Program-made: the position numbers and the translations under genes
In this document: positions 1 to 64,000 of the stretch, piece by piece
How positions within the stretch are numbered: position 1 is the first letter of the stretch
Layout: each line of letters starts with the position of its first letter
Notes under the pieces: model-generated
Told to the model about the DNA's origin: nothing
What the model saw: the letters and a program-made list of their open reading frames with translations, nothing else
The model's database searches: none
DNA from: Lampris incognitus
Lineage: Eukaryota; Chordata; Actinopteri; Lampriformes; Lampridae
Length of the DNA: 64,000 nt
Direction: 5' to 3'
Assembly: GCF_029633865.1 (NCBI RefSeq)
Contig: NC_079215.1
Coordinates: 55,269,457 to 55,333,456, forward strand

Positions 1-687
1 TCTTGCTTTTTTTACATTTCCAGATGAGCTTGAAGAAGTATAGGGACTATTATTTAGTAATTTCAAATCAAAACTAGTTCAGTCATCTACAAAAATGTCA
101 TGTTTTTACTTTTCATCCAATATGATTTAAGTGCCCTTAACGTAGACCCAATGGACACCACTTCACCCTCTAACATGGCAAGTCATAGCTATATTTGTAG
201 AATTCATATTACGGCAGCCTATTCATATACCTGTTTTGGAGTTCAATGAGTCTGTTGAGACACTATGCAAGCAATAGTGAGATGGACAATGGATGGTTTG
301 ATGAAGTAGTGCTAGCGTTTAACATATCAAAACATACGTACCTCCTCACTTATTTGCGGTGCCCATGAATTACTACATCGTTTCTTCATTAACTTCACTC
401 TGAGTTTAAGGGGATGGTCCTCCTGCTTACTCATCTCTGTGAAACTGTTGGCTCCAGTGGATGACTGCACTAGAGACTTTAGGACCATCACAGTTAAGGA
501 GACATTTATAAAGCTGTTGAATATATCCTGTGGAACACAGCCGGGCTAAGAACACTAATAAATATATACACTGTGTTACATTTAAACCATGGTAGATGGG
601 GTAGTTTAGAGGGGGTGAACATAAAAATATTGTGTGGACAAGAATTGTGCTCCAAAAATGTATCTGGTCAATCTGTGCAACACTCAC

Positions 688-1272
688 CTTTGAGGAATGA
701 CCTTGAGGCCACCTTCGCCGTAAGATCAAATTCACCCTGTCTCTCAGAGTTGTGCCTTTCTCACCAGGCGTGGAATCAAATGAAGCTGGCTTCTTCATAA
801 AGGAGCGAATGGCCCCATTTTCTTTTGTTAACTGTGTGAAGAGCTCATTACCGTTTCCAGACAAGTCAGCTTTACTATGTGAGAAATCATGTTGTAATTC
901 CCCTGTAATAAGTGGCATCTTTAAGAGTGGCTCGACTTTTTTCAAACCAATAGCAGCTTTCTTGAGAACAATCTTCTCCTCCAGCTCTTGAAGCTCTTTC
1001 CTTTTCCTTGCCAGCTCCTGGTCTGGAGCACTCAACGTCAGCTGGTCGCCATTTAGGTCTTGCTCCTCGCCCACAGTGAGGCCCGCACACTCCTCCCTGT
1101 GTCGCTCATGACGGGAAGCGTTGCGTTGCTCCCGTTCTACTTGCCATCCCATGCTGGCGGGTGGGTCTTGATGGGCGTGGCTTCTTCCCCTTTCCCCAGA
1201 AGCAGTCCAGCGTTTTGGGTTGACGTCTCTCTGCGGTCTTCGCGGACTGCTTCCCACACCAACTGGATACAT
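688..1272 (-). CDS. ZNF318-like gene copy A, first coding exon (partial gene)
   Basis: The exon reads from the ATG at 1272 to a consensus donor (AAAG then GTGAGT) after position 688, giving 195 codons in phase 0. It begins MYPVGVGSSPRRPQRD and contains a charged helix with the core LARKRKELQELEEKI followed by a lysine-rich stretch, probably coiled coil. The same exon in copy B is spliced in phase to an exon with clear ZNF318-type motifs, so this is taken as the N-terminal exon of a paralogue. ZNF318 is a nuclear, arginine/serine-rich regulatory protein; the role of this short fish form is unknown. No acceptor-like sequence precedes the ATG, which fits a first coding exon. The rest of the gene is off the left edge, so whether it is functional cannot be judged. 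Confidence 0.6.
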
Positions 1273-2120
1273 CGTTTATTTGTGTTTCAGCTCCCCGTCT
1301 ATTATAGCGGAGAGCTAAGTTTCCCCACACGTGTTTGTCCCAGGCGGTGCAACGCATTAGTATACCGTTGTTCTGCATCAAAGGGAAAACACAAACAAAA
1401 AAGTTGAACCACCCACATTAGCAAGCTGAATAGGTTGGCTCACGACATCTTTAGATTACGCAGTGAAAGGGAGGGCAAGACCGTGCCGAGCGCGAGCTAG
1501 AACCCCCCCCCCTAACGAGTTATGACAATAACCGCTAAGCAGAACACCACAGAAACCAAGTCAGTGGATTATCCAGTTAACGCTGTGGCCCGCAGCTAGC
1601 TAGCTAGCTAGTTAGCGCGACAGCTCCGTATTATAAACCCCAATATCGACGAGGCCACCTGTAGTTGGGTGTCTCGAAACTTTCTTCCGAGCTAATATAT
1701 TGAAAAACTTGAACCGGCTCGACGTCTTGCGTCAAGATAGCCCGCTGATACGTTTACCCACTGAGGCCGGTGAGGCGACGACCGCTCCGCTCCTCTCCTC
1801 TCCTCCAGTCTCACCGCCGAGAGAAAACCGCCATGACTTCAAAGGGGCAGACGGTCGTTTGACAATAACCCGCAAGGACGAGCTTCAGCGTCCATCCGCA
1901 GACTGTTTAAACGTGACATTTCTCATGTTATCCGACGAGACGGACGCTCGTATTTCGGTGGTGAGAGAAAAACCAAACAAACGAAAACAAAAGGGGGACA
2001 TCGAGGCTACAGCGCCACCGCCAGTCCGGAGGACCAATGCGCACCCTACGCAGCCACGAGTATTGTTTGTTTTTTATTTATGTTTTGTTTCATTTTCCCC
2101 CTCGAGGTTTATTGCCCCCG
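1273..2120 (-). promoter_or_regulatory. Putative promoter/5' UTR of ZNF318-like copy A
   Basis: This CpG-containing stretch lies directly upstream of the copy A start codon. It holds a CCAAT box (CCGGAGGACCAATGCGCACC, about 2023-2042) that is strictly conserved in copy B at about 16183-16202. The transcription start is not defined by the sequence. Conservation between duplicates of this age may be shared ancestry rather than constraint. Confidence 0.4.
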
Positions 2121-2216
2121 TTTGTTTTCTGAATGAAACCACAATTACAAAAAGTTTGGCTACACACCAGGTCCAGCATTTGGTCACGGCTTGACCATAA
2201 TGTTCATTTTCTCTGC

Positions 2217-2290
<74 letters not shown>
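2217..2290. repeat. (AGAT)n microsatellite
   Basis: About 18 uninterrupted AGAT units sit at the right border of duplicated block A. The equivalent border of copy B and the third promoter remnant also start with AGAT/ACAG-like bases. Confidence 0.97.
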
Positions 2291-2960
2291 TCAAGTCAAT
2301 TTTATTTGTATAGCCCATTGTAAACTACTAATAAGACACGTTAGCCCCTAGCTAATGGGTCTGACCCTTTAGCCGAGCGGTTAGTGATGTCGCCTTGTGG
2401 TGCAGTACACCTCAGTATCGAATCCCGCACCGGGCAAGAAAATAACCGGTTACATTGGTGGCAACGGTGGGATCCGGAAGTGTGCAGATCCTCCGAAGTC
2501 TCTTCGGAGCGCGGGATGACAAAACGCGAGGGCGCGCTTCCGGGGAGGGTGACGACCGTAAACTACTAATAAGACACGTTAGCCCCTAGCTAACAGGTCT
2601 GACCCTTTAGCCGAGCGGTTAGTGATGCCGCCTTGTGGTGCAATACACTCCGTATCGAATCCCGCACAGGGCAAGAAGATAACCGGTTACACCATTATCA
2701 CAAATTAAACATTTGCCTCAAGGGGATTTATAGCAACACAACATCCTGTCCTAATACCCTCGCATCGGATAAGGAACAAATCCCTAAAAAAAAGGCCTTT
2801 TAACAGGGAGAAAAAAAAGAAGCCTGAGGGAGAGCAACAGAGGAGGGATCTCTCCCAAGACCGACAACGTTCAGTGGCTGTTGTGTTTACACAATTTAAT
2901 ACAACAATTGAAGGAGGATAACAGAATTATCAAATATATGAAGAACATGATGAGGAGATC
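2291..2960 (+). repeat. Common teleost interspersed repeat, split by a miniature LTR element
   Basis: The pieces at 2291-2318 (AAGTCAATTTTATTTGTATA) and 2692-2960 (TATCACAAATTA, GCATCGGATAAGGA, AGGAGGGATCTCTCCCA) belong to a high-copy noncoding repeat found throughout fish genomes. It is split by the element at 2319-2691, whose 4-bp target CCAT is visible on both sides. The right limit is approximate. Confidence 0.6.
2319..2691 (+). mobile_element. Miniature LTR retrotransposon (TRIM-like), family 1, complete copy
   Basis: Two direct LTRs of about 135 bp (2319-2454 and 2557-2691) begin TGTAAACTAC and end CCGGTTACA. They flank only about 100 bp of noncoding sequence. A primer-binding site, TTGGTGGCAACGGTGGGAT, follows the left LTR; it is close to the complement of a tRNA-Leu 3' end. 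A purine-rich tract precedes the right LTR. Target duplication CCAT occurs on both sides. It has no coding capacity and looks structurally whole. Each LTR contains a tRNA-like segment (A-box TTAGCCGAGCGGTTAGTG, degenerate B-box TATCGAATCC). The two LTRs differ at few sites, so it is young. Confidence 0.8.
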
Positions 2961-3455
2961 AGAAATGAAGTTGAACATACTATGCTGGCTGGACTGAAAC
3001 AGTAGGTAGCCACCAAGACCGTTCAGGTGGCAAACACCAAGGTCATAAACAATACACATGAAAAATGTGGTCACAATATAAGGGAAAATAAGGGCGTGAT
3101 GACGTTAATGACCTAAAATCTGCCATTAAAGTTTTGTTGATGGTGCACTTTTTTTGCCAATTGGGTTACCGTAGGTCACTTAAATTACGAGGCGAGGTGG
3201 TTTTTTTACTAGGTCTGGATTTCTGCTTTTCACTTACTTTTTTCAAGCAATAGCGCCCCCCCCCCCAAATATCTAAATATCCTTGCATTTCAGTTGTTCA
3301 TTATTAATTGAATGCGTTTATTAAAACATTTTAAGTTGCACATATAAACTCCACAACAGAACGCTGGGATTTATTTTCTAGGACAGCTAAGGACTTGGCG
3401 AAGGGTGCGACCAACACGCGTCGAAAGGTCACGTGACGCGCACGATCACGCGCAA
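2961..3455. other. Intergenic, no gene seen
   Basis: AT-rich sequence with homopolymer runs. No splice-supported exon or recognisable repeat was found on either strand. Confidence 0.5.
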
Positions 3456-3615
3456 ATCCCGAGACGTGGCTGATCCGCTTCATACCTCTGCACTTGCTAC
3501 AGCTCTGCACATCACCCTTGTTCTTCAGACTCGCTACCAGACTACTTCTTCTCCTCTCCTCAGGCGTCCTCTCACTTTCCAAGATTGTGTTGAACAATCT
3601 CTTAATTGTATTCTC
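3456..3615 (-). mobile_element. RTE LINE fragment (internal RT piece)
   Basis: The minus-strand translation contains FNTILESERTPEERRRS and NKGDVQSC, recognisable as the part of an RTE-clade ORF2 between the GPDDIP motif and the FVDLEKAYD motif. It is truncated at both ends. Confidence 0.7.
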
Positions 3616-3759
3616 TAATTTCAGTATGTGATTTGAATTTTTTTATTAAAGATGTGGAACTGACAAACTACAGAGACCTGTTGACTGATAAAATACAACT
3701 TCTCTCAATGCAAACCACAAGAAAGTGCATGAATACAAAGTGCACGAGTTCAGCTAACA

Positions 3760-4427
3760 TCTTGTGACCAGATTTCTTTATTAACAAGAACATTTACAAA
3801 AAGGGACATTTTCCCCATTTGGAAACCTGCTTGTGAAAGAACAAGTAGCAAGATATGGGACAGGCTGTGTTTGAATTCCATTCTCAACTCTTACTCAAAC
3901 TTAAACGGTAACACAGGAACGGGGGTTTCCCACACCCTTTTTTAACTCAGAACTTTCATATTTGACGGGGGATAAAACTTCAGTGCCCCTCGCTATCAAC
4001 AGAAACGTTTGACAACCTGATTTGACCATATGACTTCTGAATCACAAAACCACTTCCATCCTTTATCACTGACCCAAGACAGAAGAGGTCAGACAGAACT
4101 GAGTGAAATGACAAGTTAGCAAAATGGTGACAATTTCAAATGTTTGATAACAGGGTTAATACCAGGCTTTAAAGAAAATAGCATCAAGTGTTGCACCACA
4201 ACACCCTTAAGAAAAGACAAATACGTGTTTGAGTTTGAGGAGAAATTATGTCGGTACAAATCCAACCTTAGTGGTACTGGAAATAAAGGCTTTTTTTCTT
4301 AGTCTGACAAGGGGGGAAAACTTCTCTTCGCCGTCTTGTGGTTCCCAGGATCAGCCATCATAGCATGGTGCCTCTACAGCAGGCAGTTGTTAGGCATCTT
4401 CTTTCACAGGTACTTTGGCAGATCTCC
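3760..4427 (-). other. Possible terminal exon and 3' UTR of ZNF318-like copy B
   Basis: On the minus strand an acceptor (TTTTTGCTGGACCTACAG) ends at 4428. A phase-0 reading, as required by the donor of the copy B exon at 12176, gives seven codons and then a stop at 4404-4406. About 640 bp of noncoding sequence follows, with AATAAA at 3782-3777. The resulting copy B protein would be about 721 residues, close to the 717 of copy C. The link across a 7.7 kb intron is inferred; the exon could belong to another transcript. Confidence 0.35.
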
Positions 4428-5379
4428 CTGTAGGTCCAGCAAAAAGGTAGATTATTAAGTCAACGAATATCTAACCAAATGACAGTCTTGATGATGATGC
4501 ACATCACACACAAGCTTGCTTTCTAATTTCCAGTGATCAATATACAGCTAATTAGAAAGTAAAAAGAGTTTTGTTCCTAGACACTATGCATACATTTCTA
4601 ACACTCATGACAGTTAATTCCAAATGGGATCAACACCAAACAGACAGCCGAGGGCATTCCAAGGAAAATGGGACAATGATGCAGCCAAATGCAGATGAAA
4701 GTTGCAGGTAGAGTTTGATGCAGAAGGGAAGCGGTTGTGGCTAGTAAGCAGATATAGCAGAAAAATGTGAGAAAATACCTTTACCAACACAACATCCATG
4801 GCTAAAACCCAGATTTATCCTTGTTGTTTGTTTAACAGCATTAACTACTCGGTTTCGCTTTTAAGGGATTTCTGGAATTCGGTGTGCTCATACACTTCTG
4901 CCTTCATTACATATCCCCACAGGTGTCAATCAGTTAAAACAGATTTGGATTTGTAACTTCATGTTTCTTCCTGTCCTTTAAAGGTGCATTAGGTAATATT
5001 TCTGAGATCAACAGTGACTCAAAATGACTCCCTGTAATGTGCAAGCATTGCTAGTGCTACGAAGCCCACAGAGAATCAATAACCCAGTCCTGCAGTTTTC
5101 GTCAACTTCAGCTCGTTGCTTGGTTTTGCCAGTCCAACAAAGGGGCATCTACTTCAGTGGTTGGGTCCCTCTGTTGCTCACCAGACCCCCCCCCCAAATA
5201 AAATAGCGGATAAGCTGCTCGCAATTCACAAGCTGAGAACGCAGTCTAGGGTGTAGTTACCCATGAACACTTGCAGTGAGTTCAAAAATGGATTGCAAGG
5301 ACTAGTGATAAGCAGGTCGACCCACAACTCTCAGATCGGACGGGTTCAGGTAAGCTTATTAGAAAATATCATGGGTTAG
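4428..5379. other. Non-coding stretch with a dispersed repeat at about 4670-4900
   Basis: The segment around 4685-4750 (AGCCAAATGCAG, AGAAGGGAAG, CTAGTAAGCA) resembles segments at about 35285-35360 and 47290-47370, suggesting an unnamed low-copy repeat. The rest shows no recognisable feature. Confidence 0.4.
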
Positions 5380-5836
5380 GGGCGTCCGGGTGGCATGGCG
5401 GTCTGTTCTGTTACCTACCAGCAGGGGGATCGCTGGTTCGAATTCCCATGTTACCTCCGGCTTGGTCGGGCATCCTTACAGACACAATTGGCCGTGTCTG
5501 CGGGTGGGAAGCCACACGTAGGTATGTGTCCTGGTCGCTGCACTAGCGCCTTCTCTGGTCGGTTGGGGCGCCTGTTCATGGCAGAGGGGGAACTGGGGGG
5601 AATAGCGTGATCCTCCCACGCACTATGTCCCCCTGGCGAAACTCCTCACTGTCAGGTGAAAAGAAGCGGCTGGCGACTCCACATGTATGGGAGGAGGCAT
5701 GTGGTAGTCTGCAGCCCTCCCTGGATTGGCAGATGGGGGTTGGAGCAGCGACCGGGACGGCTCGGAAGAGTGGGGTAATTGGCCGGATACAATTGGGGAG
5801 AAAAGGGGGGCAAACCCCCCCCCCCAAAAAAGAAAA
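5380..5836 (+). mobile_element. tRNA-derived SINE, family X
   Basis: The head (GGGCGTCCGGGTGGCATGGC) is tRNA-like, with an A-box around the GTGGCATGGCGGTCT stretch and a good B-box, GGTTCGAATTCC. A body of about 370 bp ends in GGGGAGAAAAGGGGGG. Three further copies lie at 16502-16965, 44895-45331 and 53405-53774. Confidence 0.8.
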
Positions 5837-6029
5837 TGTCACGGGTTCGTGTAGGCGGGTGACAAAGCAGCGCTGCTAGTAAGTTATAAATGGCTTACAA
5901 AAACATTGCGTGCAATAGGCTAGGCTGTGCATTACTAGTCAACCTCCTCTTCACCTTTCTCTCTGTCGCTCTCTCGCAAACACACATACACGCAAGCAGT
6001 TTTATCATCAATTTACAATCAACAAAGAG

Positions 6030-7060
6030 ACAGAAGACCAGGAAGGCATGGGGACCAGATGGAGTGTCACCCTCCTGTCTTAAAGTCTGTGCTGACCAGC
6101 TTCACACTGATCTTCCAACAGATCACTGGAGCTGTGTGAAGTTCCCTCCTGCTTCAAGAGCTCCAATATCATCCCCGTCCCCAAGAAACCCTGTATCACA
6201 GGATGAAATGACTACAGACCCACTGCCCTAACATCTGGGGTCATGAAATCCTTTGAGAGACTGGTGTTGGCCCACCTGAAGGAAATCACAGACCCCCTGT
6301 TCAGCCTCCTAAGGTTGAACATACATAAACCCAATCATCAAAAAGGCACAGCAGAGGATGTACTTCTTCAGTCAGCTCAAGAAATTCAACCTGCCTCAGG
6401 AAATGTTGATTCAGTTCTACACTGCAATAATCCAGTCTGTCCTCTGCACATCCATCACTGTCTGGTTTGGTTCGGCCACCCAACAGGACAGGGACAGATT
6501 ACAACATACAGTTAGGTCTGCAGAGAAAATCATTGGTGCCAACCTGCCCTCCATTCAGGACTTATACATCTCCAGACTCAGGAAATGGGCAGGCAACACC
6601 ACTGCAGACCCATCACACCCTGGTCACAACCTGTTCCAACTCCTCCCGTCTGGTAGGCACTACAGAGCACTGTACCCCAAAACAACCAGATATAAAAACT
6701 GTTTCTTTCCACGGGCTATCATTCAGATGAATGCTTAATACTGTCAAATAAATCCAACCATTTTGTCTATACTGTACTGTACACTGTACATATACCATTA
6801 TGCTCTGTCATGTCCATCTACCTCAGGCATGTAAGTAACCTGCTAACATCTATTTCAGCATCTCTGATATATTCTCTGCACCGTATCCACCTCTTATTTC
6901 ACCTGTACAAGTCAATCCTTGTGTATACATCTGAAGATTGTTGTGTTGTAGTGTTGTTATTCTATGTTAAGTACATGGAGAGAACCACGAGACCGGAGTC
7001 AAAATTCCATGTATGTGCAGACCTACATGGCCAATAAACACGATTCTGATTCTGAATTTG
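6030..7060 (+). mobile_element. L2/CR1-type LINE, broken 3' portion
   Basis: Conceptual translation shows the RT motif AWGPDGVSPSCLKVCADQL at the left. After an internal deletion it shows the ORF2 C-terminal part (YFFSQLKKFNLPQEM, ITVWFGSATQQDRDRLQ, LLPSGRHYRALYPKT). The end is a GGCCAATAAACACGATTCTG-type 3' tail, typical of fish L2-group LINEs. Several frameshifts and a missing middle make it a dead copy. Confidence 0.75.
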
Positions 7061-7188
7061 CAATTGTGGTTTTGGTCAACGCATGCGGTTTAGAGTGTTG
7101 ACACTTCACCTATGAGTTTTGTCCCTTAGTGGTATCCATAGTTTTTGTTTACACCGCCAAAACTCTTTTTTTAATTTAGAAAAGAGGC

Positions 7189-7189
7189 T

Positions 7190-7243
<54 letters not shown>
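7189..7243. repeat. (TG)n(GA)n microsatellite
   Basis: A TG dinucleotide run passes directly into a GA run. Open frames through it are artefacts of the repeat. Confidence 0.95.
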
Positions 7244-7247
<4 letters not shown>

Positions 7248-8333
7248 TTCATGTCTTCAATGAAGGGTTACTTGTTTTGCTGCTATTCAGCAATAAAGAA
7301 CACTGTTTGGAACAATTCGTCTGTTTATTTAGGAGCCTAGACCCAGACGCTACTAGGCTACTATACAACAGGCTATGCCTTGCAATCACTGCATTATGCT
7401 GGGAAAACAGTCCAAAAACGAAATAGCGCAACACTGCTCACTTTGCTGTAGTCTGGCTAAATTTGGAGGTTTACAAGTCGAGTTTGGGTGGTTAATTAAT
7501 GTGTATTTTAGCAGGTCGGGTGGTAGTGAAGAGTTGCTGGATGGCTGGGCAACCACTGCAGAAACAGTGCAGGAGACAGCTATGGAAGGTACTTGGTGTG
7601 TCATCTGGACAGAGGAAAGTAGACAAGGAGGCTTGGTGGTGGAAAGAGGAAGTATGGGAAAGTATACAGAGGAAAAGGTTGGTGAAGAAGAAGTGGGACG
7701 GTCAGAGAGATGAAGAAATTAGACAGGAGTACAAGGAAATGCGGCATAAAGTGAAGAGAGCGGTGGCGAAGGCAAAGGAAAAGACGTTTGGTGAGTTGTA
7801 TGAGAGGTTGGACATTAAGAAAGGAGAAAAGGACTTGTACCGATTGGCTAGACAGACGAACCGAGCTGGGAAGGACATGCAGCAGGTTAGGGTGATGAAT
7901 GATAGAGATGGAAATGCGCTGACAAGTGAGGAGAGTGTGTTGACAAGGTGGAAGGAGTACTTGGAGGGGCTGATAAACGAAGAAAATGAGAGCGGGAGAA
8001 GGCTGGATGATGTGGGGATAGTGACTCAGGAAGTGTGGTGGATGCGCAAGAAAGATGTGAGGGCAGCTATGAAGATGATGAAGAGTGGAAAGGCGGCTGG
8101 TCCAGATGACATACATGTGGAGGCATGGCTATGTTTAGGAGAGATGGTAGTGGAGTTTAAATTAGATTGTTTAACACAATCACGTAAAGTGAGAAGATGC
8201 CTAAGGAGTGGAGAAGTATACCGGTACCGATTTTGAAGTATAAGGGTGATGTGCAGAGCTGTAGTAACTAGAGGTATAAAGTTGATCAGCCACAGCATGA
8301 AGATATGGGAAAGAGTATTGGAAGCTAGATTAA

Positions 8334-9107
8334 TAATAATGATAATAATAATTATACATTTTATTTGTGGCCGCCTTTCAGAGCACTCAAGGACACCTTA
8401 CAGAACACAGTAAAAAAAAAAACAAGCAGCACTGTATCTGACAGCATAAAATCAAAACAAAGCAGGGTAGACAATAAAAAGTTAATACAACAGATATAAG
8501 TATAAAACCACCATCTGCACAAAACTCAATGAAGCTTGGATCAGACTGAATATGTCAGTTTGAAAAGGTACGTTTTGAGATGGGATTTGAAGGTTGAAAG
8601 AGAATCAGTGTTGTGAATGTCTTGTGGGGGAGAGTTCCCATAGGCGGGGGGCAGAATGACTGAAGGCTCTAGACCTCATGGTAGTCAAGCGGGCCAACGG
8701 TGTAGTGAGTTGGAGAGCAGAGGAGGATCTGAGAGTGTGGGAGGGCGTGTGGATATGAACTAGTTCAGAAAGATATGAAGGAGCTAGGTTATTAAGAGCC
8801 TTAAAAGTGAGGAGCAGGATCTTGAAGTCAATACGGTATTTAACAGGGAGCCAGTGGTGTTGCTGAAGAACAGGAGTGATATGATCTATGGAAGGAGTTC
8901 TGGTAATGATACGGGCAGCTGAATTCTGGACCAATTGAAGTTCATGAAGACACTTGAGGGGAAGAACAAAGAGGATAGAATTACAGTAGTCAATACGGGA
9001 TGTAACCAGGGTGTGAGTGAGTATGGCTGTGTTGTTAGCTGTAAGTGACAGGTGGAGATGATGAATATTGCGTAGATAGGTATGCAGACCGAGTGACATT
9101 GTTACAG
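8334..9107 (-). mobile_element. L2-type LINE 3' fragment inserted in the RTE LINE
   Basis: The minus-strand reading (about 9099-8605) contains [30 protein letters not shown] and [16 protein letters not shown], the conserved C-terminal ORF2 region of fish L2-group LINEs. The element ends at the left in an (AAT)n-type 3' tail after GCGGCCACAAATAAAATG-like sequence. It is 5' truncated. Confidence 0.75.
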
Positions 9108-9643
9108 GTTAAGAGGAGAGATGATGATTATCGAGCAGTAGTATGATTTCACATCACAAAAGAGCACTACAGATGTGATGTTTGCTTTGAGAATGTTGAT
9201 GGACAAGTATAGAGAGGGTCAGAAGGAGTTACATTGTGTCTTTGTGGATTTAGAGAAGGCATATAACAGGGTACTGAGAGAAAAGGTGCAGTATTGTATG
9301 AGGAAGTCGGGAGTGGTAGAGAACAATGTAACAGTGGTGCAAGATATGTATGAGGGCAGTGCGACAGTGGTGAGGTGTGCAGTAGGAATGACAGATGGAT
9401 TCAAGGTGGAGGTGGGATTACATCAAGGATCGGTCCTGAGCCCTTTCTTATTTGCAAGGGTAATAAGATAGGTTGACGGATGAGATCAGGTAGGGGTCTC
9501 TGGTGGACTATGATGTTCGCGGATGACATTGTGATCCGTAGTAAGAGTAGGTAGTAGGTTGAGGAGAGCATGGAGAGGTGGAGAGAACTGGAGCACTGGA
9601 GAGAAGAGGAATGAAAGTCAGTAGGAGCAAGACGGAATACATA

Positions 9644-11270
9644 CAGTGCATCCGGAAAGTATTCACACCCCTTCACTTTCCCCACATTTTGTTATGTTAC
9701 AGCCTTATTCCAAAATGGATTAAATTCCTTTTTTTCCCTCATCAATCTACATACAATACCCCATAATGACAAAGCGAAAAAGGTTTTGTAGAAATTTTTG
9801 CAATTTTATTAATAATAAAAAACTGAAATATTGCATGTACATAAGTATTCACACCCTTTACTCAGTACTTGGTTGAGGCACCCTTGGCAGCGATCACAGC
9901 CTCAAGTCTTCTTGGGTATGAAGCTACAAGCTTGGCACACCTATATTTGGGGTATTTCTCACATTCTTCTCTGCAGATCCTCTTGAGCTCGGTAAGGTTA
10001 GATGGGGAGCATCACTGCACAGCTATTTTCAGGTCTTTCCAGAGATGTTCAAGTCTGGGCTCTGGCTGGGCCACTCAAGGACATTCACAGACTTGCCCTG
10101 AAGCCACTCCTTCGTTGTCTTGGCTGTGTGCTTAGGGTCGTTGTCGTGTTGAAAGGTAAACCTTCGCCCCAGTCTGAGGTCCTGAGCGCTCTGGAGCAGG
10201 TTTACATCAAGGATCTCTCTGTACTTTGCTCCATTCATCTTTCCTTCGATCCTGACTAGTCTCCCAGTTCCTGCCGCTGAAAAACATCCCCACAGCATGA
10301 TGCTGCCACCACCATGCTTCACTGTAGGGATGGTATTAGCAAGGTGATGAGAGGTGCCTGGTTTCCTCCAGACATGACGTTTGGCATTCAGGCTAAAGAG
10401 TTCAATCTTGGTTTCATCAGACCAGAGAATCTTGTTTCTCATGGTCTGAGAGTCCTTTAGGTGCTTTCTGGCAAACTCCAAGCGCGCTGTCATGTGCCTT
10501 TTACTGAGCAGAGGCTTCAGACTGGCCACTCTACCATAAAGGCCTGATTGGTGGAGTGCTGCAGAGATGGTTGTCCTTCTGGAAGGTTCTCCCATCTCCA
10601 CAGAGGAACACTGGAGCTCTGTCAGAGTGACCATCGGGTTCTTGGTCACCTCCCTGACCAAGGCCTTTCTCCCCCGATTGCTCAGTTTGGCTGGGCGGCC
10701 AGCTCTAGGAAGAGTCCTGGTGGATCCAAACTTCTTCCATTTACGAATGATGGAGACCACTGTGCTCTTCGGGACCTTCAAAGCTGTAGACATTTTTTTG
10801 TACCCTTCCCCAGATCTGTGCCTCGATACAATCCTGTCTCGGAGGTCCACAGACAATTCCTTTGACTTCATGGCTTGGTTTCTGCTCTGACATGCACTGT
10901 CAACAGTGGAACCTTATATAGACAGGTGTGTGCCTTTCCAAATCATGTCCGATCAATTGGATTTACTACAGATGGACTCCAATCAAGATGTAGAAACATC
11001 TCAAGGATGATCAGTGGAAACAGGATGACCTGAGCTCAATTTTGAGTGTCACAGCAAAGGGTGTGAATACTTATGTACATGCAATATTTCAGTTTTTTAA
11101 TTTTAATAAATTTGCAAAAATTTCTACAAAACCTTTTTCACTTTGTCATTATGGGGTATTGTGTGTAGATTGATGAGAAAAAAAAGGAATTTAATCCATT
11201 TTGGAATAAGGCTGTAACATAGCAAAATGTGGGGAAAGTGAAGGGGTGTGAATACTTTCCGGATGCACTG
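9644..11270 (-). mobile_element. Tc1/mariner transposon, near full length, inserted in an RTE LINE
   Basis: Both ends carry CAGTGCATCCGGAAAGTATT in inverted orientation. The inverted repeats extend for roughly 200 bp, and each end is flanked by a TA target site (9642-9643 and 11271-11272). At 1627 bp its length is typical of fish Tc1 elements. The minus strand encodes a damaged transposase. Sequence of the host RTE LINE joins directly across the insertion. Confidence 0.95.
9880..10871 (-). pseudogene. Tc1 transposase pseudogene lacking the catalytic glutamate
   Basis: From ATG 10871 the frame gives an N-terminal paired-type HTH (residues 1-70), then WSDETK with the first catalytic Asp (about residue 152) and HDNDPKH with the second (about 243). 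At the point where the family has SPDLNPIEHLW, the reading goes from SPDLN straight into ISGKT and a stop. About 10 bp appear to be missing between two GAAC repeats, which removes the DD34E glutamate and shifts the frame. Downstream the old frame still reads LTELKRICREE and EAVIAAKGASTKY. The copy cannot be autonomous, though its ends may be mobilised in trans. Confidence 0.85.
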
Positions 11271-12175
11271 TATGTGTGAAAAAGAGGGAGGACAGTGGAA
11301 TGGTGAGGATGCAAGGAGTAGAGGTGATGAAGGTGTATGAGTTTAAATACATGGGGCCAACTGTTCAAAGTAATGGAGTGCGGAGGAGAGGTGGAAAAAG
11401 AGAGTGCAGGCAGGGAGGAGTGGGTGGAGAAGAGTGTCAGGAGTGACTTGCGACAGAAGGGTACCAGCAACAGATAAAGGGAAGGTTCACAAGATGGTAG
11501 TGAGACCAGCTACGTTGTATGGTTTGGAGATGGTGGCACAGACAAAAAGACAGGAGGCGGAGCTGAAGAGTTGAAGATACTAAGATTTTCGTTGGGAATG
11601 ACGAAGAAGGACAGGATTCGGGAAGAGTATATTAGAGGAAGGCTCAGGTTGGATGGCTTGGAGACATAGCAAGAGAGTAAAGATTGAGATGCCTTGAACA
11701 TGTGCGGAGGAGAGATTCTGGGTATATTGGGAGAAGGATGCTGAGGTTGGAGCTGCCAGGCAAGAAGAAAGGAGGAAGGCCAAAGAGGAGGTTTATGGAT
11801 GTGGTGAGGGAGGACATGCAGGTGGCGGGCGTGACAGAGGAAGCTGTAGAGCACAGGAACAGATGGAAACAGATGATCCACTGTGGCGACCCCTAACGGA
11901 AGCAGCCGAAAGTAGTAGTAGTAGTAGCAGTGTTACAGGGGTTTCACTTACTTTAACCAATGCTTTAGGTTAGGAAGAAGATTCAGCCAGTTAAGTAACT
12001 ATGTCCTTCATCTTCTCATTAAACTCCTCAAGCTGAAAATTTTGGTGGAAAAAAAAACTGTCATAAATTTTGATTCATACAAATACAAAGACAATAAATG
12101 GAGAAAGCTTAGATAGGAAACATTTTAAAACTGGGCAGTTATTGTAAAAATGAAGTGCATTTAAATCGAGCTCAC

Positions 12176-13726
12176 CTTTTTCTTCAAATTTGCCTTTACA
12201 TCCTCTTCAGTAGTTAGCAGCTTGTCACATTCTGATTCCTGTGTTTCTGGTTTGGCTACCGAGGATGCCATTGGCACCCCCAGACTGCCCAGAGAGCTGC
12301 AGCCCATAGGTGGATTGATAGACTTGCTGGCTTTTTTGAGGGCCCGCTTCTCTTTTCTCTTTTGTGTCCTTCGATTTTTCATGTATTGTTGCCTTTTCTT
12401 GGCCTTCGAAGATTTCTTTAATTTTGTTTCTGATTTTGTAAGATGGATTAGATGATTGTGTTTGGTTCGTGATTGCTGAGTTTTGATGACCGTAAGGCGA
12501 CGTAACTTTGACTGATTTCCATGTTTGCCCTTATTCTTTGCCAGGTTGGGTTTCACAGTCAAGAGAGAATGTGTGAATGACAAGTTTTTCTTGGGCTGAA
12601 GGCAAGGATAAATAAGGTCAGGTGAAGCCGTAGAGCTGGTGAATTGATGTAAGGGATACTGCGAGTAAGGATATGTAGGATGGGAAGGGTAGGGGGTGGT
12701 GGTATGGGTGGTGTGCTGCCAGGCTGAGAGGTTGGCACCATTGAACGCCCCGCTTTGGTAGGCAGCATAACTGTAGTACTGGGCTGAGCTGTATTCTGGA
12801 AATGTAAACTGTGCAGCATGGTGAGGATAAAGACCTGTTGTGTTTTCAAGGTAAGGATTCTCAGCCAGTGAGCTTTCTTTTGAGTTGATTCCATCCACAT
12901 CTCTGTCCCCATTTCCACCCCTCTCTCTGGAGTGACTGATTTCAGAAGTAAGCTTTTCCTTTCTGCTATCCTCAGAGACATTGCTAAGGGAGCGCTGAAC
13001 AGGAGCCAGGTTTGGAATAACGCTGCCAGATACTGCGGTGGAGGAAGAGGAATGCCTGTGAATTCTTTGAGGGCTTGTCTGACATCTATCTCTCTCCTGT
13101 GAGTCATCACCCCTTTGTCCGTCGTCTTCCTTCTTACCGTATAGCCTCTCCTGGGTCCGCTCTGTTAATCTGTTCAGCTCATCTGCATCTATGCTCAACC
13201 CCAAAGTCTCAAGAATGTTCTGCAGCTGTCCCTGTTGCTCCTTTAGCCTCACTTGTCCCTGCTGCTCCTCAAGCCTCACTTCCTTCTCTTCCACTGCCGG
13301 GGGAGACCTCGATCTGCTCCTAGAGCCAAAATGACCACCCCCTTCACCTTCTATCTGGACATACTGCTCATCAGGAAGGTTGTGTTTGTCTTTGTGTGAT
13401 CCCCAATGGTTGAGATGTTCAGCGCTCCTCTCTCTGCTTTTGGATAGACTACAGTCCAGTTGGGGGGCTCCACTGTATGATCCCTGACTCTCACTCTTGG
13501 AGGGTGCCTGTAATGTGCTCTTTAAAAAAGGAGGCTGAGTATGCAAGGGCTCCCCACTCAAAGGGAGGGCTATACTGTCATCATTGACAATTCTGGTGAG
13601 CAGACTGACGTCCACCCCTTTGTTGAGAACGCCGAGGAAGCGTTGAAATCCTTTGGCAACTGTGTTCTCTTCCTCCACTGTTGAGGTAGGGCACTGGCTC
13701 GAAAGGTGTGGTTCAGAATCAGGGAC
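12176..13726 (-). CDS. ZNF318-like gene copy B, large exon
   Basis: The exon runs 517 codons in phase 0 from a probable acceptor (TATGTTTGCAAG, then GTCCCTGATTC) to a donor (AAAAAG then GTGAGC). It carries GFQRFLGVLNKGVDV near its start, an RS motif (SRSRSRSPP), and a helix of about 35 residues ending ERTQERLYGKK. These match in order the human ZNF318 region ending RTQERLHGKK, as remembered. A Tyr/Ser/Pro-rich segment follows, then a very basic C-terminal segment (KKRQQYMKNRRTQKRKEKR) likely to act as a nuclear signal. The U1-type zinc fingers and proline-rich C-terminus of full ZNF318 are not found in the window, so this is a short form. Copy C at 32452-31178 is the paralogous exon. Confidence 0.7.
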
Positions 13727-14011
13727 CTTGCAAACATAGAGATTAAGTGAGCTATTAGGCAAACACTGATGATTTGCTGTAGAGAGCAACCCATCTACCA
13801 CACATTAATGCATGAACCCATGAAGTTATGGCAGCATCCAGGCAGGATTTGTTCATACTTTGTCTGCTTACTCTATCACTTGTGAAGTCCAAAGAATAGA
13901 TTATCACAAAGAAAAGAGCATCATCTTCAGTTTGAAATCTTTTTTAAACTTTTTTTGTATGTAGCTAACCCACATTAGCATTATATGGACAAATTAGAAG
14001 ATTCGGCCCTG

Positions 14012-14142
14012 TGATGGCCTGGCGGCCTGTCCAGGGTGTCTCCCCGCCTGCCGCCCAATGACTGCTGGAATAGGCTCTAGCATCCCCGCAACCCTAAGAG
14101 CAGGATAAGCGGTTAAGACAAAGGATGAATGGATGGAATTAA
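14012..14142 (+). mobile_element. SINE/RTE-tail repeat fragment (family Z)
   Basis: CCTGTCCAGGGTGTCTCCCC, AGGATAAGCGGTTAAG and a GGATGAATGGATGG tail mark the 3' end of a very common teleost repeat. A full-length copy with a tRNA-like head is at 20461-20833. It lies in the copy B intron. Confidence 0.7.
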
Positions 14143-14898
14143 AAGATTCAAGAGGAAGTGCTGTCAAAAAGTCTTACTAAGCAATACGTTCTTTTATATT
14201 AACCCATTAAATCATGGGCATCTTTCTTTTTTACATTTCTAGATGAGCTTGATATGGACTATTATTTAGTAATTTCAAATCAAAACTAGTTCAGTCATCT
14301 ACAAAATTTTCTAATATATTTTTACTTTTCATCCAATATGTGCCCTGAAATTAGACCCTTAGTAGACACCACCTTACCCACTAACATGGCAAGTCATAGC
14401 CATATTATTACAATTCATTTTATGGCAGCCTATTCATATACCTGTTTTGAAGTTCAATTAATTTGTTGATACACTATGCAAGCAATAGTGAGATGGACAA
14501 TGGCTGGTTTGATGAAGTAGTGCTAGCGTTTAACATATCAAAACATACGTACCTCCCCACTTACTTGCGGTGCCCATGAATTACTACATCGTTTCTTCAT
14601 TAACTTCACTCTGAGTTTAAGGGGATGGTCCTCCTGCTTACTCATCTCTGTGAAACTGTTGGCTCCAGTGGATGACTGCACTAGAGACTTTAGGACCATC
14701 ACAGTTAAGGAGACATTTATAAAGCTGTTGAATATGTGCTGTGGAACACAGCTGTGCTAAGAACACTAATAAATATATACATTGTGTTACATTTAAACCA
14801 TGGTAGATGGGGTAGTTTAGAGGGGGTGAACATCAAAATATTGTGTGGACAAGAATTGTGTTCCAAAAATGTATCTGGTCAATCTGTGCAACACTCAC

Positions 14899-15489
14899 CT
14901 TTGAGGAATGACCTTGAGGCCACCTTCGCTGTAAGATCAAATTCACCCTGTCTCTCAGAGTTGTGCCTTTCTGAGCAGGTGTAGAAACAAATGAAGCTGA
15001 CTTCTTAATAAAGGAGAGAATGTCCCCATTTTCTTTTGTTAACTGTGTGAAGAGCTCATTACTGTTTCCAGACAAGTCAGCTCTACTATGTGAGAAATCC
15101 TTTTCTTCTTCCCCTGTCAATATCAGATGTGACATCTTTAAGAATGGTTCGACTTTTTTCAAACCAATAGCAGCTTTCTTGAGAACAATCTTCTCCTCAA
15201 TCTCTTGAAGCTCTTTCCTTTTCCTTGCCAGCTCCTGGTCTGGAGCACTCAACGTCAACTGATCTCCATTTAGGTCTTGCTCCTTGCCCACAGTGAGGCC
15301 AGCACACTCCTCACTGTATCGCTCATGAGAGGAAGTGTTGTGTAGCTCCCTTTCTAATTGCCATCCCATGCTGGCAGGTGGTTCTTGATGGGCGTGGCTT
15401 CCCCTTTCCCCAGAATCAGCCCATTGTTTTGTTTTGAAATCTCTCTGCGGTCGTCGTGGACTGCTTCCCACACCAATTGGATACATCAT
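14899..15489 (-). CDS. ZNF318-like gene copy B, first coding exon
   Basis: ATG at 15489 (MMYPIGVGSSPRRPQRD) to a donor (AAAG then GTGAGT) after 14899 gives 197 codons in phase 0. This matches the phase-0 start of the large exon at 13726, 1.17 kb downstream. About residues 90-120 form a charged helix containing LARKRKELQEIEEKI and a KKAAIGLKK tail, comparable to the LARRKRE region of mammalian ZNF318. Against copy A the reading frame is preserved despite several indels that are multiples of three, which argues for past coding selection. The RS-rich N-terminal exons present in copy C are absent here. Confidence 0.65.
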
Positions 15490-16372
15490 TTATCCGAGCT
15501 TCCGTTTCAGTTTGTGTCTTTGAGAAATCACTGTATATTATATTGGTGAGCAAAAGTTTTCCACAGGTTTGGTCCAAGGCGGTGCAACGCTATAGCATAC
15601 CAATTTTCTGTATTAAAAACAAACAAACAAACAAACAAGTTGAATTATCCACATTAGTTAGCTGAACAGGTTGACTCGCGACATCTTTAGTTTACGCACT
15701 GAAACGAAGGACAAGACTGTCTCGAGCTCGAGCTAAAACCTTAACGAGTTATGACAATAACCACTAAGCAGAATACCGCAGAAACCAAAGTCAATTAATT
15801 ATCCAGTTAACGCTGTTGTCCGCAGTTTGTTAGCTTCGTATCATAAACCCAAATGTCAACGGGCCACCTGTAGTTGGATATCCGCTGAATTTGTGTTAAG
15901 CTAGCCCACTGATATGTCTACCTACCGAGGCTTGTAAAATGATGGCCGCTCCTCCAGTCTCACCACCGAGAGAGAAAGCTGGCATGACTTCAAAAACGCA
16001 GATGTTATTTTAAGAATAACACACGAGAACGACACGTTTCAAGAGCCATTTGAAGACTCGTTAAATGTGACATTTATCATGTTGTGCCCGACCGGACGAA
16101 AGCTTCTACTTCGGTGGTAAGAAAGAAAAAAGGCAGAAGAAGAAAACCAAAAGGCGACATCGAAGCTACACCGCCACCGCCAGTCCGGAGGACCAATGCG
16201 CACCCTACGCAGCCGCGAGTCTTAACTTTGGTTTCATTTCTCTCAAGGTTTTATTACCCCCCCCCCCCGTTTGTTTTCTAAACGAAACCACAATTATAAA
16301 AAGTCCGACTACACACTAGGTCCAGCATTTGGCCATAGCTTGGACATAATACCGCTAAGTCTTTATGTTCTC
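15490..16372 (-). promoter_or_regulatory. Putative promoter/5' UTR of ZNF318-like copy B
   Basis: Counterpart of the copy A promoter, with the same CCAAT-containing core at about 16183-16202. Short plus-strand frames shared by the two promoters do not behave as codons and are not called genes. Confidence 0.4.
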
Positions 16373-16501
16373 TGCAAATAGACAGATGGATGCAATTCCA
16401 CATGGCTTCCAGAATAGGATCTCTCAGCTCGTAGAGGGAAGGGAAGGAGTGCTCTGCCACGCCGATGATGTCCTTGTGACAGCAAGAGACCGTGCGGAAC
16501 T

Positions 16502-16717
16502 TTTCTTTTCTTTTGTAATTTTCTCCCTTTTTCTCCCCAACTGTACTTGGCCAATTACCCCACTCTTCCGAGCCGTCCCGGTCAGTGCTCCACCCCCTCT
16601 GCCCATCCAGCGAGGGCTGCGGACTACCACATGTCTCCTCCGATACACGTGGAGTCACCAGCTGCTTTTTTTCACCTGGCAGTGAGGAGTTTCACCAGGG
16701 AGACGTAGCGTGTGGGA

Positions 16718-16810
<93 letters not shown>

Positions 16811-16965
16811 GGCGCTAGTGCAGCGGCCAGGACACATACCCACATCCAGCTTCCCAGCCGCAGACACGGCCAACTGTGTCTGTAGGGACGCCCGACCAAG
16901 CCAGATGTAACACGGGGATTCGAACCGGCGATCCCCGTGTTGGTAAACAACGGCACAGACCCGAC
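16502..16965 (-). mobile_element. SINE family X inserted in the Gypsy fossil, with an expanded (TC)n tract
   Basis: In reverse orientation it shows the family X tail (CTCCCCAACTG), body and tRNA-like head (GGTTCGAATCCCCGTGTTAC as complement). A pure (TC)n run at 16722-16806 has grown inside the body where other copies have none. Confidence 0.85.
16722..16806. repeat. (TC)n microsatellite within the SINE
   Basis: About 42 TC units. Long Ser-Leu or Arg-Glu frames across it are repeat artefacts. Confidence 0.97.
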
Positions 16966-17575
16966 CGTGCAGAACATGACGCCAAGCTGCACAGCGTGCT
17001 GACACATTCAAAGAGGCGGGGCTTACTCTGAAAGACAAGTGCCAGTTTGCCATGAAGAAGTCAAGTTCCTCGGGGCATGTCGTCAATGCACAAGGAGTCA
17101 GGGCAGAGCCTGATAAAATCAACGCCATCCTGGGCATGGCGTAACCAAAGGATGTGGCCAATGTCCGCCGTTTTATGGGCATGGTAAACTTTATGAGCAA
17201 TTTCCCCCCCACACTTGCCCGAACTGACAAAGCCACTCAGAGATCTGCTGAGGAACGACAACAGCTGGACGTGGGACACACCACAAAGACAATCATTCCT
17301 GGACACAAAGAAGGAACTCAGTTCAGGAACTGTGTTGGCTCAGTATCGCCCAACACGCGAGACAACTGTGTAAGCCGATGCTTCTTCATATGGTCTTGGT
17401 GGAGTCTTGACACAAAAACAGCCAAATGGACTGTGGCGATCTGTTGTCTTCATTTCTAGGAGTCTCACTACGACGGAACCAAAATATGTACCAAAATATG
17501 CAGAAAAGGAAATCCTTGCTGTGACCTGGGCACGTGAGCGCCTGAGTGGTACTTTAATGGCCTGGACGTCATATT

Positions 17576-17730
17576 GTAACGATCACGAATAAGTGGACTC
17601 GCTAGCCCGTTGGCTAACGGGTCGGACCCATTAGTCGAGCGGTTAGCGATGCCTCCCGCGGCGGACGATACTGGTTCGCGTCCCGGCCGCGGCAGTTCCT
17701 GTGGTTGTGTTGTCCCCCGAATTCGCTACA
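17576..17730 (+). mobile_element. Solo LTR of miniature LTR family 2 (tRNA-like LTR)
   Basis: 155 bp from TGTAACGATCACG to GAATTCGCTACA. It contains an A-box-like TTAGTCGAGCGGTTAGCGAT and a B-box-like GGTTCGCGTCC with a small T-arm stem. Overall order and several blocks match LTR family 1, so the families are related. A second copy of the same 155-bp length lies at 63697-63851. No clean target duplication was found at this copy. Confidence 0.65.
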
Positions 17731-18475
17731 ACATTTTAACAGACTATCCTGTGTAGACATACATAAACCACACATCAAATCATTACATTCTCCTCTTTAA
17801 CCAATGTAAGCCATTTTCTTAATAACAGGTAAGTCAAAGATGTAACGCGAAAATAATTCTGCTACGCGCGCAGCTAACGTCTAACGACATTCTAGCTTAC
17901 GGTAAGTTAGCAAATCAGTTAGCTCATGCTATCCGAACATGTACATGCCGTATAAAAGGATGAAACTCGATTCATTTATCTACATAAAGCTAGAATATAT
18001 AATAAAATTTCATTATCTAGTGGTGAATTTACAGATTATCCCGTGTCAAGGGCAGTAGACGAATGAAAAGACAGACGCACGTAACACTACCCGTCCACTC
18101 TGTACGCTGGAACTAAAATGGCTGCCAAAACACAACTTATTTGGTATGTACGCTTATCTACCACTAGGTGGGAGTATTGACCACAGAACTGGGAATAACC
18201 TCAGCTTCCTGACATCGGTAGAGCATTAAAGCACTCGTTTGCGAAATCTATTTGAACTCTATCAGTAAACGGACTAATGAATATGAAAATATAATATTGT
18301 AAACTACTAATAAGACACGTTAGCCCCTAGCTAACGGGTCGAGCGGTTAGTGATGTCGCCTTGTGGTGCAGTACTCCTCGTATCGAATCCCGCACCGGGC
18401 AAGAAAATAACCGGTTACGATATGAAGGATAGAATACCCTGAATTCGCTACATTGGTGTCAGAAGTGGGATGGTG
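17731..18475 (+). mobile_element. Candidate 3' part of a larger Gypsy-type LTR with primer site (fossil)
   Basis: At 18441-18452 the sequence ends GAATTCGCTACA, the same terminus as LTR family 2. It is followed at 18453-18471 by TTGGTGTCAGAAGTGGGAT, the expected complement of a tRNA-Leu 3' end. This is the layout of an LTR end plus primer-binding site. The left boundary is uncertain, and a family 1 solo LTR is inserted at 18298-18419. It is a fossil with no intact coding region attached. Confidence 0.45.
18298..18419 (+). mobile_element. Solo LTR, miniature LTR family 1
   Basis: Starts TGTAAACTACTAATAAG and ends CCGGTTAC, with the 4-bp duplication ATAT at 18294-18297 and 18420-18423. It is shorter than the 135-bp copies. 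Confidence 0.8.
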
Positions 18476-18647
18476 GGATCGTGGTCACCAGGGAAGAGGA
18501 GGAACTGAAGAAGGAATGTAAGGCATACAATAACTGCAATGGCTCACCTCAAAACTGGAACAAATCAAGGATGCACAAAACAGTGACAGCACATGGAGAC
18601 GCCTTAGATGTCTCATAGAAAAGGGGGTGGCCTAGTCACACAAGTGA

Positions 18648-19808
18648 CCAACTGGAGATTTTATGACATCTCATTCTAAATCCAGGGGCATTAATGTGGA
18701 GTTGGTCCCCCCTTTACAGCTTCTTGGAGTGTGTCCGTGGGAATTTTTGCCCATTCATCCAGAAGAGCATTTGTGAGGTCAGGCACTGATGTTGGGCGAG
18801 AAGACCTGGCTCGCAATCTCCGTTCTAGTTCATCCCAAAGGTGTTCGATGCGGTTGAGGTCAGGGCTCTGTGCGGGCCAGTCAAGTTCTTCCACACCAAA
18901 CTCACTCAACCATGTCTTAATGGACCTTGCTTTGTGCACTGGGGCACAGTCATGCTGGAACAGAAAAGGGCCCTCCCCAAACTGTCCCAACAAAGTTGGA
19001 AGCATAGAATTTTCCAAAATGTCTTGGTATGCTGAAGCATTAAGATTTCCCTTCACTGGATCTAAGGGGCCCGGCCCAACCCCTGAAAAACAACCCCATA
19101 CCATTATCCCTCCTCCACTAAACTTTACCATTGGCCCAATGCAGTCAGGCAGGTAACGTTCTCCTGGCATCTGCCAAACCCAGACCTGTCCATCAGACTG
19201 CCAGACAGAGAAGCATGATTCATCACTCCACAGAACACGTTTCCACTGCTCCAGAGTCCAGCGGCAGTGTGCTTTACACCACTCCATCTGACGCTTGGCA
19301 TTGTGCTTGGTGATGTAAGGCTTGCATGCAGCTGCTCGGCCATGGAAACCCATTCCATGAAGCTCCCGGCGCACAGTTTTTGTATTGATGTTAATGCCAG
19401 AGGAAGTTTGGACCTCTGCAGTTATTGAGTCAACAGAGCGTTGGCGACTTTTACGCACTATGCACCTCAGCACTTGTTGACCCCGCTGTGTGATTTTACA
19501 TGTTCTGCCACTTCATGTCTGAGTTGCTGTTGTTCCTAAACACTTCCACTTTTCAACAATACCACTTGCAGTTGACTGTGGAATATCTAGCAGGGAAGAA
19601 ATTTCACTAACTGACTTATTGCAAAGGTGGCATCCAATGACAGTATCACGCTTGAATTCACTGAGCTCTTCAGAACCATCCATTCTTTCACAAATGTTTG
19701 TAAATGCATGAGTAGCTGCTGGATTTTATACACCTGTGGCAATGGGTCTGAATGAAACACCTGAATTCAATGATTAAGAGGTGTGTCCCAATACTTTTGT
19801 TCATAGTG
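18648..19808 (-). mobile_element. Second Tc1-like transposon, one end missing
   Basis: The right end has the inverted-repeat terminus CACTATGAACAAAAGTATTG (complement) next to TA at 19809. The left end lacks the matching repeat: recognisable element sequence begins near 18648 with GGAGATTTTATGACATCTC. It encodes a transposase relic unlike the one at 10 kb. Confidence 0.85.
18691..19684 (-). pseudogene. Tc1-like transposase with an early stop
   Basis: The natural start is the ATG at about 19684 (MDGSEELSEFKRD), followed by an HTH region. A TGA at about 19515 lies where the family has Arg in a K/R-SGR context, a typical CpG-decay change of CGA. Downstream the frame stays open for about 260 residues with all three catalytic positions visible: [14 protein letters not shown] and NRIEHLWDE. 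With one stop and one missing terminus it is a recent but inactive copy. Confidence 0.85.
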
Positions 19809-19839
19809 TATATAGAGGTGTGCAACTTGACTTGCAACA

Positions 19840-20140
19840 CCTCAGCAAGAAAGTTTATTGAGAGGTGCGAAGCTGTTTTCGCCAGGTTTGGATGCCCATA
19901 GGTTTTTTATCGTGGATAATAGTAGACCACAAGTCTCCTGTCATGAGATTGCTCAGTTTACAAAATACTTCAGCTTTACACATGTAACAAGCAGCCCCAG
20001 ATATCCCTGTAGAAACAAAGCAGGAAGGGCTGTCAAGACTATCAAGTCTCTCCTTCTAAGACGGAGACTTTCACAAAGCTCTGCTGGCATACAGGGCTAC
20101 ACTCTTGGCTCGAGGGAGCTCCCCAGCACAGCTCTTCTTA
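19840..20140 (+). mobile_element. Ty3/Gypsy integrase fossil
   Basis: The plus-strand translation resembles the Gypsy integrase core around the D-N-G/P-Q-F and S-P-R-Y-P segments. It is broken and short. It may derive from the same old insertion as 16373-17575, now separated by later insertions. Confidence 0.65.
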
Positions 20141-20164
20141 GGTGTCTGGTCTTTGCTTGGGGTT

Positions 20165-20295
20165 ACCTGCAGTCAACTGAGACTGAAGAGGTCACGTAGA
20201 TGAGTAACAGAACGTTTCTGTCAATAAACGTGTTCAGATGAACTGATTCAACTTTCTGTGATTTCTTTACCTGGATTATTGAGCAAGACAACCTA
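20165..20295 (+). mobile_element. Penelope-like element 3'-terminal fragment
   Basis: The segment CTGAAGAGGTCACGTAGATG, followed by TCAATAAACGTGTTCAGATG and ACCTGGATTATTGAGCA, recurs at 30860-31005 and, partly inverted, at 42360-42660 next to a Penelope-like RT relic. This suggests a shared terminal sequence. Confidence 0.45.
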
Positions 20296-20460
20296 CAACT
20301 ATCCTACAGTAACGATATGTTTCAAGATCCATTTAAAGCCTCATTAAATGTAAAATTTTTCCTGTTACCATCTTCTTCTTGTTAATTTTATGTCAGTTGA
20401 CAAACAACATTATGGTGCATTACCATCACCAACTGGAATAGAGTGTGGAATGGGAATCTA

Positions 20461-20833
20461 CATCCATCCATCCATCCATTCATTATCTGAACCGCTTATC
20501 TTTCTCTCAGGGTTGCGGGGACGCTGGAGCCTATTCCAGCAGTCATTGGGTGGCAGGCGGGGAGACACCCCGGACAGGCCGCCAGGCCATCACAGGGCCG
20601 ACGCACAGACCCATTCATACCTAGGGACAATTTAGCATGGCCGATTCACCTGACCTACATGTCTTTGGACTGTGGGAGGAAAGCGGAGCCCCCGGAGGAA
20701 ACCCAAGCAGACACGGGGAGAACATACAAACTCCACACAGAGGACGACCCGGGACGACCCACCAAGGTTGGACTACCCCGGGGCTCGAACCCAGGACCTT
20801 CTTGCAGTGAGGCGACCGTGCTAACCACTGCAT
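20461..20833 (-). mobile_element. SINE family Z, full length, with (GGAT)n tail
   Basis: Reading the minus strand, a tRNA-like head at about 20833 (GTGGTTAGCACGGTCGCCTC; B-box GGTTCGAGCCCC) leads through GGGTTTCCTCCGGGGGCTCC to the GGATAAGCGG-type RTE-like end and (GGAT)n at 20461-20480. Truncated relatives are at 14012, 25541, 42438 and 54222. Confidence 0.75.
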
Positions 20834-21004
20834 AAATATATTCACTAATTAAAAAAATGAAACAAAAGAAACAATATGAAATTAAAAAAAAAAAGTTATA
20901 TTCTCTCTGCCAAGCTCGTTCGCCTAAGATACTGAAAAAATAGATACAACTTATTCTTAGAACTTCTTAGTATATGATCTCAAATCTTATCTTTCCTTCT
21001 TTAA

Positions 21005-21115
21005 TCAGAAATCAGAATCAGAAACAATTTATTGTCCTCTCAGTCACGTACTTTCCTACACAAAAGAGACGAAATTTCGTCTCTCCAAGCCCACGGCAGT
21101 GCAACCCAAAAGACA
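21005..21115 (-). mobile_element. L2-type LINE 3' tail
   Basis: ATCAGAATCAGAAACAATTT followed by GACGAAATTTCGTCTCTCCA is the inverted 3' end of a fish L2-group LINE, severely 5' truncated. Confidence 0.65.
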
Positions 21116-21404
21116 AAAAAACACACATCCACAAGAAAATGACACCACCAAAAACATACAAAAATTGAGAGAACAAAGACTGGACACCCATACTCCTTCT
21201 ATCCAATTCATTGTTTTAGCATTACCCATATCTTAGCAGGTTGTTTCTCTCCCTGCCAAATAACAAAATTTCCTCCAAAAGACTTTCTTTGCATTTTTAA
21301 TTGTTTACCTTACATTAGTTTGCAACCCTTCATATTATATAAGATTCTGAAAATTATGAGTTATTCTTTTAACATTTTAAAAGCTTTATTTCGAGTTTTA
21401 ATGC

Positions 21405-22275
21405 GCAATGGTGATGGACAGGTTGACGGATGAGATCAGGCCGGAGTCTCCGTGGATTGTCATGGTTGCAGATGACATTGTGATCTGTAGCGAGAGTAGG
21501 GTGCAGGTGGAGGAGAGCCTGGAGAGGTGGAGGTATGCACTGGGGAGAAGAGGAATGAAAGTCAGTAGGAGCAAGACGGAATACCTATGTGTGAATGAGA
21601 GGAGGGACAGTGGAATGGTGAGGATGCAAAGAATAGAGGTGATGAAGGAGTATGAGTTCAAATACTTGGAGCCAACTGTTCAAAGTAACGGGGAGTGCAG
21701 TAGAGAGGTGAAGAAGAGAGTGCAGGCAGGGTGGAGTGGGTGGAGAAGAGTGTCAGGAGTGACTTGTGACAGGAGGGTACCAGCAAGAGTTAAAGGGAAG
21801 GTTTACAAGATGGTTGTGAGACCAGCTATGTTATATGGTTTGGAGATGGTGGCACTGATGGAAAGACAGGAGGTGGAGCTGGAGGTGGCAGAGGTGAAGA
21901 TGCTGAGATTTTCATTGGGAGTGATGAAGAAGGACAGGATTGGGAACGAGTATATTAGAGGGGCCGCTCAAGTTGGACGGTTTGGAGACAAAGCAAGAGA
22001 GGCAAGATTGAGATGGTTTGGACATGTGTGGAGGAGAGATGCTGGGTATATTGGGAGAAGGATGCTGAATATGGAGCTGCCAGGGAAGAGGAGAAGAGGA
22101 AGGCCAAAGAGGAGGTTTATGGATGTGGTGAGAGAGGACATGAAGGTGGCTGGCATGAGCATGACAGAGGAAGATGCAGAGGACAGGAAGAGATGGAAAT
22201 GGATGATCCGCTGTAGCGACCCCTAACGGCAGCAGCCTAAAGTAACAGTAGTAGTAGTAGTAGTAGTAGTAGTAG
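21405..22275 (+). mobile_element. RTE LINE, young 5'-truncated copy with an open ORF2 C-terminus
   Basis: A single frame of 272 codons (21408-22226) is uninterrupted. It includes the YADD-equivalent segment VADDIVICSESR, then GMKVSRSKTEYLCVNER, LRWFGHVWRRDAGYIGRRML and GRPKRRFMDVVREDMK, and ends CSDP. An (AGT)n tail follows at 22238-22275. The intact frame makes this the youngest RTE insertion in the window. Similar pieces occur at 3.5, 7.5, 25.6, 36.0, 39.5, 40.0 and 49.6 kb. Confidence 0.9.
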
Positions 22276-22289
22276 ATTGCATTTTCACA

Positions 22290-24240
22290 TTCCTTCGTCC
22301 ACCATAGTACAATTTTCTTTTTATGTGTACCTCCTTTTTTTATTTGTTTCCAGCCCCCAGAATGGCTTCACAAACAGAAAGATTTAATTTATCAACATCT
22401 TGATTAACATCCACTTTTTGCATTTATCACTAATCTGCTTAAACTTTTTCACAATTAGCACTCTTGAAAACTCAACACAATCCTCCTGTTTCATACTCTT
22501 CTCAATTCAACCGTACTTCAGTTAGTATAGTGGTCACTTCCTCCTGTTGTTTCTTTTAAAATTTCCCAAATTCAAATCCTTGCCACTGTTTCAGATACTA
22601 AAGTAAGACCTATGGCTGATTCTGTACCATTTCTATGTATTATCAATTCTTGTAACATTTCTGTTACTGAGGCATACTAGAGTTTTGATTTCCATTAGTT
22701 CTTCAATTACCTCTCTATTTCCATCATATCCCATAATATAATATGAGCATTAAAAACTCCACAACAAATAACTTTTCCTTTTGGGTCTACAGCGAGTTCA
22801 TCCAGTAATTCTAATGGAGGTTTGCAGGGATTGTAAATGTTAACTATTTTGATAATGCAATCTTTTGTTCAAACTTCAATTACTACAAATTCCCAATCTT
22901 TCCCTTCCCCCAATACTCTATATTTTATTCCTTGCTTCACAAACATTACACAGCTACCTCCACTGCCCTCTACTCCATCTCTGCGCATACTATCACAGCA
23001 TTTATTTACAAAATCCAATGTTGGCTTAAGTCAAGTTTCTTGAATACCTATAATTTCTGAGATCTTTAAGAATTCCCTTAAATTCTTGACCATTTGCTAT
23101 CAAACTCAGTGTGTTCCACTGAAGAATAATCCTTTCTCCAAGAACCCCAGTTTCCCATCTGCCTCAAGCCTTTTGCTGATCTGTTCCCATTCCTTCCTGT
23201 CCTTGCACTCGCTTCACTGCTTCAGTATGATTTATGTGGGTTACCTGTTATCACTTGTTGAATTTCCACTGCTCTTTTCTTTACTTCCCAACACACATAT
23301 GTCACATTGTGTTGGCCACCACAACGACATTTAGCCTGCACATTGATCACCTCCGAATTTCCCATATCTGGCATTTGTAACATCGAAGCTGAGGAGTAAG
23401 AGCTGACTGGGAAACTCATGCAGCCAAAGTCCTGAAACTCAAGAAAAACTGAAAACTTCCATCTCTTTCACCATTCATTGTTTTTAGCAATCTCTTTATT
23501 CTGCTTACCTCGCATCCACAAATCTTCGTTTTGAGTCTTTCCAGATCCTCATCAATGGGAATGCCAGTTATCACTTCCAGAGCAACTTCATTCTCAACCA
23601 GAACTCTTCTTTTACACACTGCTTCTTTTTGCAAATAGTTTCAATACAAAAACCCTTGTCTCTGTTCTTCATTACTACGTTAAACCATCAAGTTTACATC
23701 ATGGAGAATCTTGCCCATTTCCACTTCCCCTATCTTCTTTTTCAGCTCCCCAGACAACGCTATTGGACCTCACCTTTTCAGCTTCCTTTTTGAATTTAAG
23801 TATTATTTTAAAATCCCCCCTCTCTAACCTTCTGCAAGAAAACCGGTTACCATCACCTGAACTTGTCTCCTCTGAGCATCTTTTACTGCTCTGACTAGCA
23901 GACGCTCTTGTAAGATTCGACTTAGAGACGAGAGAGACATTGGTTGTAAACGAACTCTTTACTTAGAACTTAGCAAAGTCAGGATACTCAGCCATCAGGC
24001 TACATCTGCGTTTCTTCCAGTTCGGCTCATACTTAACATTACTTCCTAGTCTCGCCTCGCGAGAGCCCCCCCCCCATCAAAGACTAACCAGAGCGCATGC
24101 GCATTAACATAAGTCCCAATACATTACAGCTCTGACATTAGCTCGCCTCATATTTGCCTCACTTTATAAAGTTTATTTATTATTACTTCGCCCTTTTCCT
24201 CCGTCCGGTCATCAAATTCCATATCGTCATCTTCTACCTG
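22290..24240 (-). mobile_element. I/Nimb-clade LINE, ORF1 and endonuclease part, decayed
   Basis: Minus-strand readings give ORF1 segments (ALEVITGIPIDEDLERLKTK, a CCHC-like knuckle CRCGGQHN near 23330). Below 23110 they give an APE endonuclease: IQETWLKPTLDFV, IVNIYNPCKPPLELLDEL, ICCGVFNAH and LMEIKTLVCL. The order fits the I group (Nimb-like). Many stops and frameshifts mark an old copy. A solo LTR (23909-24128) is inserted in its upstream part. Confidence 0.7.
23909..24128. mobile_element. Solo LTR with 5-bp target duplication
   Basis: 220 bp beginning TGTAAGATTCGAC and ending AATACATTACA, flanked by GCTCT on both sides (23904-23908 and 24129-24133). It interrupts the I-type LINE. The family (Gypsy, BEL or ERV) cannot be told without the internal region. 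Confidence 0.65.
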
Positions 24241-24448
24241 CGTTTTCGTCCCAATCCAGTATATGTCGACCGCCAAATCGAAACCCAACAATCGTGTAAC
24301 CGGTTATTTTCTTGCCCGGTGCGGGATTCGATACTGGGTGTACTGCACCACAAGGCGACGTCACTAACCGCTCGGCTAAAGGGTCAGACCCGTTAGCTAG
24401 GGGCTAACGTGTCTTATTAGTAGTTTACAGTCGTCGCCCTCGCCGGAA

Positions 24449-25200
24449 GCGATATTATGAACCCTACATAGCCCTCGCCAAAATCCCGTACCCTGTCCCA
24501 AATCTCGCGAACGGACGCCGGATTTCCGCTGCGTTGCTAAGGAAACAATCAACTATCAACTCGGTGCGAAGCAAAGCTAACGTTAGCTACCTTCAATTTT
24601 GTAATTTTGTATTTTTCGCAATTTTGGACAGCTGGCTGCTTTTGTAATTTTGGACTGCTGGCTGTCAACAACAGAACGGAGGTAAGTAACGTTAGTTGTC
24701 TGAAAATGAACATATATCTAATAAATAGACTTTCTCACATTTAAGAAAGCTTACATTGAGTATTACATCACGACAGAGTCAAATATGTCATCTTCCTGAG
24801 GGTGGCGCTAATGTGCAAGAGCTGAAGGTGGCGCTAATGTGTAAGACTTGTAAAAGTCATATTACTACAATATAGGAGCTCGTTTTGTTTGTAGTCATGA
24901 TAAGGGGTGAAGTATCCTATGCTCAAACGTGGAGCAAGCAAAGATTGAGTTAAAAACGTTAATGTTGATTGTGGATAACTTAGACAGGTTAAATTGTGGG
25001 TGTACGAGCAAGCAAAGATTGAGTTAAAAACGTTAATGTTGATTGTGGATAACTTAGACAGGTTAAATTGTGGGTGTACAGCGTTTCCTTGATGAGCGCT
25101 AACCCCATAACAACATATTTTCGCGTTGCTACGGTGGCGCACACGTGACAAAGCCAGAAACGGGATTTTGGCGAGGCCTATGTAGGGTTCATAATATCGC
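24449..25200. mobile_element. Mutator-like MITE nested in the miniature LTR element
   Basis: Terminal inverted repeats of about 40 bp begin GCGATATTATGAACCCTACA at each end, with one visible mismatch. The flanking 9-bp sequences TCGCCGGAA and TCCCCGGAA match at eight of nine positions and equal the uninterrupted site in the copy at 2.54 kb. A 9-bp duplication with long inverted repeats points to the Mutator/MULE superfamily. There is no transposase frame. Confidence 0.75.
24932..25079 (+). repeat. Perfect 74-bp tandem duplication
   Basis: 24932-25005 is repeated exactly at 25006-25079 (unit begins GAGCAAGCAAAGATTGAG). It lies inside the MITE. Confidence 0.95.
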
Positions 25201-25540
25201 TCCCCGGAAGCGCGCCCTCACGCTTTGTTCTTCCCGCGCTCCGAAGAGACTTCTGAGGATCTGCACACTTCCGGATCCCACCGTTGCCACCAATGTAACC
25301 GGTTACTTTCTTGCCCGGTGCGGGATTCGATACGAGGTGTACTGCACCACAAGGCGACGTCACTAACCGCTCGGCTAAAGGGTAAGACCCGTTAGCTAGG
25401 GACTAACGTGTCTAATTAGTAGTTTACAATCGTAATCAAGAAGCCAAATGAAATAAAATAAAGCAATCGTCACGTTGTTTCCGTTCCAGTTCCTCACACT
25501 TCCGTTCGCAATTTTTTTCACGTTAACCAAATAGACGAAC

Positions 25541-25625
25541 TTCCATCCATCCATCCATCATCCGAGCCGCTTATCCTGCTCTCAGGGTCGCGGGGATGCT
25601 GGAGCCCATCCCAGCAGTCACTGAC
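25541..25625 (-). mobile_element. SINE family Z tail fragment
   Basis: (CATC)n followed by GAGCCGCTTATCCTGCTCTC and GGTCGCGGGGATGCTGGAGC, the inverted 3' end of the repeat seen in full at 20461. Confidence 0.7.
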
Positions 25626-25638
25626 GAACACTGTTTCG

Positions 25639-25857
25639 CATCTACTACTACTACTACTTCCGGCTGCTCCCGTTAGGGGTCGCCATCGCGAATAATCCGT
25701 TTCCATCGTGTCCTGTCCTCTGCATCTTGCGCTGTCACACCAGCCAGCTGCATGTCCTCCCTCAACCGCATCCATAAATGTTGATGGCAGATCCGATGGG
25801 GTGTAGGCACGGAAGTAGCCGTGATCCATAAACCTCCTCTTTGGCCTGTGAGAGAGG
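25639..25857 (-). mobile_element. RTE LINE 3' end fragment
   Basis: (CTA)n, then TTCCGGCTGCTCCCGTTAGG and CATGTCCTCCCTCAAC, is the inverted 3' end of the RTE family. It is interrupted internally by unrelated bases and joined at the right to the promoter remnant. Confidence 0.75.
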
Positions 25858-26045
25858 GGGGGGGCTATATCGCCACCGCCAGTCCGGAGGACCAAACTTA
25901 CCCAGCAGCGTAGTGGCGGGTCTTATATTGGTTAAATTTTACGTCAACGTTTATTATTCCTGCTTGTTTTCTTAAAGAAACTACAACTATAAAATGTTCT
26001 AATACAAACCAAGTGTTTATGTTCTCTGCAGACAGATAGACAGGT
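25858..26045 (-). repeat. Third remnant of the duplicated ZNF318-like promoter
   Basis: ATCGCCACCGCCAGTCCGGA, then AACTACAACTATAAAATGTT and TATGTTCTCTGCAGACAGAT, align with about 2000-2225 of copy A and 16160-16380 of copy B in the same orientation and order. No coding exon follows it. It is either a third, deleted duplicate or a repeat that was part of the original promoter. Confidence 0.55.
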
Positions 26046-26260
26046 AGAAAATTATCCAATCCTAAAAAACAGCCCCCCCCACCCCCCCAGGAATTGTCTG
26101 GAGGTAAGCGTGTGCAAGCATTAATACTGACAGATAATGGCACATTTTTTATTGCGGTTTTCCTGAAGAAGGAAAAAAAATCAACAGCAAAATTCTTTTT
26201 AAGGGGAGGGTATGCGTGTGGTAGAGGGGTGGGGGCCAGTCCTACCCATCAGATAAACAA

Positions 26261-26395
26261 TGTAAACTAGTAATAAGACACGTTAGCCCCTAGGTAACGG
26301 CTCTGACCCTTCAGCCGAGCGGTTAGTGATGTCGCCTTGTGGCGCAGTACATCCCGTATCGAATCCCGCACCGGGCAAGAAAATAACCGGTTACA
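26261..26395 (+). mobile_element. Solo LTR, miniature LTR family 1
   Basis: 135 bp, TGTAAACTAG to CCGGTTACA, with ACAA duplicated at 26257-26260 and 26396-26399. Confidence 0.85.
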
Positions 26396-26399
26396 ACAA

Positions 26400-27388
26400 T
26401 ATTATCTTGTTACAATGAATAAGAATAAAAAAGTGTTCTATTTGTAGCAAGTGTGTTTTTACTACTATTATTCATCTGCTATAGTTCCAAAAAAGAAAGT
26501 GATTCAATTCGACAATGGAAGACGGGACAGTTCAAACCTTTTGTGTCAATCAAAATCCCTCAGAAAGGTTATTCCAGAACTGGCTCATTGTATTATGGAT
26601 TATTTTTTCCAAAATGCCGTTTCTAATCCTAGTGTGAAATTATTAATAAGAAGAAGAAATTACAAGGTAAATGAAGCACACAGAAAAGCCTTTATAGTGT
26701 TACCATACCATGTTATTGTGCTATAGATACAAACTGAGGCAGGGATAACAAAACATACAAAATGACAGAAAATCTGAAAACTAAAAGTTGCACTTGCAGA
26801 GTAAGATCTCCTCTCAAAAATTGCTTCACACGTGCCATTTATACTCAAAACTACATAAATTTGGACCGTGAGGGAACCGCTTTTTTTCCAAGATTCAGTT
26901 TTATTTTGGTTAGCCTTCCACTTTATCATTGCATATTTTTACAGTTGTCTAAACTGCAAAATGGAATTCACAACCTTGCAGCTCCAACTCACACAAAATG
27001 GTGGCACTCAAAAAGTGCATTCCGACAGAAAAGGCCTGTGTCGATTCATAATGGAGGCAAGGATTCAAAGTCTCTAATCAGCTAGCTAAGGTAACACTCC
27101 AGGGTTATTTTTGTGAACAAGGGCGCATTTTATACTGGTGTTGACAGTGCTTCTTGTCTAGCGATTGAGTGCCGCACTAGGTGACCTCCACTATATCGTG
27201 AGCCGATGTTTCTTTAAGTTCAGAATTTTATCTCAGGGGCTTCTCTGATACTCTGCTGGTCTTCTTTCAACTTCGGTTCAAGCAGCCTTAGTTGGATTAA
27301 TCCGTTTCTTCCACCCCTTATCTGCCCTTGCTCCCTGGCCATCAACGGCTGCCTGGAAGAATGAGTTCAAGCTTTTAACATAATCTTA
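26400..27388. other. Intergenic or intronic, no gene seen
   Basis: AT-rich, with no recognisable exon, RNA gene or known repeat. Confidence 0.5.
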
Positions 27389-27394
27389 ACCAAT

Positions 27395-30300
27395 GGTATT
27401 CAACCATGTGCCATGGAGGGCCATGTGTATGTAGGTTTTCATTCCAAACTGACATGTTGAGTTCACTGGTTAGTTCTCTCCAGTCTGCTTAAGGCGGCAG
27501 TAGACAACTTTTTTGCTTTAACTTATGAAGTAAATGTTGATTGCACAGTGTAATGGCTATAGAATTATGAGACCATCTCCATTAAGATTGGTTCCCTATA
27601 AGCCTCGCTTCCATTGTGAAATTCTGCCCGCCACCGGGCACGATCTCACAGGAAAATGAAGGCTTGATTTACAGCACAAAGGAAGTGCGTCATCCATTGC
27701 ACAACCAAAATAGGGAGAGGGTAGCGCTTTTGTTTTCCCAAGGTAGCTATCCCCGGTAGCAGAAATGGTGGATGGTGGAACAACCGAAGTGACACTAGAA
27801 ATTCCTGGGCTAGAGAAAGAGAACCATGTTGATGGAGGAGGTAAAGAAGGCGAAGATGGAGAGTGGTAGAAACGGAGGTAAAACAAGACTGAACCTTGGA
27901 TGGGCATTCACTTGATGGCGAGAGCTCCAAACAGACATTCAGTTAGCTTTCTTTCTAATGGATCAGCAAGTAACAACCTGCCTACTTATTAATATTAACA
28001 GATGTTTTACTTTGCCTTATTGACCCCTCAGGTCATCGACAGATTATCTCAGTGAATTGTCTGTGGTATTATCCTCTCTTGTAAATTTGATAGGGCCATT
28101 ATAGTTGGTGATTTTAACATTCACATTGATAATCCTTTTAATTCAGTTGTCATAATTTTTTTAAAAACATTTCTAAATCTTTTAACCTTGTGCAGCATGT
28201 CACTGGCCCCACACATAACCGTGGGTACACCCTTGATTTAGTTTTCACCCTGACCATCCTTAATTTTCTGAGTAAGATTGATTTTGTCTCTGACCATAAA
28301 TGTATTACCTTTGATGCTTCTTCACCACCTGCTACAATATCTTGGAAACGTATAATTCACTCTCGCATCTTTAATAAGCAGTCTGCAGCCATGTTTTTTA
28401 GTTGCTTTTCCAGTCTGGCCAACTGCCCTCCTCACTTCGCCAACATTAATGATTTGTGCACATCTGCCCTTGATTTGTTTTGGGGCTCCATATACTTCCA
28501 GGGCTGTCCCAGTTATTAACACAACCCCTTGGATCAATGAAAAAAGAAAAAGAAAAAAGGGAATATAGGAAGGCCAGATGGAGATAATCTAATCTTGAAG
28601 TTCATCAACTCCATATTAAGGAATTATCAAATTTGAAGCAAACTATTAAAGGTCTGAGAGTTACTTACTTCTCTGACTTGATTGATAGTAATAAACATAA
28701 CCCTAGGTTTCTGTTTAGTACTATCAATGAGCTTGTGAATCCCTCTCTTCCTACCATTTTTGCCTGTTCTGCTAATGACTGTGAAAATTTTCATCTTTGT
28801 TGACAAGATGAACGGTCTAAGGTCCAATTTTATCCTAACTGTCTCCCCTTGCCCCTATCAGCAATCTGATTTTAAGGTCAGAATGTTCTCCCATTTCTCT
28901 AGTTCCTTGTAAATACCGTGGCCCTTATGTGCTCCTCCTCCAGTTCCTATGACATAGTTCTGACAAAATTTTCAAAATCCATCCTCCCTGGCTTAGGTCC
29001 CAGCCTGCTCTCTATCATCAACTGCTCACTCATACCCAGGTCTGTACCTTACTATTAAAATTGCCGGTGTTCAGCCCATCCTCAAAAAAAAAACAAAAAA
29101 AAAACCCTCTCTCGATCTGGCAAGGGTAGAGAATTATAGACCGATTTCCAAACTTTCTTTTTTTATCCAAAATCTTTGGAAAAAAAATGGTTGACCAAGT
29201 CCTGCAGCTGACTGAGGGTCATAACATTTTTGATAAATTTCAATCCAGCTTTCGTCAGAAGCATAGCACTGAGACTGCATTACTATTGACATTCTTATGC
29301 ATACTGATAAAGGTGAATATGTTTATTCTTCTAGATTTAATTGCTGCCTTTGATACCATCGATCATGCCATCTTCATTGATAGGTTGGAGAACTGGGTTG
29401 GCATTTCTGGTACAGCATTGAATTGGTTTCATTCTTATCTAATAGATATTTTACTGTTTGAATTACAATCTTGTCAGCTACCCTGTGTGGAGTCCCTCAG
29501 GAGTCTGTCTTTGGGCCAATCCTCTTCTCTTTATACATGCTTAGTCACTTTCAAGACATGTCATACCACTGGTATGCCGATGATACTCAGATCTATTTAT
29601 CTGTCAAACCCAATAACCTGAATCAACTGTCTTCCCTCCATGATTGCTTAGCTGCCACCAAAAACTGGATGTCCCTTAATTTCCTCCATCTAAACCCCGA
29701 CAAAACTGAAGTTCTCTTAATTGGTCCTGAGAACTTTGCCACTGCAGTTGATCAGTTTATTGGTCCACTTCATTCAAACGTCAAACATCCCGCTAAAAAG
29801 CTTGGTATCATCTTTGACCAAAATGTCTTTTGATCATCATGTTACTAAACTTTTCCAATCCTGTTTTCTTCAACTAAGAAATATTGCAAAAATCAGAAAT
29901 ATTTTGCCTTTCAAGGATATTGAAAAATTGACTTTCATTTTCTCCCGTCTAGATTACTGTAACTGCCTCTACTCTTGTCTCAACCAAGCTACTTTAAATC
30001 GTCTACAATTGGTTCAGAATGCAGCTGCTAGACTACTAATTAGAACTAGCCGTAGGTCCCATATTACCCCTATTTTTGCATCCCTCCACTGGTTTCCTGT
30101 AAAATTCAGAATAATCTGTAAGATCTAATTGATTACATTTAAAATACTGCATGAGCTTGCCCGCAGTTACATTTCTGATCTCATTCCACTTCCTGACCAC
30201 TCTGATCCTCAAAGCTTGGTCTTTTATCCATCCCCCACTCCAACTGCAAAACAAAAGGTGACTGCGCCTTTGCAGTTTTAGCCCCAAGCTCCTGGAATAA

Positions 30301-30843
30301 TCTTCCCCAATCCATTAGATTTGCTTAAGCTTTGGACTGTTTTAAGCGGCTTCTAAAAACCCATCTTTTCAGGCAAGCCTTTTTATAGATCCCCATCCCT
30401 GCCTTCTGTTTTGGTTCGTTTTTAATGTAGTCTCTTACTCCCTGTGCCATGTTTTATATTCATTCAATTTATTTTATATATTTACTCATATTTTCTGTTT
30501 TGAGTGTAAAGCACTTTGTAACTGTGTTTTTAAAAGTGCTATATCAATAAATTTTTTCTTAATTATAGTGCAGAGATCGAGGTTTCTAGTTCAAATTGGG
30601 ATTCTTATGGTCGTTTCTTGCTTTGAACAGTAGCATGGTTGCTAATAAACAGACAGCAATCCAGATGACTTTGTGACAGCAGCACAAACATTAATACCAC
30701 TTGGAAACCTTGGGGGGGGGGGTATGAAAAGTTGTCGACTGCAGGTTTAAAGGTGTGTTAATCAATGAGATCAGCTGGTGTAGTGTTGGGTTGGGGCGAA
30801 AACCTGAATACACATGGCACGCTGTGGCACATTAATGAATACC
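27395..30843. mobile_element. Inverted-repeat DNA transposon split by an L2 LINE
   Basis: The left end reads GGTATTCAACCATGTGCCAT and GCCATGTGTATGTAGGTTTTC. The complement of the right end reads GGTATTCATTAATGTGCCAC and GCCATGTGTATTCAGGTTTTC, and similarity continues for over 100 bp to GCAGTMGACAACTTTT. ACCAAT flanks both ends (27389-27394 and 30844-30849). The interior holds non-repeat sequence at 27560-28000 and 30570-30700 and an L2 LINE between. The superfamily is not certain; no transposase is recognised. Confidence 0.6.
28000..30565 (+). mobile_element. L2-type LINE, endonuclease to 3' end, decayed
   Basis: In order: an endonuclease part (VGDFNIHIDN near 28095, NRGYTLDLVFT at 28220), RT (FQSSFRQKHSTETALLL, ILLDLIAAFDTIDH, GVPQESVFGPILFSLYML, WYADDTQIYL), and the C-terminus (FSRLDYCNCLYSCLNQ, LVQNAAARLLIRTSRRSH). 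The 3' end, AAAGCACTTTGTAACTGTG with TATATCAATAAATT, is characteristic of fish L2. There are numerous frameshifts and stops. It is the most complete L2 in the window. Confidence 0.85.
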
Positions 30844-30859
30844 ACCAATCTAAAATAAA

Positions 30860-31005
30860 CGTCTCTTGGGCGTTTATTGACAGACTGAAGATGTCACTTA
30901 GTTGAGTGATGAAACATATCTGTCAATAAATGTTGTATCCAGAAGAACTGATTTCAACCTTCTTTGATTTTCTTACCTCGATTATTGAGCATGCATCAAG
31001 ACTTC
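30860..31005 (+). mobile_element. Penelope-like element 3'-terminal fragment
   Basis: Shares GACTGAAGATGTCACTTAGT, TGTCAATAAATGTTGTATCC and TCGATTATTGAGCATGCA-type blocks with 20165-20295 and 42360-42660. Confidence 0.4.
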
Positions 31006-31177
31006 TCTCGGGTGTCATTTAAAAGCATTTTCTGTTCCTTTTTGCCTCTGGTAAACATTTTTACCATCTTATTGATCAAAAAGGAGCTTAGGGAATATCT
31101 AAGTGATTAACATGAAAACTTGTAGAACCTCTTGAGACAAAATATTGCATCAACTCTACAACATTTTATTACATTAC

Positions 31178-32452
31178 CTATTTAGTTTTCACCTCTGTTA
31201 CAGCCTCCTCCTGTTTAGGTTTTTGTGTGTCAATGACATGCAAACAACGGGGCCTTGACAATGTTTTTGAGTTCGTGGTGGTGTTCCCGGGCAGAACTGG
31301 AAAAGGACTTTGTGATGTCAAGCTCAGATTGAGCTGACGAATGCTATTGCATTGTGGTAATATGGGGCTAGGGCCAAAGGCTGGCCTATGAATATTTGAA
31401 AGAGGAACAGTGGGGTAAGGGATGTGCCTGGGCACATGAGGTGGGATTGGAAGGGATCCGCCACCGATCCCCCAGGAAGGAGAAAATGCAGGCGGCGAGC
31501 AGCTGTATGGTGAGTACTGCTTTAGAGGGTAAGTTTGAATCTGGGGTGCAGGGGGTGGTGCGGACATGTATGTAGTAGGATTAATAGAAAATGAGGTGTG
31601 CAATGCTTCAATTGACTTCTGGGACTTGTTTTCATTGACATTACTGTTAACACCAACATAGGACTGTATGGTTTGTGGTACCTCTACTGTGTCCCTTGGA
31701 GTGTCTAAAGAGTCTCTTCTCATAGAAAGATGCTGAGTAAGCGGGGCAAAACTAGATCTGCTCGATGACAAAGATCTGCTGTGACGTCCTGGGGAGAGTG
31801 TGTTCCTTGTCTCCTCCCTCTCTCCCTTAATTTCCCTGCTCTCATTACACTCTTTCTTCCCATATAACCTCTCCTGAATTCGACTTGACATTTGGCCCAG
31901 CTCATCTAGTCCTAAATCCATGCCAATAGCATGCAGCACATCCCGCATCTGCCTGCACTTCTGCTCATCCTCAGGTCTTATTTGTTTCTTCTCCAATACT
32001 AGTGGGGGGGACCTTGATCTGCTGCTTGAGCTAAAATGACCACGTCCTATGTCGTCGCTCCTTTGCAGAGATATTTCATTAGACAGAGAGCATCTTTGAA
32101 AATCCCCAGGGGATCTATTTTGGCTATGATGCTCAATCCTTTGCCCTTCACTGGCTGGATGGCTGGGGTCGTTTCGCAGAGAGGCATCACTCTGGGATCC
32201 CAGGTTTTCACTCCGATGAAACCCCACACAGTGGCCCTTGGGATGCCTGGCACTGCTGCGAGACCAGGAAGTATCTAAATCATCAGCTACCACAGGATCC
32301 CGACTAACTATCTTGGTGAGCATGTCAACATCCACTCCTTTGTTGAGGATGCTGAGGAAACGTTGAAATCCCTTGGCCGCTGTGTTCCGTGGACCAGCTC
32401 TCCCAGTAAGAGCTGGATCCTGACTGGTGACATCACTTTCAGCCTCAACAAC
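31178..32452 (-). CDS. ZNF318-like gene copy C, exon 3 with stop
   Basis: The acceptor (CCGCCCCATTAG) precedes 32452, and phase 0 gives VVEAESDVTSQDP onward. The motif order matches the copy B large exon: GFQRFLSILNKGVDVDMLTK (protein residues about 320-340), SSSSRSRSPP, a helix ending SSRIQERLYGKK (about 460-495), then a Pro/Tyr/Ser-rich region and LSRPRCLHVIDTQKPKQEEA, which echoes the human ZNF318 segment RPNLRVI...KPKQKE. It ends VKTK and a TAG at 31180-31178. A weak donor (GAG then GTGAAA) just before the stop could give another ending. It lacks the basic tail of copy B. Confidence 0.7.
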   Translation of the reverse strand, partial: VVEAESDVTSQDPALTGRAGPRNTAAKGFQRFLSILNKGVDVDMLTKIVSRDPVVADDLDTSWSRSSARHPKGHCVGFHRSENLGSQSDASLRNDPSHPASEGQRIEHHSQNRSPGDFQRCSLSNEISLQRSDDIGRGHFSSSSRSRSPPLVLEKKQIRPEDEQKCRQMRDVLHAIGMDLGLDELGQMSSRIQERLYGKKECNESREIKGEREETRNTLSPGRHSRSLSSSRSSFAPLTQHLSMRRDSLDTPRDTVEVPQTIQSYVGVNSNVNENKSQKSIEALHTSFSINPTTYMSAPPPAPQIQTYPLKQYSPYSCSPPAFSPSWGIGGGSLPIPPHVPRHIPYPTVPLSNIHRPAFGPSPILPQCNSIRQLNLSLTSQSPFPVLPGNTTTNSKTLSRPRCLHVIDTQKPKQEEAVTEVKTK

Positions 32453-32568
32453 CTAATGGGGCGGAAAAAAACGTACAGGCAGAAATTAGCCACCACGCTT
32501 AGACTTTGCATTGGATCAGTTGTCATCTGTCTACTATTCCACGAATTCTAATAAAACAAAACTGAATT

Positions 32569-32956
32569 GGGTCCGCGGTGGTGTAGCGGTCTAAGCATCG
32601 GCTTTGTGTCGATGCAGTTGCCCACTGGGGACCGGGGTTCGTGCCCCGGTCTCGTCAGATCCGACTATGGCTGGACTCGATGAAGCAGCAATAATTGGCA
32701 ACGCTGTTTTCGGGAGGGGGGCGGAGTCGGCTTGTGTTCGTCACATTAACGTGTCTATGTGTGTGTCGAATAAAGCAGTGGTTCGGCCTGGATTCGCCTT
32801 GTCATGAAAGTGGCGAAGCGTCTCCTTTGAGACTGCCGGCCGGAGAGATGCAGTTGGCGAACGTATGCAGTACGAGGGTGGGTGTTTGAACTAAAATAGG
32901 GATCGATTGGCCACTAAATTGGGAGAAAAATCAGAAATAAAATTATTAAAAAAAAC
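32569..32956 (+). mobile_element. tRNA-derived SINE, family Y (forward copy)
   Basis: The head, GGTCCGCGGTGGTGTAGCGG, is tRNA-like with B-box GGGGTTCGTGCCCC. The tail ends at ATTGGGAGAAAAATCAGAAA plus an A-rich run. Direct repeats AAAACAAAACTGAATT flank it at 32553-32568 and 32957-32971. Confidence 0.85.
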
Positions 32957-32971
32957 AAACAAAACTGAATT

Positions 32972-33360
32972 TTTTTTACAAATTTATATCTGATTTTTTC
33001 CCTTTTTCTCCCAATTTAGTGGCCAATCGATCCCTATTTTAATTCAAACACCCACACTCGTACTACGTGCATTCGCCAACTTCATCTCTCTGGCTAGCAG
33101 TCTCGAAGGAGACGCCTCGCCACTTTCGTGACAAGGCGACTCCAGGCCGAACCACTGTTTTTTCCGACACACCCAGAGACGCATTCATGTGACGAACACA
33201 AGCCGACTCCGCCCCCCTCCCGAAGACAGCGTTGCCAATACCGCTGCTTTGTCGAGTCCGGCCATAGTCGGATCTGACGAGACCGGGGCGCGAACCCCAG
33301 TCCCCAGTGGGCAACCGCATTGACAAAGCCGATGCTTAGACCGCTACACCACCGCGGACT
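32972..33360 (-). mobile_element. tRNA-derived SINE, family Y (inverted copy)
   Basis: Same family in reverse: the tail is at 32972-33020, and the head complement AGTCCGCGGTGG ends at 33360. A third copy of the direct repeat AAAACAAAACTGAATT follows at 33363-33378, so the two SINEs lie tail to tail with one shared target sequence repeated three times. Both are in intron 2 of copy C. Confidence 0.85.
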
Positions 33361-33826
33361 ACAAAACAAAACTGAATTAATAAAAGCATACGCTGGACAC
33401 TGACAATTTTTTCAATATCCAGTATTTGTCAATGAAACAATGGATTTTTTTAAAGTCCAGAAATTCCTGTACTCCATTCAACTTCAAACTTTCCCTATGC
33501 GCATATTCAGACTTCCCCTTAAAATGATTATTTTCATTATAGCATGTATAAAAATAAATAAAATAAAGTAGCACAAATGTCTTTAAAATACAACCAGTGG
33601 CAGAATCCACCTTAGGTAACTGTTAATAATCTTGCACATTCCCTAGTGAATATCATAAAAAGAGATCCTGAAAATATTATTCGGCTTGTTTTTGAAAGAA
33701 AAAAAAAATAGAAGGAAAATTATTGTAATGTATGACATTGATGAAATCGGTATAAAAAGCATCACTTTGAAAATAAAAATAAATAAAAAGTAGCCTTTTA
33801 GAATGATTCCTGTGAACTAAACCTAC

Positions 33827-33928
33827 CTGTCTACGAGATTTGACTGGAGACCTTGTCCTTGTTTGACAATGAATTTCATAAGGTGGGGAGGAAGGTCTGT
33901 CATGTCTGTCTCTGGGTTTGGTGTGAAC
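33827..33928 (-). CDS. ZNF318-like gene copy C, exon 2
   Basis: 34 codons, phase 0 on both sides, from the acceptor CCCATTTTGATCAG to the donor AGACAG then GTAGGT. The peptide is basic and contains RTRSPVKSRRQ, an SR-type segment. Its splice sites and phase fit the exons at 34878-34102 and 32452-31178. Confidence 0.7.
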
Positions 33929-34101
33929 CTGATCAAAATGGGAGAACGTTTTGTAAATAAACATGGAAATAGTGGCCCCAATGACAGTGTCTAGTACTGA
34001 TCAAATCAAATAAAGGTAAAGGTTTTTAGAATAGACTGATAATGATCTATTGCAATCTTGACATCCAAGCTTGACCACAGTGCTAAAAGTGAACATAGTA
34101 C

Positions 34102-34878
34102 CCTTGAAGAAAATTCTTTCTCTTGTGTCCTCTCCTCTGAAGGGTGACTGTTCCCGTCTTGAAAATGTCGATCCAAGTGATATTTGGATGATCTTCTGTA
34201 TGCAAACTCTTCAGACGGTTGCCTGTAAGGTGAATCTTCTGAGTTTTTCCTGTATTTGAAATCCTCGTGTGCCGATTCCCTGTGTTTGGAGTCTTTCAGT
34301 GAATGTCTATAATCGTGATCGTTTGGTGACTGTCCAGACATAAACCCCTGTGGGTGTTGCTTGTATGTTAACTCATCTCCTTCATCCTTCAAAAAACTCC
34401 ACTGCTTTTTTTCAGACGTCCATGGTTCGGAAAAAGTCTTTGACTCTTCTGAAAACTGCTTGACATTGGGGCCAGTGTTCTCTTGGACAACATGATCCTC
34501 AGTCACCTGATGGCCTCTTTTTCTCCAAGAAAGCATGGGTTTATCCTCCCTTAGCTTGACATATTTTCGATCCCAGTCAAAATCCTTCTCAGTATTAAGA
34601 CTAGAAAGACTTTGTCTCCTCACTGGACTCCTCTGGTTCTCCTCCATATGCAGTGATTTTTTACTGTATTTCCTCTCAGGTGAGTCACTATACTCCCTTG
34701 TTCCTCGAGTTCTCTCCGTTCTACCGTGTCCTTCACCATAATCATGGTATGAGTACCTCGGCATATCATTGGGATGTCCCCCCCTTTCTATCCAGCGGTT
34801 GTCATTATCACTCCATTGCCTTGTGTTTCTGTCTCCGTATTGCCGCCTGTGGCTGAGCTCAGGTCTTCTTGAATTCAT
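34102..34878 (-). CDS. ZNF318-like gene copy C, first coding exon
   Basis: ATG at 34878 (MNSRRPELSHRRQYGDRN) is preceded in frame by a TGA, and the exon is bounded upstream by the acceptor TTTTATGTTGCAG. The exon therefore begins in the 5' UTR, and a noncoding first exon lies further right. It gives 259 codons to a donor after 34102 (TTCAAGG then GTACTA). The protein is low-complexity and strongly charged, rich in R, D, S, E, Y and H, with loose repeats such as YRKNSEDSPYRQPSEEFAYR. This fits the disordered RS-type N-terminus of ZNF318 family proteins. With exons 2 and 3 the product is 717 residues. The LARKRKE exon of copies A and B is not seen between exons 2 and 3. Confidence 0.65.
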
Positions 34879-34989
34879 TATTTTGTGATGACTCTGGTGA
34901 CTGGGTGGTTTTCAAAGGTTTACTGCAACATAAAAGGAAAATTGTAAACTTTAAGGCAAGCAGTCCAGTACAGACTACAACAGTGGCAC

Positions 34990-35085
34990 AGAAACGGAGC
35001 ATACAATTTACAATTTCATTTAGCAGACGCTTGCATTCAAAGCGAGGTACATCTGAAAGCTGATACAATACAAGCAAGGATCTAG
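34990..35085. repeat. Common teleost repeat (TTTAGCAGACGC type)
   Basis: TTTCATTTAGCAGACGCTTG followed by TCAAAGCGAGGTACA resembles the widespread fish segment ATTTAGCAGACGC...AAAGCGACTTAC. Class uncertain. Confidence 0.45.
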
Positions 35086-35279
35086 GCAGGAGAGAACAAC
35101 ACAGGTAAGTGCCATGAAGCTAATTTTGAGTCCGATAGGACATAGGTGCCAACAGGTGGTCCACAGAGGCAATGCACAGAATGTATAGAAACAGATATTG
35201 AATGTTTTTTTAGCTGCTCATTATAACAAGTACGGTCAGATTTTCCATAAAAAAAGATTTGAAGCATTGCTTTTTGTGT

Positions 35280-35760
35280 CTTCAGTGTAATAACCAAATG
35301 CAGAAGAAGAGAGGCAGCAGCAAATTTGAGGAAGAAGTTGTTACAGCTTGAGAGCAGATATGATTTAGTGATTTTATAAAAGACCTTTAACAACAGTTAA
35401 CTGCATCAATAGCTAAAACTAACTTCCACCCATATTTGTTGTTTGACAGTGAGGAAGGCGCTCAAGAGTTAACACTGCTAAATCAGTTTTATTTCAAATG
35501 GATCCCTGAGATTTGAAGTGCTAAAAATATGACTGCAAATATCAAGTAACACTTTTGGTGCAAGTACAAGTTCAACCAAAAACAAACTTCAGGATTGTAA
35601 CTTTGTAAGGAGATGGATGCAGCTCTCCATTGTTTCTCATAAGTGGAGCTAAACAAATTTGGACAAATCCAAGTTTTATATACTGTACACAATTTATACT
35701 GTGAAATTGATTGGTGAACTAGCAAAAATAAACAGGTGAAACCGATTTCTCAGCAAAAAA
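35280..35760. repeat. Dispersed low-copy repeat shared with about 4.7 and 47.3 kb
   Basis: ACCAAATGCAGAAGAAGAGA and the following 60 bp resemble 4685-4750 and 47290-47370. Weaker similarity continues across TCAGTTTTATTTCAAATGGA. Ends are not defined and no coding frame is present. It may be an unnamed MITE. Confidence 0.35.
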
Positions 35761-36032
35761 AACCCCAAACAAAACAAACAAAAAACAACTACTGTTCCAA
35801 AGAGAACAATCTTTTTTTAATGATGCTCTCAGTGGTATCACAAGAAGTCAATCAACTAAACTAAAACAAACGTCTCTTTATCTTCTTGTCACAAGTACTT
35901 TTACTGTCCAAACTAATTATTTTTTGGAGTAGCAACGGCATATTTTGCCAGTGACCCTCTCCATTAGGGCTGTGTATTGACAAGAATTTGGCAATACAAT
36001 TCTTATCACAACAAAAGTATCATGATTCATTA

Positions 36033-36115
36033 TCTACTACTGCTACTACTTTCGGGTGCTCCCATTAGGGGTGGCCAAAGCGGATCATCCGTTTCCATTT
36101 CTTCTTGTTCCTTCC
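36033..36115 (-). mobile_element. RTE LINE 3' end fragment
   Basis: CTACTACTGCTACTACTTTC then GGTGCTCCCATTAGGGGTGG is the inverted RTE 3' tail; only about 80 bp remain. Confidence 0.8.
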
Positions 36116-36239
36116 AATAATGATTCATTAGATTGTGATATATTATGATACTGCAAACAGTGCGATATATTGCAATATTTTGTCAAAATATCAATGTCAT
36201 TGACTTCCGGTGACACCATGCATTGACACCCAGAGTGTT

Positions 36240-37360
36240 ACCTCCCTTGAAATTCAGCTGTGCGCTATCTATAAATGTTATAGAATATTTTAAGTGCAAC
36301 AAGAACAAGCAAAGTGCTAAAGGGAAATATAAGCACATATAGAGCTACAAAGAACACGGGAAGACAACAAGAAACTTAAAAAGAAGTCAAAGAGAAAAAG
36401 GGGCGGCCATCTTCTCTGGTCGAGGCTAGTGGAAACGAGGGCACAATAAACACTGCTGAGATTTTCCCACAGCAGAGAGAATTAAGGAAAGAAAATCAAG
36501 AGTTGTTCACTGACACTAAGGCCTCGTTACTGACACTAGAAGTGTCGGTAATGGACCTGAAACAACAAATGGGAAAACTAGAGCAGAGAACTGGAGAAGC
36601 AGAGTCAAGAATTAGTGCAACTGAAGATATCAGCCAGCGACATGAGAGGGTGCTGCAATACCTAGTGAGATGGGAGGCGACCCTCACTAACCTGTGTGTT
36701 GACCAACAGAACCATACGCGCCACAATAATTTCAGGATTTACCAAGTTCCAGAAGAAAGTGAGAAGAATGACATGGCTGGGTTTGTGAAACAAGTAATTA
36801 AAACCACGCTACGGCTCCCGTAGGAGAATATACATATTAAGAGAGCCCACAGATCCTTGGGGCTAAAACCAGCCAACTCGGCACCACCGCGGTCAATCAC
36901 TGTACAGTTTCTAGACTACACCGGGAAGGAAGCGGTGCTACGACAAGCCTGGGCACAGAAATAAGTCACATTCTAAGGTCATATACTTCGACCGAGATTA
37001 TTCTCTGGCGGTACAGAAGAGAGCGTGGGTTCGTGGGGTGATAAACAGCTGAAGGAGAAGGGGATCCAAGTCAGATGTTGCTTTCCCAGCACAGCAGAGA
37101 GTCAACCTGGAGACTGGAGTAAAAATATTCCCAACTCTAATCTCTCTGCCGACTCTTGGGGACCTGAGCATCTCGGTGCAGATGAGCAAGTGGGAGAGGA
37201 TGGAACAGGAGCTCTCCAAGAGAGGGCAAAGGCAGAGTGGGAGAATGAGAGGAGACATATATCTGCAGGATTGAGAGGGCAGTTAATGTACTTGTCAGGT
37301 AACAGCATATTGGAATTCAGTGCTACTTTTGTCAACGTTAATGTGGAACATTTCTGAGAT
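36240..37360 (+). mobile_element. L1/Tx1-type LINE ORF1 fragment
   Basis: From 36503 the plus strand encodes a coiled coil (LEVSVMDLKQQMGKLEQRTG) and then the RRM-type core start NHTRHNNFRIYQVPEESEK. After frameshifts come KRAHRSLG and QLKEKGIQVRCCFP, the C-terminal domain of L1 ORF1 proteins. ORF2 is absent. Confidence 0.7.
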
Positions 37361-37744
37361 GCACTTGAAACAACTAAGTGCACTGAATAACAGCTGTATG
37401 TGAGCAATAATAAGGGTTTTGAGGGAGTGAATTTCCCCCTACGATGAGACCCAAGATAGGGCTACAATTTCGCCATAGGATTGTTTTTTCTCTTTGGTTT
37501 GTGGTTCATGGTTCAACAATAAGGATTGCCTGAATGCCCGGAGCAAGTAAAATGCCACATAATTGGGCTAAAATGTTTCAATCTTTTTTTTCGATCATCG
37601 TCTTACCATAAATTATGTTCTCGTTCTCTGGCACACAGTATAGCCCCCTCCCTTTGCATGCATCGAAGAATATTGGCACGTGCCATTGGCCAATCAAGAA
37701 CTGAGTAGACTAGTCATGTGATGCGTGGCTGTCAGACTTGCCAT

Positions 37745-38240
37745 TCACAAGAAAATGGCAGCAGATCAAGACAAAATTTATGAACTGAAGCGCCAGAGAG
37801 TATTTCAATTATCCTGGGAACAGGAGTTTAATGGGGTTGCATTATAGGATATGGGCGAAACCCCAACTGGGTATCGTACAGTATGCCGGAAGTATGAGAG
37901 CAAGGTGGCTAAAATGGGGTCGTTTTTCAGACATGTCAAGTTTCCAAAATAATTTTTAAAAAAATCGCTGGGGTGCCATAACAAGAGCCGACAGCATCTG
38001 GCTTGCATGGCAGCGAAGAGGGCTGCCGACAACCCCTCCTCAGGGGCCTTGCCAGTGCTTGTATGAAACAACGCTGAGGCAAGTCAGGTAATTGCTAAAC
38101 TGATCACCATAGTGCATCATGTTTTAAAAAACGTGCAACCGTTCACTGCGTACTCCAGTGCGATTGCTCTTCAACAGAAGAATGGGATTGACCTGGGTAT
38201 GCAGTACCACATCGACATGTCTTATCTAAGGAAAGTATCT
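37745..38240 (+). mobile_element. hAT-type transposase relic (TTF/BED-like N-terminal part)
   Basis: The relic begins MAADQDKIYELKRQR. Broken frames then give FRHVKFPK, AAKRAADNPSSG, and a block containing HHVLKNVQPFTAYSSA and LQQKNGIDLGMQYHIDMSY. The last block resembles the segment after the zinc finger in hAT-derived C17orf113/ZMYM1-like proteins. Stops are present. The family assignment is tentative. Confidence 0.4.
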
Positions 38241-38570
38241 ACTTTTTGACTATTTGTCATTCTGTCAGTCAAACATTGCACTCGCAGTTCATTTACTATG
38301 GGTTTAGCATTTTGTGTGTAATGATCAAACTGATTATTTTACAACTGGTGTTAGCTTATCATTTGACCACATCACAACCACGAAAAGGTAATGGGCAATT
38401 AACAACACCATATAGTCTATACATGGTCCATAGAAAATGAATTGTGAGTGTAAGGTTTACGAAGTGTGTGTGTGTGTGTGGGGGGGGGGGTGGCTTGGGT
38501 CTGGTCAACTTCTGTACTATTCTATAAATGTTGTACGACTATGATTTAAAAACAAAGGCTCCCAAAACGG
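38241..38570. other. No gene seen
   Basis: Short GT run at 38466-38482 followed by a G run; otherwise featureless. Confidence 0.5.
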
Positions 38571-38571
38571 A

Positions 38572-38690
38572 CTCACTCCTCACCTTGGCTGTGCCTTGAG
38601 ATCCTTTTCCATGAATATCACAAAGAGAATCGGAGACAAGAGACAACCTTGGCGGAGTCCGAGGCCCACCAAGAACATGTTTAACTTTAT
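38572..38690 (-). mobile_element. Rex3-like LINE fragment
   Basis: The complement encodes FLVGLGLRQGCLLSPILFVI, the RT motif around the Rex3 G-L-R-Q-G-C-P-L-S-P sequence. Confidence 0.65.
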
Positions 38691-38699
38691 GCCAAGAAT

Positions 38700-39545
38700 G
38701 TGGACACAGCTCTCACTTTGGTTATCACTAGGATGACCGGGATTTCACTCCTACCTAAAACAACCATGGGCCGTCAAAATGATGGCCGGCTTTTAAACTC
38801 TACATTCTGTCATGATAAATACCCCATTGAGATATTAATGCATTGCAAAGGTTAGTATGTCTGTTAGGAAATGACTGACACCAAAATTAACATTTTAACA
38901 ACCATAATACTATTTTCAAACAATTTAAAGCCTAGATCTGATTACTATAGCATAGAATATGAAGAAATTTCTTTTTGGTTGCTCTTTTCTAATTGGCAAT
39001 GTGCAGAAAATGCAGTTACCTCTCATGGCCACACGGTGCCATCTTTAATGATAACGCACATTTGATATTTTCATATGTTTACATAATGCATTGGCTGTTA
39101 TTGTTTATGCAAATAAATAGTGCATAATGCTGCTAATTTTATTAGTGGTTTTCAATATAAAATGATTTCAGTGTGTGTATCAGTACTTCTGAACATTCTC
39201 AGCACATTTTAACAATACCACAATGACACTGATAACCATGCTAATTTTGATCACTATAATCGTGATTAGGGTTGGGTACCATTCACATTTGAACCCATAC
39301 CGGTACTCCGCAGTACATTTTTTCAGTACTTTACTCTCTCTGTAGTAACAAAAATGTAATTTAAGTTGTAAAAAAATAAATAACCAAGCACGAAACCATC
39401 CAGACCCACAGCACACCTACTAAGTGTTAAGTCAATCGGATGAATGGTTGTCGAGAAAATCAAAAGGACAGACAGACAGAAACTCCTTCCATTTTAGTTA
39501 GATTACTATTATTCCAAGTAAATTAGAAATGTATATAGCTAATAT
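38700..39545. other. No gene seen
   Basis: AT-rich sequence without recognisable features on either strand. Confidence 0.45.
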
Positions 39546-39549
39546 ATCA

Positions 39550-39940
39550 AAGACAGGGTGGAGTGGGTGGAGAAGAGTGTCAGGAGTGATTTGTGAAAAA
39601 GGGGTGCCAGCAAGAGTTAAAGGGAAGGTTTACAAGATGGTTGTGAGACCAGCTATGTTACATGGTTTGGAGACAGCGGCACTGACGAAAAGACAGGAGA
39701 TGGGGCTGGAGGTGGCAGAGTTGAAGATGCAAAGATTTTCATTGGGAGAAGGACAGGATTACGAATGAGTATATTAGAGGGCCAGCTCAGGTTGAATGGT
39801 TTGGAGACAAAGCAAGAGAGGCAAGACGGAGATGGCTTGGACATGTGTGGAGGAGAAATGCTGGGTACATTGGGAGAAGGATGCTGAATATGGAGCTGCC
39901 AGGGAAGAGAAGAGGAAGGCCAAAGAAAATGTTTATGGAT
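39550..39940 (+). mobile_element. RTE LINE internal fragment
   Basis: GWSGWRRVSGVICEKGVPAR, VYKMVVRPAMLHGLET and VAELKMQRFSLG are RTE ORF2 C-terminal segments. The frame then shifts, and the fragment stops before the usual 3' end. Confidence 0.8.
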
Positions 39941-40034
39941 TTACCAAATCAAATATGCGGATCATAAATTAGATTTCCATACCAGATCAGTCAAGGCCCG
40001 CATTACCAATGACCACCATCATCGGTACTGTTGG

Positions 40035-40570
40035 CCAGCAGGGTGCCGGTGGAAACTATACTACAACTATACTACTGTTGGGCAAAGAAGAGAGGGAAGG
40101 CATGTGTCCAAAGGCAATGGGAGAGGAGGAAGGGTAGGAGTGCAGAGGTGAGATTCGGAACTTTGAATGTTGGCACTATGACGGGTAAAGGGAGAGCGCT
40201 GGCTGATAAGATGGAGAGAAGAAAGGTAGGTATACTGTGTGTGCAAGAGACTAGGTGGAGGGGGAGTAAGGCCAGGAGCATCAGAGGTGGGTTCAAACAC
40301 ATCTACTACGGTGCGAATGGAAGGAGGAATGGAGTAGGTGTAACTCTGAAGAGTGTGTTGGAGGTGAGGAGTGTCGGACCGAGTGATGAGTACGAAGCTG
40401 GAAATCGAAGGTGTGTTGATGAATGTTACCCGTGCACATGCCCCGCAAGTTGGGTGTGAGATGGAGAAGAATAATTCTGCAGTGAGTTGGACGAAGTGGC
40501 GCAGAGTTATACCCAAGGAAGAGGGAGTGGTGATTGGAGCGGACTGCAGTGGGAGAGGAAATGAAAACAT
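40035..40570 (+). mobile_element. RTE LINE 5' fragment with AP endonuclease domain
   Basis: FGTLNVGTMTGKGRALADKM, VGILCVQETRWRGSKARSI, GFKHIYYGANGRRNGVGVTL and, in another frame, MSDRVMSTKLEIEGV with GVVIGADCSG form the APE endonuclease of the RTE family. This is the only RTE 5' end in the window; it lies just after an internal RTE piece, so the element is rearranged or two insertions abut. Confidence 0.8.
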
Positions 40571-41935
40571 TTCTCTTTAAGTGTACATTTTCCCATCGCA
40601 AAACCAACAACCACTCGTGTGACCCACAACCACTCAAACGGACTACAAGCCAGCAAACGGATGTCCGTGTGCGTCACATCCGGCACTGCCGACATTCGGC
40701 ACAACAAGATCCTAATCGCGCCTCGGCAGGCCATGGCCACTTGCCTGGATTCGCGCATGTGTAACCGCAGCCTAAACAGCTTGGATCCGAAATATTCGCT
40801 GGCGAGTACTTGGCATTTTCGTACCGTTCGCTCGTCACGTCACCGGTGCGTAAAGGCCCGAAGACGCGAGCCTCGCCGAGGCGCCACTACCTCCCAGCGC
40901 CACTAGGGGGATCATGGCCTAAGTGGAAAAACACAGCACAAGTCGACCCAAGTCCATTTCAATTAATCTGCTAACGGGCCGCGTAGAAACGCGATGATGC
41001 TCGTTGAAACGGGGCAGTTTGAGCCAGATATGTGCGTTCTACAAACGCACCGGAAGCGACGTAACGGGACACTTATCTGAATGTGTCAGGAAACCCCAGG
41101 GCCAACGGGCAGTTGCCCGTATAATAGTGTAGCGTTAGCCATAGCGTCTTTCTGAGTGGAGAAGAAATTCTTCCAAGAGAGGCTCGTCGAAATAAATAAA
41201 ACAGCCACTGCTGCCGTCACTAACGACCTTCTACATTCGGGCTCGTCCCGTGGGAAGGTTGGCTGCCATTGACGACAGCGTCCTGCCCGTTAACCAGACG
41301 GAAGCGAATTTCGCGTTCATTTTGAAGGAACGCAGCGGTAACGCCATTTCCCGGCAGACAACCCATGTACTTGCTGCAACGTTCCTCCCGTCCATTAAAT
41401 ACAATAATGGCACGTCCACGTTTGTTCGTCAATCGACGTCCTCGCCAAGTTAAAAGTATACCGTACAATTTCGCCACATCCCAACTCTGCAACGTTAGCT
41501 TAACGCTACATCACCGAACTAGCTGGCTAGCTAACAGAGGAAATACATTAGTTAACCGATATCCTCAAGACAGTTACCTTTTTTCGCTGCCCCCTTTTCC
41601 CTTCAGATGTCTTTTTCGCTGCCCCCTTCTCCCTCGGATGTGTAGTGGACGTCCTCGGCTTCCCTGAAACTAACGGCTAGCTTAACAACAGGCTGCTAAT
41701 TTAGCTGGCGCTGTGCGCACGTTAGCATCCCAGATTTAGCTCGGACGGTTGGGTTTGAATCGTCCGGTGTGAGACGAGCAATCGGGCGGTGCTTTTATTA
41801 CCGCCACCTGCTGGATGGAGGGGGCAACTACTTACCCGCAGAACAAGAGCGGTTGATGTTTTGATTCAGTTTCGCCTATAGGGGCCAATTTGCATACGGA
41901 GGAAGTGGGGGGGGGGGGGGGGCTCTGATGTCCTA
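40571..41935. other. CpG-containing stretch, no gene identified
   Basis: Moderately CpG-rich with several short frames on both strands, none with recognisable domains or convincing splice sites. The segment at about 41085-41245 has a TGTCAGG start, an AATAAATAAA and a GGGCTCGTCC after CTACA that could hint at an old LTR end, but the evidence is weak. Confidence 0.4.
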
Positions 41936-41939
41936 TCCA

Positions 41940-42660
41940 GGGACACCGCCATCGCCATTGGTTCAGATTTTTTTGCATGACACCTGTGTTCAAATTAAAT
42001 CTCAGGGCGTACCACATTTCACCGACCACATCAACTCTGTGGACAACCGCATCAAGTTCACCAGGGAGGATGTGAAAATGACAGATTAGCCTTCTTAGAC
42101 TGTGAAATTGCAATTGGTGATGGGGGACATTTTGATTGTTGATGTTTACCGTAAGTCAACACATACTGATCAGCACTTAAGGTTTGACTCTCATCGCCCA
42201 CTGGAGCACAAACTCTATGACCATCTGTGTGAAGAGGGGACGGCCATCCCTGAACCGAGGAGGGGGGGCTAAGAGTACATCTGTCGCCATCTTACAGTGC
42301 TGTGATTGAAAACATTCCCAAATCCTGTGTGAATAGTACACATGGCCATTGTAATGGTGTCTTCGTGCTTGCTCAATAATCCAGGTAAAAAAATCAAAGA
42401 AGGTTGAATCAGTTCACCTGGATACAACGTTTACTTGACAGATGGCCCTGTGATGGACTGGCGGCCTGTCCAGGGTGTCTCCCCGGCTGCCGCCCAGTGA
42501 CTGCTGAGATAGGCTCCAGCATCCCCGCGGCCCTGAGCAGGATAAGCGGTTTGGATAATGGATGGATGGATGGACGTTTCATCACTCATCTAAGTGACCT
42601 CTTCAGTCGGAAGAGGTCGGACGAACTGATTCAACGTTCTGTGATTCACGTTTTCGTTTC
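41940..42660 (+). mobile_element. Penelope-like element relic with a SINE inserted
   Basis: Broken translations contain FTDHINSVDNRIKFTREDV, LAFLDCEIAI and a Y-R-K-x-T-H-T-D-Q-like segment typical of Penelope-like (Neptune/Poseidon) RT. A terminal segment, GCTCAATAATCCAGGTAAAA through ATACAACGTTTACTTGACAG, follows and resumes after the SINE at 42578. Old and broken. Confidence 0.6.
42438..42577 (+). mobile_element. SINE family Z fragment in the Penelope-like relic
   Basis: CTGTCCAGGGTGTCTCCCC through GGATAAGCGG and a (GGAT)n tail, inserted between two halves of the Penelope-like end. Confidence 0.75.
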
Positions 42661-42979
42661 AAAACCATTGCTGACCTTCTTATATCATGGCAAGTATTAA
42701 AAAAACTGTCTGGCTGTCATTATATAAAATGCTTATTCAGAATTTATCATATTACTATGTTCAGTCAAGCCAAGTTATATAGTTAGCTCCCCAGTTTGCT
42801 CATACAAGGAATTTGTCCTGGTGTGATGCTCACATGGGGCATGACATGACCACCTGAAGCAGAATCGAATCCACGAGTATCTAGGTGTGATACAGATTTA
42901 GAGAAAATCAAGACAACCGCAAATATTAATGATACCAGACCTCGATATTGCTAAAAATTCACGACGCCTCAGATGGACA

Positions 42980-43871
42980 GTGTATGTGAATCTCTCTTTA
43001 TTGACTCTTTCCCTACAAGTATAGCCATCAAATGGCAATCTCTTTAACTTGCAACAATGAAGTGCATGTTAAAAAAAATTTCAATACTTCACAGTATTTA
43101 TTCAATATCATACAGCACTACATAGACACCTCTGTAGTCTACATTATTACACTCACTAATTAGTTGCAGTCATTGCTCCCTGGGATGATGCAGCCGAGTG
43201 ATGCTCCAGTAAAATGGAAAGTTTAGACGTTTAGTCTGCGTTAGTGATGGAATGATGTCAGGGCCATGGCTTTGCATGAATGAGAGAAGCCAACCAAGGG
43301 AACACAAAATGCGAATGTCCCAGGGCCATCTCCTGCAGACGTGCATTACTACAAATCTCCAATAGAGGACACTGTAACAGAGGGCAAAAACACGTCACGT
43401 ATTCTTACCTGGTTCTAGCTTAAAATATGAAACAAATCAAACTCACAAACACACATCCAGTCGTTAAATACCTATGCATTCAAAGAACAAGCCAGGAACC
43501 TACACGTATACACACTCTCTTGCACACGTGCACTTGCACACACACACACAGACACGCATGCACACATTTATATATATATATAACTTCTTTAAATGAGACA
43601 CTCAACGGTAGGGAAAGTGCTCAACAAACAAGGAGCAAAGTAATCCAGTGATTCAATGAATTCTTTGATTGACAGTACAAGCCTGTTGCCTGTTTCATGC
43701 CATAAGCAATCATCAGCTGTCAATCATCAGTTGATAGCTGATGATTGCTTATGGCATGAAACAGGCAACAGGCTTGTACTGTCAATCAAAGAATTACTTG
43801 AACAGCTGGATTATATATATATATATATGCACACAGAATATATTAATAGCAGCAGTGTCTTACCTTCCTTC
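42980..43871 (-). other. scrn2: Probable 3' UTR of scrn2
   Basis: This lies immediately downstream of the scrn2 stop. AATAAA signals on the minus strand lie at 43102-43097 and 43002-42997; the latter would give a UTR of about 890 nt. It includes (TA)n tracts and a perfect 60-bp inverted repeat. The actual cleavage site is inferred. Confidence 0.45.
43659..43795. repeat. Perfect 60-bp inverted repeat (fold-back element)
   Basis: 43659-43718 and 43736-43795 are exact reverse complements, separated by 17 nt. Shorter matches (TAATCCAG and CTGGATTA) continue outside with small loops, and (TA)n tracts lie on both sides, as if a fold-back MITE had inserted into TA repeats. If transcribed with scrn2 it would form a long hairpin. 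Confidence 0.95.
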
Positions 43872-51860
<7,989 letters not shown>

Positions 51861-52437
51861 CCTAGACAAGAGAAATAGGTAAACAAACAAACAAACAAAG
51901 GGGGGGGGGGGTTTGGCAGGGCACCGGTGAAAAGGCCGTAACACACAGCCTGGCTCGAGACGCTTTATAAACATTTTATAAATGAGCGTCCGATGAGTCA
52001 TTAACGAGATCGCGTGAACTCTGTAAACAATTCATTTCATTATGTCGCCGTCTCGCAAGCAAAACAGCAAATCGTCCCTGACGCACGCGCAACTGTTGAC
52101 GGTGCGCGAGCTTTCCACAAACAGCGCAGGTGCGCCAGCAGGAGAACGCGCAGCCAATGAATGAATGAGTGAGCGGACGGACGGATGGATGGAAGTGAGA
52201 AGAGGTGTTCTTCACCGGTCCCGCAGCCATCTTCCTGGGGTGGGGGTGGGGGATTAGGAGGCAGTGCTGTGCAGCAGCACCTCACCGGGTCTAATCTGCA
52301 CAAATCCCGGCGGCACCTTTGCTGCCCCGCTACGTCACTTTGTCAGCGCCGCCGCTTTAAATCCGGGGTAAATATAACTGACGACTACTGCGACCGCTAG
52401 TCAAGACGCACCCAGAGAGCGCAGTTTTCATCACTAT

Positions 52438-52464
52438 GTTGTTGTTGTTGTTGTTGTTGTTGTT
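52438..52464. repeat. (TTG)n microsatellite
   Basis: Nine GTT/TTG units upstream of the scrn2 coding start. Confidence 0.95.
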
Positions 52465-52669
52465 TTCTTAATAAATGCCATGACAAGGCCTCGACATACC
52501 CACCCGGGCTGTCATTTTGTCTCGCGGGTGAACGGCAGCTACCGACACGGATGTGTCGCGTTGGTGGGTGTGGGTGGGGGTGTGTGGGTGGGTGTGTGCG
52601 CTGACGGGCTGAGCGTAGGGCTGCCGTGTCTACCGCTATAGGTGGCGAAGCGGGCGGACAAAACGTTAC

Positions 52670-52760
52670 CTTTCCAGCGGGCCGCGGCGGACAGCGTTCA
52701 GCTCCAAACGGCAGGCAGGCGGCGGCGGCGGCGAGCCCGAGTCACGTGACTGGGGATCCA
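52670..52760 (-). promoter_or_regulatory. scrn2: Probable scrn2 noncoding first exon and core promoter
   Basis: On the minus strand a GC-rich, (GCC)n-containing stretch ends at a donor (CCGCTGGAAAG then GTAACG, exon end 52670). This would splice to the acceptor at 51862. A palindromic E-box GTCACGTGAC occupies 52741-52750, the preferred site of USF/MITF/TFEB-type factors. The exact start site is not shown by the sequence. Confidence 0.45.
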
Positions 52761-52791
52761 AAGGTCTCTACTTAAAGGTCTCTCGCGCTCT

Positions 52792-52828
52792 CTCTCGCGC
52801 TCTCTCTCTCTCTCTCGCGCTCTCTCTC
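52792..52828. repeat. CT-rich simple repeat
   Basis: Interrupted (CT)n/CGCTCT tract near the promoter. Confidence 0.85.
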
Positions 52829-53404
52829 CCCGTCTGCACAAAGCCAACGCAGGGGTCCGCACACACGAGCACGCAGAACCTGCACGGTTTACCCGGATGA
52901 CATGTGGCCAGTATGAGCCGATACGCGCGTTCACGGGCAACCGGGTCCGGGAACCGGGTCTGGGTTCCTGGGTTGCTGCTGGTGAACCGCGAGCAATAAC
53001 GCTCGCACGCACGTTGACGTTACTTTGACGAAAGCCGGTCGATCTTGTCTGGGGTCAGTTATCCCATGATGCCGTGCCGGGTTTTCTAATAGACCAACAT
53101 CCAGTAAACTTTGACCGGACGCATCCTGTAAAAAAAAGGGGGGTAGGGCCGGGGAAGTTCTTTACTTCATCCTGCGCCCTTTCCCAACATGGACACTTAT
53201 TATGACTTGTGTTGTTACAGAGTCACTGTTATTTCCATTCGTTTCTGTATCCCTGCCTATATATTTTATTTTGTTATTTTAACGTGTTCGAAATAAAACC
53301 ATTCATTCATTCATTCATTCATTCAATCCTGTTTCTGTTTTATCACAGGCACAGATTTCTGTCCCACGCCCCGTATTTTCCTCTAGGTTTCAAGAAGAGG
53401 CGTG

Positions 53405-53774
53405 AAGTCCCCCCCCTTTTTCCCCTCCCCAATTACCCCACTCTTCCCAGCCGTCCCGCTCGCTGCTCCACCCCCTCTGCCGACCCGGGGAGGGCTGCAG
53501 ACTACTACCTGCCTCCTCCGATACATGTCGCCAGCCGCTTCTTTTCACCTGACAATGAGGCGTTTCACCTGGGGGACGCAGCGCGTGGGAGGATGACAGA
53601 GGAGGTGCTAGCGCAGCGACCAGGACACATACCCACATCCGGCTTCCCACCGGCAGACACGGCCAATTGTGTCCGTAGGGACGCCCGACCAAGCCGGAGA
53701 TAACGCGGGGATTCGAACCGGCGATCCCCGTGTTGGTAGGCAACGGAATAGACCGCTACGCCACCCGGATGCCC
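53405..53774 (-). mobile_element. SINE family X
   Basis: Inverted copy: the tail region starts at 53405, the B-box complement is GGATTCGAACC, and the head complement CCACCCGGATGCCC ends at 53774. Confidence 0.85.
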
Positions 53775-53879
53775 GTGTGAAGTTTAAACTGCTTGTTCTG
53801 ACTGGGACTGACATCTTCCAAACATCGTGAGAACCAGCTTATATAGTCACCATCACCCACGCCTGTTTCTTCTTTATGA

Positions 53880-54030
53880 TGTTTTTATTTTCTTTTATTT
53901 ATTTATTTTTTTGACAGTACAAAGAATTGTATGTCAGAATATCTGCTATTAAACTAGTTTGAGGAATTACCCTTAACATAGAAACCTGACATGGCTGGTG
54001 GAGGAGAGGGTAACTATTTCCTCTCACAGC
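53880..54030. other. No gene seen
   Basis: AT-rich spacer between a SINE and a microsatellite. Confidence 0.5.
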
Positions 54031-54031
54031 C

Positions 54032-54455
<424 letters not shown>

Positions 54456-55985
54456 TCGAAATATAACAGGGAGCCAGTGACCACCAAGATTAGTAACATA
54501 AGGGCTGATGGAATTTTCGAGACCAAACAGAATGACTTCAGACGTATCATCATTAAATTTGAGAAAACTTTCTGACCATCCAGGATTTAATGTTAGAGAG
54601 CCAAGTTGAGAGATTTGATAGGGCGCTAGGATCGGTGGGTTTTAGTGGCATGTATAACTGAGTGTCGTCAGCATAAGAATGGTAGAGCACATCATGATTT
54701 TTTAATGACCTGGCCAAGGGGCAGCATGTAGTATATAGAAAAGAGAAGGGGGTCAAGATCTGAGCCTTGCGGGACACCATAGCTCAACTGAGCCATTGAG
54801 GGAGTAGAGTTACCCAGAACAACAGAAAAAGTTCTGTTGGTGAGGTAAGAGCATAATAAGCTAAGAGCCAAGCCCTTGATGCCAACCCAAGTCTCTAAGC
54901 GATGTAAGAGGATGTTGTGATCAGTCTAAACGAACTAAAATCAAGCAGTCACCTCTATCTGCAGTCAGCAGTAGGTCATTAGTGACCTTAACTAGAGCTG
55001 TCTCGGTACTATGAAGTGCTCTAAAAGCAAACTGGAAACTATTAAAAACAGTATTAGTGTTCATGAAAGAAATCAATTGAGAAGAAATTACTCTCTCCAG
55101 AACCCTAGATAGAAAAGACAATTTGGAGATTTGTCTGTACTTACTTAGGGACAGGGGATCAAAATTAGGTTTCTTCAGCAATGAGTGAAAAACGGCATGC
55201 TTAAAACTGTCTGGAAACGAACCAGAGGCAAGAGAATTATGAAGAATTTGCATGGGGCTGATAGTTGAAAATACCTCCTTGAGCAGCTTAGTGGAAATGA
55301 TGTCTAAGATGCAGGAAGAGGAGTTCATATTGGAGACTGTCCTCTCCAACACTGAAAGTATAATCGGTCGAAACTGGGTAAAAGAGGCAGAATTAACTTA
55401 GACTTAGATTGCTTTTATTGTCATTGCCTCATATGCATGTCTCATACATACAAGGGAGCGAAATTACATTTCACAAGGACCACAATGTCACATAAAAACA
55501 AATAACACACAATAGATATTAAAAACAAAAAGTGCAATAAAAACAAAGATTACTTCACAGGCCTAAACATCACAAGCACACCTGACACGGGCAGTGAGTA
55601 AGAAGGTCAAAAAGTCATTTTGTGGAAGGTCTAAGTGTCCAGGCTGTTGAGGAACCTCACAGCCTGAGGAATGAAACTGTTACATAGTCTGGTGGAGGCA
55701 GCACGGATGCTCCGGTACCTCCTGCCAGAGGGTAGGAGGGTGAAGTGGATGTGGAGAAGGGTGGGGAATGGGAGAAATGCAAAAGCCTGGTTGGGTTTTG
55801 AGACCTGATATTCTTCACCTTATTTACAAAATGAGTGAGAAGTGTTTCGAACAACTCAACATCAGGTTCAAAAAGGGAAGCGCAGGGACCATTAATAAAA
55901 GAATCAATTACCCCGAAGAGAACTTAAGGATTGTGATTATTTCTTGATATTAGTTCAGAGAAGTATACTGATCCTTCCTCCTTAA
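54456..55985 (-). mobile_element. L2-type LINE, internal part, decayed, with a nested LINE tail
   Basis: Minus-strand pieces: CASLFEPDVELFETLLTHFV (about 55890-55820), ILHNSLASGSFPDSFKHAVF, NPRQISKLSFLSRVLERVIS-like RT (55352-54921), FNSFQFAFRALHSTETALV, and the catalytic SYADDTQLYMPLKP at 54690. A second LINE tail interrupts it at about 55395-55800. Stops and frameshifts are present. Confidence 0.75.
55395..55800 (-). mobile_element. L2/Rex-type LINE 3' fragment nested in the L2
   Basis: The inverted 3' end ACTTAGATTGCTTTTATTG with CGAAATTACATTTC, preceded (minus strand) by a C-terminal segment PLAGGTGASVLPPPD/NSFIPQAVRFLNSL, is the standard end of a fish LINE. Confidence 0.65.
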
Positions 55986-56098
55986 CTGCCTACTGGTAAA
56001 TTAACATTTGGATTTTAAGGGTGTTATGTGCTAATTCAGACATGTTGACCTTCCATTGTCATTTTGATTTTCTACAGTCTTCTAAGGGCATGAGCGTG

Positions 56099-56300
<202 letters not shown>

Positions 56301-57252
56301 AGGACACATGAGCGGTACAAATGGTTTTTAACCATTATTATTATTACTACGTAAACTCACTTACTGTTCTTTAACGTTGCAATAGCTGACAAACCTTTTC
56401 TCATTTCTACTTTAAACCTCAAAATAATTCCACAACTTAGTGTCCAATGTCCTGTTGCCATATTACACAGACAGAGGTTCGTCGAACATCTGGCGCCTTC
56501 GGCCGTGCTGAACCAGTGTCATTGTTGTGGATATAGTAGTTGCAGACACACAAATAACAGTGATGTGAACCTGCCCGACAGCATTGCAGAGTAACTGCAC
56601 AAGCCCCCTCCGTCCTTGGCATGTCAGACAGTGTCAAAACTACAGCACAATGACAGTATGAATTAGCTGTCCTGCCCTTGAGCAAGACTCGAAATTACCA
56701 TCAGCTCCGAGGCTTGCTGTCCAGTAGCTGGCCTGAGCCTGAACATGTTGCAGACAGTGGCAACAAGAAGTCATTCTCCTACACTGTTGATGTAAATAGC
56801 AGTTTCCAGTGGTGCAGCACAGAGAGGGTAAGAGCGCCAGTGTGGTTCAAGACACTTTGGCTTTGTCTGGGCCAAAAAAACCTGTTGAGCACCTGGACCC
56901 GTGAGTGCTCAGCTATGCCCAGATTTGTAAGGGGTGTTGAGTTGTTTCGGTGAGAGGACGTCAAAGTGCTGTAGTGATTGTTATTCCCTTGTTGTACATT
57001 GCAGCACACTTGCAGTGCTCAAGGCAAGAGGCTCTGGATTCTTCCACAAAAAAAAAAGAAAAGAAGTCTTGAATAGACAGCGCGTTACCAGAACGGCACT
57101 TGGCTACTTCTACACCCCCTCTGGCCTTTCATCTCCTGCAACGTGCTGACAACCATTGCACATCCTGTCTGCCCTGAGACACAAACAGTCAGAGTGCCAT
57201 AAGAAGTAAACACCCACCTGAGCCAGGCACCGACACACCCAGTAAGACCTTG

Positions 57253-57255
<3 letters not shown>
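56301..57255. other. No gene seen
   Basis: Mixed-composition sequence; short frames on both strands have no recognisable domains or supporting splice sites. Confidence 0.45.

Positions 57256-57318
<63 letters not shown>
57256..57318. repeat. (CA)n microsatellite
   Basis: About 31 CA units. Confidence 0.97.
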
Positions 57319-57319
<1 letters not shown>

Positions 57320-57540
57320 GGACACACAGATTGGAAGTAAACAGACAGGTCAAAAGTGAGCAAACAATGTCGAGACAGTCGTACATTAAATCACTCATCA
57401 ATCAGACACTCAGCAGGGAGCGGGGGCACATTAAACTCACCGAAAGGACACTACTGGTTAAACAGCAAAAATACAACATTTCTTTGCAGCTTTAACTGCC
57501 ACTGAAACACTGTTCCACGTAGCCGGCATCCTGCAGCTAA

Positions 57541-58375
57541 CCCTCCACAGCACCGTCAACTCACGCTAATAAAGCAAAACATTTTAAAAATGTTTTTAAA
57601 AAAATTTTTTAAACATTTTTTTACATTTTAAAAACATTTTAAACTGTTAAAAAATTTGAAAAACAAGTTTAAAAAAATTACAAAAAACAACCCTCCACAG
57701 CAAAGTCAGCTCACGCTAATAAAGCAAAACATTTTAAAAAATGTTTTAAATTTAAAAAAAACATTGTTAAACTGTTAAAAATTTTGAAAAACAAGTTTAA
57801 AAAATTACAAAAAAGCAACCCTCCACAGCAATGGCAGCTCACGCTAATAAAGCAAAACATTTTAAAAAATGTTTTAAATAAAAAAAAAACATTGTTAAAT
57901 CTTAAAAATATTTTAAAATGTAATTTTTTTTATACAATTTAAAAATATATGCAAAAAACAACCCTCCACAGCAATGTCAGCTCACGCTAATAAAGCAAAA
58001 CATTTTAAAAAATGTTTTAAATAAAAAAAAAACATTGTTAAATCTTAAAAATATTTTAAAATGTAATTTTTTTTATACAATTTAAAAATATATATACAAA
58101 AAACAACCCTCCACAGCAAAGTCAACTCATGTTAATAAAGCAAAACATTTTAAAAATATTAAAAAAACAATTTTTTTAAACATTTTTTAATTTTAAAAAC
58201 ATTTTAAAATGTCAAAAAAATAAAAATGACAAAAAAACAACATCCACGACCCTCCACTGCAAAGTTAACCCACGCTAATAAAGCAAAACATTGTAAAAAG
58301 GTTCTTTAAAAAATGTTGAAACATTTGTAAATTTTAAAAACTTTTAAAATAAAAAAAAAACTCTCTACAAACATA
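57541..58375 (+). repeat. AT-rich minisatellite, six units of about 128-150 bp
   Basis: Units start with CCCTCCAC at 57541, 57691, 57819, 57962, 58107 and 58250. Each opens with CCCTCCACAGCAAAGTCAGC and TCACGCTAATAAAGCAAAAC or close variants, then has an A/T-only second half of variable length. Units 3 and 4 are nearly identical, showing recent local duplication. No coding content. Confidence 0.9.
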
Positions 58376-58616
58376 CTTTGACATGACCACAATGCATTTT
58401 CAATGGAGCAGCCAAGGTCAGTATACAATTTCTACGCGTGAAAGAAGAGAACAGCTGTCAGACGCGGAAAGAAGTGTAAAAAAAGGCCTCTGATGGATTT
58501 ACATGTGATATAAATGATATGTAGAATAACACTTTTGTCTGGGTCTTTTCTTGTGGGGGGGGGATTATTATGCCGGAAATCCAAGTGGGTTTAGATATTG
58601 CTTAACACCAGTAACA

Positions 58617-58664
<48 letters not shown>
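58617..58664. repeat. (CA)n microsatellite
   Basis: About 24 CA units. Confidence 0.97.
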
Positions 58665-58666
<2 letters not shown>

Positions 58667-58924
58667 CAGCCCCTTGGCTGCTAAGCTGCGGAGCCTTAAA
58701 GCTGTCTCACAGACACAGAGGAGTGGGGCACTGAGGCCCAGTCTGCGTGGCTGCCATGGGAAGCGGTGGGCTGGCCGGAGGAAGATGAGGGGTGTTAAGG
58801 GATAGAAACAGGTGGTGGCGAGCCCAGAGGACATTAATCTGAGGAAGAGGCAGGGTGGTAATAGAGGCAGCCTAATAAAGCATGGTATTACTGCTGCAAA
58901 GGTGGATGTGTTAATGCGGGCGGA

Positions 58925-59171
58925 TGTGTGTGCGTGCGTGTGTGTGTGTGTGTGTGGTGTATCACTTGGTCTACCTGTTTGTCTGCCTGCTTCACTGGGA
59001 TGTTACTTTTGAATGGGAGACAATGTGTGCGTTTTTGTTCGTGTGTGTGTGTGTATGCGTGTGCGCTTGTCCGCCTGTCTGCAAAAAGTGTATGTTTGTG
59101 TGCGTGTGTGTGTTTGTGTGTGTTTGTCTGTCTGCCTGTCTTCTTAAAGTACCACTGGTGGGCAGGGAAAA

Positions 59172-59252
<81 letters not shown>

Positions 59253-59264
59253 TATATATATATA
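58925..59264. repeat. GT-rich region ending in (TG)n(TA)n
   Basis: Several short TG runs (58937-58957, 59041-59055), then a long (TG)n at 59174-59220 passing into (TA)n at 59221-59264. Cys/Val-repeat frames here are artefacts. Confidence 0.95.
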
Positions 59265-60435
59265 TGAGTATTATCTATGCTTGGTGAGGGGGCTGTCTAC
59301 ATTGAGCCTAAAGGTCATAGGTCATAGTCACCACTGCAAGTGTTGTCGCAGCTTGCATTAGAGCATATTTCCGCCCCCACGTGATGGCTTCGCCTGCGTA
59401 GGGAAACCGGCGACACCTCCGCCGTGCGTGTCTTGAGTCGTCGACAGCCAAGAAGGAGCGTTTCGGGGCTTCAAACCCCGTCTCCGGAGGTACGAGGACC
59501 CCTCACGGGCCCTGCTCTGTCCCTCGATTTACAAACGTCTTCCAAAAAAGAAACAACAAAAAAACAAAACAATTTCAGAAAAGGAGAGAAAACAAGAACT
59601 TGTCCAAATTCTCTCGGGAGCAATTAAAGTTCCGGTTAAAAGGAGGAGGTGGAAGATGGGAGGGGAAGCTGTCCCACAGACAGTAATGACGGCGCCACTG
59701 CTGTTTAACAATCAAAGATGGGAGGCGGGGGCTCGCGAGGAAGTCTCTCCCTGAAAATACAGGTGTTTGGCGCAATCAAAGCGCAGCTTGCAAGAAATGA
59801 CTGGGTTTGAAGTTGAAAGGGGAAGGAGAGGGGGGAGGAGGGAGGGAGGGAGGGGGGGTTGTGGTGAGTGAGTGCCTGCATGAGAAAAAAAGCACAAAAA
59901 AAAGTGACTCAGAAGACAACTGTAGCCTGGTCCCGCCTCTGGGATTTTGAATAATTAACAAGGATAAGGAAGTTGACGGCTAGGCGCTTACTGTTTACTT
60001 TGGGTTTCTGGTTTTTTTGGGCCCCTCCCGAGGGGAAGTGAGGGTTTAGCCGGCCTAGCTCTCTGCTGGCTGGCGTGTTGGCAGCGGGGATTTGTCTGCG
60101 ACAGCGGTGCTTCCCGTGGGACTACACAAAACCCGACCAGTAATAGGCCTTCGACAGAGGCCTTTCAGCTGAACGGAGAGAAGAAGAAGAAAAAAAGCTG
60201 AGGTTGTACAAAGGTGGATGATGTCATCGATGTAAATTCCTGTTTTGCCCTTTTTTGCCCTTTAAAGGAACCAAGTCGATCAAGTGGAAGTGCTCGTGCG
60301 ATCCGTTTCCGACACCTGTGGATGATTGTGGACGTCTATAAGCTGCGATACAGTGCGGTCAGGGTGTGCACTCAAACACAAACACACTTCAAAGGATACA
60401 AAGACCAAGACCCTCAGTGGGTAAATATATACATT
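59265..60435. other. CpG-containing stretch, no gene identified
   Basis: Relatively CpG-rich around 59370-59500 and 60040-60140. It could hold a promoter or noncoding exon, but no start, splice or domain evidence is visible. Confidence 0.4.
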
Positions 60436-60499
60436 GCTCAGGGCGCCCAGGTAGCTCAGTCGATACCACATGGGCTCAGGCCTCACAACATCAAATCCC

Positions 60500-62845
60500 A
60501 ACTTCAACAACAACACACACACACACACGCATCTCCCTCACCCTTTTTCAGGTGTTGTGTGTCTTCCTCAAGTTCAGGTCTTCTACCAGAGGCACAGTAT
60601 CTTAGCTGTTCCTAGGACTGCACTCTTCTGGACAGAGACCTCAGATGTTGTTCCTGGAATCTGCTGGAGCCACTCTCCTAGTTTGGGGGTCACAGGCCCT
60701 AGTGCTCCTATTACCACTGGCACTACTGTGGATTTGACCTTCCACATCCAATCTAGTTCTTCCCTCAATCCTTGGTATTTCTCTAGATTCTCATGCTCTT
60801 TCTTCCTGGTGTTGCCATCGCTCGGGAATGCCACATCAATCACTACTGCGGGTCTTCTGTTCCTTGTCGACCACCACAAGGTCTGGTTGGTTAGCCAGCA
60901 CCTGCTTGTCCGTCTGGACTTGATGTCCCACAGGATCTTAGCGCTGTCATTCTCAACCGCCTTCGGCAGTGTCTCCCATTTGGACTTGGGGACTTCCAGT
61001 CCATATTCAGTACAGATATTCCTGTACACTATCCCAGCCACTTGGTTGTGCCTTTCAGTGTATGCTTTCCCAGCTAGCATTTTATACCCTGCTACTAAGT
61101 GCTGGACTGTCTCAGGGGAGTCTTTGCACAGCCTGCGTCTTGGGTCTTGTCTGGTGTCGTAGACCCCTGCCTCAACCGAACTGGTCCTTAGTGCCTGTTC
61201 TTGTGCTGCTATGATCAGTCTCTGTGCTGTCCTTCAGTCCAGCCTTTCTAGCCACTGGTAGGATTTCTCGATATCAGCTACGTCTTCTATCGGTCGATAG
61301 TACATCCAATGGAGGGGCTCGAGCCTCCATGATACCGCCTCTATTTCTTCCTCTGCACTTGCTGTCTTTTGCTGCCTGAGTTACTCACTCAGCAGTTCAT
61401 CCTGGGAAGCCCACTTTATGAAGTACTCATGGATGTTCTTTGTTTCATCTTGGATAGTGGCCCTGACACTCACCAACCCTTGGCCCCCATCTTTTTGCTT
61501 ATCCTATGGTCTCAGGATGCTGGACTTCAGGTGGAAGCCCCCCGTGCATTGTGAGGGGTTTCTGTGTCCTGGTATCTGTGGTCTTTATCTCCTCCTTTGG
61601 CCAGCATATTATTCCAGCTGGGTATTTGATGACTGGTAGAGCATATGTGTTGATGGCTTGGATCTTATTCTTCTCATTGAGCTGGCTCCTCAAGACCTGC
61701 CTCACTCTCTGGAGGTATTTGGCTGTAGCTGACCTCCTTGCTGTCTCCTCGTGGCTTCCATTTGCCCGTGGAATACCCAGGTACTTTTAACTGTTCTGTA
61801 TGTCTGCTATCCTGCCATCTGGTAATTCAACCCCTTCAGTGCTCACCACTTTTTCTCTTTTTGCCACCATTCGACCACACTTGAATGACATCTTGATGTC
61901 ATCACTGTAGCTCCTGGTGAGATGGGTTAGTGAGTCAATGTTTCACTCATTCCTGGCATACAGCTTGATGTCATCCATGTATAGGAGGTGGCTGATGGTA
62001 ACTCCACTTCTGAACCTGTATCCATATCCACTCTTTGGAATGATCTGACTGAGGGGGTTCGGGCCTATGCAGAACAGCAGTGGGGACAATACATTACCTT
62101 GGTATATGCCACATTTGATGGTTACCTGTGTGATTGTCTTTGAGTTGGCCTCTGGTGTTGTTTTTCACTGCCACATTGAGGTCTTGATGAATGCTATTAG
62201 TGTCCTGTTGGCTTTGTATAGTGCCAAGCACTCCGTTAACCAGGTGTGGTGCATTGAAACGTAAGCTTTCTTGTAGTCAATCCAGGCATGTCCAGCTTGG
62301 CCTGTCTGGTCTTAGAGTCTTGGGTGACTGCTCTATCAACCAGTAGCAGATGCTTTGACCCTCTGGTGTTGTTCCCCCATTCCTTTCTGAGTTTCACTCA
62401 TGTATTGATTCATGTATCCATTCAGCTTAGCTGCTATGATGCCTGGCAGGATCTTCCATGTTGTGGAAATGCAGGTTATCGGCCGGTTGTTTGACGTTGT
62501 TGTGCTCTTGTGGGGTTCCTTCATGATCAGTATTGTTCTCCCCTGTGTGAGGCAGTCAGGGTGAGACCCTGATGTTATCAACTGGTTCATCTGTGTTGCC
62601 AGGTGTTCATGGAGTGCTGTTAGCTTGTTCAACCGTTAGGTATGAATCTTGTCAGGGCCTGGTGCTGTCCAGCTCTTCATGTTTGAGACTCGTCGTTGGA
62701 TGTTGGCCACTGTGATGATAACTGCTTCTTGTTCTGGGATATTGCTGTGGTCTACTCTTAGGTCCACCAGCCACTGGGCATTAGTATTGCGTGACGCCTC
62801 CTTTTCCCATACATCCTTGCAGTATCACCCAGACTCTGCTCTGGG
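60500..62845 (-). mobile_element. R4/Dong-like LINE with restriction-type endonuclease, decayed
   Basis: Minus-strand pieces run in order. About 62780-62650: VANIQRRVSNMKSWTAPGPD. About 62570-62400: CLTQGRTILIMKEPHKSTTT, NRPITCISTTWKILPGIIAA. About 61705-61560: VLRSQLNEKNKIQAINTYAL. 61080-60583: MLAGKAYTERHNQVAGIVYR, VVIDVAFPSDGN and VVPVVIGALGPVTPKLGEWL. The last block is the C-terminal restriction-like endonuclease of R4-group LINEs. There are multiple frameshifts and stops. A tRNA-like GGTAGCTCAGTCGATACC stretch lies beside the 3' end at 60450. At the right it abuts a hAT terminus. Confidence 0.7.
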
Positions 62846-64000
62846 CAGTGTCGGCGCTACGGGGGGGCATTGGCCGGGCCTCGCCCCCCCAAATGAAAGT
62901 TGTGCCCCCCCCACCAATTACCCAGTGATGATGTGAAAATTAGTACTTAAACATCATGTAAAAATTAAAATTAATTAATGCACATATCACATTTAAATAC
63001 ATAATCAATAATAATAATAATCAATGAAATAAAATGCTTAAATTTCGTGTTTGTGGAGGAGCGGGGTTAGCAGGACACCGGAGCGGAACATCAGTGCGTG
63101 ATTTTGTCCCTTCAGGTGGCAATTGCGTGTGACACACAGGAAAGGGATACTTTAAAAACGTGGCAAAATCGACTGGGCTAGCTAGCTAACTGTAAAATCA
63201 TGATGGATATAAGAAAGTGGCTTTGTCGTGGTCCAAACAACAAGTCTACACCAGCAGAAAGAGAAAGGACAGATGCTGCAACAACACCCCAGAAAACAGT
63301 TGGGGCCGAGGCGGTGCAACAAGCCAAGATAGTGCCGTTAACACCTCAGCGACTGCTGTTGGTCAAGTGGAGCCTATCAACCACCCCCTCCCCTCCATTC
63401 CCCATCGGCTGCTTCTGCTGCTCTGGCGCCGGGACTGTTGCCAGAGCAGGCCCCTGATGATCTTGGCAATGACAACCCAAACCACGTGATTTTAGAACGC
63501 TTGCACAAGGGTAAAAGACGCTCGTTTGTTAGCGCAAATGGCCACAGCATTCACGTTAAAGGAAAAACGCCCATTCGAGTTTGACAACTTCGCAGCTCGC
63601 ATGACTATTTTAGAGATGGTTTGCTAAAAATACAAGGCGGTTTACTTGGTCAGAGGCGAGTGCTGCACGTTGTTTGTTAACGACGTTCCCCAGCATTGGA
63701 AAAAATGGATAAGACGACACGCTGGCCGCTGGCTGGCGGGTCTGACCCTTTAGTCGAGCGGTTAGCGACGCCACCTGCGGTGCGGGCGATACGGGTTCGC
63801 GTCCCGGCCGCGGCAGTTCCTGTGGTTGCGTTGTCCCCCGAATTCGCTACAGTATTGTGGGGAACACGCTGTCAGGCGTGGCTGTTTTGAAGCAGGCGCC
63901 TCGTCACAGGTCTGCGCGAATTCTGACGGGTGCTTAGTTTGAAGACGTTGCTTTAAATTCGTAACTTAGTTGTGGAGTGTTACACTTGCTCAACAGTGGC
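62846..64000 (+). mobile_element. hAT transposon (ZMYM1-like transposase), left part, interrupted by a small LTR
   Basis: It begins CAGTGTCGGCGCTACGGGGG, a typical hAT terminus with G/C-rich inverted runs to about 62910. An ORF starts at 63200 with MMDIRKWLCRGPNNKSTPAE. Near 63400 the frame shifts, and the downstream frame reads PDDLGNDNPNHVILERLHKG before a stop at about 63580. These resemble the N-terminus of hAT/ZMYM1-like transposases in fish. The family 2 LTR at 63697-63851 is inserted; the far end lies beyond the window. Confidence 0.55.
63697..63851 (+). mobile_element. Solo LTR, miniature LTR family 2
   Basis: 155 bp, the same length as the copy at 17576-17730. It shares CTGGCTGGCGGGTC, TTAGTCGAGCGGTTAGCGA, GGGTTCGCGTCCCGG and the terminus GAATTCGCTACA. 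The T-arm-like stem CGGG/CCCG around TTCGCGT is intact. The flanks GCAT and GTAT are an imperfect 4-bp pair. Confidence 0.65.

Follow-up and report, generated by a model that had tools for sequence, protein, structure and literature searches.

A probable Helenus-type miniature LTR retrotransposon with tRNA-like promoter motifs in its LTRs in the opah Lampris incognitus

Positions 2319-2691 of a 64,000-nucleotide stretch of DNA (the window) from the opah Lampris incognitus, of the order Lampriformes in Acanthomorphata, hold a short element whose flanking repeats carry motifs like those of an RNA polymerase III (Pol III) promoter. The question is what kind of element this is: a miniature LTR retrotransposon (TRIM) with a tRNA-like module in its LTRs, as an earlier note on this DNA had proposed, or an ordinary tRNA-derived SINE. 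The boundaries given in that note are exact, and on the window sequence this plus-strand copy (copy A) is a full-length LTR element of 373 bp with the following parts:

2315..2318, no strand: left target duplication CCAT of copy A (right CCAT at 2692-2695)
2319..2454, plus strand: 5' LTR, 136 nt; box A at 2370-2380, box B-like element at 2415-2425
2455..2556, plus strand: non-coding interior, 102 nt; primer site at 2456-2473
2557..2691, plus strand: 3' LTR, 135 nt; box A at 2608, box B-like element at 2652

The LTR ends of copy A are TGT...ACA, and the TG...CA ends described before stand except that its 3' LTR starts with CG. A primer site lies immediately 3' of the 5' LTR in both complete copies of the window (A and B, the latter described below), reading TGGTGGCAACGGTGGGAT in copy A, where 17 of 18 bases match the 3' end of a tRNA-Leu; the tRNA-Leu-type site claimed beside the LTR is borne out. 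At 2542-2549, 7 nt upstream of the 3' LTR, there is a short purine-rich tract, GGGGAGGG, with GCGAGGG as its counterpart in copy B. The longest stop-to-stop frame overlapping copy A has 74 aa, and translated searches returned no spurious proteins spanning this TRIM or copy E, an LTR-like copy of a second family. Among the patterns tried, copy A has neither TATA, nor AATAAA/ATTAAA, nor a T4 run; as 3178 of 5000 random sequences are also free of T4, this last absence permits read-through and proves nothing.

In the window, this family (family 1) is present in four insertions, the number given before: two complete elements, one of them split, and two solo LTRs. Copy B, on the minus strand at 25428-24295, is the second complete insertion and is interrupted by a nested 752-bp inverted-repeat element, while C and D are the solo LTRs:

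25294..25428, minus strand: 5' LTR of copy B; box A at 25377, box B-like element at 25333; CGAT at 25432-25429
25201..25293, minus strand: interior of copy B, first piece, including the primer site at 25292-25275
24449..25200, minus strand: nested element in copy B, 752 bp, outside the TRIM proper
24430..24448, minus strand: interior of copy B, last piece
24295..24429, minus strand: 3' LTR of copy B; box A at 24378, box B-like element at 24334; CGAT at 24294-24291
18298..18419, plus strand: solo LTR C, in which 13 nt at box A are deleted; ATAT flanking on both sides
26261..26395, plus strand: solo LTR D; box A at 26312 with one mismatch, box B-like element at 26356; ACAA on both sides

Each of the four insertions is flanked by an exact 4-bp target duplication (CCAT, ATAT, CGAT, which is ATCG on the other strand, and ACAA), precisely those listed in the earlier note, and none of the four has a simple-repeat tail. 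The first interior piece of copy B, with the primer site within it, is 94.7% identical to copy A over 95 columns. With the 5' LTR of copy A as query, the other five LTRs are recovered at E values of 1e-38 to 1e-63, showing that the paired and repeated structure is not chance. For none of the four sites does the window contain a second copy spanning the insertion point, i.e. an empty target site. In viral contigs, exact-pattern searches with the LTR core, the junction of LTR and primer site, and the Gypsy junction gave no match; in prokaryote contigs there was none for the LTR core or the primer site, both collections being without fish genomes. The nested element has inverted ends of about 41 bp (41 of 45 bases matching), a 74-bp unit present twice in tandem, and a duplication of 9 bp that is identical but for one base (TTCCGG[G/C]GA).

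The strong recent activity suggested for the family finds no support in the LTR pairs. The two LTRs of copy A differ at 9 of 135 sites and by one inserted base (two-parameter distance 0.071), and those of copy B at 6 of 135 sites (0.053, one base beyond the LTR included). The neutral rate in fish is a few 1e-9 per site per year, at which the insertions of A and B are estimated to be millions of years old, not recent. In addition, the 5' LTR of copy A is nearer to the 3' LTR of copy B (4 differences) than to its own 3' partner.

The motifs in the LTR are as follows. In copy A, box A is TAGCCGAGCGG at 2370 and the box B-like element is GTATCGAATCC at 2415, 45 nt apart in the 5' LTR and 44 nt in the 3' LTR, in accordance with the spacing of about 45 nt reported before. 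Box A agrees exactly with TRGCNNAGYGG in both LTRs of A and of B, has one mismatch in D and is deleted in C; the pair with its 44-45 nt spacing is thus present in five of six family-1 LTRs. While box A keeps TRGCY...YGG, the box B-like element is off the consensus at 2 of 11 positions, with GTATC replacing GGTTC. We counted pairs on both strands by a rule requiring an exact box A and, 30-70 nt from it, a box B with no more than 2 mismatches: six pairs in the window qualify, i.e. four family-1 LTRs, one SINE and one other, against 2 in total in 20 random sequences of 64 kb drawn from an order-1 Markov model, and the four family-1 matches, belonging to one family, are not independent. No column of the six family-1 LTRs is variable in the 17 nt around box A, part of which is a gap in C, or the 16 nt around box B; this invariance is not counted as evidence, since the bounds were set afterwards and the differences within LTR pairs post-date insertion.

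As for likeness to a whole tRNA, ARAGORN finds no tRNA structure in the whole window. Covariance-model scoring of the LTR, proposed before as a check, gave no support: Rfam has no tRNA match at E<=10 around copy A, the 3' LTR of copy B, E or F, a search that the tRNA-headed SINE of the window also fails. The family-1 module is not recognisable as a tRNA, and it is from the motifs that we infer both its derivation from a tRNA and the transcription of the family-1 LTRs by Pol III.

Kojima (2024) named TRIMs with tRNA-like LTRs Helenus, or TRIMp3, and included fishes among the hosts (PMC10886601). By this source TRIMs are under about 1000 bp and encode no proteins, with one Helenus member of 1263 bp; Helenus elements have a primer-binding site (PBS), a polypurine tract (PPT) and, in animals, 4-bp target duplications, in lengths of 311-1263 bp; vertebrate members are primed by tRNA-His, -Leu or -Lys; few families could encode a tRNA, most retain GGTTC in box B, and Pol III transcription is expected but unproven for the published members (PMC10886601). 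The element at 2319-2691 is very likely a non-autonomous LTR retrotransposon, a TRIM of the Helenus type. The sequence itself displays the paired LTRs, TG...CA ends, primer site, 4-bp duplications, solo LTRs, lack of a long frame and the box A/box B-like pair, and the element agrees with the published definition in tRNA-like LTRs, PBS, 4-bp duplications, tRNA-Leu and length. Against the Helenus assignment are the missing tRNA structure, the family-1 box B without GGTTC, and the purine tract, which is short and 7 nt off. For such an element, Pol III would begin transcription in the 5' LTR, immediately upstream of box A, and its transcript would cross the interior, which has no T4 run, and extend into the 3' LTR or beyond it; the first T run in the flank of copy A is at 2798. 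First-strand synthesis would be primed by tRNA-Leu, with reverse transcriptase and integrase supplied in trans by a Gypsy-type element, perhaps one whose lineage resembles that at 18441-18471. Integration would duplicate 4 bp, and later recombination between the LTRs would produce solo LTRs.

The window also has two further LTR-like copies, E and F, and a Gypsy-type LTR end:

17575..17730, plus strand: E, LTR-like copy of a second family, within a broken RNase H frame of Gypsy type; imperfect duplication ATAT/ACAT
63697..63851, plus strand: F, LTR-like copy of the second family; imperfect duplication GCAT/GTAT
18441..18471, plus strand: Gypsy-type LTR end GAATTCGCTACA and tRNA-Leu-type primer site; candidate helper lineage

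E and F are 87.5% identical over 144 aligned columns, with 3 of 4 bases matching in each duplication, and we take them to be older than the family-1 copies, with the form of solo LTRs, and to make up a related second family. The best matches listed between E/F and the family-1 LTRs (copy C aside) extend over 54-75 columns at 78-83% identity and take in box A with about 35-40 nt upstream; the best scores 69.8 bits, and 200 shuffles of F reach 26.5 bits at most. E and F have their own 3' half with their own box B, GGTTCGCGTCC, which contains GGTTC and lies 41 and 43 nt from box A. The left flank of E matches PF17917 (RNase H) at 1.7e-12, and its right flank reads ILTDYPV, which we take as the continuation of the RNase H frame. 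The last 12 bases of E and F, GAATTCGCTACA, occur three times in the window, with no other occurrence at up to one mismatch. Immediately after the third, at 18441-18452, comes TTGGTGTCAGAAGTGGGAT, a primer site of tRNA-Leu type as in A and B, with 17 of 18 bases matching the tRNA-Leu end. The 537 nt from 17757 contain TATAAAA (17951) and AATAAA (18001), as in an LTR used by RNA polymerase II (Pol II); an all-against-all comparison found no second copy of this stretch in the window, and its left end is not delimited. We read positions 18441-18471 as the terminus of a Gypsy-type LTR whose lineage is a candidate helper, with no coding region tied to it. A coding candidate would have an LTR ending in GAATTCGCTACA or AACCGGTTACA ahead of a tRNA-Leu-type primer site. 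According to Kojima, Gypsy is the inferred helper of animal Helenus, and helpers should use Pol II and need no long LTR sequence in common with TRIMp3 (PMC10886601).

Both LTR families have in common a possible RNA structure at box A:

2335..2391, plus strand: hairpin over box A, 57 nt (counterparts in E at 17595-17653 and in F at 63715-63772)

In both families 57-59 nt that include box A and the stretch before it fold as a single long hairpin, the upstream stretch being roughly the reverse complement of the part that holds box A. Folding z-scores of five sequences are -3.9 for the 5' LTR of A (A5), -2.3 for the 3' LTR of B (B3), -0.4 for D, -4.8 for E and -3.7 for F. Stretches of the window with like G+C content are at least as stable in 0 of 540 cases for E and 1 of 160 for F, and in family 1 in 7 of 1046 for A5, 161 of 856 for A3, 36 of 1046 for B5, 43 of 662 for B3 and 226 of 662 for D, so that the hairpins of A3 and D are no more stable than many such stretches. 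All 7 differences between the families that fall within the 19 consensus pairs preserve pairing (chance about 0.02 if they are treated as transitions), while outside the hairpin pairs 4 of 7 changes are transversions. No pair is changed on both sides, and column shuffles gave no covariation signal. Versions of the hairpin slid along the alignment pair 26-53% of cells versus 93% for the structure itself, which was derived from the same sequences on which it was scored, C being omitted owing to its deletion. The predicted hairpin, strong in E and F and variable in family 1, is suggestive only. A role at the 3' end of the RNA is our guess, proposed because the LTR has no T-run terminator.

Together these observations lead us to a tentative suggestion, which we would sooner expect to fail than to hold: that the opah has two or more related TRIM families of the Pol III type, with a common tRNA-like module and box A hairpin, and that at least one of them shares only the last bases of its LTR, the integrase end, with an adjacent, recognisable Gypsy helper driven by Pol II. 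If this were true, the LTR end and the primer site would have to match the helper while the promoter would be replaceable, and the hairpin would represent a new functional component of these LTRs, e.g. in termination without a T run or in strand transfer. The window also yields a concrete candidate pair with which to ask how a Gypsy helper recognises Pol III TRIMs.

The reading as a Helenus-type TRIM has to be weighed against others, of which the most serious keeps the TRIM as described and has it transcribed by Pol II, the box A/box B-like pair being a relic or a chance likeness. It would fit the lack of any tRNA model match, the two deviations in the 11 positions of box B and an LTR without a T4 terminator. 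We nevertheless hold it to be improbable: by the patterns tried, the family-1 LTR has no TATA or AATAAA-type signal, whereas the nearby Gypsy-type LTR has both; box pairs are as rare in random sequence as the simulated 64-kb sequences show; and the second family retains the pair even though its box B differs. A good deal less probable still is that the tRNA-like LTR is that of an autonomous Gypsy element, with the 373-bp copies as its internal-deletion derivatives. The identity of the family-2 LTR ends with the end of the nearby Gypsy-type LTR speaks for such a descent, as do primer sites of a common tRNA-Leu type; yet the stretch before that end is otherwise unmatched to these LTRs in the all-against-all comparison and carries Pol II signals, both complete copies share the short interior, and no long element with the family-1 LTR is present in the window.

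The last explanation is the one that the earlier note had named as its own refutation, an ordinary tRNA-derived SINE, moved by a LINE, with two neighbouring copies imitating paired repeats. Only the 44-45 nt between the boxes is reminiscent of a tRNA SINE. A second LTR and primer site missing and a repeat tail present is not the pattern of the window, where two insertions are paired and have the primer site, two are solo and none is tailed; moreover, the 4-bp duplications are exact in every insertion, the same interior stands between the LTRs of two independent copies (A and B), and about 50 nt precede box A. We accordingly give this explanation practically no weight, and the element does not belong with the tRNA SINEs (SINE2).

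Besides these elements, the window contains other repeats. A tRNA-headed SINE family is found at 5399-5810, 44923-45324, 16961-16519 (minus strand) and 53774-53429 (minus strand), the last copy having exact boxes A and B 44 nt apart; 32571-33359, a near-palindrome (87%), reads like two opposed tRNA-headed SINE copies with boxes A and B 55-57 nt apart. A Tc1/Sleeping Beauty-like transposon at 9639-11275, with inverted repeats of about 224 bp that are 96% alike, includes a Tc1-like frame of 294 aa (10029-10913, minus strand) with HTH_SB, HTH_Tnp_Tc3_2 and DDE_3, and another Tc1-like frame is at 18691-19512 (minus strand). The frames at 12161-13804 and 31178-32452 (both minus strand) are related and have an AKGFQRFL...LNKGVDV motif in common. 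The former, of 547 aa, has its best match in an uncharacterized Lampris incognitus protein (99% identity across 96% of the frame), followed by score by a second protein of this species (86%), one of Centroberyx gerrardi (44%) and those of other acanthomorphs; relatives of the frame in several fishes carry the name zinc finger protein 318-like. A long repeat is present in two copies, 76-88% alike, at 1-2201 and 14221-16350, the second ending where a broken Gypsy reverse transcriptase-like frame begins by our own reading (Pfam match none). At 57539-58375 lies an AT-rich tandem array whose units measure about 128-150 bp.

As a kind, TRIMs with a tRNA-type promoter are not new, having been named Helenus (PMC10886601). 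The chordate hosts in Table 1 of that paper are coelacanth, sterlet, paddlefish and Ostariophysi, and its fish members include LTR-11_DR, Helenus-1_CaAu and LTR1_LCh (PMC10886601). No Helenus in acanthomorphs appeared by title or opening of the abstract among the literature matches listed, the subscription literature, Repbase and the supplements of PMC10886601 being outside their scope. We provisionally regard the opah element as a new Helenus member in a host lineage missing from that Table 1 (PMC10886601). If it is a Helenus, it would extend tRNA-promoter TRIMs to an acanthomorph order. In annotation, TRIMs of this sort are readily mistaken for SINEs or tRNA genes.

Compared with Helenus, judged by the published description and not by a consensus sequence, the opah element is alike in being a short TRIM with a box A/box B module in the LTR, a PBS, 4-bp duplications and a tRNA-Leu type of primer, and unlike in its family-1 box B without GGTTC; the hairpin over box A is not mentioned in the available part of the Helenus description (PMC10886601). 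The tRNA-headed SINE of the window has boxes A and B 44 nt apart as well, but, as we read its alignment, it lacks LTRs and a primer site and has the tRNA-like part at its very start. Cassandra is a plant TRIM with 5S rRNA in its LTR, where its terminators also lie (PMC10886601). The opah element does not belong to it, Rfam giving no 5S match at the gathering score in the window or at E<=10 in 2300-2720, and it differs in being tRNA-like rather than 5S-like and, in copy A, in having no T4 run. The analogy drawn in the earlier note was nevertheless right on anatomy: as in Cassandra, a Pol III-type promoter module lies inside the LTR of a miniature element.
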